From Parvicella tangerina (GTDB lineage Bacteria; Bacteroidota; Bacteroidia; Flavobacteriales_D; Parvicellaceae): DNA of 64,000 nucleotides. Below the pieces are notes generated by a model that worked only from the letters and a program-made list of their open reading frames with translations, was not told the DNA's origin and did not search any database. Below, piece by piece: positions 1 through 64,000 of the stretch (positions within the stretch are counted from its first letter, which is position 1; each line of letters begins with the position of its first letter). The stretch lies in assembly GCF_907165195.1 (NCBI RefSeq), contig NZ_OU015584.1, forward strand, positions 620,001-684,000. The letters are read 5' to 3'. Position numbers and translations under genes: made by a program.

Positions 1-3000
1 ACCATCGGATGCAGCAACAGATTCTAGGGTAATATCACCGTTAAAAACACCTGTGCTTCCCGATGAAGAGTTCACATAGCATTCAGCGTTGTTTGATGTC
101 GCGTTATTGTATATGTTGAGTGGGCCATTTAGCGTAATATGACCATTGTTCCCTAGATAAACTCTACCAGTAGTTGCTGAAGAGGAATTGTTCGTAATGT
201 CGGTAGTCCCATTAATAACAAGACTTCCGTTCGAGTTATTACTAAAATAACTGTTGCTAGAGTTACCTGAAGTTCCTTGAACAACGGTTAGATCACCTGC
301 TAGATCGATTGTTCCGTCATTAGGAAAATATAGGCGAGTATTATCGTCAGAGCTAGAAAAATCAATTACCGTATTTCCATTAATGGTTAGTGTAGATCCA
401 TTAGAATTAGATACGTTTAAGTTTTGTCCCGCTCCTACGTGATTGACGTAAAGATCACCCGCAATAGTGTTTCCAGCGCTAGAGTAGGCGAGGAACATGT
501 CATCACTCCCTGTGTTATTCATGGTGACATTTCCACTAAACATGTCTGGGTTGTTTGCTCCCATCATGAAGTATCTAGATCCAGAGTTAACCATGGTGAA
601 ATCGCCAGCAAAAGAGTTGTTACCTTGTGATTGATCATCAGCGACTCCCCCAGATTTTTCTAGATATGCTGTACCACCATAGGAAGTGTTGTCAGTTCTG
701 AATCTAGGTCCGATAAATGAGACATCGCCTCCCCAATCAGAGTTGATGTTATAAAAGTAAGCATCTCCAGTAAGGGTAAGGTTTTGGGCAGTGGCTCCAA
801 TTTGTGTAAAATTTCTAAATTGTAAATCACCAGTTGTAAAACCGTTGCCACCTATAGAAACTACTTTTGTAGCAGCCAGAGTTGTGGGGCTATCGCTAGG
901 ACCAAAATAAAAGCCATCAGAACCAACGCCATAATTTTCTAGGGTTAGGTTTCCATTAAAATTGGTAGAGGCTGCTCCGCCATTTGTAATGTAAAACTGA
1001 GAATTGTTGCAGGTAGATGAATTTGAGAAGGAAACATCTCCATTCACTGTTATGGTAGCGTTGTTTCCAAAATAAAAGCGTCCAGTGGTTCCAGAAGTAT
1101 TAAGTGCGATGTCTACATTTCCATCAATGTTAATAACAGAGGCAGCATTGTCTCCGATGTAGAAATTTTGATTCCCTGAACTCCCATTGTCTGTGATTGT
1201 CAGGTCTCCGTTAATACTGATGTTACCATCATTTGGAAAATAGGCACTATTGGCGTTAGAACTATTATTGGTTATGCTAACATTTCCAGTGATAGTTGTG
1301 CTTGTTGTCCCGGTGTTTGCAAAAGACAAGTTTCCGGCTGTGGCTCCATTTGCAATATTTAAATCTCCATCAATGTAACTATCGCTAACGTTGTAAGCAA
1401 AGTAGAAGTTGCCTGTTCCCGTATTCGAAACAGTCAGGTTATTGGATACGGTGTCTGCATCGCCATTACCAAACAAAAAATTGTCTGCGCCTGAATGCAC
1501 CAAATCTAAAGTAGAGTGGAAATAGTTTCCTCCAGCACTGTTATCGTTAGATGCACCTGTTTTTTCTAAATAAGCGGTTCCTCTGTAAATCGTACCATCT
1601 GTCCTTAATCTTGGTGCTACAAAGTTGATATCACCACCCCAGTCGCTATCTTCGCAATAGAGGTTCGCACCTCCAGTCAATGTTAAGGATTGTGGAGTAC
1701 CACCAACCTGCGTGAAGTTTCTAAAGATCAGATTGCCGTCAATAAAGCCTCCTATTCCTGTAGTAACAGTCTTAGTTGCAACCAAAGTTGCACTACCACC
1801 AGCCTCTCCAAAAGTAATGCCGTCTGAATTTGCTACGGTGGTTGTGACCTCGATGTCATCATTAAATGTAGCTGACGCATTTGAAGTGTAAGCAAATCGA
1901 ATATATGAATTGGTTGCCGCGCTGTTATTATTGGCAATAACTGGTTGGTTAAAGATTACCGAGCCGTTCCAACCCGCTCTAATCTCTTGGTTAGAGGTTG
2001 CCGCACCATTGTTGTTAAGCGTGACCGTTCCATCTACTGTAAGCTGAGACGAAGTACCATTTGCTAAATAACTATAGCAGCTAGTTGCTGTTGAGTTCTG
2101 ATTAATTGTCAAGTCACCATTCACTACGCCAACACCGTTGTTAGCAATGCCGTTATTGGTGTTGCCTGCTGAGGATTCATTCAATGTAAGATCACCAGAA
2201 ACGGTAAAAGTCGTTGTGGTTCCATTTGTTCCAAGGTAAACCCCTTGACCATTTCCAGAGTTATTGAGCGTAACATCACCGTCAAAGGTGTTTCCAACAG
2301 ACTGATAAGCAAGACGAACCGTACTCGTGCCAGAATTGTTCACGATAACATCAGATTGAAAGCTAGTGGGGTCTGTAACACCAAAGTAGAGATTGTTATC
2401 GCCAGAATTGGTTATTGTTGTTATAGCTTGGAAGTCATTTCCAGAACAACTGGAGTTGGCCAGACTTCCATTTTGAGTAAGGTTGGCTGTTCCTTCAAAA
2501 GTAGAGTAATCTGTTTCCAAATAACCTGAAGTTCCAGTAAAGTCGCCTTCCCAGGTTGTGCCATCTAAATATAGTCTTGCCGAATTATCAAGAGTAAGGT
2601 TTTGAGCGGTATTTCCCGATTGCGTAAAATTGTCAATATAAAGATCCCCGTTAGCAAAACCACCTGCGCCAATAGTGATCGTTTGTCCAGTAGCAAGTGT
2701 TGAAGAGCTCGAGCCTCCTTGTGAAATTCTAATACTATTACCCGTTGTGTTCACGAGCTCTACATTTCCGTTAAATTCATTTCCAGCAGAATTATGCGCC
2801 AGATAAATGATATCTGATCCAATATTGTTAACAAATAGATCTCCGTTAAAAATATCCGGATTTGAATTCCCAAATAATATTCTTCCAGACCCTGAGTTGG
2901 TTATCGTTGCTGAGCCATTTATTGTATTGCCTCCTCCCGAATCATCATTATTTCCCCCCGTTTTGTTAACAGACAAATTACCACTAAAGGAATTATCTTC

Positions 3001-4110
3001 CACGTAGATTCTGGGAGAAATAACAGACACGTTACCCAAAAAAGTATTGTTGGTTATTCTTGTTATAGTAGCATCAGTGACGATTAGGTTAATCGTAGTC
3101 GCGTCTGCTTGCGTAATGTTGTACAGATAAAGGATGCCATCATTAAACCCAGCACCGCCAATTTGAATAGTTTTACCTGCTGCAAGTGTTGATGTTCCGT
3201 TTCCTGGACCTATGTAAACACCTCCCGAGTTCGTGTTTTGAAGCGTAACATCATCGTTGAATTGATTGTTTAAAGAACCAAATGATGGAAGTATTCTTGC
3301 CGAAGCGTCTCCTGAAGTATAGTAAGAGACTGTATTGTTATATATATCGGGATTACTTGTAGCAAATCGCCAGTCATTCGACCCCATGTGTGTAAAGGAA
3401 GCAGGGTTGTTAAAGGTGTTTCCTCCATCGTTGACATCTGTAGTAGTACCCTCCTTCGTAAAGTCTACACTTCCGTTGAATGTACTATTCGCAAACTGAA
3501 GTCTTGGAGAAGAAAAGGTAAGGTCACCATCGAAGGTGCAATCATCAATTGCAATTCGACCGTTTCCAGAAAGATCAAGGCTTTGAGCAGTTCCTCCTAC
3601 CTGAGTGATGTGATAAAGAATTAATAGTCCATCAGAGAATCCTAACGGTCCAACTGTTAGCGAATTTCCTGCAGATAGGGTTGAGGTGGAAGTTCCTCCC
3701 TGACCAATTCTTATACCGTTTGATGAGGTGCATTCGAAAATGACATCTCCATTAAACTCATTTCCAGGTGTGTTGTGAGCCACATACAAGATGTCCGTAC
3801 CTTCATTGGTTAAAGTAAGGTCTGCGTTCCAGATATCCGGAAGACTGTTTCCCATGAGCAAATAGCCAGAACCAGTTAAATGGAGGTGAGTGACATCATT
3901 AAACACATTCCCACCGTGAGAAGCATCGTTTGAGGCTCCTTCCTTTACGATATCAACAAGTCCGTTAAAGGTGTTTTCTCTGAGATAAACTCTGGGAGAT
4001 TGAATGTCAAGATCACCAAGAAAGATAGAGTTGTATAAATAGATCCTTGCCGTTCCATTCAAATCTAGCGTAAAATTCGTAGCATCAGTTTGTGTGATGG
4101 ACTCCAAAAT
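1..4110 (-). repeat. Tandem protein-coding repeats, two unit lengths
   Basis: The TQ anchor of the repeat falls near 4095, 3612, 3120, 2630, 1718 and 818. The first three intervals are about 480-490 nt (about 163 aa) and the next two about 900 nt (about 300 aa). The longer units contain extra short subunits of the form G-(N/D)-(L/V)-(T/S)-I-xx-N. After 818 the extended pattern continues to the left edge, so the next anchor is expected roughly 80 nt outside the window. Positions were read by eye from the translation. Confidence 0.75.
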
Positions 4111-4911
4111 AAGGTCACCAGAAGTGAAGTCTGAGCCAATTGTGAAATTGACACCAGCTCCAAATGTTGATGTGCCACTTCCTCCACCACTGAACGAGAT
4201 TCCACTTGCGGATCCGCTACTAGAAACCGAAATATCATTATTAAACGCATTACCAGGTGAGTTATATGCCATTCTAACCCAAGAACTCCCCGAGTTGTCG
4301 ATGGTAACAGTGCCGTTGTAGGTATCTGGATTGTTGACGCCTAGTCGAATCTCATTCCCACTGCCGTTGCTGATGGATAGGGATCCGTTAAAGGTACATC
4401 CACCATTACCATATTGGTTTGAAAAACCATGGGTTACTGAGACATTATTGTTAAAAGTTCCTGCATCGAAATCAATTGCACCAGTTGCATCAATTTCGGC
4501 ACCAAAGATAGTGCCTGAGAAACGCACCACTCCACTGGTATTGATCTGAAGAAGTGAAGTGCCAGGGGTGTCATTGATTGTGCCATCTGAAAAGATGCAG
4601 TTATTTACGCCAGAAATAGAGAATACACTACCATTTAGATCTATGATTCCAGTATAATTTGTGGTGTTAATACCGTCAAAATTAGCCGCAACATCTACAG
4701 TGCAATCACCAACTCCGTTTCCGTCAAATATGGCATCGGTTCCAGCGGTAGGAGGTCCTCCACCATCAGGTGCGCCCCCTGAAGTTGAAGACCAGTTGTC
4801 TCCAGACCAATTCGCTGGAGTCGCACTTACCCAGTAACGTTGACCAGTGGCGTTGAAAGGAAAAATTAGAAAGAAAGCAAAAAAAATAGAAAGAGTAGGT
4901 AAAAACTTCAT
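1..4911 (-). CDS. Giant secreted repeat protein, 3' end outside window
   Basis: The frame is open from an ATG at 4911 to the left edge, giving 1637 codons with no stop, so only the N-terminal part is present. Residues 1-24 form a Sec signal peptide (hydrophobic core, then NATGQ). The mature start (RYWVSATPANWSG) is a tryptophan-rich opening common in Bacteroidota extracellular repeat proteins. The rest is Asn/Ser/Thr/Gly-rich beta-solenoid-like sequence with a recurring unit anchored by a TQ motif, SPR-x-Y, KxGxxND and NPD(I/T)(W/Y). Its size and composition fit a cell-surface or secreted protein exported by the T9SS, but any C-terminal sorting domain lies beyond the window. No enzymatic motif is visible. 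Function unknown; adhesin or surface-layer role is inference. Confidence 0.85.
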   Translation of the reverse strand, partial: MKFLPTLSIFFAFFLIFPFNATGQRYWVSATPANWSGDNWSSTSGGAPDGGGPPTAGTDAIFDGNGVGDCTVDVAANFDGINTTNYTGIIDLNGSVFSISGVNNCIFSDGTINDTPGTSLLQINTSGVVRFSGTIFGAEIDATGAIDFDAGTFNNNVSVTHGFSNQYGNGGCTFNGSLSISNGSGNEIRLGVNNPDTYNGTVTIDNSGSSWVRMAYNSPGNAFNNDISVSSSGSASGISFSGGGSGTSTFGAGVNFTIGSDFTSGDLILESITQTDATNFTLDLNGTARIYLYNSIFLGDLDIQSPRVYLRENTFNGLVDIVKEGASNDASHGGNVFNDVTHLHLTGSGYLLMGNSLPDIWNADLTLTNEGTDILYVAHNTPGNEFNGDVIFECTSSNGIRIGQGGTSTSTLSAGNSLTVGPLGFSDGLLILYHITQVGGTAQSLDLSGNGRIAIDDCTFDGDLTFSSPRLQFANSTFNGSVDFTKEGTTTDVNDGGNTFNNPASFTHMGSNDWRFATSNPDIYNNTVSYYTSGDASARILPSFGSLNNQFNDDVTLQNTNSGGVYIGPGNGTSTLAAGKTIQIGGAGFNDGILYLYNITQADATTINLIVTDATITRITNNTFLGNVSVISPRIYVEDNSFSGNLSVNKTGGNNDDSGGGNTINGSATITNSGSGRILFGNSNPDIFNGDLFVNNIGSDIIYLAHNSAGNEFNGNVELVNTTGNSIRISQGGSSSSTLATGQTITIGAGGFANGDLYIDNFTQSGNTAQNLTLDNSARLYLDGTTWEGDFTGTSGYLETDYSTFEGTANLTQNGSLANSSCSGNDFQAITTITNSGDNNLYFGVTDPTSFQSDVIVNNSGTSTVRLAYQSVGNTFDGDVTLNNSGNGQGVYLGTNGTTTTFTVSGDLTLNESSAGNTNNGIANNGVGVVNGDLTINQNSTATSCYSYLANGTSSQLTVDGTVTLNNNGAATSNQEIRAGWNGSVIFNQPVIANNNSAATNSYIRFAYTSNASATFNDDIEVTTTVANSDGITFGEAGGSATLVATKTVTTGIGGFIDGNLIFRNFTQVGGTPQSLTLTGGANLYCEDSDWGGDINFVAPRLRTDGTIYRGTAYLEKTGASNDNSAGGNYFHSTLDLVHSGADNFLFGNGDADTVSNNLTVSNTGTGNFYFAYNVSDSYIDGDLNIANGATAGNLSFANTGTTSTTITGNVSITNNSSNANSAYFPNDGNISINGDLTITDNGSSGNQNFYIGDNAASVINIDGNVDIALNTSGTTGRFYFGNNATITVNGDVSFSNSSTCNNSQFYITNGGAASTNFNGNLTLENYGVGSDGFYFGPSDSPTTLAATKVVSIGGNGFTTGDLQFRNFTQIGATAQNLTLTGDAYFYNINSDWGGDVSFIGPRFRTDNTSYGGTAYLEKSGGVADDQSQGNNSFAGDFTMVNSGSRYFMMGANNPDMFSGNVTMNNTGSDDMFLAYSSAGNTIAGDLYVNHVGAGQNLNVSNSNGSTLTINGNTVIDFSSSDDNTRLYFPNDGTIDLAGDLTVVQGTSGNSSNSYFSNNSNGSLVINGTTDITNNSSSATTGRVYLGNNGHITLNGPLNIYNNATSNNAECYVNSSSGSTGVFNGDITLESVAASDG

Positions 4912-5025
4912 TTTAACAGATGTTACGAACGCTACAAAGTAAATATAAAATAGTTAATAATTGTACTTGATTGTTATTATCTTTTTCTAAAACCTGATTT
5001 TAGAGGGTGATTGTTTTGTTTTATT

Positions 5026-5045
5026 TCATGAATGATAATTCATGA
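5026..5045. other. Perfect inverted repeat (8-bp arms, 4-nt loop)
   Basis: Arms TCATGAAT and ATTCATGA flank GATA in the gap between the giant repeat gene (start 4911) and the stop of the barrel gene (5077). It lies downstream of the 5077-6746 gene pair and upstream of the giant gene. On the - strand it is followed by an A-rich stretch rather than a clean T tract, so it could be a weak terminator for the barrel gene or an operator for the giant gene. The rest of the 165-nt gap shows nothing else I can support. Confidence 0.4.
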
Positions 5046-5076
5046 TTAAGGTTCAGGAGTCATGCATGCACAAAAA

Positions 5077-5835
5077 TCATGGTTTGAATTTGTACCTGAG
5101 TAATAAACTGGTGTTTAAATTATTTACAGGTACATCAACAGGAGGTCTTGAATCGTAAAGGAAGTTCACACTAACAACAATCGAAAAATTCTTACTCAAC
5201 GAATGTGAAATGGTAGATTCATTTGAAATTCTGAAATCCGCAAAATCACCAATAGATGGCTGATAGTAAGTAATTGTTTTAAATTCCCATGATTTGCTGA
5301 TCTTCCAGTTCAAAGAAAGATAGTTTGAATTTCTGATGACGTTGCTGAATTCAGGTATCGTAGTTTCTTCATACTCGTACATCAACGACCAGCCATAGTT
5401 AAATTGAAGGGAGTCTGAATTAACTATTTTGAACCTTAAGCCTGATCCAATCAGAATTCGTTGTCTAATCTTCTGGACACTGTTGTATTGGATTTGACCA
5501 TAAGATTCCCATTTAATGAATCGCTTTTCTGAAAGCATATGGATCAAACGATAATGGGCATAACCGTAGTTGACAAGATCACTATTGTTGCTTCTAACTA
5601 AGGTAATGTTGTTCAAGAAGAGATGTGTCAATTTCTCCTTTCTGTAAAGCAGACTAATGTTATTCGATATCTGATAAACGGAACGTGTATTTTGGGTATA
5701 CCTGAAGCTTAGGTCAATGTTCCCTTGTAACCCTTCTTCAGCATTTTTATAACGCTTTTCTTCAATGTTGATGATTTGAGAAAAGTATGTTTGAATGGAA
5801 AGAATCAATATGAACGAAATCAGTAACTGCTTCAT
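5077..5835 (-). CDS. Outer-membrane beta-barrel protein, DUF481-like
   Basis: 252 aa with an N-terminal signal peptide (MKQLLISFILILSIQTYFSQ). The mature part has alternating aromatic/polar strands with short turns (for example SLLYRKEKLTH, WESYGQIQYNSVQKIRQRIL) and ends in an aromatic-basic strand (LLLRYKFKP), typical of a small outer-membrane barrel. The arrangement resembles the DUF481 family of salt-induced outer-membrane proteins, but that is a resemblance by eye. The start codon overlaps the stop of the upstream patatin gene by 4 nt, so the two are translationally coupled. The substrate or role is not evident. Confidence 0.65.
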   Translation of the reverse strand: MKQLLISFILILSIQTYFSQIINIEEKRYKNAEEGLQGNIDLSFRYTQNTRSVYQISNNISLLYRKEKLTHLFLNNITLVRSNNSDLVNYGYAHYRLIHMLSEKRFIKWESYGQIQYNSVQKIRQRILIGSGLRFKIVNSDSLQFNYGWSLMYEYEETTIPEFSNVIRNSNYLSLNWKISKSWEFKTITYYQPSIGDFADFRISNESTISHSLSKNFSIVVSVNFLYDSRPPVDVPVNNLNTSLLLRYKFKP

Positions 5836-6746
5836 ATTTTCTCTTTCTGAATAATAGTTTTGTTTGCGTTGTGACTTTTTGCGTGCTCAAAGCCTTCATT
5901 CCACCATTTTTTCATCAACTTTGGTCTAAACACAAAAGGAAAGTCAGTCAGTCGGTAGGGAGTGTGAAATTTTCTGATCATTACATTCCGAGCCTTGCTT
6001 TTTAATTTGCCGATCATCAAATCGTCATAATAAATTTGCTCGGTCATGAAACCAAAAACACGCATAAGTGATCCGAAAGCATTAGTAGTAGGTTCAAAAT
6101 TTCGATCCAGGTGTTCGGTCTCAAGAATGATCACATCTACTTCTTTGGCTCCCAGGTCAATTGCCGCTTGAATTGGAGTGTGACTGCCAAAACCACCGTC
6201 AGCAAATTCATGCCCGTGCTTGTTCAGAACACTCATGAACGGGACGTAATTTGCACTTGCCCAGATCCAGTCAATGAAATCAGTGTATGAATAATCTATA
6301 TTAGATTTGAACTCTGTCTGATATTTCGTGAGATTGGCAACTGACACCACGATCCGTTTTTTTTGTTCTTTAAGTTGCGTAAAGTCTTCAGCAGTTAAGG
6401 TTTCTCTAATTAAATTTCTAAGATTTTTGCTGTCACCAAAGGTTTGTCGTTTAAGAATAAACGATTTTATCGTGTTCCAGTGATTGATGGAAACACGATA
6501 TTCAGCATTGTCAAGTTCTTTAATCTTAAACGGATTGATATAGAAGATGTCTTTTTGCTCTACATTGGTAAAAACCTTTTTAATTCGACCTATTTCTCCA
6601 AGAGCCAAATGACTAATCAATAAACTGCCTGTAGAGCTACCAACAAAGAGATCATATTCGCATTTCTCCTCGCGAATCAGGTATTCTGCCACGCCACCTG
6701 CAAAAGCACCCTTGCTACCTCCTCCCGATATGACCAAAGCTCTCAT
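5832..6746 (-). CDS. Patatin-like phospholipase
   Basis: 304 aa, a typical length for a stand-alone bacterial patatin. The oxyanion-hole glycine loop GGGSKG is at residues 8-13, the nucleophile elbow GSSTG at 36-40 (Ser38), and the catalytic DGG at 183-185. The family hydrolyses acyl esters of phospholipids or other lipids with a Ser-Asp dyad. There is no signal peptide, so the enzyme is predicted cytoplasmic or membrane-associated from inside. It is the first gene of a two-gene unit with the outer-membrane barrel gene, preceded by a perfect -7 element 22 nt before the ATG. Confidence 0.92.
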   Translation of the reverse strand: MRALVISGGGSKGAFAGGVAEYLIREEKCEYDLFVGSSTGSLLISHLALGEIGRIKKVFTNVEQKDIFYINPFKIKELDNAEYRVSINHWNTIKSFILKRQTFGDSKNLRNLIRETLTAEDFTQLKEQKKRIVVSVANLTKYQTEFKSNIDYSYTDFIDWIWASANYVPFMSVLNKHGHEFADGGFGSHTPIQAAIDLGAKEVDVIILETEHLDRNFEPTTNAFGSLMRVFGFMTEQIYYDDLMIGKLKSKARNVMIRKFHTPYRLTDFPFVFRPKLMKKWWNEGFEHAKSHNANKTIIQKEKI

Positions 6747-6768
6747 GGTTAAATTTTTGAACCAAATT

Positions 6769-6776
6769 CAAAGATA
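6769..6776 (-). promoter_or_regulatory. Bacteroidota -7 promoter element (patatin gene)
   Basis: TATCTTTG on the - strand matches the TAnnTTTG consensus exactly and lies 22 nt upstream of the ATG at 6746. No convincing -33 TTTG was found at the usual 17-20 nt spacing. Confidence 0.5.
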
Positions 6777-6820
6777 ACCGAATATTCAAATGAAAAAGAA
6801 GAAGATTAACCATTGTTTTG

Positions 6821-7276
6821 ATGTTCTCTGTCCAAATTAAATATCCTTACCAAAGGAAATTTCGTTTTAAAGGAGTGATTGAGATTAAAAGTGAAATAAA
6901 ATTTGAAGGAGGAAGGATTGAAATTGATAACAATCGGATTGTGAAGTTTACGACAGATGTGGGTAAACTAGAGTTAAATCATGCAGAGAATTTCATCAAA
7001 AGCTTGAAAGAAAATAATGTGCGCAGTAATGTGCTGATAATTTTTGATGCCCAATCGTTAGAAGAAAGTACAGATGGAATTGTCAAGAAGTACACTGTTG
7101 GAAAACTAGAGAAGCACGCTAGTGCATTAGCTGTATTGAACAACTCATCCATTTCTCGGTTTTTGATCCATACTTTCTTGGCGATTTATCGTCCTAACAT
7201 CCCAGTGCGAATGTTTGATGAAGAAGATCAAGCCAGAAGGTGGCTCATTACTTTTAGGGATCCTGAGCAGAAATGA
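6821..7276 (+). CDS. SpoIIAA/STAS-like small protein
   Basis: 151 aa from the ATG at 6821 (a TTG immediately precedes it in frame). Alternating strands and helices, with KSEIKFEGGRIEIDNNRIVKF, then NVLIIFDAQSLEES and a C-terminal PVRMFDEEDQARRWL, look like the SpoIIAA-like/STAS fold found in many small Bacteroidota proteins, where the end typically reads FxxExEAxxWL. No signal peptide or catalytic motif. The exact start is uncertain, since GTG and TTG codons occur further downstream. Its 3' end overlaps the 3' end of the convergent metalloprotease gene by 23 nt. Function unknown. Confidence 0.6.
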   Translation: MFSVQIKYPYQRKFRFKGVIEIKSEIKFEGGRIEIDNNRIVKFTTDVGKLELNHAENFIKSLKENNVRSNVLIIFDAQSLEESTDGIVKKYTVGKLEKHASALAVLNNSSISRFLIHTFLAIYRPNIPVRMFDEEDQARRWLITFRDPEQK

Positions 7277-8120
7277 TAGCTGTTTTACCAACTAGAATGG
7301 TTGCGCCATGGATGGCCATCAGCCAGACCTTTCCTGATGCATCAATACTGTAGTGCGAGTTTTCGAACATGAAGTCCCATTCATAGCTTTTTCCTTCATG
7401 TTCTGATAAACTTGAGAGTAAAACGGCATTTCCATAATTGTCATACCAAATAATCTGATGGATTTCGTTTATGTAGTAACTGTTGAGGTCTCCATTGAAT
7501 TTGAGTGTATGCGTAAAGTTTTCATTGAGATAGTTATTCTCCAGATAATTTAGAGAACTGACGCAAACATCATTTTGTTCCAGATATTCTGCTTGTTCCC
7601 ATCCTTTGACAATAGCTTCTTTTCGTTGTTTTAACGATGGGTGAGATTTGGAACCGTGCAAATTACCCTCTTTTTGAATGCATGCTATTGACTCTTCAAG
7701 ATTAGCTCCCATTTTTTTTAGTATAAAACCAGAGAAGCGATCGGCAGCTAGCTCATTTTCATGAGAGAACTTATATTTTTGAATAGTGTGACCCAAAAGG
7801 TGGTGTCCTAATTCATGTGCCAGTACGCTCCAGGCGGCCCAATCCGTATAAGTAGAGTCCACGATACGATTCATGAAGTTTGGGTTGTATCTGATATATC
7901 GTTTTTTTCGATGAATATAGGCCTGAGCGTTCGGGATCTTGAAGTCAACTACTATCGTGAAGTTTGGTTCTAGCCCGCAATACAATAAAATTTGAGATAC
8001 TGCGTATTTAGCATCTCTATCCGATACATAATTGGAGGCGGTTGACGAGGATTCTTCTGTCTGGGCAAATAGCACAATGTGTCCAATAAAAAGTAGGAAT
8101 AAAAGACTAAATTTGTGCAT
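7254..8120 (-). CDS. Secreted M48-like zinc metalloprotease
   Basis: 288 aa from the ATG at 8120, which gives a clean signal peptide (MHKFSLLFLLFIGHIVLFAQ); a longer in-frame reading from 8189 adds 23 residues without a signal and is rejected. The zinc motif HELGH is at residues 102-106, followed about 20 residues later by ENELAAD (Glu123 as third ligand), the arrangement of M48-type gluzincins. The C-terminal 100 residues look like a short beta domain. Predicted periplasmic or outer-membrane-associated protease. A perfect -7 element lies 37 nt upstream. The substrate is unknown. Confidence 0.8.
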   Translation of the reverse strand: MHKFSLLFLLFIGHIVLFAQTEESSSTASNYVSDRDAKYAVSQILLYCGLEPNFTIVVDFKIPNAQAYIHRKKRYIRYNPNFMNRIVDSTYTDWAAWSVLAHELGHHLLGHTIQKYKFSHENELAADRFSGFILKKMGANLEESIACIQKEGNLHGSKSHPSLKQRKEAIVKGWEQAEYLEQNDVCVSSLNYLENNYLNENFTHTLKFNGDLNSYYINEIHQIIWYDNYGNAVLLSSLSEHEGKSYEWDFMFENSHYSIDASGKVWLMAIHGATILVGKTAIISAQDP

Positions 8121-8157
8121 GGTTTTTGCCGTTTTATAATGACAATAAGTAAAAATA

Positions 8158-8165
8158 CAAAGATA
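8158..8165 (-). promoter_or_regulatory. -7 promoter element (metalloprotease gene)
   Basis: TATCTTTG on the - strand, identical to the element upstream of the patatin and dacB genes, 37 nt before the ATG at 8120. It sits in the narrow divergent gap and ends 2 nt before the TTG start of the opposite-strand lipoprotein gene. Confidence 0.5.
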
Positions 8166-8167
8166 TT

Positions 8168-9127
8168 TTGAACAAATACTTTTTTCCATTATTGCTATTG
8201 ATGTTTATGATCACTGGATGTGTGGGCTTTTATGATCCTGGTGATTATTCCTACACACCTTCCAAAGAAGCTATTAAGGAACAACGTATTAAAGATAGTA
8301 TTAAGGTCTACATTCAGGCAAGAAGCCCAATGGGGTATAATTACAAATCGTTGGAGTTTGGTGAAGTCTTTGTCATAAAGGACGAGGAAATTAAGAAGCT
8401 TGACAAACTGTTAGAAGAAAAGAACTATTTGCCCTTTAGGAAAGACGAGTATGGTAGTGAGTACGACAAGAAGGAAAAGGATTTACTGGAAGCGATCGAC
8501 CAGCAGAAGGAATATCTGAAAGAGAATAATATTTATCCATGGTACGAGGTCAACCACCTTTATGCATTTGAGAATGTGATCAGCGATTCAGCCATTGTTT
8601 ATGAGTTTGATTTTGAGGTTTACCCGAATTATGATATTAAGGATGTCCACAAGAAAATGGATCTTACGCTTGACCCAAAGCGTTACAAAATGTTGAAATA
8701 TTTCTTAGCTCAAAACCCGGTTTATGAAACGAATGACTGGATGTATAATGAGGAAAAGAATAGCGAGTTCTATACTGCGGCATACGCTGCACTAGATGCT
8801 CCATCTGATTATAAAGACAAATTGATGTTGACCATCATTGATATGACGCAATATATCTATGATAAGGATGCGTTTGATGAAAATGATTTTGCAAAGAAAC
8901 AGATGTTGAGGTGGGAGAAAGAGAATGTTGAAGAACAGCTCAAGACAATCAGTATTTCTCAATTGAATACGGTCATAGATACGTTGGATGAGCAGCCTAT
9001 TTTGACTGGCTACACAATGAGACACGATTTTTATACCGAAAATATCGATGACCTGAGAAGATTTGAATTTGAGTTTGATTTGAACTATGTGATCACTAGA
9101 ATCACAGAAAAAAAAGTGGAAGAATGA
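8168..9127 (+). CDS. Uncharacterised lipoprotein
   Basis: 319 aa. The start is a TTG at 8168: it yields a proper lipoprotein signal with lipobox (LLLLMFMITGC, Cys18), while the first downstream ATG (about 8201) would leave too short a hydrophobic stretch. The mature protein is Lys/Glu/Asp/Tyr-rich and mostly helical, with no family I recognise. It overlaps the next gene by 4 nt (ATGA), so the two are one transcription unit. Predicted to be anchored in the outer or inner membrane facing the periplasm. Confidence 0.75.
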   Translation: MNKYFFPLLLLMFMITGCVGFYDPGDYSYTPSKEAIKEQRIKDSIKVYIQARSPMGYNYKSLEFGEVFVIKDEEIKKLDKLLEEKNYLPFRKDEYGSEYDKKEKDLLEAIDQQKEYLKENNIYPWYEVNHLYAFENVISDSAIVYEFDFEVYPNYDIKDVHKKMDLTLDPKRYKMLKYFLAQNPVYETNDWMYNEEKNSEFYTAAYAALDAPSDYKDKLMLTIIDMTQYIYDKDAFDENDFAKKQMLRWEKENVEEQLKTISISQLNTVIDTLDEQPILTGYTMRHDFYTENIDDLRRFEFEFDLNYVITRITEKKVEE

Positions 9128-9594
9128 AACAATTAATACTGATTATTGCTCTATCTATTCAGAGCCTGTTTGTTGTAGCCCAATCTTCAAATGATATTGC
9201 TTCTATGACCGCTCGGATCTGCCAAACAGATAGCGTTTGGAGTACACTAGGCGTGTATAATGAGGATTCTGTATTGGTCTTTCATATTCAAACCCCAGAT
9301 TATGAGAGTTTTGGTGCTCCTTCTTATGCTTATGAGAAATTCGATCTGGTATTTGATGTGAGTAGCAACTTGCTTTTTAACCAAACACCTTTCGGTAAAA
9401 TAGATTTGGTAGATGTGAGCAAGAAGAAAAGTACGGTAGTAATTGAACTGTCTGGCTTGGGTGATCGAAAGAATGATGGTTTGTGGACCTATGCTGTTTA
9501 CCGTTTTAGGCGTTCTAAAGGAGGACCGTGGTTACTCGATGGCGTTGACTATCGATTTGATGATTATTTTAAAGGAAAGAAGCTAGACGAGTAG
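9124..9594 (+). CDS. Uncharacterised secreted protein
   Basis: 156 aa with a signal peptide (MKQLILIIALSIQSLFVVAQ). The mature part has alternating strand-like segments and no motif I recognise. It is coupled to the lipoprotein gene by a 4-nt overlap, suggesting a shared envelope role. Its stop codon is one nucleotide away from the stop of the convergent LETM1-like gene. Confidence 0.7.
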   Translation: MKQLILIIALSIQSLFVVAQSSNDIASMTARICQTDSVWSTLGVYNEDSVLVFHIQTPDYESFGAPSYAYEKFDLVFDVSSNLLFNQTPFGKIDLVDVSKKKSTVVIELSGLGDRKNDGLWTYAVYRFRRSKGGPWLLDGVDYRFDDYFKGKKLDE

Positions 9595-9595
9595 T

Positions 9596-10006
9596 TTATT
9601 CTTCTTCATCATTGCGATGATCAAATGAGGTTGGGAGTAGGTTTACTCCATATCTACTTGCTACTTTGATCAAAAAGGGAAGGAGTAAAGATGAACCTGG
9701 GATTAAAAAGAACGGTATTCCGATTCCTGCCATTTTAAACAAATCATAAACTTGTGTCTTGAGTTCCTTCTCTTCTTCTGGAGAGATCTTTCCATCCATG
9801 AGAAATTTTACCAAAATTTTTGAGGCTTCTCGCGTTTCCTTGGCTTCATTACCGAGGTCTCGTGCAAAGGTTTTCATTGCTTTTTGAGCCTTGATTCGAT
9901 TATCTTTTAGCTTTTTGGCAAATTCAATTTGACCTAATTCTTCCAAAGAGTTTAGGTCTTCATCATGAATTACTTTTTGTTCGATATCTCTGAATTCATC
10001 AGACAT
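9596..10006 (-). CDS. LETM1-like domain protein
   Basis: 136 aa. The N-terminal half is a charged helix bundle (EFAKKLKDNRIKAQKAMKTF). The C-terminal half has the LETM1-like signature: a hydrophobic segment with FFLIPGSSLLLPFLIKVA, then the end motif LLPTSF. LETM1 is known as a mitochondrial ion-homeostasis protein; bacterial relatives in Flavobacteriia include biofilm-associated proteins of unknown mechanism. This copy is a short stand-alone version with one probable membrane segment. A perfect -7 element lies just 4 nt before the ATG. Confidence 0.7.
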   Translation of the reverse strand: MSDEFRDIEQKVIHDEDLNSLEELGQIEFAKKLKDNRIKAQKAMKTFARDLGNEAKETREASKILVKFLMDGKISPEEEKELKTQVYDLFKMAGIGIPFFLIPGSSLLLPFLIKVASRYGVNLLPTSFDHRNDEEE

Positions 10007-10010
10007 GATA

Positions 10011-10018
10011 CAAATGTA
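10011..10018 (-). promoter_or_regulatory. -7 element 4 nt before ATG (LETM1-like gene)
   Basis: TACATTTG on the - strand, followed by TATC and then the ATG at 10006. The spacing predicts transcription starting at or next to the start codon, i.e. a leaderless mRNA. Confidence 0.5.
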
Positions 10019-10045
10019 TTTCTTTTACTGATTCGTTGAGCCAGT

Positions 10046-12145
10046 TTATAAGGATTTAACGTAAGCACCCTGATGTTTAATATCATGGTAATGGTCTTTT
10101 GGCGTAGGATAGATCTTTTCCAGTTCTTTGTGGTATTGCCAGTGACATCCATTACTGAGTATAATAAGTTCAGGTTCTGCAAGTTGCAGGATGTTGTCCA
10201 CGGGATAATAGTCTTGAGCTGAAATATACAATAAATCTACTTTGCCAACCTTAACGGGGTTACTGGTGTTCGTAAAATGATAAATAGTTTGATCATAAAA
10301 TTGATAGAAGTTGTTTTTTCCAAGTAGCTGTTTTGTTTGAATGACTTCGTCAAACAAAAAATGCTGAGGAGTATTAAGATCCAGGTCAAACCAGTGATGT
10401 TTAATATTGAAAAGCATGGTGCTTCTATCTTGATAAAGTTGATCAGAGGAAATGAGGATATTTGTTTTGCCATCCACAAAGTTGATATTGGGCTCATCTT
10501 TGACACTATAAAAGACAATTTCTTTAGTGAAATGATGGCGAGTATCCTCAATATGGTCATTGGTTAGAATGAGAGCAAATAAGATCATTCCCCAATTAAG
10601 ATAGACCAGTTTTCTCGATTCTTTTGAAATGACAAATAGCACTATAATCGCATAGATCATCCAACATTCTAAAATAGAAATGCTTATACCTTCAATTAGA
10701 GAAACAGGAAGTTGGTCAATAGATTTTACGACCCAGTTCATACCGTAGATCACCCATGTGAGCAAAAAGCCAAAAACACTTGCTACAGGAGGTGCCCAGG
10801 ATGTCAAAAAGAGTCCTATTCCTAATGCAATAATGATCATTGCAGCTGGAATCACTACCAGATTGGAAATGAAGAAATATGTGGGAAACTGATGAAAGTA
10901 GAGTAGACCTAGGGGAAAGGTAGTGAGCTGAGCTGCAATTGAAACCGATGTGATCGTCCAAACGTAGTCTAGCAATTTGTTTTTTACATATAATCTTCTA
11001 TAAATTATCTTTTGAAAGTAGACAATACCTAATACGGCAAGATAGGATAGCTGAAAACCAACTTCCATGATGAGGTAAGGATTGATAATCAGCAGAACTA
11101 ATGCAGAACCCGCAAGCGTATTGTAAATATTGCTATCTCGTTTAAAAGCCTTTCCAACAGCAACAAATGAGAACATGGTAGCCGCTCTAACTACACTGGG
11201 GCTAAGACCCGTAATTGTCGCGTATGACCAGAGTATTCCGAGTACGATAAAGAGTCGTGTGAATGTGAGCTTTTCATTTTTATCGAAAACACCCAAAACG
11301 AAACTAATTGCCAGGAAGATAATACCGACATGAAGACCAGAAACGGCTAGTACATGGGTAGCACCAGCACTGGAATAAGAATGTTTGAGCTCATTGTCTA
11401 AATCGTCTTTATAACCCAGAATGAGTGCTGAAGCAACAGCAAGTTCATCGTCAGACAAGCCATGGTGTTTGAGTGTTTCTAGCAGGCGATCTCGTAGCAC
11501 AGAGGCGTAGCTAATTATGGAAAAGTGACCAGAACTGAGCAACTTCCAATCATTTTGTTGCACAAATCCTTGCTGATAGATTTGATTGAAAGAGAGGTAT
11601 TGTTTATAGTTGAATTGTCCGGGGTTTTGTGGCTCGTTGATATCTTGAAGGTCGCTCTCCACATAAATGATGTCTCCTTGTAAAATGTTCAAGCTAGCAC
11701 TATCTTTCTTGAAGTACAGTAAAACTTGACCAGTAGAAGAGATCCATTGGTCGTTCTCTTGTTTTACAGCGTTTATTTTGGCAACTACCTGAACAGAGTT
11801 GGGTTTTTCTTTGGGAATTTCTGAAACTTCTACCAAGTAGTTGTTTTGGTACTCATTGGTAAAATTCTGATAATGGGTGGTGCGATACTCAGCGGTTTTG
11901 AAGATGATCAGGTTGATCCCCACAAAAAAGAAAGCAATTAACGTAATTCCGCCAAAAACGAATTCCTTTCGCAAAGCGGGGCGATATTTTATATAAAGCA
12001 AGTACGAGCCAAGCAATGCGATTGCCCCTAGCATAGGGACAACCCAATAGATACTTTGCAGTTCTGAATAAATGGCCACTAATATACCTGCAATCATCGG
12101 AATGATCAGACGGATAAGTGGGGAGTTTTTCCAGTTAATAGTCAA
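10046..12145 (-). CDS. comEC: ComEC/Rec2-family competence protein
   Basis: 699 aa polytopic membrane protein. It has an N-terminal pair of membrane helices, a soluble OB-like segment (about 60-230), then the competence core with ATHVLAVSGLHVGI and many helices. ComEC forms the inner-membrane channel for single-stranded DNA during uptake. The C-terminal region (about 530-699) has the place and shape of the metallo-beta-lactamase-like domain but lacks an HxHxDH zinc motif, so it looks degenerate. The start is a TTG, chosen because it gives the usual xWxxxPLIRLxIPxxAGI N-terminus; no closer ATG or GTG fits. No other competence gene is nearby. Confidence 0.88.
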   Translation of the reverse strand: MTINWKNSPLIRLIIPMIAGILVAIYSELQSIYWVVPMLGAIALLGSYLLYIKYRPALRKEFVFGGITLIAFFFVGINLIIFKTAEYRTTHYQNFTNEYQNNYLVEVSEIPKEKPNSVQVVAKINAVKQENDQWISSTGQVLLYFKKDSASLNILQGDIIYVESDLQDINEPQNPGQFNYKQYLSFNQIYQQGFVQQNDWKLLSSGHFSIISYASVLRDRLLETLKHHGLSDDELAVASALILGYKDDLDNELKHSYSSAGATHVLAVSGLHVGIIFLAISFVLGVFDKNEKLTFTRLFIVLGILWSYATITGLSPSVVRAATMFSFVAVGKAFKRDSNIYNTLAGSALVLLIINPYLIMEVGFQLSYLAVLGIVYFQKIIYRRLYVKNKLLDYVWTITSVSIAAQLTTFPLGLLYFHQFPTYFFISNLVVIPAAMIIIALGIGLFLTSWAPPVASVFGFLLTWVIYGMNWVVKSIDQLPVSLIEGISISILECWMIYAIIVLFVISKESRKLVYLNWGMILFALILTNDHIEDTRHHFTKEIVFYSVKDEPNINFVDGKTNILISSDQLYQDRSTMLFNIKHHWFDLDLNTPQHFLFDEVIQTKQLLGKNNFYQFYDQTIYHFTNTSNPVKVGKVDLLYISAQDYYPVDNILQLAEPELIILSNGCHWQYHKELEKIYPTPKDHYHDIKHQGAYVKSL

Positions 12146-12167
12146 AGGTTCAGGGTGTTCGTTACCC

Positions 12168-12175
12168 CGAAGTTA
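12168..12175 (-). promoter_or_regulatory. Possible variant -7 element (comEC)
   Basis: TAACTTCG on the - strand, 22 nt upstream of the TTG start of comEC. It differs from TAnnTTTG at one position and is identical to a sequence upstream of mdh. Weak evidence; it lies just beyond the stop codon of the Ycf48-like gene on the opposite side of the gap. Confidence 0.25.
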
Positions 12176-12181
12176 GTAAAA

Positions 12182-13246
12182 TTACTTTAGTTCTAAAAGT
12201 GTGATCCTACCGTAACTTCCCACGGCAATACCTGTTCCATCTTTTTGAAAAGCAATGGCATTGTACCCAATGGTGTCTAATAGTTGCCAGCTTTTACCGC
12301 CATCATAGGAAATATCTGTGCCTGTTGTTCCGGTAGAGATGTAGACATCATCTTTATAATAAGTAACGCAACTTCTGTATTCTTGCACACCTTCTGAAAG
12401 GTGCCAGGAGAGACCTCCATCAGTGGTGTAAATCTTAGAGCTGTCGCAAGTTACGTTTTGCCAATGACCGCCTACTGCAACACCGTTTAGAGAGTCCTTG
12501 AATGCCATGGAGTAGATTCCTGTTCCATTTGGTTCTTTGTGAAAAGGCACATCTATTAAATCCCAGGTCATTCCGTAATCTGGGGTTCTAAGTACTTTAG
12601 CTGTTTCGTTTCCCAAGCCTATTATTGCTACGCCATTTGGAAGGCACTTGATACTAGTTCCAGAAGCGGCAAATCCAGCATAATTAGAGGCTTCCTTTGG
12701 AAAATCGACTTCCTTTACACGAGACCACGTTTTGTCATACAATTCGCGAAATAGGACCAGAGGATAACCATCGATGGGATCGCCAAAAGCAATGCCATAT
12801 TCGTTTTCCCAAAAATCAATCCCATCCAAAAACATAAGAGAGTCTTTTCCCTCAAATACTACAATAAATGAATCTGATGGCATATCTCTAAAGAGAATTT
12901 GCGCAGGTTGAGTAATTCCCAATGCAGTATGTGATCCATCTGATATTTTGTCAATGTCTCTGATATGTATTCCTTCTGCAGTGAAAAAGATCCGAAGACT
13001 ATCAAGTTTGAAGTCGTATACTAGAATGTTTCCTTGTGACCCTCCAATAACAGCAACTTTGTCGTGTATTTCCAAACCACGGTAATGCTCATTCGTATCA
13101 GTAACAAAAGAATGAGTCACCGTTAAATTGAGTTCTTGTTGTTCAGGTGATTCACTTCCTTTCTTAGTTGATGCAGTATGATCAGTGTTTTCAGCACACC
13201 CCATAAGTAGGAATGCGCATAAGATCAACAAGCTATTTATTCTCAT
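12182..13246 (-). CDS. Ycf48/BNR-repeat beta-propeller lipoprotein
   Basis: 354 aa with a lipoprotein signal (LLILCAFLLMGC, Cys17). Three Asp-box/BNR-like motifs are visible: TPDYGMTW, TTDGGLSW and SYDGGKSW, each followed by a strand, as in sialidase/Ycf48-type propellers. In this phylum such proteins are widespread envelope lipoproteins of mostly unknown role; the Ycf48 resemblance does not imply photosynthesis. Its start overlaps the 3' end of the SulP gene by 14 nt, so it is co-transcribed with it. Confidence 0.78.
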   Translation of the reverse strand: MRINSLLILCAFLLMGCAENTDHTASTKKGSESPEQQELNLTVTHSFVTDTNEHYRGLEIHDKVAVIGGSQGNILVYDFKLDSLRIFFTAEGIHIRDIDKISDGSHTALGITQPAQILFRDMPSDSFIVVFEGKDSLMFLDGIDFWENEYGIAFGDPIDGYPLVLFRELYDKTWSRVKEVDFPKEASNYAGFAASGTSIKCLPNGVAIIGLGNETAKVLRTPDYGMTWDLIDVPFHKEPNGTGIYSMAFKDSLNGVAVGGHWQNVTCDSSKIYTTDGGLSWHLSEGVQEYRSCVTYYKDDVYISTGTTGTDISYDGGKSWQLLDTIGYNAIAFQKDGTGIAVGSYGRITLLELK

Positions 13247-14966
13247 CTTTATCGGCTTTCTTGCCCATTAAATTACTCAAACTTATTTTAGAGTCCATCA
13301 TTCTTTGTTTTTTACTGGCCATCAAAGCGGCTAGTGACTCATTTTTTTCTCTTGGAAGATTGCATTTTATGATGCACTTGATGTTACGTTCAAACGCATT
13401 GGTTTCAAAGTTATCAATCGTATCCCAAATGTCTGAATCGACATCTACGGTATTTGTCATATCAATGATAACCTCAGAACCGTCTGGAATCTCTTTAAAT
13501 ACCTTGATCAAGCTAGCTTTGTTAAGAAAAGTCATGTGTTCTGATAAATGAAGTACATAAGGTTCTCCTTCCTGGTGCTCATCTGATTTAAAATAGAAGG
13601 AGTGCGCAAAGTTGTTGTACAAGATAAATAGGAATGCTAGTCCAAGCCCGATAAGAACTCCGTTCAGAAGCCCCAATTTCCACACTAAAACTACGGTAAC
13701 CACAAATGGGATAAACTGACTCCACCCTTCTTTGTACATGGCTTTGAATTTTTTCGGATGGGCAAGTTTGTATCCAACGATTAATAGAACAGCTGCAAGT
13801 GCGGATAGCGGGATTAGTTTAAGTACAAATGGAATGAATAATACACATAGAAAAAGTAACACCCCATGTAGTATTGCAGACCATTTAGATTTTGCTCCAG
13901 CGTTAATATTGGCACTACTTCTTACAATAACTTGAGTAATTGGAAGTCCCCCAATCAAACCAGAAATCATGTTTCCTGTACCTTGAGCAATTAATTCTCT
14001 ATTAGCAGGGGTGACGTTTTTGGCAGGATCCATTCTGTCTGTTGCCTCAACACAAAGCAATGTTTCCAGAGAAGCGATCAATGCAATAAGCGCCCCGGTA
14101 ATCCAGACGTGAATAGATTTGAAAGCTGCAGAAAAGTCAGGAAAACGCATGTCTGCGAAAAAATCTGAAGGACCTTCCATGCTGCCTAGATTAACAAGAT
14201 GATTCTGTCCGAGTTCCAAATCTGCATTTCCTTTAAAAGCATAGTTTAATATAATTGCTAGTATAACTGCAACCATTGATCCAGGAACAAATTTTAAAAT
14301 TTGATTTTTGGTAATAAATTTCTGTTGAAATAGAATTAGGATTCCTAAAGAGATGGCGGCTATGATAACAGCTCCATAATTCATGGCATCAAAAGTATCT
14401 ATAAAATCTTGCCAGACATGTGCCAAGCTAAACCCTTCATCGCCTTCGTCTACTCTATCGTCTCCTATGGCATGTGGAATTTGTTTCAAAAAGATCGTTA
14501 CGCCAATTCCAGCAAGCATACCGTTGATTACCGAATTAGGAAAGTAATAGGCAATGAAGCCCAATTTAAAAACACCTAGTAGTATTTGAAAAACTCCAGC
14601 AATTACTACAACAGCCAGAAATGCCGAGAACGCTGCTTCTGGATTGACAAGCTTGCTAGCCGTTTCTGTAGGTCCACTTATAGAGGAGTATAGTATTCCG
14701 CCAAACGGTTGTAAGGTCTGGTCTAGAGTAGCAATCGCACCCGCAACAATCGTCATCAACCCTGCAGCTGGACCACTGACTCCGAAACGAGAACCGCTTA
14801 TTATGCCTACGACTGTACCTCCAATAATACCTGCTATAAGCCCTGACATTAAAGGTGCTTCAGATCCATGTGCTATTCCCAAACAGAGGGGAAGTGCAAC
14901 GAAAAAAACTACGATACTTGCGGGAAAGTCGCTTCCAAAGGAGAAGCTTGATTTTTGATTACTCAT
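13233..14966 (-). CDS. SulP-family inorganic anion transporter with STAS domain
   Basis: 577 aa. The N-terminal 440 residues form the SulP membrane core: the opening FPASIVVFFVALPLCLGIAHGS, GISGSRFGVSGPAAG and ISGLIGGLPITQVIVRSS are characteristic. Residues about 455-555 form a C-terminal STAS domain (EVIIDMTNTVDVDSD). The family exchanges or symports sulfate, bicarbonate, chloride or dicarboxylates; the PAAG/LPITQ class in bacteria is often a bicarbonate or sulfate transporter, so the substrate is not settled. The upstream small acidic membrane protein has its own promoter and may be co-transcribed with it. Confidence 0.92.
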   Translation of the reverse strand: MSNQKSSFSFGSDFPASIVVFFVALPLCLGIAHGSEAPLMSGLIAGIIGGTVVGIISGSRFGVSGPAAGLMTIVAGAIATLDQTLQPFGGILYSSISGPTETASKLVNPEAAFSAFLAVVVIAGVFQILLGVFKLGFIAYYFPNSVINGMLAGIGVTIFLKQIPHAIGDDRVDEGDEGFSLAHVWQDFIDTFDAMNYGAVIIAAISLGILILFQQKFITKNQILKFVPGSMVAVILAIILNYAFKGNADLELGQNHLVNLGSMEGPSDFFADMRFPDFSAAFKSIHVWITGALIALIASLETLLCVEATDRMDPAKNVTPANRELIAQGTGNMISGLIGGLPITQVIVRSSANINAGAKSKWSAILHGVLLFLCVLFIPFVLKLIPLSALAAVLLIVGYKLAHPKKFKAMYKEGWSQFIPFVVTVVLVWKLGLLNGVLIGLGLAFLFILYNNFAHSFYFKSDEHQEGEPYVLHLSEHMTFLNKASLIKVFKEIPDGSEVIIDMTNTVDVDSDIWDTIDNFETNAFERNIKCIIKCNLPREKNESLAALMASKKQRMMDSKISLSNLMGKKADKDENK

Positions 14967-15031
14967 TGTGAAAAATTGAAAACGTTGATGTAATAATTGA
15001 AGGGCTGATTAGTTGCCCGGAGAACGAATTA

Positions 15032-15337
15032 TTAGATCTTATTTTCAGGAGGGGGACAGAAAGTAGCAGACGCACCATCGCTGAGGTTTCGTACGTAGTG
15101 CCTGTTATGTATTAGCTCTACAATTGCTATTGCATATTCAGTTGATTGATGGAGTTGTTCTAATTGCCATCTCCATTCTAACTCATCACTTTCCTCTTCA
15201 TTGTCTTCTTCAGACTCAGTATCATCTGTTAACTCAACAAGGTCATCGACTTCAAAAAATAAGTTTTGAGGTATGATCAATTGGCAGATCAAGACCACTG
15301 AGAAGGTCACGAACAATATTTTCGTCAAAAATTTCAA
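15032..15337 (-). CDS. Small acidic membrane-anchored protein
   Basis: 101 aa if translation starts at the TTG at 15337, giving MKFLTKILFVTFSVVLICQL, a good membrane anchor or signal. A longer in-frame reading begins with a TTG at 15346, but that TTG is the end of a perfect -7 element (TATATTTG), so it cannot be in the transcript. Residues about 30-55 are very acidic (DDTESEEDNEEESDELEW) and the C-terminus is Cys-Pro-rich (FCPPPENKI). No family recognised. It lies directly upstream of the SulP transporter in the same direction. Confidence 0.6.
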   Translation of the reverse strand: MKFLTKILFVTFSVVLICQLIIPQNLFFEVDDLVELTDDTESEEDNEEESDELEWRWQLEQLHQSTEYAIAIVELIHNRHYVRNLSDGASATFCPPPENKI

Positions 15338-15343
15338 GACCCT

Positions 15344-15351
15344 CAAATATA
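15344..15351 (-). promoter_or_regulatory. -7 element 6 nt before a TTG start
   Basis: TATATTTG on the - strand, an exact TAnnTTTG match, followed by AGGGTC and then a TTG codon at 15337. The spacing matches that seen upstream of tatA and suggests leaderless initiation for the small acidic protein and, by read-through, the SulP gene. Confidence 0.45.
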
Positions 15352-15374
15352 AGAAAATCTTATATTGATGATAA

Positions 15375-16121
15375 CTAAAACTTATAGATCAACATTACAT
15401 CAAAGTAGGTCAGCTTAAAGTCAGCAAAGTTATCGGGGTCACCTAATACATTCTGATCATCTTCTTTGGTGCCGCTCAGAAGAATGTTATAATTGAATTG
15501 TGGTGTCATTTGAAAGGTGAACAAAAATTCGTCACTCAAGAACCAGTCAAAACCAAAGGAAACATCTACTCCCAGGTTTAAATAGTCACCCATAGAATGT
15601 CCTGTTGGGCCAGTAATGCTCCCCTCAGGAACACGGTAGTTGCCTCCAGAGTCTTGCTGTAGTGTTTCTGTAAAATAATCTTCTCCATAAGATGCGTAAC
15701 CTAAGATGATGTCTGCACCAATGTGTAGTCTTGCATGACGGTAGCCTTTTAATTCTTCCAAACCAAATCGGAGGTCGTATGATTGATAGTCAATGGAATA
15801 AAATCGTGCATCATACGAAGTGTCTGTAGTGCTGATGATGTCATAAGAATCGTATGGAAATCGATTTACGGTACGATGGTGGTTCATGCTAAACCGTAGG
15901 TTCTTTACTCCTATATTTCTTTTATAGACGAGGGTAAACTTAACATCCTTGTTGTAGTCACTAATTATTCCAGCAACGAGTGGCGAAATATTGAACCCAA
16001 TATAGTTGGGACGATCTTCAAAATAGATGCTATCATCTACAGCATAGTCGGTGGAGTCCAATTGTGAGAAGTGGATTGAAAATGAGAATAGAGCAAGAGT
16101 GAGAACTAAAAACTTATTCAT
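15375..16121 (-). CDS. Secreted outer-membrane beta-barrel protein
   Basis: 248 aa with a signal peptide (MNKFLVLTLALFSFSIHFSQ). Many alternating strands with aromatic girdles (LRFSMNHHRTVNRF, YDLRFGLEELKGYRHARLHIGADIILGYASYG, FDWFLSDEFLFTFQM) and a terminal strand LTYFDVMLIYKF support an outer-membrane barrel of 8-10 strands. No family name recognised. It is the last gene of the polysaccharide operon and overlaps the aminotransferase gene by 8 nt, so a link to surface polysaccharide export or assembly is possible but unproven. Confidence 0.65.
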   Translation of the reverse strand: MNKFLVLTLALFSFSIHFSQLDSTDYAVDDSIYFEDRPNYIGFNISPLVAGIISDYNKDVKFTLVYKRNIGVKNLRFSMNHHRTVNRFPYDSYDIISTTDTSYDARFYSIDYQSYDLRFGLEELKGYRHARLHIGADIILGYASYGEDYFTETLQQDSGGNYRVPEGSITGPTGHSMGDYLNLGVDVSFGFDWFLSDEFLFTFQMTPQFNYNILLSGTKEDDQNVLGDPDNFADFKLTYFDVMLIYKF

Positions 16122-17328
16122 TCAAAACGTTGTTTACGGCATTTACCAGGGTGGTCACTACAGTTTGAACTTGTTCATCTGTGAGGTTGTAATAAACAGG
16201 TAAGGAGATTTCATTTTGAAATAACTCATAACAAACAGGATAATCAGCTATTCTATAGCCTAGATTTTTGTAAAAGGTAAGCATAGGAATGGGAATGTAA
16301 TGCACATTTACGGCAACACCATTTTTCCCGATTTCATCAATAATCTTATCTCTGGTTGTTTCGTTAATTCCCTTTATCCTTAACATATAAAGGTGGTAAG
16401 AGGTACATTTATACTTAGAAATATAGTTTGGAATAATTGCCCATTCATAACTCGAGAGTGCCTCAGAATAGTTTCGGAAGATATCTCTTCTTCTTTGCAA
16501 AGTGTCCTCGTATCTTTCAAGTTCTACCAAACCGATTGCAGCCTGAAGGTCGGTCATATTACACTTGAAGCCAGCTTCTAGGACATCATATCGCCAACCC
16601 CCAATTTGTACTTTGCTAAAGGCATCTTTGTTTTGCCCATGTAAAGAAGAAGTTTTAAACTTACTTTTAAGTTCACTATGGTTGAACCATTGAGAAACAT
16701 TAAAGACTACTGCTCCTCCTTCTGCTGTTGTCAGATTCTTCACAGCATGAAAGGAAAATGAACTCATATCCGCTTGTTTTCCTGTATAGTCATCATGGTA
16801 TCTCGCTCCAATGGAGTGGGCAGCATCTGCAATAACCATTATTCTTCCTATTGCTGACTGTACATCAGTACCTGGTTTGAATTTAGCCTTTATTGCATTG
16901 TTGTTTACAATGCCAAACAATTCATTGTAGTCCGCTGGAAAACCTCCGATATCCACGGCTATAATCGCTTTTGTTTTTTCGGTAATTGCTTCCCTGACTT
17001 TTTCCGGATCGATGTTAAAATCCTCTCTTCTCACATCAACAAGGACAGGAGTCGCACCTGTGTGAACGATCACATTTACACTTGCTGTGTAGGTATATGC
17101 AGGAACAATAACTTCGTCTCCTTCACCAATTCCCAACCAATGAAGGATGAGTTGCAGTCCAGCAGTGGCACTATTTAAACAAACTACTTCATCTGTTCCA
17201 AGATAGGTGGCCAGTTGTTGTTCAAAGAGTCGGGTTTTAGGGCCCGTTGAAATCCAACCAGATTTGAGCGCTTCCGTAACAGAGGCTATTGTTTTATCAT
17301 CTATGCGAGGAGGGGAAAAAGGTATCAT
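16114..17328 (-). CDS. DegT/DnrJ/EryC1/StrS-family sugar aminotransferase
   Basis: 404 aa PLP enzyme. N-terminal PFSPPRID and GWISTGPKTRLFEQ, then LNSATAGLQLIL, DVRREDFNIDPEKV, the ADAAHSIGA motif, and the PLP-binding SFHAVKNLTTAEGG with the Schiff-base lysine, are all canonical. The family transaminates nucleotide-linked keto-sugars (PseC/WecE/ArnB type) to make amino sugars for glycans. The C-terminal NVHYIPIPMLTFYKN is also typical. It sits in the polysaccharide operon, 21 nt downstream of the flippase gene, which fits a role in making an amino-sugar residue of the surface polysaccharide. Confidence 0.93.
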   Translation of the reverse strand: MIPFSPPRIDDKTIASVTEALKSGWISTGPKTRLFEQQLATYLGTDEVVCLNSATAGLQLILHWLGIGEGDEVIVPAYTYTASVNVIVHTGATPVLVDVRREDFNIDPEKVREAITEKTKAIIAVDIGGFPADYNELFGIVNNNAIKAKFKPGTDVQSAIGRIMVIADAAHSIGARYHDDYTGKQADMSSFSFHAVKNLTTAEGGAVVFNVSQWFNHSELKSKFKTSSLHGQNKDAFSKVQIGGWRYDVLEAGFKCNMTDLQAAIGLVELERYEDTLQRRRDIFRNYSEALSSYEWAIIPNYISKYKCTSYHLYMLRIKGINETTRDKIIDEIGKNGVAVNVHYIPIPMLTFYKNLGYRIADYPVCYELFQNEISLPVYYNLTDEQVQTVVTTLVNAVNNVLNE

Positions 17329-17349
17329 AACTAAAATCTACTCGTGAAT

Positions 17350-18669
17350 TTAGTGATTTTTTTCTGCTATAGGGTTGCGAAAGAAATAATATGTTGCAAA
17401 AATTGCAAACAAATAGTAAAACCCTTTAGCTACCGTAAACCAATAGAGACTGATCCAGAAGTCATGATAAAGGTGATAGGATATTAAGATACTACCAACG
17501 GTTAAGAGAAGGTGCACCAAGTCAAAAACAATTAACGTTCGTTGACGATTAAGTTTGATGTAAACGTAAGATAGGGAGGACGAAACAAACATGATGCTCA
17601 TCCAGATTACCATGATTTTGATTACGGGGATGAGGTTTGTCCATTCTTTACCTAGTAAAGCTGGAGCCCATGAGTTAGGTACTGCGGAGACAATTACAAG
17701 AATCAAAAGACTTGTTATCACTAAGCGCTTCATCCAATAGGTGTAGTACGTTTTAAGTTCACCAATATCATTTATTTTGGCGATCTGACTATAAAACACT
17801 TGAGCAAAGGCGCTTGAAATGAAGGCAAGTCCCATGCCTAAATACTGTTTAGAAGTAGCTAAACTTCCAGTTAAGTCCTCACCATAGAATCGAATAAATA
17901 GATCAATAAAAATGAAGTTAATGAACGTACCAATAAAGGTGCTTGGGGTGGTGTAAAGAATAAAATCCTTATTTTTTTTAATAATTGTTTTTACCTCCTC
18001 TTTTGTAGCGTTAATCTTTTCATTCTGTGTTCGAACATATTTTCTGAGCAGCAGTACTCCAACCATACTGGTTCCTATATTCCTGCCGATAATAAGTCCT
18101 CCAGAAAGTAGTTTGCTCATTCCTAATCCTATCTGTGTGGCTGTAGTACCTGTGGTTTGATAGATCTTATTTCCAGCCAGGAAACTAAAATCTTGAGTTC
18201 TTGTAAACCAAGAACTTAGCACTTGTATAACACCTAAACTAATAATTGCTACTGGGATTAACAGATACATCCAAAGTTCTGATAATACATCCTTAAAACT
18301 AGAAAAGACAAGACTGCCAATTACGGCAACTAAGCTTCCGACTAATGCTGATAACAAAACAAGCTTTAGAGCTATATTTGTGAGAATTCTGGCTTTTCGT
18401 TCATCTTGTTCCAAAACTACCCCAGTTTCTAGTCGAAGGGCACCTACGGTGACGAAGATCATAACAAACTCAAAAAACCATGCAAAATTGGCAAAGTCTG
18501 CAGCAGAATAGAAGTATCGTTGTAAAAAAGGGAGTGCAGTAATAGTTATCAGGTGAGCACCTGCGGTCCCAGACATTAAGGTTAAAATGCTCTTGATAAA
18601 TGATTTATTCTCTTTTTTATCCAATTTATCGGGTAATTTGTTGACTGGTTTTACTGGGGTCTCGACCAA
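17350..18669 (-). CDS. Wzx-type polysaccharide flippase
   Basis: 439 aa with about 12 hydrophobic helices and the MOP-superfamily opening SGTAGAHLITITALPFLQRYFYSAADFANFAW, matching oligosaccharide flippases that move undecaprenyl-linked repeat units across the inner membrane. The start is a TTG at 18669 that overlaps the end of the GT2 gene by 44 nt; the first internal Met is at residue 32, inside the first helix, so an ATG start is unlikely, though a TTG at about residue 16 is possible. It is notable next to a Wzm/Wzt ABC exporter in the same operon. Confidence 0.85.
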   Translation of the reverse strand: MVETPVKPVNKLPDKLDKKENKSFIKSILTLMSGTAGAHLITITALPFLQRYFYSAADFANFAWFFEFVMIFVTVGALRLETGVVLEQDERKARILTNIALKLVLLSALVGSLVAVIGSLVFSSFKDVLSELWMYLLIPVAIISLGVIQVLSSWFTRTQDFSFLAGNKIYQTTGTTATQIGLGMSKLLSGGLIIGRNIGTSMVGVLLLRKYVRTQNEKINATKEEVKTIIKKNKDFILYTTPSTFIGTFINFIFIDLFIRFYGEDLTGSLATSKQYLGMGLAFISSAFAQVFYSQIAKINDIGELKTYYTYWMKRLVITSLLILVIVSAVPNSWAPALLGKEWTNLIPVIKIMVIWMSIMFVSSSLSYVYIKLNRQRTLIVFDLVHLLLTVGSILISYHLYHDFWISLYWFTVAKGFYYLFAIFATYYFFRNPIAEKNH

Positions 18670-19639
18670 GTATCACAAAGGACAATATTCCTTGTATATA
18701 GCCATTTCCGTAAGCCCAATGCAGAATCATGAACGCATAAACAACATAAAATATTTCGTTGATTTTTTTTGTCTTCATAATGGCGAAAGTCACCGCTGCT
18801 AAAAGGTAGATGGATAAACCAATAAGTAATGTCAAGAAAAAATAGACATGAAATAGACTTAGTATAAGGCCTGCATATACACTAGCTACGAATATTGCTG
18901 GAAACAGTTGACGGGCAGAAGTAATTGCCTTTACTTTTTTGTTTACATAAACTTTCCAATAGCCATATTGAAAATACTGCTTGTAGAGATTTTTAAAGGA
19001 GGCCCGCACATGATAATTAGACTTAATACGGTCTGTAAAGTAGATTTTAAAGTCATTGGAGATAAGTCTATAATTAAACTCATCATCTTGGTTGCGAATA
19101 AGCGATTCATCAAAGTAGCCAATTTGCTCAAAGACCTCTTTTCGATAAGCTCCAAAAGCTACTGTGTCTACCCAACCATCTTGTCCTCCAGTTCTGAATC
19201 GGGCATTTCCTACTCCAAATGGCGATGACATGGCTAATCCAATACGCCTGGCGGTTTCATTTTCGTAAATATTTTCAATAATACCACCTACACACCCAGC
19301 TTTTGATTGCTCTTTCAAGGTAAGCACATTATTGCGAATAAAGTCAACATCTACTGTAGCATGGGCTCCCAGTATGATTTTCACATCAGTATTCAGGTAT
19401 TTTAGACCAATATTTAGTCCGTTTGGTGTGCTTTTTTTGAGGTTCTCCAGTAGCGCTAAGTTTGGGTAGATGGAGGTAAGTTCAGAGACGACCTCCTTAG
19501 TTTTGTCTGTACTCATGCCGTCTACGACCACTACCATTACCTCTCCTTGGTATTTGGAGTTAAAAACGGATTCGATACAAGGTCGAATGGATCTCTCCTC
19601 GTTTCTACAAGGTATTACTACGCCTACACTATTGGTCAT
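18626..19639 (-). CDS. Family 2 glycosyltransferase
   Basis: 337 aa GT-A enzyme: VGVVIPCRNEERSI at the start, VVVDGMSTDKT for nucleotide-sugar binding, ILGAHATVDVDFI in the place of the DxD region, and FDESLIRNQDDEFNYRL as the acceptor-base (ED-type) motif. About two to three C-terminal membrane helices (residues 245-320) anchor it. It resembles succinoglycan-type transferases (ExoA-like). The ATG overlaps the O-antigen ligase stop by 4 nt. Sugar specificity cannot be told from sequence alone. Confidence 0.9.
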   Translation of the reverse strand: MTNSVGVVIPCRNEERSIRPCIESVFNSKYQGEVMVVVVDGMSTDKTKEVVSELTSIYPNLALLENLKKSTPNGLNIGLKYLNTDVKIILGAHATVDVDFIRNNVLTLKEQSKAGCVGGIIENIYENETARRIGLAMSSPFGVGNARFRTGGQDGWVDTVAFGAYRKEVFEQIGYFDESLIRNQDDEFNYRLISNDFKIYFTDRIKSNYHVRASFKNLYKQYFQYGYWKVYVNKKVKAITSARQLFPAIFVASVYAGLILSLFHVYFFLTLLIGLSIYLLAAVTFAIMKTKKINEIFYVVYAFMILHWAYGNGYIQGILSFVILGRDPSKTSQQITR

Positions 19640-20835
19640 TCTTTTCTCCTTATTACGGACACCGCAAAGATACTATTCATAAATGCGATAAAAACTATAC
19701 CAGATTGAATTTGTAACATCGACTCCATCAACATGTTAATCGAGATTAATAGAATGAAAAGTAGATAGAATCTCCAGAGTGGTTTCCAAGCAACATAGAA
19801 AAACATAAAGATGAGTGTAATAATCCCAAGGATTCCACTTTTAGCCCAGCTCTCAAGAAATTGATTATGAGAATTAAGAGACTTACTCAGTAGTTTATCA
19901 TAGTTTCTCTCGAAATAAAGGTTGTCAAGTTCAGCGCTGAGGTCTCCAGTACCAACACCTGTTAAAGGTTGTTCTTTAATAATATCCCAACTCGCTTCCC
20001 AAACAAGTAATCTTGCACCCGTTGAAGATTCAACTTTAGTATCTGATGAGAGAGAGTTCCATACTTCATCTACCCTGGATTGTAGAGGAGAAATGGTAAG
20101 GTAGGCTCCAAATGCTATTAAACCCAATCCAAAAATGGTGAGGAAAGCATAGTTGAGTTTTCGCTTTTTCTGGAAAACTGCAATCAAACCAATTGAATTA
20201 ATCAAGAGCATGGTTACTATTCCAGCCTTTGACATTAGCAGAAGAACAAAGATCGAGATGACTGAGATGAGCGCAAATTTACTCAGGCTGGTTTTGAAAT
20301 AGTAAGTTTTCACACTACCAGCGTTGAGAAGTGATAAGTATAAATAAATCAATGAAACATTCCCATACATAGCCATGTAGCTGGGATGATGAAAGTAAGA
20401 AAGATCGGCATAATAAAAAGCCTTGAGCTCACCTCCTAAAGAGAAACGATAGATAGCAACGGCAAGACAAATGATAAGGGAGACAACAACACCAAAAGTG
20501 AAGAAGGAAAAAATCCGATTGATATAATGACCAATGTTGATTTTTGAAATACCAAATACAACTGGAAAGATCAGAAATGATAAGCTGTGTTCTATTTCTT
20601 TCCAGCCTGAAGAGACATCGACAGTCCAGAGCATTCCAACACAAAGCCAAACAAAATAAAGGAGTAGCGGACTTAATTGGAGGAGAAAAGAGGCGTTTAT
20701 TTTTCGTGTATTAAATAAGGTAGATAGGAACAAAAAACCTATCGAATACCTAACCAAAGGTTGGTACAACGGGATTAAAAAGGCTGTTAAAGCAATCAGA
20801 ATGAAGTTGATATGATTAGCGTCTGTTTTCCTCAC
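19636..20835 (-). CDS. O-antigen ligase/polymerase (Wzy_C family)
   Basis: 399 aa with about 10-11 membrane helices and a periplasmic loop at about 245-320 containing ARLLVWEASWDIIKEQPLTGVGTGD and NSHNQFLESWAKSGI, the hallmark of the Wzy_C/WaaL family. Members either ligate O-antigen to lipid A-core or polymerise repeat units; the sequence does not decide between them. The start is GTG. It lies between GT4 and GT2 genes with 6-nt and 4-nt junctions, in the middle of the operon. Confidence 0.88.
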   Translation of the reverse strand: MRKTDANHINFILIALTAFLIPLYQPLVRYSIGFLFLSTLFNTRKINASFLLQLSPLLLYFVWLCVGMLWTVDVSSGWKEIEHSLSFLIFPVVFGISKINIGHYINRIFSFFTFGVVVSLIICLAVAIYRFSLGGELKAFYYADLSYFHHPSYMAMYGNVSLIYLYLSLLNAGSVKTYYFKTSLSKFALISVISIFVLLLMSKAGIVTMLLINSIGLIAVFQKKRKLNYAFLTIFGLGLIAFGAYLTISPLQSRVDEVWNSLSSDTKVESSTGARLLVWEASWDIIKEQPLTGVGTGDLSAELDNLYFERNYDKLLSKSLNSHNQFLESWAKSGILGIITLIFMFFYVAWKPLWRFYLLFILLISINMLMESMLQIQSGIVFIAFMNSIFAVSVIRRKE

Positions 20836-20841
20836 GACAAA

Positions 20842-21957
20842 CTATTTGTTGAGAATGTTTTCATAAAATGAAATCAACTTTTTTTCCTCGATATCCCAAT
20901 TTTTATTTGATAGCTCATTTTGTCTGTACAACTTCACGTTTGCTAAGTAACGGTGGTAATCATTTTTGATCGCAATAATCTGATTAGCGATATCTGTTGA
21001 ATTTTTCGGGTCAACAAATGCCGCGAATGAACCAAATTCTGTTTCCCAATACGGGATGTTCGACATTAATACAGGAACTTCATGAGTGGCATACTCAAAC
21101 GCTTTTATAGGCAAGGAGTTGAGATAGTTTGGTTCTTTGTATAGTGTGGCAATTCCTAGATTAGACTCCTGTATAAGCTCTTGGCACTTTTCATGGCTGA
21201 CAAAACCTGTTTCTTGAATTTTTTCCCTGTTAGTAACTAGGGAAAGACATTCATTACGAAATTCTTCAGATTCCCATTTGCCAACTAGGGTTAGCTGATA
21301 TTCTGGTGATAGTTGATTCATCGCAGCACAAACTTCTTTTATGCCTCTGATCCTGGTCAGTCCGCCAACGTAAATGATTGAAAACAGGTCGTTTTCTTTT
21401 TTAACGATAGGTTCAGAAGAAAAAGGATAATTGTAAATCGTTTCCGTGTTTTTATTATCGAATTGATTGGTGATCTCGGGTAAGACAGAAATGATTCCAG
21501 AGCATTTTCTGCCAATTCTTTTTTCATAGGAGTTGTAAACGGAAGCAATCCATTTTCTTAAGAAGCCCGGCTTAATCCATTTTTTTGAGAGAATGGTTTT
21601 CGGCACATCCTCGTGAGAATCATAAATAACCTCTTTTCCTTTTTTTCTGAAGGTGCCCACTCCAGATAGAAGCTCAGGATCGTGCAGATGATAGATGTCT
21701 GCATTCAGTTCTAAAGCTTTCTTAATGACCTTTTTTTTGAGAAATATTATGCGTATTAGACGACTGTAGTTTTTCGGGAAATCAACACTAACAACATGAA
21801 CATTATTAATACAATCATCTGGCGCATTTGTCGCAACCAAATAGACCTTTTTTGCATGTTTTGCTACAGATATAGCTTCTTTCTTAAAGATACGAATATC
21901 GTCCCATGGGTGAACAGAAGTAACATGACAAACTACCTTATTTTTGAGCGTAGACAA
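20842..21957 (-). CDS. Family 4 glycosyltransferase
   Basis: 371 aa GT-B fold enzyme. The N-terminal domain has CHVTSVHPWDDIRIFKKEA and DIYHLHDPELL; the C-terminal domain has IYVGGLTRIRGI (donor-binding start) and ESNLGIATLYKEP...LPIKAFEYATHEVPVLMSN, the EX7E-type region. The start is a TTG two nt after the Wzt stop; no ATG or GTG lies near enough. Predicted cytoplasmic, adding a sugar to the lipid-linked polysaccharide. Donor and acceptor unknown. Confidence 0.9.
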   Translation of the reverse strand: MSTLKNKVVCHVTSVHPWDDIRIFKKEAISVAKHAKKVYLVATNAPDDCINNVHVVSVDFPKNYSRLIRIIFLKKKVIKKALELNADIYHLHDPELLSGVGTFRKKGKEVIYDSHEDVPKTILSKKWIKPGFLRKWIASVYNSYEKRIGRKCSGIISVLPEITNQFDNKNTETIYNYPFSSEPIVKKENDLFSIIYVGGLTRIRGIKEVCAAMNQLSPEYQLTLVGKWESEEFRNECLSLVTNREKIQETGFVSHEKCQELIQESNLGIATLYKEPNYLNSLPIKAFEYATHEVPVLMSNIPYWETEFGSFAAFVDPKNSTDIANQIIAIKNDYHRYLANVKLYRQNELSNKNWDIEEKKLISFYENILNK

Positions 21958-21959
21958 AA

Positions 21960-22706
21960 TTAAGAGTTTATGTATTTCTGAATAACCTCTTCAGTATTGC
22001 CCTCATACATTAGTTGGCCCTTATTAATCCAAATACATTTGTTGGCAAACTTTTTTACAGACTCAAGATCATGACTTACAATAATAATTGTTTGGCCACT
22101 ATTCATGATTTCCAGCATTTTTTCCTGACTCTTCTCCCTGAATTTTCGGTCGCCAACACCAAGCACTTCATCTATGAGCATGATATCTCGCTTAAGGAAT
22201 ACAGCGATTGAAAAACCGAGTCTAGCTCGCATCCCAGAAGAATAGTTTTTTACTGGTTCAAAGATAAATTTTCCTAATTCGGAAAAAGAGATGATCTCAT
22301 TTACATGCTGTTCAATCTCCTTTTTAGAGAACCCCATGATCACACCATTAAGAAAAATATTGTCATATCCAGAAAGATTCTTTTTAAACCCTGTTCCCAG
22401 CGATAGTAATGGGGATATAGATCCGTAAACATCAAGCTTTCCTTCGTCTAGACTGTATACGCCAGCAATGGTTCTTAAAAGGGTGCTTTTGCCTGATCCA
22501 TTAGAGCCAACTACGCCTAGAATATCACCTTTATTTACAGTGAAACTAATATTTCTTAATGCCCAGAAATCACCAGAATCTTGCGTTGATCTCACTGTAT
22601 TTCCCTGCGCAATCACATCTTTTAAGGTGCGACTGAACTTTTTATAGCCAGACTTGCCAGTTTTAAATTTTATACCCAGATTAGAAGCATTAATAATAAG
22701 ACTCAT
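21960..22706 (-). CDS. Polysaccharide ABC exporter, ATP-binding subunit (Wzt-like)
   Basis: 248 aa ABC ATPase: Walker A GSNGSGKST, signature YSSGMRARLGFS, Walker B MLIDEVLGVGD and H-loop VSHD. The opening (GIKFKTGKSGY) and the MFEP-like insertion are typical of the O-antigen/teichoic-acid export subfamily. It ends soon after the ATPase core, so it lacks the C-terminal carbohydrate-binding domain present in O9a-type Wzt; it is more like KpsT/TagH or chain-capping-independent Wzt. Coupled to the permease gene by a 4-nt overlap. Confidence 0.93.
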   Translation of the reverse strand: MSLIINASNLGIKFKTGKSGYKKFSRTLKDVIAQGNTVRSTQDSGDFWALRNISFTVNKGDILGVVGSNGSGKSTLLRTIAGVYSLDEGKLDVYGSISPLLSLGTGFKKNLSGYDNIFLNGVIMGFSKKEIEQHVNEIISFSELGKFIFEPVKNYSSGMRARLGFSIAVFLKRDIMLIDEVLGVGDRKFREKSQEKMLEIMNSGQTIIIVSHDLESVKKFANKCIWINKGQLMYEGNTEEVIQKYINS

Positions 22707-23479
22707 AGCGCTTTTGAAATTCTATTTCCAAATTTTTGAATGATTAATAACCCCAAGGTAAAAAAGAGGATCCCGTATGCAAGGTAGATCAAAATTGAGA
22801 GATCTGGCCCAACTCCATTCACTAAAATGTTCTTACAGTTTTCAAATAAAGAAGCGAATGGATTAAGAGCGACAAAAGCCTCTTGATATTGTTCTGGAAG
22901 GTCAGCTATGACATACAATGCAGGAGATAAGTAAAACCCAATTCTAAGGACAAAATTCAATATGTTTTGGAGATCTGGAAAAAACACACCAACAACGGAA
23001 ACAATCATTGAAACTCCGAAGACAAAAATGAATTGAATTAAGATAAGAGGTATAATCCATAGCATTACAGGGGAGAAATGAACGTCATAAAATCCAAGCA
23101 TTACAAAAAGTACGATCAGTCCCATGATATAATTAACACCACCAATTATTACTGCATTAAGCGAAAAGATGGAAAGAGGAAAGCGCACGGTTTGAATGAG
23201 CTGAGCGTTTGAAATGAATGCTTTTACCGAACTATTTACACTGTATGTAAACCATCGCCAAGGTAGAAGCGCAGAAAATAACAAAACAGGAAATAACGGA
23301 CCTCCTCTTTGAAAAATAACGGAAACCAAAACGACATAGACCAGCATGACAAAGAAAGGATCAAGAACAGCCCAACCAATACCTAACATCTTGTTCTTGT
23401 ATAGACTCTTCAATTCTGAAGAGGCAAAGTACTTGACTAGATCTCTTTTCTTTATGAGACTATTAATTTCTGATATCAT
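22703..23479 (-). CDS. Polysaccharide ABC exporter, permease subunit (Wzm-like)
   Basis: 258 aa ABC-2 permease with about six helices and the family's ELKSLYKNKMLGIGWAVLDPFFVMLVY, LLPWRWFTYSVN and LRIGFYLSPALYVI...ALNPFASLFENCKN motifs. It pairs with the adjacent ATPase to export undecaprenyl-linked polysaccharide across the inner membrane. It overlaps both neighbours by 4 nt (GT4 upstream, Wzt downstream). Confidence 0.93.
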   Translation of the reverse strand: MISEINSLIKKRDLVKYFASSELKSLYKNKMLGIGWAVLDPFFVMLVYVVLVSVIFQRGGPLFPVLLFSALLPWRWFTYSVNSSVKAFISNAQLIQTVRFPLSIFSLNAVIIGGVNYIMGLIVLFVMLGFYDVHFSPVMLWIIPLILIQFIFVFGVSMIVSVVGVFFPDLQNILNFVLRIGFYLSPALYVIADLPEQYQEAFVALNPFASLFENCKNILVNGVGPDLSILIYLAYGILFFTLGLLIIQKFGNRISKAL

Positions 23480-24849
23480 GATGCGATCAGTTCATTGTAT
23501 ATGTTTAACAACTTTTCTTCCTCATTTTCCCAGCGAAAGTCTAAAGCGGCCTGTTTAGTGTTTGCCTTGTAGGAAGTCCGGAGCTTGTCATTGGCTAAAA
23601 CTTCATTCAGACTTTCAGCAATTGATTCTGGTGATTCAGGATCAAATGTAACTCCAATATTATATTTCCCAATAACTCTTTTTAATTCAGGAAAGTCGCT
23701 TCCAGCTATAGGAACGTTAGCGTTGATGTACTCAAAGAGTTTGTTAGGACTAGTATAGTAGTTGTTTAATCCAACAAACTGATATGGAATAACTCCTACA
23801 TCGGCAGACTTAGAATTGTTTAGCAGTTCGTTTTGAGGAACTCCAGGAGTGAAAATTACACGATCCTCAAGTTTTAGAGTCTGTGTAAGCTCTTTCAGTT
23901 CGTTCTCTAGATTTCCCCATCCCATAAAAACAATCACGCCTTCAGTTAGATATTGAGCTGATTTAATTAGATTTTGAAGTCCTCGATTAGGTGCGAATCC
24001 ACCTTGATATAATACTATTTTAGTACTTGGTGAAAGTTTTAATCTTTCTCTCAAAACATCTTCATCGGTCAATGTGATTTTGTCATTTACCTCTGGGCAA
24101 TTGAAAATAATTTTGGGAGCTTTTGTTAAGTTATATCGTTCAATCAGTTCTTCGGCAATAGATTGGTTTACAGTAATCAATTGATCAACTTTTGGTGCAT
24201 ATTTTCTCTCCAGTCGCGTGTATAGCTTTCTTTCAATTTTTTTTAGACCACTCATTTCCGTATAGAGTTCATGAGCATCATAAACTACCTTGGCATTAGT
24301 GGGTTGAGCACACTTGTATGCTGTCGGAACGGTATGCAAGTCGTGACCGTGATAAATATCTGAGGGTTCTTCCAGACAATAAACTTTAGTCTTTTTATAA
24401 AAATCATGAAAGCAGAGTGGCTTATGCACTAGCATCAAAGGTTTTTTTAAGGTGTACCTGAAGAATATCCTCAGAAAACCTTTGATCAAACCAGAAGCAC
24501 TTTTTTGTGACAAGGCCTCTGACTGATCAAGCTTTTGTGTATCTTCATTATCCTCTTTGACCAATTTGTTTCCGTATTCTTCCCTCAATTCAGATAATGG
24601 TTTAAGCTTTGTTCTTGAGAAAATACTTTTAATATCTCCTTTGAATAATCGATAATGCAAAGGGTTCTTAAGAACCCGAATAATTTCAATACCATCTCTT
24701 ACTTCGTAAGGTATTGTTTGTTTGTCAAGAACCGCAAATATTTTCACGTTATATCCAGCATTCACTAACGATGCTGCTTCTTTTAGTACGCGTGCATCTT
24801 TATCACAGTTATTATACACAAACATCGTAACTTTAGTCCCTCTCATCAT
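23476..24849 (-). CDS. Family 4 glycosyltransferase
   Basis: 457 aa from the ATG at 24849, which puts the first strand of the GT-B fold (KVTMFVYNNC) within the first ten residues. The frame extends 14 codons to a TTG at 24891, and since TTG starts recur in this operon that longer form cannot be excluded. Features: DIYHGHDLHTVPTA and KVVYDAHEL in the acceptor domain, then VLYQGGFAPNRGLQNL, GWGNLENEL and SPNKLFEYINANVPIAGSD in the donor domain. An insertion of about 60 charged residues (about 85-140) interrupts the N-terminal domain. Sugar specificity unknown. Confidence 0.88.
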   Translation of the reverse strand: MMRGTKVTMFVYNNCDKDARVLKEAASLVNAGYNVKIFAVLDKQTIPYEVRDGIEIIRVLKNPLHYRLFKGDIKSIFSRTKLKPLSELREEYGNKLVKEDNEDTQKLDQSEALSQKSASGLIKGFLRIFFRYTLKKPLMLVHKPLCFHDFYKKTKVYCLEEPSDIYHGHDLHTVPTAYKCAQPTNAKVVYDAHELYTEMSGLKKIERKLYTRLERKYAPKVDQLITVNQSIAEELIERYNLTKAPKIIFNCPEVNDKITLTDEDVLRERLKLSPSTKIVLYQGGFAPNRGLQNLIKSAQYLTEGVIVFMGWGNLENELKELTQTLKLEDRVIFTPGVPQNELLNNSKSADVGVIPYQFVGLNNYYTSPNKLFEYINANVPIAGSDFPELKRVIGKYNIGVTFDPESPESIAESLNEVLANDKLRTSYKANTKQAALDFRWENEEEKLLNIYNELIAS

Positions 24850-24914
24850 AGCAGAATTAATCGGCAAAGTTACGATTATTTGTTTAGACAAGATTAGCCC
24901 ATCAACCCCATGGT

Positions 24915-25841
24915 TTAGGATAAGCGCTTAGAAAGTTTACGTTTGTCGCTGGTAATTGAGATCAATGGTGTTAGTTCCCCCCCAAAACCTCTAAAGAACT
25001 TTTCTATAGATGGAATTTGCGAGCCGGCAAAATTGAATTGCTGGGATTTCTCTTTACAGAGTAGTATACAATTCCATAGAGCAAATGTGCCAAGGAATGA
25101 TTGGCCTTTTTCTCCAGAGTTCCAACCAAACATGTAAGTAGACTCGTTACCCAATGTAAGACAAGAGGAAAGAGCTAGAAGATCATGATCTTTGTAAATG
25201 CCAACTGTTGTGAGGCTTTCTTTAGCGGTTAGCGCACTAAGCTGTTTTACAATCTGTTCATTAAATTTCGCCTTTTTACTGGATAGCGTTTCAAAAGCCT
25301 TTGAATAAACTATTTGTGGATCTGATATTTGTCTGACTTCTAAGGCTTGTTTTGAAGCGTCTCGAATGTTTTTTCGCCTCTGTGTTGACATGTTTTCAAG
25401 AAGTTGATCGGTATCTAGTGTCAGGTCAAGATAATAAGTGTACTTGATGCCTATTTTGAAATCGCTCCATAAGAAAGGTAGGGCATCAGTATATGAATAT
25501 GGCAGCACGATTTCCAGATAGTTGTGTTGTTCTCCTTTCAGGAAATCTGCTATGCACGATGCAATGTCATGATAAAAATTATTAACTTGAGCTTGGTTAT
25601 TGGCCATGCAACTGGATGTTAGTTGCACGTCAGTCAAGAAGGGCGGGGTAATCACATGTTTTTGCCACAGTTTATTAAAGCTATAAATAAAAAAACACCC
25701 CACAACATTGCCTCCCTTATCATTGATAACACAACATTCCAATGGATCCTCATAGATAGATTTTAAGAGGCAAAAAGCGTCTTTCAGCGTTGATTGTTCA
25801 AGCGCAGCTTCATTGTATACTTTGGTGACTTGATATTTCAA
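24915..25841 (-). CDS. FemAB/GNAT-like acyltransferase
   Basis: 308 aa. The central MSTQRRKNIRDASKQALEVRQ and the C-terminal GWNSGEKGQSFLGTFALWNCILLCKEKS...FNFAGSQIPSIEKFFRGFGGELTP are characteristic of the FemAB-like, acetyltransferase-6 group that occurs in polysaccharide clusters, where members are thought to acylate sugars. Start is TTG, 3 nt from the arsC stop. The substrate here is unknown, but the setting argues for modification of the surface polysaccharide rather than of peptidoglycan. Confidence 0.8.
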   Translation of the reverse strand: MKYQVTKVYNEAALEQSTLKDAFCLLKSIYEDPLECCVINDKGGNVVGCFFIYSFNKLWQKHVITPPFLTDVQLTSSCMANNQAQVNNFYHDIASCIADFLKGEQHNYLEIVLPYSYTDALPFLWSDFKIGIKYTYYLDLTLDTDQLLENMSTQRRKNIRDASKQALEVRQISDPQIVYSKAFETLSSKKAKFNEQIVKQLSALTAKESLTTVGIYKDHDLLALSSCLTLGNESTYMFGWNSGEKGQSFLGTFALWNCILLCKEKSQQFNFAGSQIPSIEKFFRGFGGELTPLISITSDKRKLSKRLS

Positions 25842-25844
25842 AAT

Positions 25845-26189
25845 CTAAAAGATATCCTTGATTGAAGAAGGTGGTCGTCCAATTACGGCTCTATCGTTAT
25901 TAACCACAATCGGACGTTCAATTAATTTAGGATGATCAAGCATTGCTTGCATGATTTCTTGATCTGACAAATCTTTATCTTTAAAATTCTCTTTAAAGAT
26001 GGTCTCTTTTGTTCTAAGAAGTTCTTTGGGTGAAATGCCTAATTTATGGATGACAGTTTTTAGTTCATTTTCTGAAAACGGTTCCTTTAGATAGAGCCGA
26101 GTTTCAAATTCAACGCCCATGTCGTCTAGGATTTTTAGACCTTCTCTTGACTTACCGCATCTTGGGTTATGATAAATTGTAATACTCAT
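25845..26189 (-). CDS. arsC: ArsC-family reductase (arsenate reductase-like)
   Basis: 114 aa thioredoxin-fold protein with HNPRCGKSREGL (catalytic Cys in the N-terminal motif), ELLRTKE and the C-terminal HPKLIERPIVV with the conserved arginine, all as in glutaredoxin-coupled arsenate reductases. The family includes arsenate reductases and Spx/YffB-like regulators; the RCGKSR motif and RPIV fit the reductase side. It is the first gene of the polysaccharide operon with its own perfect promoter, and no ars operon genes (arsB, arsR) are near, so an arsenic role here is uncertain. Confidence 0.9.
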   Translation of the reverse strand: MSITIYHNPRCGKSREGLKILDDMGVEFETRLYLKEPFSENELKTVIHKLGISPKELLRTKETIFKENFKDKDLSDQEIMQAMLDHPKLIERPIVVNNDRAVIGRPPSSIKDIF

Positions 26190-26193
26190 ACCG

Positions 26194-26201
26194 CAAAGGT
26201 A
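26194..26201 (-). promoter_or_regulatory. -7 element 4 nt before ATG (arsC operon)
   Basis: TACCTTTG on the - strand, an exact match to the Bacteroidota consensus, followed by CGGT and then the arsC ATG at 26189. It is the only promoter I see for the eleven-gene polysaccharide unit. Its first T is also the last base of the T tract of the giant gene's terminator, so promoter and terminator overlap. A TTTTG in the hairpin loop lies 14 nt upstream, shorter than the usual -33 spacing. Confidence 0.55.
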
Positions 26202-26228
26202 AAAAAAAGGAGGCTCAAAAGCCTCCTT
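26201..26228 (-). terminator. Rho-independent terminator of the SprB-repeat gene
   Basis: On the - strand, an AAGGAGGC / GCCTCCTT hairpin (8-bp stem, 6-nt loop) is followed by a run of eight T. It lies 5-32 nt after the stop codon of the giant gene and separates it from arsC. Confidence 0.85.
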
Positions 26229-26232
26229 TAAC

Positions 26233-29200
26233 TTATTTCACTAGCGTCACATGACCTCGATATTCTTTAACTTCTCCATCAATGTTTCTGGTTTTGACCA
26301 CCCAAACATAGACGTCTGTTTGCGACATCACATTATTATAAGTACCGTCCCATTCATCATACGGGTCATAGCCTTCGTAGATTAACTGTCCCCATCTGTT
26401 GAAGATGTAGAACTCATAGTTGTCTTCATCAATTCCAATTCCAATGGGTCTGAAAGTGTCGTTCTCTCCATCTCCATTCGGACTAAAGGCATTTGGTGTA
26501 TAGAAAGTATAATCTCCTTCAATAAAGATGGTTTCTGTATACTCACTTGTACATCCGTATGAACTCGTTACCAATAGTGTTACATCATAGTACCCAGTAT
26601 CGTTAAACACATGTGTTGGTAGCGTAATCAAACCAGTAGTGTTTTCCTCACCGTTATATTCAGTTTGAGGGTCACCAGTCATTAAGAAACCATCACCGAA
26701 ATCCCAATCATATTGATAACCTCCTGTAGAGTTATCTATAAATGTAATTTCTGGCGTTAGAATCGTTGTGCTTGACGGGTCTGCTGTAAATTCGGCATTT
26801 GGAACTGGGAATACCTCGATGAAGTCCGAATTAGAAACCTGAGTAGAACAACCTTCTGCACTTATTACGTTCAAGCATACATCATAGCTTCCAGCATCGT
26901 CAAAGGTGTATGAATAGCTGGTATTTGTTCCAGATGATTCATAAACTCCATCACAATTGATGTCGTACTCATAGGTTACTCCAATATCAGAGTTTGCAAT
27001 GAACTGCGCGTTGAATGGTTCACAACCACTTGAATCAACAGCAGATAAGAATGCAACAGGAAGTGCATTAATACTTATTTGAGTTGAGTCTACTGCATCA
27101 ATTGAACAACCATCACTCAAAGTAACGTAATACCATGTTGGGGTCGTTGGAGAAACACTAGCAGTTGATAAATCATTCACAGTTGTGGCGGTAACAGCAT
27201 TATTGAATTCGTCTTGCCAACTAAAGGTGTAATCTGCGGGTACACCACCTGTGCCTAGAGCTGTAATGTCAAAGCTATCACCATCACAAATAGAAGTTGA
27301 AGGCGTAACATCCAAAGCAAGTGGCTCTCTAACATTAATAGAGATGCACTCTTGGGATGATAGACAGCCATTATCATCTTCAACCCTAAAACAGTAGTCA
27401 GTTGAAGTTGTAGGGTTCACTAAAATTGGTCCTTGTCCAGTGAACCCAGCAGGAACCCATTGGATGTTATAAGGAGCTGTACCCCCTTGTCCACTTGCCC
27501 AGATTTGAGTATCCTCTCCATAACAAATTGTGGTTGAGCCATCAGGAACAGCAATCAATGGTGTAGGTTCAATCACATCAACGCAACTTGAAGCTGTACA
27601 CCCATTCGGATCAGTAACCGTCACACAATAGATACCGTCACTCAAAGCCACAGCTGTTTGGGTCTGCTGATTGTTACTTGAGGCGTCCCACAGGTAATCC
27701 ATTGCTGAAGCATCAAATATCCCTGAAGGATAAACCGAAGCACTACCGTTGGAAAGGCCATTGCATGAAGGTCCAGTAAAGATAATGCTATCAATCTGAG
27801 GACTAGCTTGATTAATCATTGTCTGATCGATAGTCATCGCGCAACCGTTCGCATCCGTAACAGTAACTTCTTGTAGTCCAGGACACATCCCATCGTTCAT
27901 GCTTGATGTTGGGTTATTTCCGTTAGACCATGCATACGTATATGCTCCGGTTCCTCCTGTTGCAGAAACAGATGCTTCACCGTTGCATTGCTCACATGTT
28001 GGATGATCAAATGTGGCGAAAACGGGAACTATTTGTGTTGGTTCTGTTACAACATAAGTCTCTGACGCAATACACCCATTTGCATCAGTGAGATCAAGGG
28101 TATAAGACCCTGCACCTAATCCCGATGCAGAAGAAGAGGTACTTGCGGAATTCGTCCATGAATACACATAGAATGGTGTACCTCCTGTGGTGTTCACTGA
28201 TATAGCTCCATCAGTTCCTGTAAAGCATGTTACATCCGTTATAGATTCTACCATGCTTAGCGCGTCAGGCTCAGTAATTGTAACACTGGCTTGCGCATTG
28301 CAGTTGTTTGCATCAGTAACGGTAACAGTAAATGTGCCTGCACATAAACCTGAATTTGAGTTTTGAGTAGGTGCAGCACCACTATTCCATGAATAGCTGT
28401 ATGGCGTGACACCACCATTAGCAGCAGCTAAAGCCGTACCGTCACAATACGTATTACAAGTAGCATCAGTTGATTGAATAACGGCTGCATTAAGTGAATT
28501 TGGCTCAGCTACACATAATACGTCCGATGCGACACATCCTGCTGCATCTGTGGTAATGAGCGTATAACAATCACCATCCAGATTTGTTGCTGTGGTTGCT
28601 CCGGTCAATACTGAAGTCCCTGACCCATCAATAATCTCATTTGTCAAGGTGCCTGAACCGCCTGACGATGTAAATTCAACTGAACCATTTCCAGCTCCAA
28701 AACATGTTACATCAACAGCAAGTATTGGAGTAACAGTAGGACCTGCAATATCATTGATACATAGCACTGTGTCCTTAACACAGGCGTTTCCATCTGTTAC
28801 GGTGAATGTGTAGCATCCAGCAAATAAGCTCAACGCACATGCTCCTGTTTGAGTGTTTGGATCATTCCATTGATAGGTATATGGGGCTGTCCCGCCATTT
28901 ACATTTGCACAAATCTGACCGTTATCTTGACCACAGTTAGAATTTGTAATATTCGCACTAAGGTTAATGTCAGTTGGCTGATTAATTACAACGGTTTCTG
29001 AAAGTTGACAACCATTATCATCGGTTATTTGAACTGTATAGGTACCTGCACATTCATTAGAGAATGCTGCTGTAGTAGCGAATGTGCTGTTATCCCATTG
29101 AAATGAGTATGGCCCAGTACCTCCTGATGCACTTACGTTGGCTGAACCATCACAAGATTGATAACAACTTAAGTCAGTTGTAGAAGTACTTGCAGAAAGT

Positions 29201-32200
29201 GCAGTTGGTTCAGTCAAAGATACACTACTAGAAGAAGAACACCCATTCCCATCCGTTACGGTCATAGTATAGGGTCCAGCACAGAGGTTGGTTGCCAAAG
29301 AAGTAGTACTCACACCACTTGTCCAAGAATAATTATATGGAGCAGTACCTCCTACTGCTGACCCCTGAATAAACCCATCGCAGAACCCATTACAAGAGAT
29401 ATTACCAGTTTGATCTATCGTAGACGTAAGTTCAGTTGGTTCTGTCAATGTAACAGATTCTGTAGCAAAACATCCATCATCATCAGTAATGGTAACTGTG
29501 TAAGTTCCAGGACATAAATTTGATGCAAGGCTGCCAGTCTGATTACCGGTTGAAGCATCCCACTGAAACGAGAATGGAGCATTTCCTACATCACCAAAGG
29601 CCTCAGCTTGGCCGTCACAAGCGTTAAAACAAGTAATGTTTGTCCCATTTATAATTCCAGTTACCTGCATAGGTTGAAGGATTGCTATATTGTCAGTGAA
29701 GGTACAGCCATTCGCATCAGAAACATTAATTCCGTAGTTGCCAGCGCATAGTCCATTAACTGTTGAACTTGTTCCCAAGGAGTTATTAGTTGCATCCAGC
29801 CAGTTGATAGAATATGGAGTAGTACCACCAATAATTGTTATATCTGCATCACCATCGCAATACCCGAAACAAGAGGCGTCATTCGTATTAATGTTGTAGG
29901 CAAGTACATCGGGTTCAGTAATTGTCACGGAAGTACTTGCGTTACAACCAAGGTCATCAGTTATCGTTACTCCATATGTTCCTGCACCTAAGTTACTTGC
30001 TGTTGGAGTTGTTTGAGATCCAGCATTAGCATCCCACAACACCGTGAAACTTGTCCCATTGCCAGCAGTCATATCTACAGTTGCTTGTCCATCTGTGAAT
30101 CCATTACAACTAACATACGTAAATGCCGTAATATCTGCCACAGGACCTCCAAGGTCTGATACCTCTACACTAATTTGTTCTTGGCAGTTGTTTGCGTCAG
30201 TAACAGTTACTACATAAGTAGAAGCAACAAGGTTTGCTGCACATGAGTTCGTAGATCCATCTGGCCACAGGTAATTAAAAGAACCGGTACCACCAGAGGG
30301 AGTAACACATGCTGTACCATCCGCTTGTTGACAATTGGCATTAGTTACAGTAGAATCAATTGTGATAGCTGTAGGTTCAGCAATTGCACCCGATGCTGTC
30401 CCAGTACAGCCATTGTCGTCAGTTACTACAACATCGTAAGTTCCTACGCATAACGATCCTGCCGCAACTGAAGTTTGATTGAGAGGGTCATTCCAAGAAT
30501 ACGAGTAGGGTTGTGTGCCACCAACTGCTACAGCTTCAGCAGTTCCATCACAGGAAGCAAAACAAAGTGCGTCTGTAACTACCACATTAACTTGAACTGA
30601 AGTCGGTTCAGCAATTGTTCCTGTATTACTAGTAGACAAACATCCATTGGCATCAGTAACTTCTACGTAGTAATCACCAGCAGGTAAGCCTGCAGCTTGT
30701 ATAGCAGTTTGACCAGTTAAAGCCGTTCCTGAAGTTGCATTATACCATTGATAAGTATAGGGTGCTGTTCCTGTTCCGCTCATGGAAACATCAATCGTTC
30801 CATCAGCACCACCGTTACAAAGTACATCAGTAATTGTACCAATTGTAGCAGTTCCAGGCGGAATATCACCCACTGTTGCTTGAGCTGTTTGTATACAGCC
30901 ATCAGCGTCTGTTACAGTAACATCATATAATCCAGGGGTTAACCCTGTAGCAACATCAGTTGCTTGTGACGTTGGAGTCCAGTTATAACTAAAAGGAGAA
31001 ACACCAGCAGCTGTAACCGAAACCGATGCACTACCTGTGCCAGTTCCACAGAATGCATTAACAGTTGAAGTTGATAACTGAATTTCATCTGGTTCACCAA
31101 TCGTTGCTGAAGCTGTAACAGTACAATTATTGTTATCAGTAACAGTAACCTGATATGTTCCAGGAGCTAGTCCTGTTGCCGTAGCGGTTGTCTGGTTAGC
31201 ACCGTCACTCCATAGATAAGTATAAGGAGCTGTACCTCCGCCCGCAGTTACAGTAGCAGTTCCATCTGTAAAACCAAAACATGTTACATCTGTTGAGGCT
31301 GTGATAGAAGCATTTAATGCGGTTGGTTCATCAATGGTGACTGAGACAGAGGCTTGACAACCGACAGCATCAACCATTGCTCCGGAGTAGCAGCCTGCGG
31401 AAAGATTTAATGCAGAGGCAGTAGTTTGACCTATCGGATTTCCACTACAATCTTCCCAGTTGTATGTATAGGGAGCAGTACCGTCAGTCACTTGAATCTG
31501 CGCAAACCCATCATTACCTCCATTACAACTCACATCGGTTTGTGTTAGAATAGTAACTGTTGGAGCACCAAGGTCTTGAACGCATATATTGAGCGTCTCA
31601 ATACATCCATTCCCGTCAGTAACGTCCACATCATAACACCCAGCAAAAAGTGATGTCGCATTAGCTGTCGTTTGAGAGCCAGCATTTGCATCCCATTGAT
31701 AAGTGAAAGGAGCATCTCCAGAAACAATTGTCACTGTGGCATCTCCATCATCTTGGTTACAGTTTGATCCATTTGTAGTTTCACCAAGCACAAGTGCTGT
31801 AGGTTCTGTAATTGTATATGACTGAATGACAGAACAGCCATTAGCGTCAGTAATGGTAGCTTCATAAGTGCCAGCACAAAGATTCGATATTGAAGAAGTT
31901 GTTGACAATGCAGGGTCATTCCACTGATAAGCGTAGGCTCCGGTACCTCCGCTTGGAGCTGTGTTCGCAATCCCATCACAAACTCCGTTACAACTCGCAT
32001 CTGTTTGTGTCGGTGCATTGACAACTTGAGTTGGTTCAACGAGAGTTATTGTCTCAGTGGAGGTACAACCATTGTTATCAGTAACGCTTACGGTAAAAGT
32101 CCCATCACATAGTCCTGTTACTCCTGCCGTGGTTTGAGACCCAGCCGCAGCATCCCAGGCATAACTGTACGGTGTTGTGCCGCCAGTTACTGTGACGTTT

Positions 32201-35200
32201 GCCGTACCATCACAAGCACCAAAACAACTAATATCCGAACCGTTATAATCTGAAGTTACGGAAGTTGTCAGGGTTAGCTGGGTAGGTTCGTTAACTGTAT
32301 AAGTGCTTGAGGTTTGCGTGGCTCCATTTTGATCTGTCACTACAACGTAATAATCTCCTGCCGTTAAGTTCGTTGCAGTAATACCATTCTGACCAAGAGC
32401 AGTACTGGTTGAAGCATCAAACCATTCATAAGTATAACCAGGAACCCCTCCTGAAACGGCTATTGTTATTTCTCCTCCAGTTCCGTTAAAACAAACTGCA
32501 TCTGTGATTGTTTCTACGATAGTTAATGAAGTTGGTTCGTTGATGGTTGTGCAAACAGTATCTAAACATCCTTTTGAATCTTCCACAATAACAGAGTAGT
32601 CGCCAGCTGATAGACCAGTTGCTCCAGAGGAGTTTTGACCAAGGACTGTACCAGGAGGACAGCTATTGTACCATTGATAAGAGTAGGCTGGTGTCCCTCC
32701 GGATGCAGAAGCAGTGGCAGTACCGTCCGAGGCGCCATTAATGGTTACGTCACTGTTGGATGTCATGGTAGCGACTAAAGGTGTTGGTTCCAAGATGGTA
32801 ACAACAATGTTGTCCGTACAGTTATTATCATCAGACACACTTACGTTGTAGTCTCCTGCGCAGAGTCCAGTTACAGAAGGTGTCCCTTGTCCAGTTAATG
32901 GAGCAGGGTTCCATGTATAAACGTATGTGGGGGTTCCTCCAACTGCCTCAATAAGCGCAGTACCATCACAATAATCAGCACAGGAGGCACTTGCCGCTGA
33001 GATTAGGTTTAGTGTAGGCCCCACTTGATCGCTGACTCCTTGAACAGCTGTTCCAGTACAACCTTCATCATCTGTTATGGTAACGGTATATGAACCTGAA
33101 GGAACAGCGTTAATATCTGCTACAGGATTACCTCCGTTATCAACCCATGTTTCTGAGATGTAATTCCCTGATCCTCCAGTTGTTGTAGATACGGATACTA
33201 CCCCGTCTGAAAGTCCACAATTAGCATCAACAGCTGATGTAGTAACGACAATTGCAGCCGGTTCACTTACAACAACAGACCCGTCTGAAGAACAACCGTT
33301 CACATCGGTTACTTCAACGTAATAGGTCCCTGCGGATAAACCTGTCTGAGAAGAGCCTGTACCGATGCTATTGGAAAGTAACCCATCATCAAACCATTCA
33401 AATGTAAGAGCACCAGTCCCTCCAGTAGCAGTTGCGTCTACAGCACCTGTTGATCCTCCGGCACAAGTTGCATCTATCGATGTAGGCGATACAGTAACTA
33501 ATGCTGGTTCGTTTATTGTGATACTCAACGTTGCAACACATCCAACGTTGTCGGTTGCTGTAACGTCATATTGACCAGCCTCGAGCAAGTTAATGTCTTG
33601 CATGGTAGAAGAAAACCCGTTTGGACCAGTCCAGCCATAGGTGAATGGAGCAGAACCCCCAGTCGTTGAAATATCAATGGAACCATCAAATGAACCGTTA
33701 CAAAAGGCGTTAACGTGAGTTTCTGAAAGAGTAGGGGCTCCAGCATCTGATATAGTTGCGGTAGTAGACTCACTACAACCGTTGTTATCTGTTACGGTAA
33801 CAGTGTAGGTCCCCGCTAGAAGATTACTCACTGTGGCAGAGCTTCCTGCTGGATTTGAGGATGCATCCACCCATGCATAAGTATAACCTGAGGTTAAAGT
33901 GCCTCCAGTCGCGGTAACAGATACCTCACCATCTGGCTGACCGCAGTTACTGTTTACGCTTGAAGGGGTTAAATTAATGGCTGTTGGTTCATTAACGTTG
34001 ATGCTTGAAGTCTCAGAACATGAGTTAGCGTCCGTTACTACGACATCATACGTGCCTGCTGGTAATCCTGCAACATTGGCGGTTGTTCCAATGGAGGTGC
34101 CGCCATCAAACCATTCAAATGTAAGAGCACCAGTCCCTCCAGTAGCCGTTGCATCTACTTCGCCATCGTTACTCCCATTACATAAAGCATCTGTTGCAGA
34201 TGGCGTGATCGAAATAGCAGATGGTTCTCCGATGGTGACACTTTCAGAAACCGTACAACCGTTATTGTCAGTAACGTCTAAAGTGTATGTGCCAGCTGAT
34301 AAAACACCATTCAAATCTTCAGAAGTTGGTCCATGTGTCCATGAGGTAGTATATGGAGCAGTACCATCAGTGATTGTCACATCAGCTGAACCATTCGAGC
34401 CTCCGTTACAAGAAGCATCGGTTCCAACAATAGTAACCGAAAGAGGGTTAGGGGCGCTTACAGATACCGAAGCAGAGGCCGTACAGCCACTAGCATCCGT
34501 TATCGTAACATTTGATGTTCCAAAACACAGAGACGTAGCTTGTTGTGTAGTCTCTGAATTATCCCAAGCATAGCTAAAGGGTCCAGTACCTCCTGTCATA
34601 GTCGCAGTTGCCTGACCGTTACAATCACCAGGGCAAAGAACATCCGAATCAAGAACCGTAGATGCAGTTGGGTCTGGATCAGTTCCTATTGTCACAGAAA
34701 GCACATCAGTACATCCTGCATCATCTACTGTTACTGTATATGTTGTGCCTCCTGTTAATCCAGATACTGACGATGTGTTTTGTCCTGATCCTGGAGCTGG
34801 AGACCAGTTAAAAGTTGGGGAACCTGCTCCTCCAGAAACCGAAATGTCTGCTGTTCCGTCATCAACCATAGAACAGGAAGCGTTTGTTTGGGCTACTAGA
34901 GAAACCACGGGGCCAGCAAGATTACCCACTGAAACAGTGGCTGTTCCAGTACAGCTTTGGTCATCGGTGACCGTTACCGTGTAAGATCCTGCTGACACGG
35001 CATTAGGATCAGTCACTGGATTAGAAGAAGCATCCGTCCAAACCGTTGAAACATAATTTCCTGAACCACCTGTTATATTTGTTACTGAAAGGGTTCCATC
35101 TGAACCACCACAGCTAGCATCTGTTGAGGAAGCTGTTACGTTAATAGCAGGGGGTTCATTAATCGTAACTGTTGCTGTAGCTGTACAATTCTCTGCATCA

Positions 35201-37422
35201 GTGACGGTAACAATATAGGTTCCAGCAGCAACACCCGTATGGTTTTGTCCTGCTCCTAAACCTCCGTTCCACGAATAAGTGTAAGGTGCTGTACCTCCAG
35301 TAGCGTTATTTGCAGTTACAGTTCCGTCTGTTAACCCAGAACAAGAAACATCCGTTGCCGTTGCCGTTATTGCTAATACTGGTGGTTCATTAATTGTGCC
35401 AGCCCCTGTAACTTGACAACCATTAATATCCGTTACCGTAACATTGTAGGGTCCAGGACAAAGGTTGGTCAGCGTAGCTCCTGTTCCTGCAGCTCCCCAA
35501 TTATAGTTATAACCAGAGGTTCCTGCACCGACAGCGGTGATTGATCCATCACAGTTACCATTACAACTAACATCTGTTGGAGTTACAGTTACTGTAGGAT
35601 CAGGATTAATGGTTACTGGGATTGTAATGTCATCTGTACAACCATTAGCAGTTGTGGTTAGTGTAATATTGTGTGTCCCTGCAGCTCCGTAGGAAACAGT
35701 CGTAGGAGATCCCGTAGCAGTTGTTGGAGTTCCACTTGGCATTGACCAAGAATAAGTTCCAGCTGTCCCTGTATTAGTGAGTGTTAATGAGTTTGTAGAT
35801 AAACACTGACTTCCTGTGATAGAAAAGTTGGGGTTGGGGAGTGGTGTAACAGTTACGGTTGAAGTTTCCGTGTCGTTTGGACACCCCGTTGTAGAGCCAG
35901 TAACCGTATACACGGTTGTTGAAGTAGGGCTAGCAATAACAGAGGTCCCTGAAGTTGCACTTAGCCCTGTTGCTGGAGACCACGTATACGTAGACATGCC
36001 AGATGCAGTTAAGGTGACGTTATCACCTTCACATATCGTTCCGCTATTAACAGAAACGGTAGGTGCAGGGGCTACATTCACCGTCACATAACCTATAAGA
36101 TCACAACCAGAAGCATTGTCTCCTGTAATAGTATAAGTTGTAGTGGTTGTCGGATTGGCTGTAACGGTTGCCCCAGTAGTAGCACTCAATCCAGTTGCTG
36201 GAGACCAGGTATAATTTGATCCACCAGCAGCAGTTAAAGTTGCGTTACTTCCGCTACAGATGTCGACTGTAATATTAGATCCAGGACCAACACTGCCAGA
36301 CAAAGCACTTGAGCCAGTCATTGAAAGATTTCCTCCTGTATTTACAGTAACTGTAACGTCATCATCAGTAGCATTGGGACATAATGTATTCCCAGTTGAT
36401 GAAGTTACTGTGTAGGTTGTTGTGGTGGTTGGTGTAGCAGTTACTGTTGCTCCTGATCCAGAAGATAATGTCCCAGTGGGTGTCCATGCGTATGTGCCAT
36501 TTCCTCCAGTTGCAGTTAAGTTTGTAGACTCTCCTAGACAAATGGATACGTCTGGTCCAGCATCAACAGGTATTTGCACACCATTTCCAGCAACAATTGT
36601 ATAGTCACAAACATCTCCACCCCAACCATCGATCATGATATAATAGGTATCACCAGGTGTTAATCCATTTGCGGTTAGCGTTGCATCGACCATATTACCT
36701 GGGTTCCAATCTAAGTATTCAACAACCGCTCCTGCGCAGTTAGTCGCGCTAAACACCAAAAGTTGAATTCCATCACCCCAAGAACAGTTAGATACCGTTA
36801 CATCAAAAGTCATTGATGTTCCTGACGCAACAAAAGAGATAAAAGAGTTATTCTCAATTGATCCAGAAAAGGTCCCATCCAAGTTTGACCATGAGTTGTC
36901 TGTGTAGGAACTACTCGTATTACCGCAATAAGCACTAAGATCACATATTGGTGTGGCCGTAGCACAACTGTTTCCTGCTGCAGGATTTGAACCACATCCT
37001 GGAGGTGGTGGAGGTGGAACATACGTGTTTGTAGTAAGCGTTGTAGTACAACACCCAGTTGCTGTTCCGCACCCAGAGTTTGTGTTGTAGTTAGCATAGA
37101 AAGTTCCACTCGAACTGGGGGTAAAAGTTAATGGAGAGTTCCCTTGAGCAACGAGTGTTCCCCCGTTTGAACCACTGTAAATCGTAATCCAACCACCGCA
37201 ACTATTAGAAACGGTATAAGTGCTTCCATCTGATATGCTATATAAGGGACTGTATTCAGTTTGATAATTACAAGTACTGATGGTGACCGAAGTGCCGTTA
37301 GTAGTGCTAGCAGTAGCCGACCCCCACGAGGATGTGTTTTGGCACTGAGCCAAATAATTGTTGCTCAAACTAACAAGAAATATCAATGTCACTATCGAAA
37401 CGAATATTTTGTTTTTTTTCAT
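26233..37422 (-). CDS. Giant SprB-repeat adhesin with T9SS type B sorting domain
   Basis: 3729 aa from the ATG at 37422, which gives a signal peptide (MKKNKIFVSIVTLIFLVSLSNNYLAQ); longer in-frame readings overlap the upstream gene. After an N-terminal Cys-rich region and a CDYTIVAG-type beta domain come four Ig-like modules (ICLGESTNLTATGG, ICEGDNVTLTASG), then about 34 SprB repeats (xDVSCNGxxDG...GGTxPYxYxW...AGTYxVTVTDxNGC...INEP), two Ig-like and two PKD modules (DYDWDFGDGF-type), and a C-terminal type B sorting domain beginning TPNAFSPNGDGENDTF and ending VTLVK. SprB of Flavobacterium johnsoniae is a mobile gliding adhesin secreted by the T9SS; the same role here is inference. Last gene of the sigma-factor operon. 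Confidence 0.93.
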   Translation of the reverse strand: MKKNKIFVSIVTLIFLVSLSNNYLAQCQNTSSWGSATASTTNGTSVTISTCNYQTEYSPLYSISDGSTYTVSNSCGGWITIYSGSNGGTLVAQGNSPLTFTPSSSGTFYANYNTNSGCGTATGCCTTTLTTNTYVPPPPPPGCGSNPAAGNSCATATPICDLSAYCGNTSSSYTDNSWSNLDGTFSGSIENNSFISFVASGTSMTFDVTVSNCSWGDGIQLLVFSATNCAGAVVEYLDWNPGNMVDATLTANGLTPGDTYYIMIDGWGGDVCDYTIVAGNGVQIPVDAGPDVSICLGESTNLTATGGNGTYAWTPTGTLSSGSGATVTATPTTTTTYTVTSSTGNTLCPNATDDDVTVTVNTGGNLSMTGSSALSGSVGPGSNITVDICSGSNATLTAAGGSNYTWSPATGLSATTGATVTANPTTTTTYTITGDNASGCDLIGYVTVNVAPAPTVSVNSGTICEGDNVTLTASGMSTYTWSPATGLSATSGTSVIASPTSTTVYTVTGSTTGCPNDTETSTVTVTPLPNPNFSITGSQCLSTNSLTLTNTGTAGTYSWSMPSGTPTTATGSPTTVSYGAAGTHNITLTTTANGCTDDITIPVTINPDPTVTVTPTDVSCNGNCDGSITAVGAGTSGYNYNWGAAGTGATLTNLCPGPYNVTVTDINGCQVTGAGTINEPPVLAITATATDVSCSGLTDGTVTANNATGGTAPYTYSWNGGLGAGQNHTGVAAGTYIVTVTDAENCTATATVTINEPPAINVTASSTDASCGGSDGTLSVTNITGGSGNYVSTVWTDASSNPVTDPNAVSAGSYTVTVTDDQSCTGTATVSVGNLAGPVVSLVAQTNASCSMVDDGTADISVSGGAGSPTFNWSPAPGSGQNTSSVSGLTGGTTYTVTVDDAGCTDVLSVTIGTDPDPTASTVLDSDVLCPGDCNGQATATMTGGTGPFSYAWDNSETTQQATSLCFGTSNVTITDASGCTASASVSVSAPNPLSVTIVGTDASCNGGSNGSADVTITDGTAPYTTSWTHGPTSEDLNGVLSAGTYTLDVTDNNGCTVSESVTIGEPSAISITPSATDALCNGSNDGEVDATATGGTGALTFEWFDGGTSIGTTANVAGLPAGTYDVVVTDANSCSETSSINVNEPTAINLTPSSVNSNCGQPDGEVSVTATGGTLTSGYTYAWVDASSNPAGSSATVSNLLAGTYTVTVTDNNGCSESTTATISDAGAPTLSETHVNAFCNGSFDGSIDISTTGGSAPFTYGWTGPNGFSSTMQDINLLEAGQYDVTATDNVGCVATLSITINEPALVTVSPTSIDATCAGGSTGAVDATATGGTGALTFEWFDDGLLSNSIGTGSSQTGLSAGTYYVEVTDVNGCSSDGSVVVSEPAAIVVTTSAVDANCGLSDGVVSVSTTTGGSGNYISETWVDNGGNPVADINAVPSGSYTVTITDDEGCTGTAVQGVSDQVGPTLNLISAASASCADYCDGTALIEAVGGTPTYVYTWNPAPLTGQGTPSVTGLCAGDYNVSVSDDNNCTDNIVVTILEPTPLVATMTSNSDVTINGASDGTATASASGGTPAYSYQWYNSCPPGTVLGQNSSGATGLSAGDYSVIVEDSKGCLDTVCTTINEPTSLTIVETITDAVCFNGTGGEITIAVSGGVPGYTYEWFDASTSTALGQNGITATNLTAGDYYVVVTDQNGATQTSSTYTVNEPTQLTLTTSVTSDYNGSDISCFGACDGTANVTVTGGTTPYSYAWDAAAGSQTTAGVTGLCDGTFTVSVTDNNGCTSTETITLVEPTQVVNAPTQTDASCNGVCDGIANTAPSGGTGAYAYQWNDPALSTTSSISNLCAGTYEATITDANGCSVIQSYTITEPTALVLGETTNGSNCNQDDGDATVTIVSGDAPFTYQWDANAGSQTTANATSLFAGCYDVDVTDGNGCIETLNICVQDLGAPTVTILTQTDVSCNGGNDGFAQIQVTDGTAPYTYNWEDCSGNPIGQTTASALNLSAGCYSGAMVDAVGCQASVSVTIDEPTALNASITASTDVTCFGFTDGTATVTAGGGTAPYTYLWSDGANQTTATATGLAPGTYQVTVTDNNNCTVTASATIGEPDEIQLSTSTVNAFCGTGTGSASVSVTAAGVSPFSYNWTPTSQATDVATGLTPGLYDVTVTDADGCIQTAQATVGDIPPGTATIGTITDVLCNGGADGTIDVSMSGTGTAPYTYQWYNATSGTALTGQTAIQAAGLPAGDYYVEVTDANGCLSTSNTGTIAEPTSVQVNVVVTDALCFASCDGTAEAVAVGGTQPYSYSWNDPLNQTSVAAGSLCVGTYDVVVTDDNGCTGTASGAIAEPTAITIDSTVTNANCQQADGTACVTPSGGTGSFNYLWPDGSTNSCAANLVASTYVVTVTDANNCQEQISVEVSDLGGPVADITAFTYVSCNGFTDGQATVDMTAGNGTSFTVLWDANAGSQTTPTASNLGAGTYGVTITDDLGCNASTSVTITEPDVLAYNINTNDASCFGYCDGDADITIIGGTTPYSINWLDATNNSLGTSSTVNGLCAGNYGINVSDANGCTFTDNIAILQPMQVTGIINGTNITCFNACDGQAEAFGDVGNAPFSFQWDASTGNQTGSLASNLCPGTYTVTITDDDGCFATESVTLTEPTELTSTIDQTGNISCNGFCDGFIQGSAVGGTAPYNYSWTSGVSTTSLATNLCAGPYTMTVTDGNGCSSSSSVSLTEPTALSASTSTTDLSCYQSCDGSANVSASGGTGPYSFQWDNSTFATTAAFSNECAGTYTVQITDDNGCQLSETVVINQPTDINLSANITNSNCGQDNGQICANVNGGTAPYTYQWNDPNTQTGACALSLFAGCYTFTVTDGNACVKDTVLCINDIAGPTVTPILAVDVTCFGAGNGSVEFTSSGGSGTLTNEIIDGSGTSVLTGATTATNLDGDCYTLITTDAAGCVASDVLCVAEPNSLNAAVIQSTDATCNTYCDGTALAAANGGVTPYSYSWNSGAAPTQNSNSGLCAGTFTVTVTDANNCNAQASVTITEPDALSMVESITDVTCFTGTDGAISVNTTGGTPFYVYSWTNSASTSSSASGLGAGSYTLDLTDANGCIASETYVVTEPTQIVPVFATFDHPTCEQCNGEASVSATGGTGAYTYAWSNGNNPTSSMNDGMCPGLQEVTVTDANGCAMTIDQTMINQASPQIDSIIFTGPSCNGLSNGSASVYPSGIFDASAMDYLWDASSNNQQTQTAVALSDGIYCVTVTDPNGCTASSCVDVIEPTPLIAVPDGSTTICYGEDTQIWASGQGGTAPYNIQWVPAGFTGQGPILVNPTTSTDYCFRVEDDNGCLSSQECISINVREPLALDVTPSTSICDGDSFDITALGTGGVPADYTFSWQDEFNNAVTATTVNDLSTASVSPTTPTWYYVTLSDGCSIDAVDSTQISINALPVAFLSAVDSSGCEPFNAQFIANSDIGVTYEYDINCDGVYESSGTNTSYSYTFDDAGSYDVCLNVISAEGCSTQVSNSDFIEVFPVPNAEFTADPSSTTILTPEITFIDNSTGGYQYDWDFGDGFLMTGDPQTEYNGEENTTGLITLPTHVFNDTGYYDVTLLVTSSYGCTSEYTETIFIEGDYTFYTPNAFSPNGDGENDTFRPIGIGIDEDNYEFYIFNRWGQLIYEGYDPYDEWDGTYNNVMSQTDVYVWVVKTRNIDGEVKEYRGHVTLVK
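33387..33429 (-). repeat. 43-nt exact repeat, copy 1 (within SprB array)
   Basis: Identical over 43 nt to 34104-34146, in the same frame and encoding the same piece of SprB modules 10 and 7 (ATGGTGALTFEWFD). The copies are 717 nt (239 codons, three modules) apart, while the surrounding repeats have drifted at the DNA level. Confidence 0.85.
34104..34146 (-). repeat. 43-nt exact repeat, copy 2 (within SprB array)
   Basis: Second copy of the tract at 33387-33429, in SprB module 7. Identity at synonymous positions suggests a recent duplication or gene conversion inside the array. Confidence 0.85.
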
Positions 37423-37459
37423 AGTTAAATGATGTTCTAAAATGTGGTAATTGGTAAGG

Positions 37460-37801
37460 TTAGTCAATTGTTTTGGTTGCCATGACTGAGTAGCCATTAT
37501 CGTTGAAGAACATTTCAACGTCTTTAATAGGGCTTGACGTTTCGTTTCCTTCGATTAGGAATGTTACTGCTTTTCCCTCAGTTTTTGTTGAGATAACAGT
37601 AAAGCCAAATTGATCCTTTAGTAGCTTTGAGGCTTTGTTGGTGAAGTAACTCCCTCCTTCATCATTATCTTTTAACTCAACCGTTACTTCGTATTTGAGC
37701 GTTGAAACCTGGCTTGATAAATGAATTTTAAGTAAAGAAACAGAGAAAGCACCTCCTGAAACGAGCAGTGCCAGCAAAGTCATTAGAATATGTTTTTTCA
37801 T
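37460..37801 (-). CDS. Small secreted or membrane-anchored protein, unknown
   Basis: 113 aa with an N-terminal hydrophobic segment (residues 5-26) that acts as a signal peptide or anchor. The rest reads as strand-helix-strand-strand-helix-strand (KYEVTVELK, NKASKLLKDQFG, FTVISTKTE, AVTFLIEG, PIKDVEMFFNDNG, YSVMATK), a ferredoxin-like pattern similar to heavy-metal-associated domains but with no CxxC, so metal binding is not supported. It lies 13 nt after the PKD/sorting-domain gene and 37 nt before the giant adhesin gene, so it is very probably part of the same operon. Confidence 0.75.
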   Translation of the reverse strand: MKKHILMTLLALLVSGGAFSVSLLKIHLSSQVSTLKYEVTVELKDNDEGGSYFTNKASKLLKDQFGFTVISTKTEGKAVTFLIEGNETSSPIKDVEMFFNDNGYSVMATKTID

Positions 37802-37814
37802 ATCTATCAGTAGT

Positions 37815-39134
37815 TTATTTTAGAAGTAAAACAGCACCTTTGTATTGTTCAGATTTTCCTTCTGAATTAACAAGTGACACTACCCAAATATAAGTGCCTT
37901 CCGAACAATTCTCACCGTTTTGTTGATTTCTTCCGTCCCATTGTTGATTAATATTTTTCGATTCGAAAATTAACCCGTGACTCTGGCTGTAAATTGTCAT
38001 GGTAAACTCAGTGTCCATTGTTTTAAGTGCCTCAGGAATAAAGAAATCGTTGATGCCATCTCCATTAGGAGTGAATGAATTTGGAGCCAGCAAGTTGTAA
38101 TCTTCTTTGATCGTAACCTTTTTGGTGGTTTTTGAAGAGCATCCGTTTAGATTTGTGCTGCTCAATGATATGTTGTAATAGCCTTTTTTCTTGAAGTTTT
38201 TGATTGGACTTATTTCTTCAGAAGATGTTCCATCTGCAAAATCCCAATGATAATTCGCTAATGGTTCTAAGCTCGATAATCTAATGCTGGGTATAACTTC
38301 GTTGTCCAGATAGTCAACTTCGAAAGTTGTGTTAGGAGCTTCTAAAACATCGATCACGATCTCTTTTGACTTTGAAAGTACGCTTCTGTCTTTTGAAGAA
38401 GTAACAATCAACGATACAAAGTATTTACCAGAAGCATTGTATTGATGTGAAATTACGCGTTCATTACTGTATGTTCCATCTCCTAAATTCCAAGCATAAA
38501 TTACATCAGGCTGCTCAATGGTTTCTAGCGAAACTTCCTCACCTGGACAAACCTCAACATTTCCTGCTAATATCACAGCGCTTGGAACGGCAACTTCTAT
38601 GGGTTTATCATTTTGAGTGTTCAGCTTTTTATCAGAATTAATTTCAGTTAATTGATTGTCTTCGTTAGCAGTATTGTCCGAAGAAGAGTTAGAAGAATTT
38701 GAGTTGAAATCTTGTTCGATGTTTTGGTTTGATGAGATTTCGTTGTCAACTTTTTCCTTCGAAGGAGTCTTTGTAGGCGTTTTGAAGGTGTCGTCCTTAT
38801 CAGTTTGAGTAGGTTCGTGGAACCTATTTTCTTCAACCGAAGTAATCACTTTTTTCTCTAAGTCATCCGTAGAATTAACCTCTTCAGCAACATTCTGCGC
38901 TTTGAAAGCGGTTGCTATACTAGATGAATTGTGTGAAAGCCATACTATAGATCCTACCGTTATTACAGCAATAGCTGCTGCGCCACCCAGCCACTTAAGA
39001 GTTGATCCATTAGCTCCAGGGGTCTTAGTTTGGGTTAGTTTGTGTTCAAATGAGGACCAGTCAGCTTCAGTAAAATCATACTGCTGCTGATTTAGCTTGT
39101 CCTTAATTATGTCGTCTAAAAAGTCATTTTTCAT
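37815..39134 (-). CDS. Membrane-anchored PKD protein with T9SS type B C-terminal domain
   Basis: 439 aa. The N-terminal 40 residues are cytoplasmic-looking (MKNDFLDDIIKDKL, FTEADWSSFEHKL), as in Bacteroidota proteins encoded next to ECF sigma factors. A single membrane helix follows (about 46-66, AAAIAVITVGSIVWL), then a Ser/Asn/Glu-rich linker (about 85-170), two PKD-like modules (AWNLGDGTYSN and YHWDFADGTSSE) and a C-terminal sorting-type domain starting LAPNSFTPNGDGINDFF. It overlaps the sigma gene by 4 nt. The position and N-terminus suggest an anti-sigma or sensor role; the sorting-type domain without a cleavable signal peptide is odd. Confidence 0.85.
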   Translation of the reverse strand: MKNDFLDDIIKDKLNQQQYDFTEADWSSFEHKLTQTKTPGANGSTLKWLGGAAAIAVITVGSIVWLSHNSSSIATAFKAQNVAEEVNSTDDLEKKVITSVEENRFHEPTQTDKDDTFKTPTKTPSKEKVDNEISSNQNIEQDFNSNSSNSSSDNTANEDNQLTEINSDKKLNTQNDKPIEVAVPSAVILAGNVEVCPGEEVSLETIEQPDVIYAWNLGDGTYSNERVISHQYNASGKYFVSLIVTSSKDRSVLSKSKEIVIDVLEAPNTTFEVDYLDNEVIPSIRLSSLEPLANYHWDFADGTSSEEISPIKNFKKKGYYNISLSSTNLNGCSSKTTKKVTIKEDYNLLAPNSFTPNGDGINDFFIPEALKTMDTEFTMTIYSQSHGLIFESKNINQQWDGRNQQNGENCSEGTYIWVVSLVNSEGKSEQYKGAVLLLK

Positions 39135-39700
39135 TGACCTGAAATTTTTTTCTCTAAAATTGTTTTAATTCTTGCTCGAGCCTTGGATAAATTAGATTTT
39201 GATGTGCCCACGGAAATATCAAGTTCATCTGCAATTTCCTGATGGGTCAATCCGTCCATAACATAGAGATTGAATACGGTTCTGTACATAGGAGAGAGCT
39301 CTTGCATGGCATCTACTACATCGCCTACTTTTAATCCTTTGTATGCAGCTTCCTCCGTGCCTTGACTTTCGTAATAGCCGGATTTAGGTTGGTACACACT
39401 GGTGTCATCAGTCAGAAGTTCGTTCTTTCGTTTTCTGATCGCATCAATCGCAGTATTTACAATGATTCTTCGCACCCAGCCTTCAAAGGAGCCGTTGTCA
39501 TCATATAATCCAATTTTTTCAAAGACCTTTATGAAACCATCTTGTAAAATATCAGTGGCATCTTGTCTGTCCTGAGCGTAGCGCATACAAACACCAAGCA
39601 TAGGACTGAACAGCATCTCGTAAACTTTTTTCTGACATTTTTTGTCATTTTGTTTACATCCCTTTATCCACAGATCTAACTCTTCTTGAGTTGGTTTCAT
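39131..39700 (-). CDS. ECF RNA polymerase sigma factor
   Basis: 189 aa sigma-70 family protein with region 2 (YEMLFSPMLGVCMRYAQDRQDATDILQDGFIKVFEKI, then FEGWVRRIIVNTAIDAIRKRK) and region 4 (LSPMYRTVFNLYVMDGLTHQEIADELDISVGTSKSNLSKARARI, a helix-turn-helix). It heads a probable operon with the PKD/sorting protein, the 113-aa protein and the giant adhesin. The family directs core polymerase to a small regulon; autoregulation of this operon is plausible but not shown. No TAnnTTTG element is visible upstream, which would fit an alternative promoter. Confidence 0.95.
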   Translation of the reverse strand: MKPTQEELDLWIKGCKQNDKKCQKKVYEMLFSPMLGVCMRYAQDRQDATDILQDGFIKVFEKIGLYDDNGSFEGWVRRIIVNTAIDAIRKRKNELLTDDTSVYQPKSGYYESQGTEEAAYKGLKVGDVVDAMQELSPMYRTVFNLYVMDGLTHQEIADELDISVGTSKSNLSKARARIKTILEKKISGQ

Positions 39701-39794
39701 CGTTCAAGTGATAATCTAACGAGGTAGAATTTAATGGTTGCCTCTTGTGATAGAAAAAAATAAATAAATTAATCTGCTAAGCCGTGAGAATTTT

Positions 39795-39802
39795 TAACTT
39801 CG
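39795..39802 (+). promoter_or_regulatory. Possible variant -7 element (mdh)
   Basis: TAACTTCG, one base from the TAnnTTTG consensus and identical to the sequence upstream of comEC, 44 nt before the mdh ATG. The 146-nt divergent gap between the sigma-factor gene and mdh shows nothing else I can support. Confidence 0.25.
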
Positions 39803-39846
39803 TAGGCAAATCAGATTCTTAATCAAAACTAAAAAAATAATTTAAA

Positions 39847-40767
39847 ATGAAAGTAACAGTAGTTGGAGCTGGTGCGGTAGGTGCAAGTTGTGCAGAGTAT
39901 ATCGCTATGAAGAATTTTGCTTCGGAAGTCGTGCTAGTTGATATCAAAGAAGGTTATGCAGAAGGAAAAGCTATGGATCTTATGCAGTGTGCTTCTCTAA
40001 ACGGGTTTGACACGAAAATAACTGGGAGCACAAGTGATTATAGTAAAACTGCAGGAAGTGATATTGCAGTGATCACAAGTGGAATTCCAAGAAAACCAGG
40101 AATGACTCGTGAGGAGCTTATTGGTATTAATGCTGGCATCGTAAAGTCGGTTTCTGAGAGCTTGTTAAAAGAGTCTCCTAATGTGATTATCATTGTGGTT
40201 AGCAACCCAATGGATACGATGACTTATCTTGTCCACAAAACTACAGGTTTGCCTATGAATAGAATCATTGGAATGGGAGGTGCATTGGATAGTGCTAGAT
40301 TTAGATATAGACTAAGTGAAGCGATGGATTGTCCAGCTTCTGATGTTAAAGGTATGGTGATCGCGGCTCATAGCGATAAAGGGATGTTACCATTAACTAG
40401 GTTGGCAGTTAGAAATGGAGTTCCGGCTTCAAAATTCATTAGCGAAGATCGTTTAAATCAGGTAGCAGAAGACACTAAAGTAGGAGGCGCTACTTTGACA
40501 GGTTTACTTGGTACTTCTGCTTGGTATGCTCCAGGTGCTGCGGTTTCAACAATTGTTCAGGCTATTGCATGTGATCAAAAGAAAATGATTCCTTGTTCTA
40601 CAATGTTAAGTGGTCAATATGGGGAGAGCGATATTTGTATGGGTGTTCCTGTTATCCTTGGAAGAAATGGTATTGAGAAGATTGTAGAAATAGATCTGAA
40701 TGAAGCAGAGAAAGCAAAGTTTGCAGAAAGTGCTGAGGCAGTTCGAAAAGTAAACGCTACTCTTTAA
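39847..40767 (+). CDS. mdh: Malate dehydrogenase
   Basis: 306 aa NAD-dependent enzyme of the LDH-like MDH family, catalysing malate to oxaloacetate in the TCA cycle. Rossmann GAGAVGASCAEY at residues 7-18, substrate-loop IPRKPGMTREEL (two arginines; Arg at the 102-equivalent selects dicarboxylates), VSNPMDTMTYL, then the catalytic-His region as IAAHSDKGMLPL, the HSDxGM variant seen in Bacteroidota. Monocistronic, with a strong terminator 22 nt after the stop. Confidence 0.96.
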   Translation: MKVTVVGAGAVGASCAEYIAMKNFASEVVLVDIKEGYAEGKAMDLMQCASLNGFDTKITGSTSDYSKTAGSDIAVITSGIPRKPGMTREELIGINAGIVKSVSESLLKESPNVIIIVVSNPMDTMTYLVHKTTGLPMNRIIGMGGALDSARFRYRLSEAMDCPASDVKGMVIAAHSDKGMLPLTRLAVRNGVPASKFISEDRLNQVAEDTKVGGATLTGLLGTSAWYAPGAAVSTIVQAIACDQKKMIPCSTMLSGQYGESDICMGVPVILGRNGIEKIVEIDLNEAEKAKFAESAEAVRKVNATL

Positions 40768-40789
40768 TAGAATAGAAGTAGATACTTTG

Positions 40790-40821
40790 AGGTCGTTCCG
40801 TGTTCGGGATGACCTTTTTTT
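40790..40821 (+). terminator. Rho-independent terminator of mdh
   Basis: An 11-bp hairpin with two G-T/T-G wobbles (AGGTCGTTCCG / TCGGGATGACCT, loop TGT/TGTT) is followed by seven T. The T tract runs into the -7 element of the downstream tatA-like gene. Confidence 0.88.
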
Positions 40822-40822
40822 G

Positions 40823-40830
40823 TACTTTTG
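40823..40830 (+). promoter_or_regulatory. -7 element 6 nt before ATG (tatA-like gene)
   Basis: TACTTTTG, an exact TAnnTTTG match, followed by TACCTC and the ATG at 40837. A TTCG 16 nt upstream lies in the mdh terminator loop/stem, so the promoter would overlap the terminator completely. Spacing predicts a leaderless transcript. Confidence 0.5.
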
Positions 40831-40836
40831 TACCTC

Positions 40837-41100
40837 ATGAGTTTACTTTTCTTAAATAGTATTTCTGGTGGTGAAATCCTGGTGATCCTACTGATTATTC
40901 TAATGGTCTTTGGTGCGGATAGTATTCCGAGTATAGCCAGAAATTTGGGGAGAGGAATTCGTCAGATCAAAGATGCAACGCAGGAGATTCAAAGAGATAT
41001 TGCGAATTCTGCAAATAACTCTACTAAAGGGTTAAAGGAGATGAAGGATGATGTGGAGAAAATTGTAGAGGGTAAGGAGTTCAAAAACGAGAATAAATAA
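40837..41100 (+). CDS. tatA: TatA/TatB-family Sec-independent translocase component
   Basis: 87 aa from the ATG at 40837 (an in-frame TTG at 40828 is part of the promoter). One membrane helix (GGEILVILLIILMVFGADSI), then PSIARNLGRGIRQIKDATQEIQRDI as the amphipathic helix and a charged tail, matching TatA/TatE. In this family the protein oligomerises to form the pore for folded twin-arginine substrates; in Bacteroidota TatA and TatB cannot always be told apart. No tatC is in the window. Followed 7 nt later by the exchanger gene. Confidence 0.85.
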   Translation: MSLLFLNSISGGEILVILLIILMVFGADSIPSIARNLGRGIRQIKDATQEIQRDIANSANNSTKGLKEMKDDVEKIVEGKEFKNENK

Positions 41101-41107
41101 CTGGGTC

Positions 41108-42070
41108 ATGGAGGTGTTGTTACTTATAGCAGGATTGGCAGTGCTTATCGTTGGGGGAGAGGTTTTGGTGCGTGGTGCGGTTGGTTTGTCAGCAGCGATG
41201 AAGATTTCTCCTCTTGTCATCGGAATGACTGTTGTTTCGTTTGGAACGTCAGCACCAGAACTATTAGTGAGTTTGCAGAGTGCTTTGGATGGGAATCCTG
41301 GTATTGCTATTGGTAATGTGGTAGGCTCGAATATCGCTAATCTTGCGTTGGTTTTGGGGATTACAGTGCTTATTTTTCCCATTGTAGCAGAAAAGCAAAC
41401 CAAGCGTATTGATTATCCAATGATGATGGTGGCCTCGTTGCTTTTTGCGTTATTTGCTTTAAACCTCATGATCGATCGGTGGGAGGGTTTTGTTTTTGTA
41501 GGAGTACTTATTGCATTCACGGTTTATCTTATTAGGACTTCGCGCAAGGATGAGAAGTCTAAGCTTGAAGTTGTGTTAGAAGGTGAATCAGCGGATGCTG
41601 GTGAAGTGACTGATTCGTTAGGAAAGTCTCTTTTGTTTTTGCTATTTGGTCTAGTCGGACTTTACTTTGGTTCAGAATGGTTTGTTAGCGGTGCCTCAGA
41701 TTTAGCAGGTAAGTTTGGAATGTCGGATAGTGTAATTGGTGTTACCGTAGTTGCATTTGGAACATCCGCCCCAGAGCTTGTTGCTTCGATTATGGCTGCA
41801 GTCAAAAAGCAAAGTGATATTTCTGTTGGAAATCTAATTGGATCAAATATTTTTAACATTTTTGCTGTGTTAGGGGTTACTTCTATCGTTAAGCCAGTTG
41901 GTGTTGATCAGGAAGTGTTAAGTTTTGATATGCTTTGGATGTTGGGAGTGGCAGCAATCATGGTAGTTGTGTTGTATCTTGGTGATAAGATTGGTAGATG
42001 GAAAGGTTTTTTATTGCTTTCAAGTTATGTGGCCTATATTTCTTGGATAGTCATCCGGATAAAATCATAA
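41108..42070 (+). CDS. Calcium/sodium antiporter (CaCA family)
   Basis: 320 aa with two homologous halves, each carrying an alpha-repeat: SFGTSAPELLVSLQSAL...GNVVGSNIANLALVLG in the first and AFGTSAPELVASIMAAV...GNLIGSNIFNIFAVLG in the second, as in YrbG. About 10 membrane helices, with an acidic cytoplasmic loop at about 145-172. It exchanges Na+ (or H+) for Ca2+ across the inner membrane. 7 nt after the tatA-like gene, so probably co-transcribed. Confidence 0.93.
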   Translation: MEVLLLIAGLAVLIVGGEVLVRGAVGLSAAMKISPLVIGMTVVSFGTSAPELLVSLQSALDGNPGIAIGNVVGSNIANLALVLGITVLIFPIVAEKQTKRIDYPMMMVASLLFALFALNLMIDRWEGFVFVGVLIAFTVYLIRTSRKDEKSKLEVVLEGESADAGEVTDSLGKSLLFLLFGLVGLYFGSEWFVSGASDLAGKFGMSDSVIGVTVVAFGTSAPELVASIMAAVKKQSDISVGNLIGSNIFNIFAVLGVTSIVKPVGVDQEVLSFDMLWMLGVAAIMVVVLYLGDKIGRWKGFLLLSSYVAYISWIVIRIKS

Positions 42071-42153
42071 AACACTAAACACACCCCTTTTTGTTTTGGG
42101 GTACTGTTGATAAAAATGCGAAAAAACTGACGCACCCCCCTAAAAAAATGACA

Positions 42154-42161
42154 TATATTTG
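42154..42161 (+). promoter_or_regulatory. -7 promoter element (glutamine synthetase III)
   Basis: TATATTTG, an exact TAnnTTTG match, 22 nt upstream of the ATG. The preceding 80 nt contain C- and A-runs and a CCCC/GGGG inverted repeat with no T tract; no clear -33 element or regulator site could be assigned. Confidence 0.5.
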
Positions 42162-42183
42162 TGGAAAATAAAATTTTTACACT

Positions 42184-44370
42184 ATGTCATCAGTAAGGTA
42201 TGCTGCTCTCGAAGAAGTGATGCAGCGAAAAGCAAAAGGCCTAAACGTAAACAACGGAAAAGTATCAGAGTTTTACGGAAGTAATGTTTTTAATCGGGTT
42301 GCAATGCGCGCTCATCTCACAGAGGAGGCTTACGAATCTGTTGTAAACGCGATGAATCATGGTCATCGAATTGAGCGAGATATAGCTGATCAGGTTGCTA
42401 TGGCAATGAAAGACTGGGCATTAGCTAAAGGAGCTACTCATTATACACACTGGTTTCAACCTTTAACAGGTGCAACGGCAGAAAAGCACGATGCTTTTTT
42501 TACGCCCACCTCTGATGGTCGAGCAATTGAACAATTTGAGGGAAGTTTACTAGTTCAGCAGGAGCCAGATGCTTCTTCTTTTCCAAATGGAGGTATAAGG
42601 AATACTTTTGAGGCAAGAGGTTATACAGCATGGGACCCTAGTTCGCCTGCTTTTATTATAGGAACAACGTTGTGTATTCCTACCGTTTTTATTTCTTACA
42701 CAGGAGAGGCACTTGATTATAAAATGCCTTTATTAAAAGCTTTGGATGTTATTGATAAAGCGGCTACGGATGTGTGTCAATATTTTGATAAAAACATTAC
42801 TAAGGTAAGAGCTACTTTGGGTTGGGAGCAAGAATATTTTCTAGTAGATGCAGGTTTGTATAACGCAAGACCTGATTTGATGATGTCTGGAAGAACGCTC
42901 TTAGGACAGATGCCAGCAAAGGGGCAGCAATTAGATGATCATTACTTTGGTTCTATACCCGAACGGGCATTGGCTTTTATGCAAGAACTTGAGTTTGAGT
43001 CGTTAAAACTGGGTATTCCTATTAAAACAAGACACAATGAGGTCGCTCCTAATCAATTTGAATGTGCGCCTGTCTACGAAGAGGCGGATGTGGCCGTAGA
43101 TCACAATCTTCTTTTAATGGATTTGATGGAAAAAATTGCTAGAAAGCATGATTTCAGAGTTTTATTTCATGAAAAGCCATTTGCTGGGATAAATGGTTCA
43201 GGTAAGCACAATAACTGGTCGTTAGGTACGAACACTGGAGTGAACTTGTTGTCTCCGGGAAAGAATCCAAAGACTAACTTAAGATTCTTAACCTTCTTTG
43301 TCAACACAATCAAAGCAATAGCGGATAATCCTGATATTCTCAGAGCAAGTATTGCTTCTGCAACAAATGATCACAGGTTAGGAGGGAATGAAGCTCCTCC
43401 TGCAATTATTTCTGTTTTCATCGGTTCGCAGCTTTCTGAAATGTTGGATAAACTTGAAGCTTCAATTAAGGCTGGAAAGATGACACCAGAAGCAAAAACT
43501 GAGCTTAAATTAAGTATTGGCAAAATACCTCAGCTTTTATTGGATAATACTGATAGAAACCGAACTTCTCCTTTTGCTTTTACTGGAAACAAGTTTGAAT
43601 TCAGAGCGGTTGGCTCTACGGCAAACTGTTCTTCAGCAATGATTGCAATCAATACAATTGTAGCTGATCAACTAGCGAAATTTAAAGTAGCAGTTGATGA
43701 AAGAATCAAAAAAGGCGACAAAAAAGATGAGGCGCTGTTGAAGGAGTTGCAAGTACTGATCAAGGAGTCAAAAAAAATACGCTTTGAAGGAAATGGGTAT
43801 GGAGAAGAATGGGTTAAAGAGGCTAAGAAAAGAGGGTTGAATAACTTCTTAGATACACCATCAGCCTTAAAGGTGATGACAAGCAAAGAGTATAAGAAAC
43901 TCTTTTCAAAGCTTGATATTTTGTCTGAAAGAGAGATTGACGCAAGGTATGAAGTTGAACTAGAGAACTATATTCTTAAGTTACAAATTGAGGCAAGGGT
44001 GCTTGGTGATCTTTGCAATACGAGTGTCATTCCTGCTGCAATTGCCTATCAGAATATTGTTTTGGAAAACCTAAGAGGGATGAAAGAAGTGTTTGGAAGT
44101 GCTTCAGATAAGATGACTAATTCCCAAAAAGAACTACTGGCTTATGTGAACAAACACCTTCAAGGGGTTTATTCAAAGGTTAATGAAATGGTCGAAGAAC
44201 GTAAAAAAGCGAATGCTGTTCAGGATACGGCCAAAAAGGCGGATGCTTATTGTCACAAGGTGAAGCCTCTTTTTGAAGAAATAAAGTATCACGCAGATAG
44301 ATTGGAAAGAGTTATTGATGATGAACTTTGGAAGTTGCCAAAGCTTCGTGAATTGCTCTTTTCAAAGTAA
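42184..44370 (+). CDS. glnN: Glutamine synthetase type III
   Basis: 728 aa, the usual length of GSIII (about 725-730), which is nearly twice GSI and typical of Bacteroidota. Motifs include ATLGWEQEYFLVD, RHNEVAPNQFECAPVYEEA, FHEKPFAGINGSGKHNNWSLGTN (ATP/glutamate-site region) and NRTSPFAFTGNKFEFRAVGS. It makes glutamine from glutamate, ammonia and ATP. A stand-alone gene with its own -7 element and a strong terminator; no glnB/glnK or amt neighbour. Confidence 0.96.
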   Translation: MSSVRYAALEEVMQRKAKGLNVNNGKVSEFYGSNVFNRVAMRAHLTEEAYESVVNAMNHGHRIERDIADQVAMAMKDWALAKGATHYTHWFQPLTGATAEKHDAFFTPTSDGRAIEQFEGSLLVQQEPDASSFPNGGIRNTFEARGYTAWDPSSPAFIIGTTLCIPTVFISYTGEALDYKMPLLKALDVIDKAATDVCQYFDKNITKVRATLGWEQEYFLVDAGLYNARPDLMMSGRTLLGQMPAKGQQLDDHYFGSIPERALAFMQELEFESLKLGIPIKTRHNEVAPNQFECAPVYEEADVAVDHNLLLMDLMEKIARKHDFRVLFHEKPFAGINGSGKHNNWSLGTNTGVNLLSPGKNPKTNLRFLTFFVNTIKAIADNPDILRASIASATNDHRLGGNEAPPAIISVFIGSQLSEMLDKLEASIKAGKMTPEAKTELKLSIGKIPQLLLDNTDRNRTSPFAFTGNKFEFRAVGSTANCSSAMIAINTIVADQLAKFKVAVDERIKKGDKKDEALLKELQVLIKESKKIRFEGNGYGEEWVKEAKKRGLNNFLDTPSALKVMTSKEYKKLFSKLDILSEREIDARYEVELENYILKLQIEARVLGDLCNTSVIPAAIAYQNIVLENLRGMKEVFGSASDKMTNSQKELLAYVNKHLQGVYSKVNEMVEERKKANAVQDTAKKADAYCHKVKPLFEEIKYHADRLERVIDDELWKLPKLRELLFSK

Positions 44371-44391
44371 TAGAAAAACCTTTCTCAGAAT

Positions 44392-44431
44392 AAAGTCAAC
44401 GTTCAGATTCGGAATCGTTGACTTTTTTTTT
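44392..44431 (+). terminator. Rho-independent terminator of glnN
   Basis: Hairpin AAAGTCAACG / CGTTGACTTT (10-bp perfect stem, 14-nt loop with an inner ATTC/GAAT pairing), then six further T, starting 22 nt after the stop codon. Confidence 0.9.
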
Positions 44432-44462
44432 GAGTACACTTATCTAATTAAAATAAAATACT

Positions 44463-44470
44463 TATTTTCG
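44463..44470 (+). promoter_or_regulatory. Possible variant -7 element (PorE-like gene)
   Basis: TATTTTCG, one base from TAnnTTTG, 56 nt before the ATG at 44527. Weak; listed because the gene is isolated between two terminators and must have a promoter in this gap. Confidence 0.25.
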
Positions 44471-44526
44471 CATAATTCATGAGAACGTAGTTTCTCGGAT
44501 GATTGAATGATATTAAAAGACCAACT

Positions 44527-46539
44527 ATGAAATTTTTTAGATTAATTATTTGTTTGTCAATAATTTGCGGTGTGGGTAGCTCGACTTATGCGCAGAAGAA
44601 TTTTGCGAAAGAGGCGGATCATGCTTTCTTTAACGAATCCTATTTTTCTGCCATTGAGGCATATAAAAAAGCAGATGTGAAAGCGAAGCCTGCTGAGAAA
44701 GCAAGGATTAACTACCAAATTGGAGAGTGTTACCGATTGATGGTAGATCCAGCTCAAGCGGAAACATTCTACGCAAAGGCAATTAAATTGAAGTATGCAA
44801 GTACAAATCCCGATGTTCTTTTTAGAATGGCAGATGTATTAAAGCAGCAAGGTAATTACAAAGAGGCTCAGGATTATTACGAGCAGTTCTTGTCTAAAAA
44901 GCCTGGAGTTGCTGAAGCTGAAGCAGGGCTTGAGTCTTGTAAAAAAGCACAAGTTTGGAAAGCTGAGCCAACTAAACATATTGTTCAAAACGAGATTCAG
45001 TTGAATACAGAATCTTATGATTATGCTCCAGCTTGGGGAGATAAAAAGCACGAAACGCTGATTTTCTCATCTTCTAGACCAGGCTCTACGGGGGATGGAA
45101 TTGATGATAGAACAGGAGAGTCTTACATGGATCTTTGGATAACAACAAGAGATAACAAAGGGAAGTGGGGTGAACCTCAAATTCTTCCAGAAACAATCAA
45201 TACTGAAGACAATGAAGGTGGTGCGTACATGAACAGAAAAGGAGATGCGCTTTACTTTACGAGATGTCCGCGTGAGAAGAAAACAAATATTGGTTGTGAT
45301 ATTTTCTATTCAGAACCTCAAGGGCGTTCATGGAAAGAGGCTACTAAGATTGTTTTAAAGCCTGAAGGTGCTGATTCTCTTTCTTGTGGTCATCCAACAC
45401 TCGATAGAAAAGAAGACTACATGATCTTTGCTTCTGATTTGCCAGGTGGGCAAGGAGGAAAAGATTTGTGGATTACTGAATGGGATAAAAGTGAGAAGAA
45501 ATGGGGAACTCCCAAAAATCTTGGTCCAAAGATCAATACTTCTGGAGATGAAATGTTTCCTCACTTAACAGATGAAGGTGTTTTATATTTCTCTTCTAAC
45601 GGACACGTTGGTATGGGAGGTCTCGATATTTTTAGAGCTGAAGAAACAGGTGAAATGCAGTGGGGGAATGTAGAAAACCTAAGATATCCAATCAACTCTT
45701 CTGAGCATGATTATGGAATCATCTTTGAGAAAAACTCAGACGATAAGAGAGGTTTCTTTACTTCAAGTCGTCCAGAAGGAAAAGGAAGAGATGATCTTTA
45801 TTCGTTCAACTTACCAGAGATCAAGTTTATTCTAGAGGTTTATGTGAAGAATAAGGAAACTCAAGAGCCACTTGCTGGAGTTGAAATTACGCTAGTAGGT
45901 TCTGATGGTTCTCAAGTGGTTAAAACTACGGACGAAGAAGGGAAGTTTATCTATGACGAGAATGGGTCAGATAGATACATAAAGAAGGAAACTTCCTATA
46001 ATATTGAAGTTTCTAAGGATGAGTTCTTAGGTGCTAAATCAAAATTCAGCACAGTAGGAGAAGAAAACTCTAAGAAGTATATTGAAGAATTGTTTATGCA
46101 GCCTGCAAGTAAGGATGTTGTGATTGATTTCCCAGAAGTTCAGTATGCTTATGACAAACACGAACTTTTGGTCGATGACAGAATTAACTCAGAAGATTCA
46201 TTAGATTATTTGTATCAAACGTTAGTGGATAACCCAACTATCGTTATCGAGCTTCAGGCGCATACTGACTGTCGTGGTTCGGATAAATATAATAAAGCTC
46301 TTTCTCAGAGACGTGCTCAGTCGTGTGTGGATTACTTGATTTCGAAAGGAATTCCTGCGGACAGAATGGTTCCAGCTGGATACGGTGAGACCACGCCTCG
46401 TGCGCCAGGTTTGGAGTGTGAAACAATTGAAAACATGGCAACAAATGAAGAGAAAGAAGTCGCTCACCAGAAGAACAGACGTACTCAATTTAGAGTATTA
46501 AGTTTTGATTACAAGCCATCTGGTTCCGGAGGGGAGTAG
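44527..46539 (+). CDS. PorE-like OmpA-family protein (TPR, propeller, CRD, OmpA)
   Basis: 670 aa from the ATG at 44527 (an in-frame TTG 24 nt upstream adds eight residues before the signal peptide and is rejected). Order: signal peptide (1-23, SSTYAQ), TPR-like helices (about 25-150, INYQIGECYR, YKEAQDYYEQFL), WD40-like PD40 propeller (about 160-430; FSSSRPGSTGDG, IFASDLPGGQGGKDLW, YFSSNGHVGMGGLDIF), carboxypeptidase-regulatory-like domain (about 440-525, PLAGVEITLVGSDG), and an OmpA peptidoglycan-binding domain (about 535-660, IELQAHTDCRGSDKYNKALSQRRA). This is the layout of PorE, the T9SS-associated protein of Porphyromonas. Whether it is the T9SS component or a paralogue cannot be told. 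Confidence 0.88.
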   Translation: MKFFRLIICLSIICGVGSSTYAQKNFAKEADHAFFNESYFSAIEAYKKADVKAKPAEKARINYQIGECYRLMVDPAQAETFYAKAIKLKYASTNPDVLFRMADVLKQQGNYKEAQDYYEQFLSKKPGVAEAEAGLESCKKAQVWKAEPTKHIVQNEIQLNTESYDYAPAWGDKKHETLIFSSSRPGSTGDGIDDRTGESYMDLWITTRDNKGKWGEPQILPETINTEDNEGGAYMNRKGDALYFTRCPREKKTNIGCDIFYSEPQGRSWKEATKIVLKPEGADSLSCGHPTLDRKEDYMIFASDLPGGQGGKDLWITEWDKSEKKWGTPKNLGPKINTSGDEMFPHLTDEGVLYFSSNGHVGMGGLDIFRAEETGEMQWGNVENLRYPINSSEHDYGIIFEKNSDDKRGFFTSSRPEGKGRDDLYSFNLPEIKFILEVYVKNKETQEPLAGVEITLVGSDGSQVVKTTDEEGKFIYDENGSDRYIKKETSYNIEVSKDEFLGAKSKFSTVGEENSKKYIEELFMQPASKDVVIDFPEVQYAYDKHELLVDDRINSEDSLDYLYQTLVDNPTIVIELQAHTDCRGSDKYNKALSQRRAQSCVDYLISKGIPADRMVPAGYGETTPRAPGLECETIENMATNEEKEVAHQKNRRTQFRVLSFDYKPSGSGGE

Positions 46540-46558
46540 ATGAAATAAATAAACTGTG

Positions 46559-46595
46559 AGACATCCTGCCCAAAAAGTAGGATGTCTTTTTTTTT
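46559..46595 (+). terminator. Rho-independent terminator of the PorE-like gene
   Basis: Hairpin AGACATCCT / AGGATGTCT (9-bp perfect stem, 11-nt loop) followed by eight further T, starting 20 nt after the stop codon. It also contains an ATG in frame with purM, which is not the true purM start. Confidence 0.9.
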
Positions 46596-46617
46596 AGTAT
46601 ATCCTAATAAGAAGAAT

Positions 46618-47796
46618 ATGTCAGCAATTGAGAAGAGATACCAACAGAGAGGCGTTTCAGCTGGAAAAGAAGATGTTCATGCAGCAATTAAGAATGTGGA
46701 CAAAGGATTGTTCCCCAAAGCCTTTTGTAAAATTGTCCCTGATTACTTGAGTGGAGATGAAGACTATTGTCTAGTAATGCATGCTGACGGTGCGGGAACA
46801 AAGTCTTCCTTGGCGTATATGTACTGGAAAGAAACGGGAGATCTTTCAGTTTGGAAGGGTATTGCGCAAGATGCGTTAATCATGAATGTAGATGATTTGT
46901 TATGTGTTGGCGCAACGGACAATATCATGTTGTCTTCTACCATTGGAAGAAATAAAAACTTAATTTCTGGAGAGGTCATCTCAGCGATAATTAATGGAAC
47001 TGAAGAATTGATTAATGAGTTAAATGATTACGGTGTTACGATAAAGTCTACTGGCGGTGAAACAGCTGATGTGGGAGATTTGGTAAGAACAATTATTGTT
47101 GATTCGACTGTTGTTGCCCGAATGAAAAGAAGTGAGGTCATCGACAACGGTAATATCAAGGCAGGAAATGTCATTGTTGGTCTTTCATCCTTTGGAAAAG
47201 CTACCTATGAAAAAGAATATAACGGAGGAATGGGGAGTAACGGTTTAACTTCTGCTCGACATGATGTGTTTACTAAACTACTGGCTTCAAAATACCCAGA
47301 GAGTTATGATGCAGCCGTTCCTGAAGACCTTGTTTATTCTGGAACCAAGAAATTGACTGATTCAATTGAGAATAGTCCATTAGATGCAGGAAAACTAGTG
47401 CTCTCTCCGACTAGAACTTATGCTCCAATAATCAAAGAAGTATTGTCTTCGTATAAAGATAAAATTGATGGGATGGTGCACTGTAGTGGTGGTGCTCAGA
47501 CTAAAGTGCTTCATTTTATCGATGACCTACACATTATCAAGGATAACATGTTTTCACTGCCGCCTCTGTTTAAGCTAATTCAACAAGAGTCTGGGACGAG
47601 TTGGGAAGAGATGTACCGTGTATTTAATATGGGACATAGAATGGAACTGTATGTAGATGAATCGGTTGCAGAAGCAATCGTTAAGGTATCTGAAAAGTAT
47701 GATGTAAAAGCAAAGATTATTGGTAGAGTCGAAGCCTCGGAAGAGAAGAAGCTCACGATTAGGTCTGAGTTTGGAGAATTTGTTTACCACAACTAA
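46618..47796 (+). CDS. purM: Phosphoribosylformylglycinamidine cyclo-ligase (AIR synthase)
   Basis: 392 aa from the ATG at 46618; an in-frame ATG at 46582 lies inside the upstream terminator and is rejected. Motifs: YQQRGVSAGKEDVHAAI, VMHADGAGTKSSLAYMYW, NVDDLLCVGATD, STGGETADVGDLVRTIIVDSTVVA, and VHCSGGAQTKVLHFI with MGHRMELYV. The enzyme closes the imidazole ring in purine synthesis (ATP-dependent conversion of FGAM to AIR). Longer than E. coli PurM (345 aa) in the way usual for this phylum. First gene of a long co-oriented run with short junctions. Confidence 0.9.
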   Translation: MSAIEKRYQQRGVSAGKEDVHAAIKNVDKGLFPKAFCKIVPDYLSGDEDYCLVMHADGAGTKSSLAYMYWKETGDLSVWKGIAQDALIMNVDDLLCVGATDNIMLSSTIGRNKNLISGEVISAIINGTEELINELNDYGVTIKSTGGETADVGDLVRTIIVDSTVVARMKRSEVIDNGNIKAGNVIVGLSSFGKATYEKEYNGGMGSNGLTSARHDVFTKLLASKYPESYDAAVPEDLVYSGTKKLTDSIENSPLDAGKLVLSPTRTYAPIIKEVLSSYKDKIDGMVHCSGGAQTKVLHFIDDLHIIKDNMFSLPPLFKLIQQESGTSWEEMYRVFNMGHRMELYVDESVAEAIVKVSEKYDVKAKIIGRVEASEEKKLTIRSEFGEFVYHN

Positions 47797-47805
47797 TTAA
47801 GAAAG

Positions 47806-48897
47806 ATGAGTGCAGAGAGTTATTTACCAAAGTTAGAAGCTATCAAGATCCGATTTGAGGAAGTGGGGAAGTTGATTACCGATCCTGAAATTATTTCGGA
47901 TATGAAGAGATATGTGAAACTTAACAAAGAGTACAAAGACAAAGAAGAAATTGTCAAAGCCTATGATGCTTATAAAAATGTGCTAGATAATCTGGAGTCT
48001 TCTATGGAAATGCTTGGTGAAGAGTCTGATCCTGAGTTTAAAGAGATGGCAAAGATGGAAATCAAGGAGCTAGAGGAGCAAAAGGCAGAGTGGGAAGAGA
48101 AGGTCAAGTGGATGTTGATTCCAAAGGATCCAGAAGATGATAAGAACGCTATCGTAGAGATACGATCTGGAACAGGTGGTGATGAAGCAAGTTTATTCGC
48201 TGGTGATTTGTACAGAATGTATAGTAAGTTTTTTGACTCAAAAGGTTGGAAGGTCGAAGTGCTTGATGTTACAGAAGGAACAATGGGCGGATACAAAGAA
48301 GTCTCAATGAAGGTTTCAGGTGAAGAGGTTTATGGTACAATGAAGTATGAAGCTGGTGTTCATCGCGTGCAGCGAGTTCCAGATACTGAAACACAAGGTA
48401 GAGTGCATACCTCCGCTGCCACAGTTGCGGTTTTACCAGAGGTTGAAGAAGTGGATGTTGAATTGAATCCTGCGGATATTGAAATGCAAACTTCAAGATC
48501 AGGAGGTGCTGGAGGACAAAATGTGAATAAGGTTGAAACTAAAGTTCAGTTAACTCATAAACCAACAGGTTTGGTAGTTGTGTGTCAGGTGGCACGTTCT
48601 CAATTAGCTAACCGTGAAATGGCTATGGAAATGCTACGATCTAAACTTTACGATATTGAACTGAATAAAAGAAACGGAGATATTGCGGCAAAACGAAAAA
48701 CAATGGTGTCTACCGGAGATCGATCGGCAAAGATCAGAACATATAATTGGCCACAAGGTAGAATTACTGATCATAGGATCAATAAGACCATGTATAATCT
48801 CAATAACTTTATCAATGGTGATATTGAAGAAATGTTGGATGCTTTGAAGATTGCCGAAAATACAGAGAAGTTGAAGGAAGGTGGGGTTGAAGTCTAA
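47806..48897 (+). CDS. prfA: Peptide chain release factor 1
   Basis: 363 aa. GGQ catalytic motif ([14 protein letters not shown], about residue 236), PxT codon-recognition motif ([10 protein letters not shown]), and the domain 2 signature [18 protein letters not shown] are all present. It releases the nascent chain at UAA and UAG codons. 9 nt after purM and 15 nt before pyrF. Confidence 0.97.
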
Positions 48898-48912
48898 TTT
48901 ACAACATGAACA

Positions 48913-49734
48913 ATGACAAGAGAGGATTTAATAGCAGAGATTAAAACGAAAAAATCGTTTTTATGTGTAGGTCTGGACAGTGACCTGAAGAGACTTCCAA
49001 AACATCTATTGAAGACAGAAAATCCAATTTTGGAGTTTAACAAGCAGATTATTGAAGCAACAAAGGATTATTGTGTTGCTTATAAACCCAATATTGCGTT
49101 TTATGAGTCGATGGGACCTGAAGGTTGGAGGGTTTTAGAAGAAACCATTCAATATATACCCTCAAACAAATTTATCATTGCTGATGCCAAGCGGGGAGAT
49201 ATTGGAAATACCTCAAAAATGTATGCTAAGACATTTTTTGAGACCTATAATTTTGATGCGATTACCGTAGCCCCTTACATGGGAGAGGATTCTGTGACCC
49301 CGTACTTTGGCTTTGATAGCAAATGGGTGATTTTGTTAGCTGCCACAAGCAATTCTGGAGGACTTGATTTTCAGTATAAGTCGCTCACAAACGGGAAAAT
49401 GCTTTTTGAAGAAGTACTTGAAAAGTCTAAGGAATGGGGTGATTCAAGAAATATTATGTATGTGGTTGGTGCCACCAGAGCAGATATTTTACAAAAAGTA
49501 AGAGCAATCGTTCCAGACAACTTTTTATTAGTTCCTGGTGTAGGAGCGCAAGGGGGGAGCCTTAGAAAAGTGGTTGAGAACGGAATGAATTCGGCCTGTG
49601 GTTTATTAGTTAACTCATCAAGAGGAATTATTTATGCCGATGATTCGGAAAGATTTGCCGAAGTAGCTGGTGAAAAGGCAAAGGAACTGCAGCAAGAAAT
49701 GGAAAATTACTTAAAAGAGTACTCGGTGATTTAA
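48913..49734 (+). CDS. pyrF: Orotidine 5'-phosphate decarboxylase
   Basis: 273 aa, the longer class 2 type. [18 protein letters not shown] near the N-terminus, [17 protein letters not shown], the catalytic [18 protein letters not shown] (Asp-Lys-Asp), and [11 protein letters not shown] for phosphate binding. It makes UMP from OMP in pyrimidine synthesis. Only 2 nt separate its stop from the DUF2851 start. Confidence 0.96.
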
Positions 49735-49736
49735 CT

Positions 49737-51014
49737 ATGACAGAAGACTACCTCCACTACATCTGGAAATTTCAAAAATTTGATCACGTTAACCTTGAAA
49801 CAACGGAAGGTGAACCGGTTCTGATCAAGAAAACGGGAACGCATAATGATGATGCCGGTCCGGATTTTAGTGAGGCTAATGTGATCATTGATGGTACCGA
49901 GTGGTTTGGATCTGTTGAGATTCATATTCGATCTTCTGACTGGAAAAAGCATAACCACCAAACAGATAGAGCATATAATAATGTTGTATTGCACGTTGTT
50001 TATGAGGATGATGGGGAAGTTTTAAATGAAAACGGAGAAACAATTCCAACCGTTGAGCTAAAACTTCTGATTGATCATGATGCTTACTTCCAATACGAGC
50101 GGTTTTTGCAGAATGGAACTGGTAGGCCTTGTCAAGGACAGATTCAAACAGTTCCCAAACTAACGATTATCAATGAACTTGATGAGATGTTGGTTAATCG
50201 ACTCCTTAGAAAAAGTCATGATATTCAAGAATTATTGGTTGAAACGGGCAACAATTGGGAAGAGGTTTTTCATCAGTTATTGTTCAAATACCTGGGGATG
50301 AAGGTGAATGCTTCTCCCATGTTTTCCCTGTCAAAAAAAGTTTCATACAGTTTGCTTCAAAAAAATGCAAATGACCTAAAGATAGCTGAGGCGCTTTTAT
50401 TTGGTCAAGCTGGAATGTTGAAAAAAGAAGGAAAAGAAGATTATTACCGAGAACTTCGATCAGAATATTTGTTCTTAAAGCAGAAGTATAATTTGAGTTC
50501 AATGACAGGAGCAGAATGGAAATTCTCAAGAATGAGACCGCCAAACTTTCCTACTTTAAGAATTGCTCAATTGGCGGCTATTTATTCCAGTTATCAAAAC
50601 CTCTTTCAGGTAATTCGGGATAAGACACCTTTGCGTCATCTACAGATGATTTTTGGAGTTCAACCCTCAGAATATTGGCAGCATCACTATTCTTTTAAGT
50701 CTTTGGGTGACGCCAAAAAGCACAAAGGGAATTTAGGAAAGGTTGCTCTACAGAATATCATCATTAATGTGATTGTACCGTTCGCATTTTTTTATGGTCG
50801 AGCGATAGGAGATAAAACGTATGAAGATTATGCGCTATTATTACTTTCATCCATTCCTGGAGAGAACAATAAAATAACGCGCAAGTTCGAAGATTTAGAG
50901 ATCGGAGTTTTGAGCGCAAAGGACTCTCAGGCCTTAATTCAATTGCATGACGAACTATGCATAAATAAACGATGTTTAAATTGTAAAATTGGAGTATATT
51001 TAGTGCAGTCATGA
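49737..51014 (+). CDS. DUF2851 family protein
   Basis: 425 aa. The start MTEDYLHYIWKF, GTHNDDAGPDFSEANVIIDGTEWFGSVEIHIRSSDW and the tail INKRCLNCKIGVYL identify DUF2851, a Bacteroidota family with no assigned function. The acidic pattern DAGPDF...GSVEIH is nuclease-like (PD-(D/E)xK-type), which is inference. No signal peptide; predicted cytoplasmic. Overlaps the K+ channel gene by 4 nt. Confidence 0.88.
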   Translation: MTEDYLHYIWKFQKFDHVNLETTEGEPVLIKKTGTHNDDAGPDFSEANVIIDGTEWFGSVEIHIRSSDWKKHNHQTDRAYNNVVLHVVYEDDGEVLNENGETIPTVELKLLIDHDAYFQYERFLQNGTGRPCQGQIQTVPKLTIINELDEMLVNRLLRKSHDIQELLVETGNNWEEVFHQLLFKYLGMKVNASPMFSLSKKVSYSLLQKNANDLKIAEALLFGQAGMLKKEGKEDYYRELRSEYLFLKQKYNLSSMTGAEWKFSRMRPPNFPTLRIAQLAAIYSSYQNLFQVIRDKTPLRHLQMIFGVQPSEYWQHHYSFKSLGDAKKHKGNLGKVALQNIIINVIVPFAFFYGRAIGDKTYEDYALLLLSSIPGENNKITRKFEDLEIGVLSAKDSQALIQLHDELCINKRCLNCKIGVYLVQS

Positions 51015-52054
51015 ATCGAGGAAGTAATACCATGCTCTTTAATTTTAAGCTTTTTTCAAAGGTTTACTATGCCCTGCTATTGCTTTTCTTGAACATAGTG
51101 GGAGGTGCTGTGGGGTTTGTGATCATTGAAGGCTATGATTGGATTGATGCGTTTTATCAGACTATTATTACTATATCTACAGTTGGATTTGGAGAAGTTC
51201 ATCAGTTCACCCCTACAGGGAAGCTGTTTGTCTCTGTATTAATCATCACGAGTTTTGGTACATTTGCCTATGCAGTTACCTCCATTACTAGCTATATTGT
51301 TTCAGGAGATTATCGTCAGTATTTCAAAGATTATAGAACTATGAAAGAAATTACAGAATTGCAAGATCATGTTATTGTGTGTGGTTATGGTAGAGTAGGT
51401 AAGCAGGCAGTTGCTACCCTGGTGGCTCATCACAAGAACTTTGTGGTTATTGAACAAAAAGAGGAAATTATTGAAGGTTTTAGAGAAAAGCCTGAATTTC
51501 TATACCTACAGGGTAATGCTACTTCTGATGACACATTGATAGCGGCAGGAATTAAGAATGCCAAGGCCATTATTACTACATTACCTTCAGATTCAGAGAA
51601 CCTTTTTGTGGTACTAACTGCTAGAGAGCTGAATAAGCAACTTACAATTATTTCAAGAGCTTCGGCCTTTTCAAGTATCCGAAAGTTAAAAATAGCAGGC
51701 GCAAACAACGTGATCATGCCAGATAGCTTAGGAGGCTCTCATATGGCACAGCTTGTTACCAACCCTGACGTGCTTGAGTTTATCGACCAGATTAGCATTC
51801 AAGGAGAGAATGTGATCAACCTTGAAGAAATTGACTTTAAAGAACTGCCCGAGGATCGAAAATATAAATCTTTGGCTGACCTTAGAGAACAGTTTCCTTT
51901 TTGTAATATCATAGGTTTCAAGAACAAAGAAGGTGAATACATTATTAACCCAGGGCTCAGTACGGAAATTGTTCCTGGTTCTAAGCTATTCGTGCTAGGA
52001 AATCCTGAACAGATCAAGAATCTCAACAAACAATTGAGAATTACAAAATCATGA
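51011..52054 (+). CDS. Potassium channel with TrkA-N/TrkA-C domains
   Basis: 347 aa. Two membrane helices flank a pore loop with the selectivity filter TVGFG (57-61). Then an RCK/TrkA-N domain starting VIVCGYGRVGKQ (NAD(P)-type GxGxxG) and a TrkA-C domain at about 250-340. It is a MthK/YugO-like K+ channel gated by a ligand bound at the RCK domain. Overlaps by 4 nt on both sides, an unusual but clear member of the purM-apt run. Confidence 0.93.
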   Translation: MNRGSNTMLFNFKLFSKVYYALLLLFLNIVGGAVGFVIIEGYDWIDAFYQTIITISTVGFGEVHQFTPTGKLFVSVLIITSFGTFAYAVTSITSYIVSGDYRQYFKDYRTMKEITELQDHVIVCGYGRVGKQAVATLVAHHKNFVVIEQKEEIIEGFREKPEFLYLQGNATSDDTLIAAGIKNAKAIITTLPSDSENLFVVLTARELNKQLTIISRASAFSSIRKLKIAGANNVIMPDSLGGSHMAQLVTNPDVLEFIDQISIQGENVINLEEIDFKELPEDRKYKSLADLREQFPFCNIIGFKNKEGEYIINPGLSTEIVPGSKLFVLGNPEQIKNLNKQLRITKS

Positions 52055-52956
52055 AAAAAGTCTTAATAACAGGTAGTAATGGCTTACTCGGACAAAAACT
52101 GGTTAAGTTATTAGCGAATAAAGAAGATGTGCGTTTATTGGCTACCTCAAGCGGAGACAATCGAGTGACCTCGAAAAGCTTCGATTATCAGCGTTTGGAT
52201 ATAACGGATAATAAGGCAGTGCAAGATACGTTGAATGAATTTAAGCCAGATGTAGTAATTAATACAGCCGCAATGACAAACGTTGATGCATGCGAGAATG
52301 ATAGAGATACTTGCTGGAAAGTCAATGTGGATGCAGTAGGTTACTTGTTAGACGCTTGTGAAACCGTTGGAGCTAAGCTGATTCACCTTTCAACAGATTT
52401 TGTTTTCGATGGAGAAGAAGGTCCTTACAAAGAGGAAGATCAACCCAATCCGTTGAGTTTCTATGGCGAATCGAAATTGGCATCTGAGCAACTGCTATTG
52501 AGTTCAACATATAAAAACTGGGCAATTGCTCGAACCATCATTGTATATGGAATTGGAGAAAACATGAGCAGGAGTAATATCGTACTTTGGGCAATGAACG
52601 CACTGAAAGAAGGTAAGCCCTTGTCCATTGTTGATGATCAATTCAGAAGTCCTACTTGGGCAGATGATTTAGCAATGGGTTGTTGGTTAATAGCTGAGAA
52701 AGACGCTAGAGGGATATTTCATTTGTCAGGAAAGGATATAATGAGTATACTCCAACTTGTGAAACGTGTTGCAGATTTTTATAACTTAGACGCTTCTAAG
52801 ATAAGTCCAGTAAAGTCTGAAACACTTAATCAGGTAGCGAAAAGACCTCCTGTGACTGGATTTGTTTTAGAAAAAGCAATAAAGGAATTGGGTTATGCAC
52901 CACTTTCCTTTGAAGAAGGATTAGAACAACTAGAAAAAGAATTGAAAAACCAATAA
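52051..52956 (+). CDS. dTDP-4-dehydrorhamnose reductase-like SDR protein
   Basis: 301 aa extended SDR enzyme: NAD(P) site TGSNGLLGQKLV, VINTAAMTNVDACE, the STDFVFDGEEGPYKEED segment typical of RmlD, and the catalytic YGESKLASE (Tyr/Lys). RmlD makes dTDP-L-rhamnose; however no rmlA/B/C genes are near, so it may act on another substrate in this phylum. Overlaps the K+ channel gene by 4 nt. Confidence 0.85.
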   Translation: MKKVLITGSNGLLGQKLVKLLANKEDVRLLATSSGDNRVTSKSFDYQRLDITDNKAVQDTLNEFKPDVVINTAAMTNVDACENDRDTCWKVNVDAVGYLLDACETVGAKLIHLSTDFVFDGEEGPYKEEDQPNPLSFYGESKLASEQLLLSSTYKNWAIARTIIVYGIGENMSRSNIVLWAMNALKEGKPLSIVDDQFRSPTWADDLAMGCWLIAEKDARGIFHLSGKDIMSILQLVKRVADFYNLDASKISPVKSETLNQVAKRPPVTGFVLEKAIKELGYAPLSFEEGLEQLEKELKNQ

Positions 52957-52968
52957 GCCTAAAATTTT

Positions 52969-54660
52969 ATGAAATTAATTCAAAAAGTATTTTTGTTTGT
53001 TTCACTCGCAGTGATTGTTCCATCGGTTTCATTTGCCCAGGAGGCAACTGAGAAGGTCACCAAAGAAAAAGGGCCTATCGATAAGGTAGGAGATGCTATC
53101 AATAAGTCATTTGAGCCTGTTTCGGATGTAATAACTTCAGTCGTATTCTATAAAATTCCTATTGCAGAATATGAAATACCGCTCGTGTTGATCATATTAC
53201 TTTCAGGAGCATTGTTCTTTACACTCTATTTTAAGTTCCCAAATATCCGTTTTGTTGGAACGGCAATAAAAGTGGTTAAAGGAGATTATGAAGAGATGGA
53301 TGAGCACTCCACTGATAGCAAGGAGTCTGATGATAATATATCCATTGTAGATGGAGACGTATTAGATACGATTAAGGTAGAGCATGAGGCTGGGTCTGAT
53401 GGTGAAGTAACTCCGTTTCAAGCATTGACAGCTGCCCTCTCCGCAACAGTTGGATTGGGTAACATTGCTGGTGTAGCTATAGCCATAGCAATTGGTGGAC
53501 CAGGAGCTACATTTTGGATGATTATTGCTGGTTTGATTGGTATGGCCTCAAAATTTGTGGAATGTACGTTGGGAGTTAAGTATCGAGACATTGATAAAGA
53601 TGGAACTGTTCACGGTGGACCGATGTATTACCTATCCAAAGGCTTAAAGGAACGAAACATGGCTGGTCTAGGAAAAGTTTTAGCTGGCTTCTTTGCCATA
53701 ATGGCGATAGGTGGTTCGTTTGGAGGTGGAAATATGTTTCAGTCAAATCAAGCCGCTTCACAATTCTTGCAGATGACTGGAATAGAGGGAAGTGGCGCTA
53801 AGGTTATATTTGGAGTTGTAGTTGCCATCCTAGTAGGTATTGTGATCATCGGAGGAATTAAAAAGATTGGTTCAGTAACTGAGAAAGTAGTTCCGTTTAT
53901 GGCAGTGATATATGTCGGAGCTGCACTTATCATTTTAGGGATGAACTTCTCATTGATTCCAACTGCATTTGGGATGATCTTTGAAGGTGCTTTTTCACCA
54001 GAAGCTGGATTGGGAGGTATTGTTGGTGTAATGATCGTTGGGTTTCAACGGGCGGCCTTCTCCAATGAAGCAGGAGTGGGATCTGCAGCAATTGCTCACT
54101 CTGCAGTGAAAACAAAATACCCAGCTAGTGAGGGGGTTGTTGGTTTACTTGAACCATTTATCGATACCGTTGTGATATGTACAATGAGTGCATTAGTGAT
54201 CGTGATTGTAAATCTTAAGAATGGTTTGTTTAACTATGGAAACCTTGATGATAGTGATAATGTGATCATCAACGGAACTAATGAGCATTTGAGCGGGGTT
54301 GACCTGACTAGCTTGGCGTTTGATACGGCAATTCCGAATTTCTCTTATGTGTTAACAGTTGCGGTTATTTTATTCGCTTTTTCAACCATGCTTTCTTGGT
54401 CTTATTACGGACTTCAAGCCTGGAAGTTTTTGTTCGGAAAAGGAAAAACAACAGACCTCCTTTATAAAGGGTTGTTTGTCTTTTTTGTAATCGTAGGTGC
54501 AAGTATTCAACTGGATTCCGTAATTGCATTCTCAGATGCGATGATCTTTGCTATGGTGTTTCCTAACATAATTGGGCTGCTGTTGTTATCACCAAAAGTT
54601 CGGGATGAAGTCAAGAAGTTTAGAGATGCAATAAAATCCTACACGGCTAAAAAGAACTAG
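52969..54660 (+). CDS. Alanine/glycine:cation symporter (AGCS family)
   Basis: 563 aa. The AGCS core (GEVTPFQALTAALSATVGLGNIAGVAIAIAIGGPGATFWM, GGPMYYLSKGL, GFQRAAFSNEAGVGSAAIAHSA) is clear. Compared with the usual 450-480 residues it has an extra N-terminus with a signal-peptide-like sequence (ending VSFAQ) and an amphipathic stretch, plus a 45-residue acidic insert (about 108-145) between the first core helix and the AGCS signature. It takes up alanine or glycine with Na+ or H+. Confidence 0.92.
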   Translation: MKLIQKVFLFVSLAVIVPSVSFAQEATEKVTKEKGPIDKVGDAINKSFEPVSDVITSVVFYKIPIAEYEIPLVLIILLSGALFFTLYFKFPNIRFVGTAIKVVKGDYEEMDEHSTDSKESDDNISIVDGDVLDTIKVEHEAGSDGEVTPFQALTAALSATVGLGNIAGVAIAIAIGGPGATFWMIIAGLIGMASKFVECTLGVKYRDIDKDGTVHGGPMYYLSKGLKERNMAGLGKVLAGFFAIMAIGGSFGGGNMFQSNQAASQFLQMTGIEGSGAKVIFGVVVAILVGIVIIGGIKKIGSVTEKVVPFMAVIYVGAALIILGMNFSLIPTAFGMIFEGAFSPEAGLGGIVGVMIVGFQRAAFSNEAGVGSAAIAHSAVKTKYPASEGVVGLLEPFIDTVVICTMSALVIVIVNLKNGLFNYGNLDDSDNVIINGTNEHLSGVDLTSLAFDTAIPNFSYVLTVAVILFAFSTMLSWSYYGLQAWKFLFGKGKTTDLLYKGLFVFFVIVGASIQLDSVIAFSDAMIFAMVFPNIIGLLLLSPKVRDEVKKFRDAIKSYTAKKN

Positions 54661-54670
54661 AAGAGGTTTA

Positions 54671-55822
54671 ATGCTATCGCCCCTACAAAACTACTTTCAT
54701 TACTCTCGAGGTGAGAGGAGGGGTACGGTTGCGCTATTGATTATTATAACTATTCTGTTGTTGTTCTACTTTTTTAGAGGATGGGTGTTTCAGGAGAATC
54801 GTTCAGAGGTTGATATCGCAAAGTTTGAGAGCAAAATAACTTCCTTTGAAGCACAAAAAAATGCCGAGCTTTCAAAGCAGGAGATAGCCTACTTTATGTT
54901 TGACCCCAACACTATTGGTGTAGAAGAGTGGAAAGCTCTTGGCTTTTCTGAAAAGCAAGCAGCTTCTATTGAGAATTATAAAGCATCTGGAGCTCAGTTT
55001 AAGGTTAAGAAAGATGTGCTGAAGTTGTTCATGGTAGATGAGTATAAATATGCTCAATTGGAGCCTTATATCGACCTCCCCACGGATTATCCTGATCAGC
55101 AATTTGAAAAATATGATGATCACGGGAACTACAAAGATTATGACAACGAAACGCTTGATTTTACGGCCTACGGTATTCTATTGGCTGAGAGTAAAACTCC
55201 TATTTATGATGGTTTTGACAAACTGGAAGGAGTGCACTACACGAAAAAACAAGGGGTGTATCAATATTTACTCATGCCCTTTGAAAACAAAGCTGATGCA
55301 GAAGTAGCTTTGTTGGAGGTTTCGATTCCTGAGGCAGAGATAGTCGAACTGAAAACCACCAAAGGATACTACCCAGTAGCTAATAACTCTGGTCAAGAGA
55401 GTATCGAGAAAGACTATAAGGAGTTAATAATTGAGCTAAACAAAGCGGATACAACAATACTCAAAAAACTCTATGGAATTGGGTCGGGTTATGCTAAAAG
55501 AATTGTGAAATATCGGGAAGCCCTTGGCGGGTTTGTAAACTTGAACCAACTTAGTGAAGTCTATGGATTAAAGCCAGAAACCATCGAAAACATTCTTCCT
55601 CACTTAGTACTCAAGAATCCCAATACAAAGAAGATTAACGTGAATACGGCTACAACAGATGATTTGAAGGCACATCCCTATATTGATTGGAAAGTAGCGA
55701 ACTCAATAGTTCAAATTCGAAATAATTATGGTAAATTCGCAAGCATTGATGAAATTACTAAGTCGGTATTGATTGATGATGAGCTTTACAATAGACTTAA
55801 ACCTTACTTAAAAGCAGAATGA
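54671..55822 (+). CDS. Helix-hairpin-helix (ComEA-like) membrane-anchored protein
   Basis: 383 aa. One N-terminal membrane helix (about 17-38), then three HhH-type units: YFMFDPNTIGVEEWKALGFSEKQAASI, IELNKADTTILKKLYGIGSGYAKRIVKYREALGGF and INVNTATTDDLKAHPYIDWKVANSIVQIRNNYGKF. The HhH units bind DNA non-specifically in ComEA relatives; in this phylum such anchored multi-HhH proteins are common and uncharacterised. It overlaps apt by 4 nt. Confidence 0.85.
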   Translation: MLSPLQNYFHYSRGERRGTVALLIIITILLLFYFFRGWVFQENRSEVDIAKFESKITSFEAQKNAELSKQEIAYFMFDPNTIGVEEWKALGFSEKQAASIENYKASGAQFKVKKDVLKLFMVDEYKYAQLEPYIDLPTDYPDQQFEKYDDHGNYKDYDNETLDFTAYGILLAESKTPIYDGFDKLEGVHYTKKQGVYQYLLMPFENKADAEVALLEVSIPEAEIVELKTTKGYYPVANNSGQESIEKDYKELIIELNKADTTILKKLYGIGSGYAKRIVKYREALGGFVNLNQLSEVYGLKPETIENILPHLVLKNPNTKKINVNTATTDDLKAHPYIDWKVANSIVQIRNNYGKFASIDEITKSVLIDDELYNRLKPYLKAE

Positions 55823-56346
55823 GCTTACAAGAAAGAATAGACCAAACCATTCGAAACGTTCCAGATTTTCCCAAACCTGGAATCCAGTTTAAAGATATCA
55901 CACCAATCCTTGAAGATCCTAAGTTGTCTGAAGAAGTTGTAGCTGCATTTGCTCAGTTTTGGAAGGGTAAGGTAGATGCCATTGCAGGCGTAGAAAGCCG
56001 AGGTTTTTTATTTGGATTTCCATTGGCTATGCAGCTAAATGTTCCTTTTATATTGATTAGAAAAAAAGGTAAGTTACCTTATCAAACCGTAAGCTATAAA
56101 TATGACTTGGAGTATGGAAGCGCAGAAATAGAAATGCACGTTGGTGCTGTGAAAGACGGAATGAATGTGCTTATTCATGATGATCTTTTAGCTACTGGAG
56201 GAACTGCTGGTGCCGCTGCAGAACTGATAAAAAAGGAAGGAGGAAAGGTTGCTGGTTTCTCTTTTTTGGTAGAACTGGAGTTTTTAAAAGGAGCAGATAA
56301 ACTTTCAAGTTACTCAGATGTTGTACAACGCATAGTTTCGTATTAA
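55819..56346 (+). CDS. apt: Adenine phosphoribosyltransferase
   Basis: 175 aa. The PRPP-binding loop VLIHDDLLATGGTAGAAAEL, N-terminal DFPKPGIQFKDITPIL and GVESRGFLFGFPLA are canonical. It salvages adenine to AMP using PRPP. Coupled to the HhH protein gene by a 4-nt overlap, and shares the purine theme with purM at the start of the run. Confidence 0.97.
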   Translation: MSLQERIDQTIRNVPDFPKPGIQFKDITPILEDPKLSEEVVAAFAQFWKGKVDAIAGVESRGFLFGFPLAMQLNVPFILIRKKGKLPYQTVSYKYDLEYGSAEIEMHVGAVKDGMNVLIHDDLLATGGTAGAAAELIKKEGGKVAGFSFLVELEFLKGADKLSSYSDVVQRIVSY

Positions 56347-56374
56347 AATTTAGATTATAATAAACACACACACG

Positions 56375-57514
56375 ATGAATTTTGATTTAACAGAAAATGA
56401 ATTGATGATTCAGCAAATGGCAAAGGACTTTGCTGAAAAAGAAATTCGGCCTCACTTTATGAAGTGGGATGAGACACAAGAATTTCCAGTTGAACTGTTT
56501 AAGAAAGCCGGAGAACTTGGATTGATGGGTATACTAGTTCCAGAAGAGTATGGAGGGTCTGGTATGGGATATAATGAGTATATCATGGTTATTAGAGAGA
56601 TAGCCAAGGTTTGTGGCTCAATAGGGCTTTCCGTAGCGGCACATAACTCATTATGCACCAATCATATTCTGAAGTTTGGAAATGAGCAGCAGAAGAAAAA
56701 GTGGCTTCCAAAACTTGCTACAGCTGAGTGGATCGGTGCATGGGGGCTGACTGAGCCAAACACAGGTTCTGATGCTGGAAGAATGAAATGTGTTGCCAAG
56801 CAGGATGGTGATTACTGGGTGCTTAATGGAGCCAAGAACTTTATCACGCATGGAAAAACTGGTGATTGTATTGTGGTAATAGCCCGTACTGGAGAACCGT
56901 TAGACTCTCATGGTATGACGGCTTTTGTCGTAGAACGAGGAACACCTGGTTTCGAAGGCGGAAAGAAAGAAGATAAGTTGGGCATGAGAGCGTCAGAAAC
57001 TGCTGAGGTGATCTTTACGGATTGCAGAGTGCACAAGGATAACATACTTGGTGAAGTAGGGGAAGGTTTTATTCAGGCTATGAAAATACTAGACGGTGGA
57101 AGAATCTCAATAGGTTCATTGGGTCTTGGTATTGCAGAAGGAGCATTAGAGGCGTCAATTAAGTATGCAAAAGAAAGAGAGCAGTTTGGTAAACCAATTG
57201 CATCGTTTCAAGGGATTTCCTTTAAATTAGCTGATATGGCTACTGAGGTAGAGGCAGCTAAGTTGTTATTATATCAGGCGGCAGATAAGTTGATGAAAGG
57301 TGAGAAAGTCAATAAGCTTTCGGCAATAGCTAAATATTATGCTTCTGAAGTTGGTGTTAGAGTTTCCACGGAAGCAGTTCAGATTTTCGGTGGCTATGGA
57401 TATATCAAGGAATTCCCCGTTGAGAAATTCTATAGAGATAGTAAACTCTGTACAATTGGTGAAGGAACTTCAGAGATTCAAAAATTAGTTATTTCAAGAG
57501 AACTTTTGAAATAA
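56375..57514 (+). CDS. Acyl-CoA dehydrogenase
   Basis: 379 aa, the family's standard length. FAD-binding WGLTEPNTGSDAG, catalytic-region GYIKEFPVEKFYRD with the C-terminal IGEGTSEIQKLVISRELL, and REQFGKPIASFQG are typical of short/medium-chain acyl-CoA dehydrogenases. It oxidises an acyl-CoA to the enoyl-CoA; chain length is not readable. 28 nt after apt, followed by a strong terminator. Confidence 0.95.
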   Translation: MNFDLTENELMIQQMAKDFAEKEIRPHFMKWDETQEFPVELFKKAGELGLMGILVPEEYGGSGMGYNEYIMVIREIAKVCGSIGLSVAAHNSLCTNHILKFGNEQQKKKWLPKLATAEWIGAWGLTEPNTGSDAGRMKCVAKQDGDYWVLNGAKNFITHGKTGDCIVVIARTGEPLDSHGMTAFVVERGTPGFEGGKKEDKLGMRASETAEVIFTDCRVHKDNILGEVGEGFIQAMKILDGGRISIGSLGLGIAEGALEASIKYAKEREQFGKPIASFQGISFKLADMATEVEAAKLLLYQAADKLMKGEKVNKLSAIAKYYASEVGVRVSTEAVQIFGGYGYIKEFPVEKFYRDSKLCTIGEGTSEIQKLVISRELLK

Positions 57515-57538
57515 GTTCTAACTAGTTTTAAGTAATAG

Positions 57539-57574
57539 AAATCCAGACTTTCAAGAGATTGTCTGGATTTTTTT
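57539..57574 (+). terminator. Rho-independent terminator between convergent genes
   Basis: AAATCCAGAC / GTCTGGATTT (10-bp perfect stem, 12-nt loop) then four further T, 24 nt after the acyl-CoA dehydrogenase stop. The T tract overlaps the stop codon of the convergent dacB gene. Confidence 0.88.
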
Positions 57575-59057
57575 ATTGATCATACTCTCCAAGTGAGATC
57601 ATGAGGTCTTCAAGTTTATTGCCAATTTGATAGGTTGCACAGTTGTAATTATTCACGATTACTGCAAACACTAGGTTTTTGCCGTTGGCACTTTTCACAT
57701 AGCCAGCAAAACTCTTGACTCGTGTCATTGTTCCGCTTTTTGCGCGAAGATTATTGTAAATCTTAGTGCCCTTACCATACCCTTTTAATGTTCCTGTTTT
57801 CCCACAAGTCGGTAGTGAAGAATAGAAGGAATCAAAGTGTTTACTCGACTTCATTTTCGCTAAGATCTCTACGAGATGTCTTGCAGATACCGCATTGGCT
57901 CGACTAAGTCCACTTCCATCATTCATAGAAAACCCAGTCATGTCAACTCCCTTCTCGCTCCAATAGTTTTGAACCGCCATGGTACTTGAGTATACACTGC
58001 CGTCATGATACCTGGAAACGCCAATGTGCTTTAACAGGTGTTCTGCAAAAAGATTATTTGAAATGAGGTTTGTCCAAAACACGATCTTGCTAACAGAGGG
58101 AGACTCATGTGTAAGAATTGTTTGTCGCTCAGCAGTATCTAGAAAACCATTCAGCCTATCTATTCTGACGGTTGAAGCACTTGATGAGGTAGTAATTCCA
58201 TGCTTGAAAAGCTGCGTCTCCAATTCAAAAGCAGCTACATAAGCAGGATCATGCATAGCGCCTCGCACATCAAAACCCTCAACTCCTTTTGGAATTCTTC
58301 CCTTGATCAATCGGTACGGGTCGTAGGGGCCTCCATAGATATACGCTTCATCTTTTGAAGTGTTTCCAGCCTTTACTCGATTGTCAACTCTGATGTCAGG
58401 CGTATACGGTTCGAAGCAACTGATGTAAGTACTGTCATTGTCATTTGGTCCAGATTCAAAAGTGAATGTTATGGTGTTGTCATAGATGCTTAAGCCAGAA
58501 ACCCCCGATCCGTAATAGTTTCCCATGTCTCCCCATCCCCATGTTGAAGGAACGTACTCATCAGAAAAATAGGTCGCATCTCCTACAATCTTCCCATCAA
58601 TGTGGTGAATCCCCAATTTCGATATTTCATCCACCCACTCAAGCATAAAGTCACTTTCATCAAAATATTTGCTGCCCAATGTTGGGTCACCTCCTCCCTC
58701 AATGTAGAGGTTGCCATGAAGGGTGCAGTTCGTATCGATTACCCCATCATAAGAGAGTTTTGTCTCAAATCGATGCCATGACCCCAGAAACTCTAGAGCG
58801 GTGGCAGTTGTGATCACCTTCATGGTGCTGGCCGTAACTAAACTTTGATCGGCATTATGAGCAACTACTTCTTCATTGTTGTCGGTATCATAGACATAAA
58901 AACTGATCGATGCATTTTTTAAGGCTGGGTCGGTAATCAGCTCTCCGAGGGCCAGGTCAATCGAACTGGGAGTCCTGACTTCTCTCGGACTTCTACTTTG
59001 AGAAGTAAGTGTCAAAGGACTGATGGTGACAAATAGTATGGATATCAGTAGTCGCAT
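57573..59057 (-). CDS. dacB: D-alanyl-D-alanine carboxypeptidase/endopeptidase (PBP4 type)
   Basis: 494 aa from the ATG at 59057, which gives a signal peptide (MRLLISILFVTISPLTLTSQS); an in-frame TTG at 59063 lies inside the -7 element and is rejected. Catalytic STMK (SxxK), SGLSRANAVS region (SxN-type) and CGKTGTLKGY (KTG) are all present, with the large insert domain between SxxK and SxN that marks class C type A low-mass PBPs. It trims or cleaves peptidoglycan cross-links in the periplasm. Confidence 0.94.
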   Translation of the reverse strand: MRLLISILFVTISPLTLTSQSRSPREVRTPSSIDLALGELITDPALKNASISFYVYDTDNNEEVVAHNADQSLVTASTMKVITTATALEFLGSWHRFETKLSYDGVIDTNCTLHGNLYIEGGGDPTLGSKYFDESDFMLEWVDEISKLGIHHIDGKIVGDATYFSDEYVPSTWGWGDMGNYYGSGVSGLSIYDNTITFTFESGPNDNDSTYISCFEPYTPDIRVDNRVKAGNTSKDEAYIYGGPYDPYRLIKGRIPKGVEGFDVRGAMHDPAYVAAFELETQLFKHGITTSSSASTVRIDRLNGFLDTAERQTILTHESPSVSKIVFWTNLISNNLFAEHLLKHIGVSRYHDGSVYSSTMAVQNYWSEKGVDMTGFSMNDGSGLSRANAVSARHLVEILAKMKSSKHFDSFYSSLPTCGKTGTLKGYGKGTKIYNNLRAKSGTMTRVKSFAGYVKSANGKNLVFAVIVNNYNCATYQIGNKLEDLMISLGEYDQ

Positions 59058-59060
59058 ATT

Positions 59061-59068
59061 CAAAGATA
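59061..59068 (-). promoter_or_regulatory. -7 element 3 nt before ATG (dacB)
   Basis: TATCTTTG on the - strand, an exact consensus match, followed by AAT and then the ATG at 59057. The spacing is too short for a leader, so a leaderless transcript is predicted. Confidence 0.5.
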
Positions 59069-59127
59069 CTAAAACCTTATTGTGAGGTTTTCAAATAAAA
59101 ATAATCTTTTCCATAGTATATTTTTCA

Positions 59128-59135
59128 CACTTTTG
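59128..59135 (+). promoter_or_regulatory. -7-like element 4 nt before ATG (asnB)
   Basis: CACTTTTG, one base from TAnnTTTG, followed by TGTC and the ATG at 59140, with a TTTTCC about 17 nt upstream as a weak -33. It sits in a 76-nt divergent gap with dacB. Confidence 0.4.
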
Positions 59136-59139
59136 TGTC

Positions 59140-61014
59140 ATGTGCGGAATTGTAGGACAGATATTTTATGATCATGAGTTGTTTGTGGATCAATCTGGCA
59201 TGGAGCAAGCTCTTAATAAGTTATCCAAAAGAGGTCCCGATTTCCAAAACTCTTTGACAATCGGTCAAGCGCATCTTGGGCATGCTCGTTTGTCAATAAT
59301 TGACACTTCTGAGCAATCCAATCAACCATTTGTTGATGTTTCTAATCGTTATGGAATAGTTTATAATGGTGAAATATTCAATTTTAGAGAATTAAGAGAA
59401 GTTCTTATCTGCGAGGGTGAATCTTTTAATACGTCTGGGGATACGGAAGTTCTACTAAAGCTACTTATAAAATATGGAGCGGATGCGTTACCCAAACTCA
59501 ATGGATTTTTTGCTTTTTGTTTTTACGATAAAATTAAGAATGAAGCTATCGTAGCGAGGGATCGATATGGTATCAAACCTTTGGTCTACGCAGTTAATGA
59601 AGGGAGGGTGACTTTTGGCTCAGAGATCAAAGCTTTGAATCCATTCATCGGAAGAAGAACTATTGATAAACAATCAATGAGGTATTTCTTTCAATTCAAT
59701 TACATTGCGGCTCCCTATACGATACTCGAAGAAGTTTATAAACTGACACCAGGTAGTTTTCTCAAAGTTGATGGAAACGGTGTCCAAGAAAAAAAGTATT
59801 ACGAACTGAATCACCTACCAGTTTCAACAGGTGATTATCCCTCAGCAAAGAAGAAAGTTTATGACCTATTGCATGATGCAACCGAGAGAAGAATGATTGC
59901 AGATGTGCCAGTGGGAGCTTTTTTAAGTGGAGGTGTAGATAGCAGTATTGTGAGCCTCATTGCTTCAAAGTTTACCCCTTCACTTAATACATTCTCAATT
60001 GGTTTTAAGGATAATCCTTTTTTTGATGAAACAGCTTATGCGGAAATAGTAGCTCGCAAGATCAACTCAAATCATACGGTGCTGAAGTTGAGTAACGATG
60101 ATTTGCTAGAGTCTTTCAGTGACGCTTTGAATTATCTCGATGAACCATTCGCAGATAGTTCTGCCTTGAATATGTATATTTTATCGAAACACACCAAGCG
60201 GAATGCTACGGTTGCCCTATCTGGTGATGGTGCGGACGAGCTGTTTAGCGGGTATAATAAACACAAAGCGTTGTTTGAAGCCGATCAGAAAGGAGTAAAG
60301 AATTTAGCGCTGAGATCAACTGGAGGAATTGTGTCTAAAGTTTTGCCAAAGTCCAGAGAGTCAAAATTAGGAAACTTGGGAAGACAGATCAACAAGTATA
60401 CAGAAGGTCTAAAAATAACAAGAGAGGAGAGGTATATTCAATGGGCATCATTTCTTAATTCAGATCTTGGAGATCAATTGGTGGGAGAACCTTTTAGAAT
60501 CAGAAAAGGGTTTGAGTACTTATCAAATGCCGTTGGTAATTTCAATGATTATCTGACTCGTGATTTTAAGATGGTTCTTGAAGGCGACATGTTACGTAAG
60601 GTTGACGCCATGAGTATGGCCAATAGCCTTGAAGTCCGTACTCCCTTTTTGGATGTAAACCTAGTAGATTATGTGTTTTCGTTGCCAGCAGAGTATAAAA
60701 TTGACAAGCAAAGGAGAAAGAAAATTCTTAAGGAGGCTTTTCAGCAAGAACTTCCGGAAGAAATATTTAACAGGGGAAAGAAAGGGTTCGAAGTGCCTTT
60801 GAAACAATGGTTTTCTTCAGAACTGAAAGAAAGTCTTGATCAGGAGGTTTTTAATGAAGAAAAAATTAAAGAACAAGGTATTTTTCACTGGGAGAGTTTA
60901 GCTCAGTTAAGAACGCTTGCTCAGTCAGGTACGTCAGGTGATACGGTCTATACTATTTGGGCCATGTTGAGTTTTCAGGTGTGGTATCGTAATTATTTAA
61001 ATCAATTCAATTAA
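59140..61014 (+). CDS. asnB: Asparagine synthase (glutamine-hydrolysing)
   Basis: 624 aa. MCGIVGQIF puts the amidotransferase nucleophile Cys at position 2; RGPDFQN, GHARLSIID and YNGEIFNFREL follow. The synthetase half has FLSGGVDSSIVSL (PP-loop) and ALSGDGADELFSGY. It makes asparagine, or amidates a sugar acid in polysaccharide clusters (WbpS-like); its TAATG junction with a GT4 gene and the Wza/Wzc genes beyond point to the latter as a real alternative. Opens the second polysaccharide cluster. Confidence 0.92.
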   Translation: MCGIVGQIFYDHELFVDQSGMEQALNKLSKRGPDFQNSLTIGQAHLGHARLSIIDTSEQSNQPFVDVSNRYGIVYNGEIFNFRELREVLICEGESFNTSGDTEVLLKLLIKYGADALPKLNGFFAFCFYDKIKNEAIVARDRYGIKPLVYAVNEGRVTFGSEIKALNPFIGRRTIDKQSMRYFFQFNYIAAPYTILEEVYKLTPGSFLKVDGNGVQEKKYYELNHLPVSTGDYPSAKKKVYDLLHDATERRMIADVPVGAFLSGGVDSSIVSLIASKFTPSLNTFSIGFKDNPFFDETAYAEIVARKINSNHTVLKLSNDDLLESFSDALNYLDEPFADSSALNMYILSKHTKRNATVALSGDGADELFSGYNKHKALFEADQKGVKNLALRSTGGIVSKVLPKSRESKLGNLGRQINKYTEGLKITREERYIQWASFLNSDLGDQLVGEPFRIRKGFEYLSNAVGNFNDYLTRDFKMVLEGDMLRKVDAMSMANSLEVRTPFLDVNLVDYVFSLPAEYKIDKQRRKKILKEAFQQELPEEIFNRGKKGFEVPLKQWFSSELKESLDQEVFNEEKIKEQGIFHWESLAQLRTLAQSGTSGDTVYTIWAMLSFQVWYRNYLNQFN

Positions 61015-62171
61015 TGCCAAAGATTCTAAGAATAATAAACAGGTTCAATATTGGTGGACCCACTTATAATGCAGCTTACCTTACAAAGTTTCTTTCTGAT
61101 GATTTTGAGACACTTTTAGTAGGCGGCCAAAAAGATGAAACAGAAGATTCGAGTGAGTTCATTTTAAATAGCTTGGGGTTAGAGCCCATGATTATTGAGG
61201 AAATGAAACGAGAGGTTGACTTGAAACAAGATCGTATTGCCTACAAAAAGATAAAAGAGCTCATCGGGGATTATAAACCAGATATCGTGCACACTCACGC
61301 ATCAAAGGCAGGAGCCATAGGTCGGTTGGCTGCACACAAAATGAAAGTCCCTCAGATTTATCACACTTTTCACGGTCATGTTTTTCATTCCTATTTTGGA
61401 AAGGCTAAGACTGCAGTTTATAAAAACATTGAACGAAACCTTGCAAAAAAGAGTACCAGAATCATTGCAATTAGTGATATTCAGAAACATGAATTGTCGA
61501 CAATTCACAAGATTTGTAGTCCAGATAAAATTACGGTTGTTCCGCTTGGGTTTGATCTAGAGCGTTTCCATACTGACATTGAAGAAAAAAGAGCCCGTTT
61601 TAGACAAGAGTGGAAAATAAAAGACAATGAAATTGCTATCGGTATCGTTGGAAGACTAGTCCCCATCAAGAACCATAAGATGTTCCTTGAAGCAGCAAAG
61701 ATGGTCACAGATCAAACCAATAAAACGGTAAAGTTTGTCATAGTTGGTGATGGTGAACTCCGAAATGAATTGGAAGAATATGTAGGTGAGCTGGGATTGA
61801 ACAATGTTGTGTTTACCAGTTGGCAGAAAGATGTAGATATTGTTAATGCCGGACTTGATATCATTGCATTGACTTCAAAAAATGAAGGGACACCAGTAAG
61901 CCTGATCGAAGCCCAGGCATCTCAAAAACCCATTGTATCGACAAGTGTTGGGGGGATTGAAAATATCGTAATACCGAATGAAACAGCACTATTATCACCG
62001 TCAGAAGATGTAACTGCCTTCTCTAGAAACTTATTGCAGCTCGTTGAAAATAAAAGCATGAGAGATGCATTTGCAAGTGGTGGAAGTCATGTGTTGTCAA
62101 ACTTCCATTATAAACGACTTTGTGCAGATTTTGAAAAGATTTATTTAAATGATTACAAGGATACTTTGTGA
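61014..62171 (+). CDS. Family 4 glycosyltransferase
   Basis: 385 aa GT-B enzyme. N-terminal ILRIINRFNIGGPTYNAAYL and DIVHTHASKAGAIGRLAAHKM (acceptor domain), then IGIVGRLVPIKNHKMFLEAA, FVIVGDGELRNELE and ALTSKNEGTPVSLIEAQASQKPIVSTSVGG (donor domain with the EX7E motif). The start overlaps the asnB stop by 1 nt. Sugar and acceptor unknown; it belongs to the second polysaccharide cluster. Confidence 0.94.
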   Translation: MPKILRIINRFNIGGPTYNAAYLTKFLSDDFETLLVGGQKDETEDSSEFILNSLGLEPMIIEEMKREVDLKQDRIAYKKIKELIGDYKPDIVHTHASKAGAIGRLAAHKMKVPQIYHTFHGHVFHSYFGKAKTAVYKNIERNLAKKSTRIIAISDIQKHELSTIHKICSPDKITVVPLGFDLERFHTDIEEKRARFRQEWKIKDNEIAIGIVGRLVPIKNHKMFLEAAKMVTDQTNKTVKFVIVGDGELRNELEEYVGELGLNNVVFTSWQKDVDIVNAGLDIIALTSKNEGTPVSLIEAQASQKPIVSTSVGGIENIVIPNETALLSPSEDVTAFSRNLLQLVENKSMRDAFASGGSHVLSNFHYKRLCADFEKIYLNDYKDTL

Positions 62172-62190
62172 TACAAAGTTCTTTTTATTT
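62163..62190 (+). terminator. Probable weak terminator after the GT4 gene
   Basis: ACTTTG / CAAAGT (6-bp stem, 5-nt loop) followed by a T-rich stretch broken by single C and A bases. The first arm overlaps the end of the gene. It would separate asnB-GT4 from the export genes, which have their own -7 element. Confidence 0.45.
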
Positions 62191-62203
62191 TAAAATTATT
62201 ATT

Positions 62204-62211
62204 TACATTTG
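62204..62211 (+). promoter_or_regulatory. -7 promoter element (export operon)
   Basis: TACATTTG, an exact TAnnTTTG match, 17 nt before the ATG of the Wza-like gene. Confidence 0.5.
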
Positions 62212-62228
62212 TCTCAAATTAATATTCT

Positions 62229-63011
62229 ATGTTTAAATATTCGATTGTAATATCATTAGCCATAGTTGCACTAATATCCAGTTGCACGGTGAATTCCCAT
62301 GTCATGCTAAAGACGCCAAAGGATTTCGTTTTCGATTCCATTCCGTCTGTACAAAGTGATCAATACGTTATCACTCCAGGAGACTTGTTACAATTCAGGT
62401 TATATTCAAATGGAGGATTTTCTGTGATTGATATTACCTCAGGTACTAGTGGGAGTAATGGAGGAAACATAGCGATGGCCCGAGGTTTAAGTGTTTCTTA
62501 TTTAGTTCAGAATGATGGAAATGTCAAAATTCCAATTTTAGGTGAGACACCAATAACGGGTAAGACTATTTTGGAGGCTCAATCTTATTTGGAAGAACTT
62601 TATAGTGAATTTTATGTGGAACCGTTTCTGCAGCTAAATGTTGTTAATAAACGGGTGATTGTCTTTCCGGGAGGAGGAAGTAATGCTCAGGTCGTAACTT
62701 TACAAAATAACACATCTACTCTTCTAGAAGTACTAGCTCAAGTTGGAGGTATATCTCAAAACAGCAAGGCAAGTACGATTAAGGTTATGAGGCTGATCGA
62801 AGGAAAGGAGAAAAGAGAAGTTTACAAAATTGACCTTAGTAAAATTTCGGGATTGCCAGATGGTGATATGGTCATTTTAGCTGATGATATCATCTACGTT
62901 GAGCCGAATGCTAATATAGCGAGGGAGGTTTTACAGGATATCAGCCCGATCATTTCATTGGTATCATCAACGATTGTGTTCTATTTCTCACTAAGAAATT
63001 TAGCCAACTAA
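62229..63011 (+). CDS. Polysaccharide export outer-membrane lipoprotein (Wza-like)
   Basis: 260 aa with a lipoprotein signal (SLAIVALISSC, Cys19). SDQYVITPGDLLQFRLYSNGGF is the start of the polysaccharide export (Poly_export) domain; VKIPILGETPITGKTILEAQSYLEE follows, then a SLBB-like domain with VTLQNNTSTLLEVLAQVGGI, GDMVILADDIIYVEP. A C-terminal helix (about 237-256) may span the outer membrane as in Wza. It forms the exit channel for capsule or exopolysaccharide. 9 nt before the Wzc-like gene. Confidence 0.92.
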   Translation: MFKYSIVISLAIVALISSCTVNSHVMLKTPKDFVFDSIPSVQSDQYVITPGDLLQFRLYSNGGFSVIDITSGTSGSNGGNIAMARGLSVSYLVQNDGNVKIPILGETPITGKTILEAQSYLEELYSEFYVEPFLQLNVVNKRVIVFPGGGSNAQVVTLQNNTSTLLEVLAQVGGISQNSKASTIKVMRLIEGKEKREVYKIDLSKISGLPDGDMVILADDIIYVEPNANIAREVLQDISPIISLVSSTIVFYFSLRNLAN

Positions 63012-63020
63012 GGTTACTCT

Positions 63021-64000
63021 ATGATAAGAGAGGATATTGATAGTGGAAACTCAAACTTTGAAAGTTACAGGCAGAGAATTACTAATTTTAGTAACGACTT
63101 TGAGTTTGGAGTATTTATTTTTCTGTTAAGAAAGTCATTGTGGTTTCTAGTAGTTGCAACTCTATTGGGAGCCGTTTGTGCTTTTCTGTACCTGAGGTAT
63201 ACGCCTAATGTGTATCAAAGTAAATCCGTAATTCAGATTAATATCACGAACCAAGCTGCTGACATTCTTAATGTTGGATACGGTTTTGAGGGAGTGGATG
63301 AGTTAAAAACCCAAGTAGAGTTAATTCGTTCACCAATGTTGGTTGAGCGAACAATTGAATCTATGGATCTTGATGTTGGTTATTATACAAAAGGACAAGT
63401 TCTTGAGGATAACAAATATGGTTCAAACTCTTTTTTAGTATATGACCTTAGTATAGATGATTCAACTCAGGTTGGTAAAAAGTTTTACCTTAATCAAGGT
63501 GATAAAGGTAAGTTTAGTATCGAGTCATTTGACTCTGGAAAGAAGTCTGAAGAGTTTATACAGAATGAGTTGATTGAATTAAATGGAGTAAGTTTTCGAA
63601 TCAAAATAATTTCACCCAAGCAATTAAGTCAAGAACTTCAAACTGATAGAGTCTATTTTCGATTTCAGTCTCCAAGGATTTTGCTTTCAGAGATATCTCC
63701 TAATCTAGATGTAAACGTGCTCAATCCTGGCGCAAAAACGATAGAGGTTTCTCTAAAACATACGAATCCAAAATTCGCTGCTGATTTTGTTAATGAACTG
63801 GTTAAAACCTACGATGAGCATATTTTGAATAAGAAAGGAGTTTCTTCGGATAATATCCTCTCCTTTATCCAGTCTCAGAAGGACTCGGTTGAAGTTCGCT
63901 TAAAAGAAAATGAGAAATTAATTCAAGCGTTTCAAAAGGCTAACGATTTTAAGGGGTCCGCAGGACTGACAACATCTTATTTGAATCAGTTAGAGACCAT
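63021..64000 (+). CDS. Wzc-like chain-length/export protein, truncated by window end
   Basis: ATG at 63021; open for 326 codons to the right edge. An N-terminal membrane helix (LLRKSLWFLVVATLLGAVCAFLYL), the Wzz-type motif YQSKSVIQIN, LKTQVELIRSPMLVERTI, VSLKHTNPKFAADFVNELVKTY and a start of a coiled coil (SVEVRLKENEKLIQAFQ) identify a polysaccharide co-polymerase. In Bacteroidota these usually continue with a second helix and a tyrosine-kinase domain, which is outside the window, so kinase activity is unverified. It follows the Wza-like gene in a two-gene export module. Confidence 0.88.
   Translation, partial: MIREDIDSGNSNFESYRQRITNFSNDFEFGVFIFLLRKSLWFLVVATLLGAVCAFLYLRYTPNVYQSKSVIQINITNQAADILNVGYGFEGVDELKTQVELIRSPMLVERTIESMDLDVGYYTKGQVLEDNKYGSNSFLVYDLSIDDSTQVGKKFYLNQGDKGKFSIESFDSGKKSEEFIQNELIELNGVSFRIKIISPKQLSQELQTDRVYFRFQSPRILLSEISPNLDVNVLNPGAKTIEVSLKHTNPKFAADFVNELVKTYDEHILNKKGVSSDNILSFIQSQKDSVEVRLKENEKLIQAFQKANDFKGSAGLTTSYLNQLET

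Follow-up and report, generated by a model that had tools for sequence, protein, structure and literature searches.

Giant adhesins secreted by the T9SS serve in gliding and attachment. To our knowledge, little is known about how cells decide on making them. A locus of Parvicella tangerina raises this question in a direct form, with a giant adhesin gene lying in the same run of genes as an ECF sigma factor: does the sigma factor serve this adhesin only, or does it command a wider set? The window considered here is the whole stretch of DNA that was analyzed, 64,000 nucleotides in length (positions 620,001 to 684,000 of contig NZ_OU015584.1, renumbered from 1), and belongs to a complete genome of 3.98 Mb. 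The relatives used for comparison are Flavobacteriales, the closest named one being an uncultured Cryomorphaceae bacterium. According to the reading preferred here, which we consider likely, the sigma factor would read its own promoter and drive both the operon and a set of adhesin genes in trans, and its anchored partner would be an anti-sigma factor with a T9SS-like sensor.

Architecture of the Locus

The locus consists of four genes which, like all features described below, lie on the minus strand. The first one (39131..39700) encodes an ECF sigma factor of 189 aa that contains regions 2 and 4, with Pfam/NCBIfam matches to Sigma70_r2 (3.4e-16), r4_2 (1.3e-15), and TIGR02937 (above its cut-off), as found in this group of sigma factors. 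The second gene (37815..39134) overlaps the first by 4 nt, and its product of 439 aa is an anchored sensor and probable anti-sigma factor, in which Pfam, an alignment of 34 sequences, and AlphaFold2 delimit a two-helix domain, a transmembrane helix, a disordered spacer, two PKD domains, and a type B-like CTD. After 13 nt follows the gene of a secreted protein of 113 aa (37460..37801, an ORF modeled with AlphaFold2), and, 37 nt further on, that of an SprB-repeat adhesin of 3729 aa (26233..37422 from its ATG). In the latter, Pfam/NCBIfam find the SprB repeat in 27 stretches (E 3.9e-183), together with PKD and CHU_C, between a signal-peptide-like stretch at the N-terminus and a type B CTD at residues 3642-3729. 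An intrinsic terminator at 26206..26229, read from 26229 to 26206 and made of 10 pairs and a T run, closes the operon and is the strongest among those found. The mdh gene is divergent and lies 5′ of the sigma gene, and an arsC-like gene is found beyond the terminator.

The genes, their strand, their junctions, and the strong terminator had all been given in a preliminary description of this DNA and were confirmed in every position. Pfam/NCBIfam also agree with the two PKD modules and the sorting-type C-terminus that had been proposed for the anchored protein, finding two PKD_4 domains and a CHU_C / T9SS type B sorting domain (TIGR04131). The scores for TIGR04131 are 37.0 bits in the sensor and 52.9 bits in the adhesin (cut-off 35), and thus both proteins end in a type B CTD.

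What that description overlooked is a predicted ECF promoter (39718..39742) that ends 17 nt 5′ of the ATG of the sigma gene. It is composed of a -35 element GGCAACC (39742-39736), a 14-nt spacer, and a -10 element CGTT (39721-39718), and it was recognized from ortholog upstream regions and as a match in the genome (G000:659717-659742). In the window, no such motif is present between the pair of sigma and anchored-protein genes and the linked adhesin, which is consistent with a single transcript, and neither an Rfam match nor a tRNA is found anywhere within it. This layout supports the assignment of the four genes to one operon.

The Anchored Protein as a Candidate Anti-Sigma Factor

How might such a sigma factor be held in check? 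In the AlphaFold2 model, built from a 34-row alignment, the anchored protein starts with two helices (residues 4-16 and 23-34), which are followed by a transmembrane helix (48-67). Residues 67-177 are disordered, and after them come three beta domains that are predicted well. The transmembrane helix (38934..38993) is indicated by the hydropathy of the orthologs as well as by AlphaFold2. The putative anti-sigma domain comprises residues 1-45 (39000..39134), as judged by the alignment, AlphaFold2, and ECF adjacency; the two-helix domain is predicted with moderate confidence (pLDDT 58-78), and Trp26 (W26) is invariant within it in the 34 aligned orthologs. In none of these 34 orthologs does Pfam find a class I anti-sigma domain (zf-HC2, RseA_N, or FecR). 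With its approximately 45 cytoplasmic residues, two predicted helices before the membrane, and a gene paired with that of an ECF factor, the protein compares with class II, without a sequence link to CnrY. As modeled, this is probably a class-II-like anti-sigma domain that would bind the sigma factor.

The distribution of the module in the host genome also bears on its role. A profile of the N-terminal 70 residues has three matches with E<0.01 in the whole genome, all directly behind ECF genes, which supports the sigma/anti-sigma pair of the preliminary description. Two further ECF genes (L081, G000:3676301-3678000, and G000:466416-466784) are each followed by a protein with the same N-terminal module, and the partner at L081, of 385 aa, likewise has a T9SS CTD at its C-terminus. 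Among the ORFs of the ortholog loci, which had been selected by their sigma genes, 102 of the 103 module matches adjoin an ECF gene, the exception being an anchored-protein gene in an incomplete locus. The module is also joined to other C-terminal halves beside related sigma genes. This combination of ECF linkage and varied C-terminal halves is what one would expect of an anti-sigma module whose sensors can be exchanged, and the anchored protein is, by these sequence comparisons, most likely an anti-sigma factor. In two relatives (L065 and L074), the two-helix motif is duplicated in tandem and could provide two sigma-binding units.

An alternative is that the sigma factor is a general regulator of envelope stress or growth state, with an anchored protein that is not an inhibitor and adhesins that are part of a wider regulon. 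Such a role would agree with the lack of any known anti-sigma domain by Pfam and with the matches of the promoter motif that lie ahead of genes for other secreted proteins or of unrelated genes (L281, L293, L296, and L301). Nevertheless, the ECF linkage of the N-terminal module and its fusion to other C-terminal halves beside related sigma genes argue against it, and we regard this alternative as quite unlikely.

The Pair and Its Adhesin in Relatives

Sigma orthologs are present in 47 of the 60 relatives, and the pair is conserved across the order: the sigma gene is followed by the anchored-protein gene, overlapping it or at most tens of bases apart, in essentially every ortholog locus examined. 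The partners are of about 430 aa, with PKD domains, a CTD, and a single transmembrane helix in the vicinity of residue 50; of the 34 that were aligned, 33 have a PKD_4 match and 31 a CHU_C match by Pfam. Carriers of the pair include Cryomorpha ignava, Fluviicola, and Lishizhenia tianjinensis, the last one without a linked adhesin, as well as Crocinitomicaceae, Vicingaceae, and Salibacteraceae MAGs. Some database titles (Glaciecola, Chryseobacterium gleum, Kuenenia, Chitinophaga pinensis), attached to CP034120.1 (L133) and to the MAG loci L092, L100, L103, L124, L125, L129, L134, and L146, do not fit the Flavobacteriales-type mdh/sigma/sensor content that most of these have, and the sequences are likely mislabelled.

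The adhesin is a less constant companion. A giant T9SS adhesin, counted as linked if a contiguous CTD or SprB gene has at least 500 aa, is found downstream of the pair in 36 of 96 loci (a number that includes a few genomes counted twice), upstream in 6, and on neither side in 41, with 13 that are not judgeable. In a genome of the same genus, arsC comes directly after the pair, and the adhesin and the 113-aa gene are absent at the locus. With an adhesin in 42 of the 96 loci, and none in a similar number that includes the same genus, linkage is frequent but not obligatory. Thus, of the gene order that the preliminary description proposed to look for in related genomes, the sigma/anchored-protein pair is conserved, whereas the adhesin is often missing.

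It might be thought that the region beside mdh merely shares its ancestry and that operon and regulon are accidental, as mdh lies divergently upstream in many loci. However, the linked adhesins vary in type and size and are upstream instead of downstream in one group, and still the association and the promoter recur; in addition, the positional enrichment in trans described below is independent of synteny. Such an accident appears extremely improbable.

The Promoter Motif at the Sigma Gene and before Other Adhesins

Upstream regions of the sigma orthologs have in common GGCAACY-N14/15-CGTY, which is the layout of an ECF promoter. The pattern GCAACY-N13-16-CGTY occurs in 72 of 93 of these regions, whereas dinucleotide shuffles give 0.15 on average and the reverse strand gives one, and within the searched range of 13-16 the spacer is 14 or 15 in all matches but one. 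Since the motif is directly ahead of the sigma orthologs, autoregulation would be the simplest reading. The other ECF genes examined in the genome lack the full motif within 200 nt. At two that are related, the GCAAC half is present with a different -10, and thus some cross-recognition is possible. Between the pair and a linked adhesin, the motif is found in few loci, all of them with wide gaps (the best are L157, L068/L091, and L072).

A weight matrix, trained on the ortholog upstream regions with the window and the same-genus relative left out, was applied to positions -200 to +60 of CTD genes, while exact patterns were used for the whole genome. Scores of at least 10 are reached in 11 of 37 CTD genes. 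Among 67 control genes, only one scores as high (Fisher 3e-5), and among 74 controls that were reversed or taken from the opposite strand, none does. The exact pattern GGCAACYN{14,15}CGTYW has 11 matches genome-wide, one of which is that of the sigma gene. Four are located 17-121 nt 5′ of CTD genes of 685, 1307, 1363, and 1429 aa (L283, L285, L286, and L289). Another is 32 nt ahead of the gene of a 115-aa secreted protein that is followed by an SprB gene (L284), and one is 560 nt ahead of a CTD gene of 1719 aa (L290); the rest are found before a 414-aa secreted protein (one) and elsewhere (three). Overall, 6 of the 11 belong to the sigma gene or are situated 17-121 nt ahead of a CTD/SprB gene or of its small leader gene. 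When the target is set as the 150 nt before each of the 43 CTD genes, the chance of five target positions among ten matches is <1e-12, with the small-leader case L284 included (four strictly). The total count of the motif is not clearly above that of a backwards-pattern control; the enrichment is positional only.

The same trend is observed in other genomes. For instance, 5 of the 12 matches in G010 are within 100 nt of CTD genes, and a motif before CTD genes, as in the host genome, is also found in G015, G008, G057, G004, and G045, the last one from another family. In G004 and G045, it is in addition ahead of cassettes of a small secreted protein and a giant protein like that of the window. 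In G054, of the same order, no T9SS CTD gene is behind the motif in the three regions examined. Among genomes without the sigma factor, which have 16-32 CTD genes each, G013, G035, and G051 have no match and G005 has two. In the host genome, the cargo with strong motifs falls mostly into one CTD subclade (7 of 10 rows, compared with 2 of 31 others, p=1.6e-4), an enrichment that is descriptive only because the subclade was picked after inspection of the tree. At one site in G045 (L272:233-420), the motif stands twice in tandem ahead of a single SprB gene.

These results bear on the claim of a self-contained operon, in which the sigma factor would serve the linked adhesin only, in cis, and the anchored protein would sense its export or cell contact and free the sigma factor. 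The tight junctions and common terminator would fit this claim, as would the contiguity of the adhesin in 42 of the 83 determinable loci, spread over several families. On the other hand, the motif is ahead of many other adhesins and the pair persists without an adhesin in 41 loci, and for these reasons the sigma factor probably regulates in trans; an arrangement closed on itself is very unlikely. What finds support in the earlier claim is that the adhesin would be under this sigma factor: the linkage recurs in several families, and the operon starts with a conserved promoter of the sigma type. Thus, the reach of the sigma factor probably extends from its own gene and the linked adhesin to a regulon of adhesins in trans, with this locus as its probable head, and the whole has the look of a general means of controlling T9SS-secreted adhesins.

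What the Sensor May Perceive

The sensor half (37818..38585), periplasmic or exported, contains PKD1 (residues 184-262), PKD2 (263-345), and the CTD (346-439), as delimited by Pfam/NCBIfam and AlphaFold2. Among solved structures, it comes closest to fragments of the Aureispira protein GhpA, which is a giant protein of the cell surface. It does not have an N-terminal Sec signal peptide for free export, and has the cytoplasmic domain and transmembrane helix instead. The main rival explanation of its function is surface display: the CTD would carry the PKD domains through the T9SS while the N-terminus remains in the inner membrane, and contact or a ligand would free the sigma factor, as in clostridial RsgI. 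This would suit the likeness of the sensor half to a T9SS adhesin, the CTD as the best-conserved part of the protein, and the disordered spacer, of about 110 residues in the AlphaFold2 model. However, DGxND, a motif of type B CTDs, is retained by 39 of 92 sensor CTDs (42%), compared with 78 of 111 cargo CTDs (70%), and K/R occurs in the last three residues in 71 of 92 and 109 of 111, respectively; the comparison is rough, as the cargo set was collected with a profile built on sensor CTDs. By these losses, the sensor CTD is probably no working export signal in many relatives, which speaks for a role in binding rather than export there, and we see surface display as unlikely.

As for the origin of the sensor CTD, a recent copy of the CTD of the linked adhesin was considered and rejected, since the two do not group. 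The sensor CTD does not cluster with the CTDs of motif-bearing cargo either, and mimicry of specific cargo is thus not supported.

Type B CTDs bind PorP-like outer-membrane proteins (PMC9143113), and thus a CTD on the anchored protein could compete with cargo for them. The signal that it senses would most likely be T9SS cargo traffic. In the mechanism that we propose, the sigma factor would act at GGCAACY-N14/15-CGTY and thereby switch on all four genes of the operon, its own included, and would reach in trans a set of further type B CTD/SprB genes for adhesins that have the same promoter. The two-helix cytoplasmic domain, of class II and CnrY-like layout, would tether the sigma factor to the membrane. 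The role of sensor would fall to the PKD-PKD-CTD half, with its resemblance to the tail of a T9SS adhesin. Competition between its CTD and real cargo for a T9SS partner would then make sigma activity track free secretion capacity or cargo load. This sensing model is the one we prefer, and it is put forward tentatively.

Relation to Known Systems

In P. gingivalis, PorA/PorXY/SigP ties a CTD protein to a T9SS sigma factor (PMC4800418, PMC7712824). The system proposed here is similar in that an autoregulated ECF sigma factor is tied to the T9SS with a CTD protein as upstream signal. There, however, SigP is activated by a two-component system, PorA stands by itself as a surface protein, and the genes controlled are those of the T9SS machine, whereas here the operon itself carries no porX/porY, the CTD is built into a membrane protein whose gene adjoins that of the sigma factor, and cargo adhesins are predicted as targets. 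Similarly, the SM6 promoters of F. psychrophilum link an ECF/anti-sigma pair (THC0290_1774/1773) to T9SS genes (PMC9723704) and share with this case the ECF-type CGT -10 box and a pair that is among its own targets. By contrast, SM6 targets are T9SS components, and remFG-sprCDBF uses sigma54 (SM4) and SM5 promoters in that species (PMC9723704). The sprCDBF operon of F. johnsoniae also has a giant SprB-repeat adhesin with a type B CTD (PMC9143113); it includes the PorP-like sprF, which is absent beside the present adhesin, and no sigma gene is named in the account of the operon in that source.

Regarding the inhibitor, CnrY-CnrH of class II also has a short two-helix cytoplasmic domain in a membrane protein whose gene adjoins an ECF gene (PMC4598750, PMC7406223). 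The likeness is one of layout, without sequence similarity, and in that system another protein, a metal sensor in the periplasm, provides the signal. RsgI of C. thermocellum is likewise a membrane anti-sigma factor with an outward sensor that governs genes for extracellular proteins (PMC12203970, PMC4711584), in a Gram-positive host and with SigI-family factors, carbohydrate sensors, and other domains. Unlike in FecI/FecR, no FecR domain is matched by Pfam. Among open-access papers, none was found that describes an anti-sigma factor carrying a T9SS CTD.

In a survey, class I anti-sigma domains were beside only 6% of Bacteroidetes ECFs (PMC7406223), which leaves most of them without a known inhibitor, and the N-terminal module is a ready candidate for part of them. 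It is conceivable, although we would not call it probable, that a secretion-signal domain serves here as the sensor of an anti-sigma factor and matches a class of T9SS adhesins to traffic in an FlgM-like manner, and that a class II-type domain could explain part of the inhibitor-less Bacteroidetes ECFs. With the candidate target genes that the predicted promoter singles out, regulon, inhibitor, and signal are testable in cultured relatives, among them Cryomorpha ignava, which has the pair with a linked adhesin, and L. tianjinensis for the pair alone.

Neighbors of the Adhesin Genes

No sprF (PorP-like) gene is beside the 3729-aa adhesin, and 22 PorP_SprF genes are found elsewhere in the host genome. 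About 14 CTD genes are immediately followed by an sprF-like gene of their own and, bar one weak exception, lack the sigma motif, and motif-bearing CTD genes are mostly without such a neighbor. Counted by sprF status, the motif is present in 10 of 26 orphan CTD genes and 1 of 13 sprF-linked ones (p=0.046), and a confinement of the motif to cargo without its own sprF is suggestive only. Another giant SprB adhesin, with a length of about 4350 aa (L185, G000:429923-443000), has its own sprF and no clear sigma motif.

The 113-aa protein has no Pfam/NCBIfam match and no relative in the 60 genomes. The early guess of a ferredoxin-like fold gains support from an AlphaFold2 model computed from the single sequence, which predicts the order beta-alpha-beta-beta-alpha-beta with a mean pLDDT of 74. 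Small secreted proteins of about 110-200 aa recur directly 5′ of giant adhesin genes (L170/L284, L222, L224, L269, L052-L054, L059, L062, L065, L074, and 37460-37801 of the window). They belong to several unrelated sequence families, at least two of them other than that of the 113-aa protein, and it is possible that they are adhesin-specific escorts.
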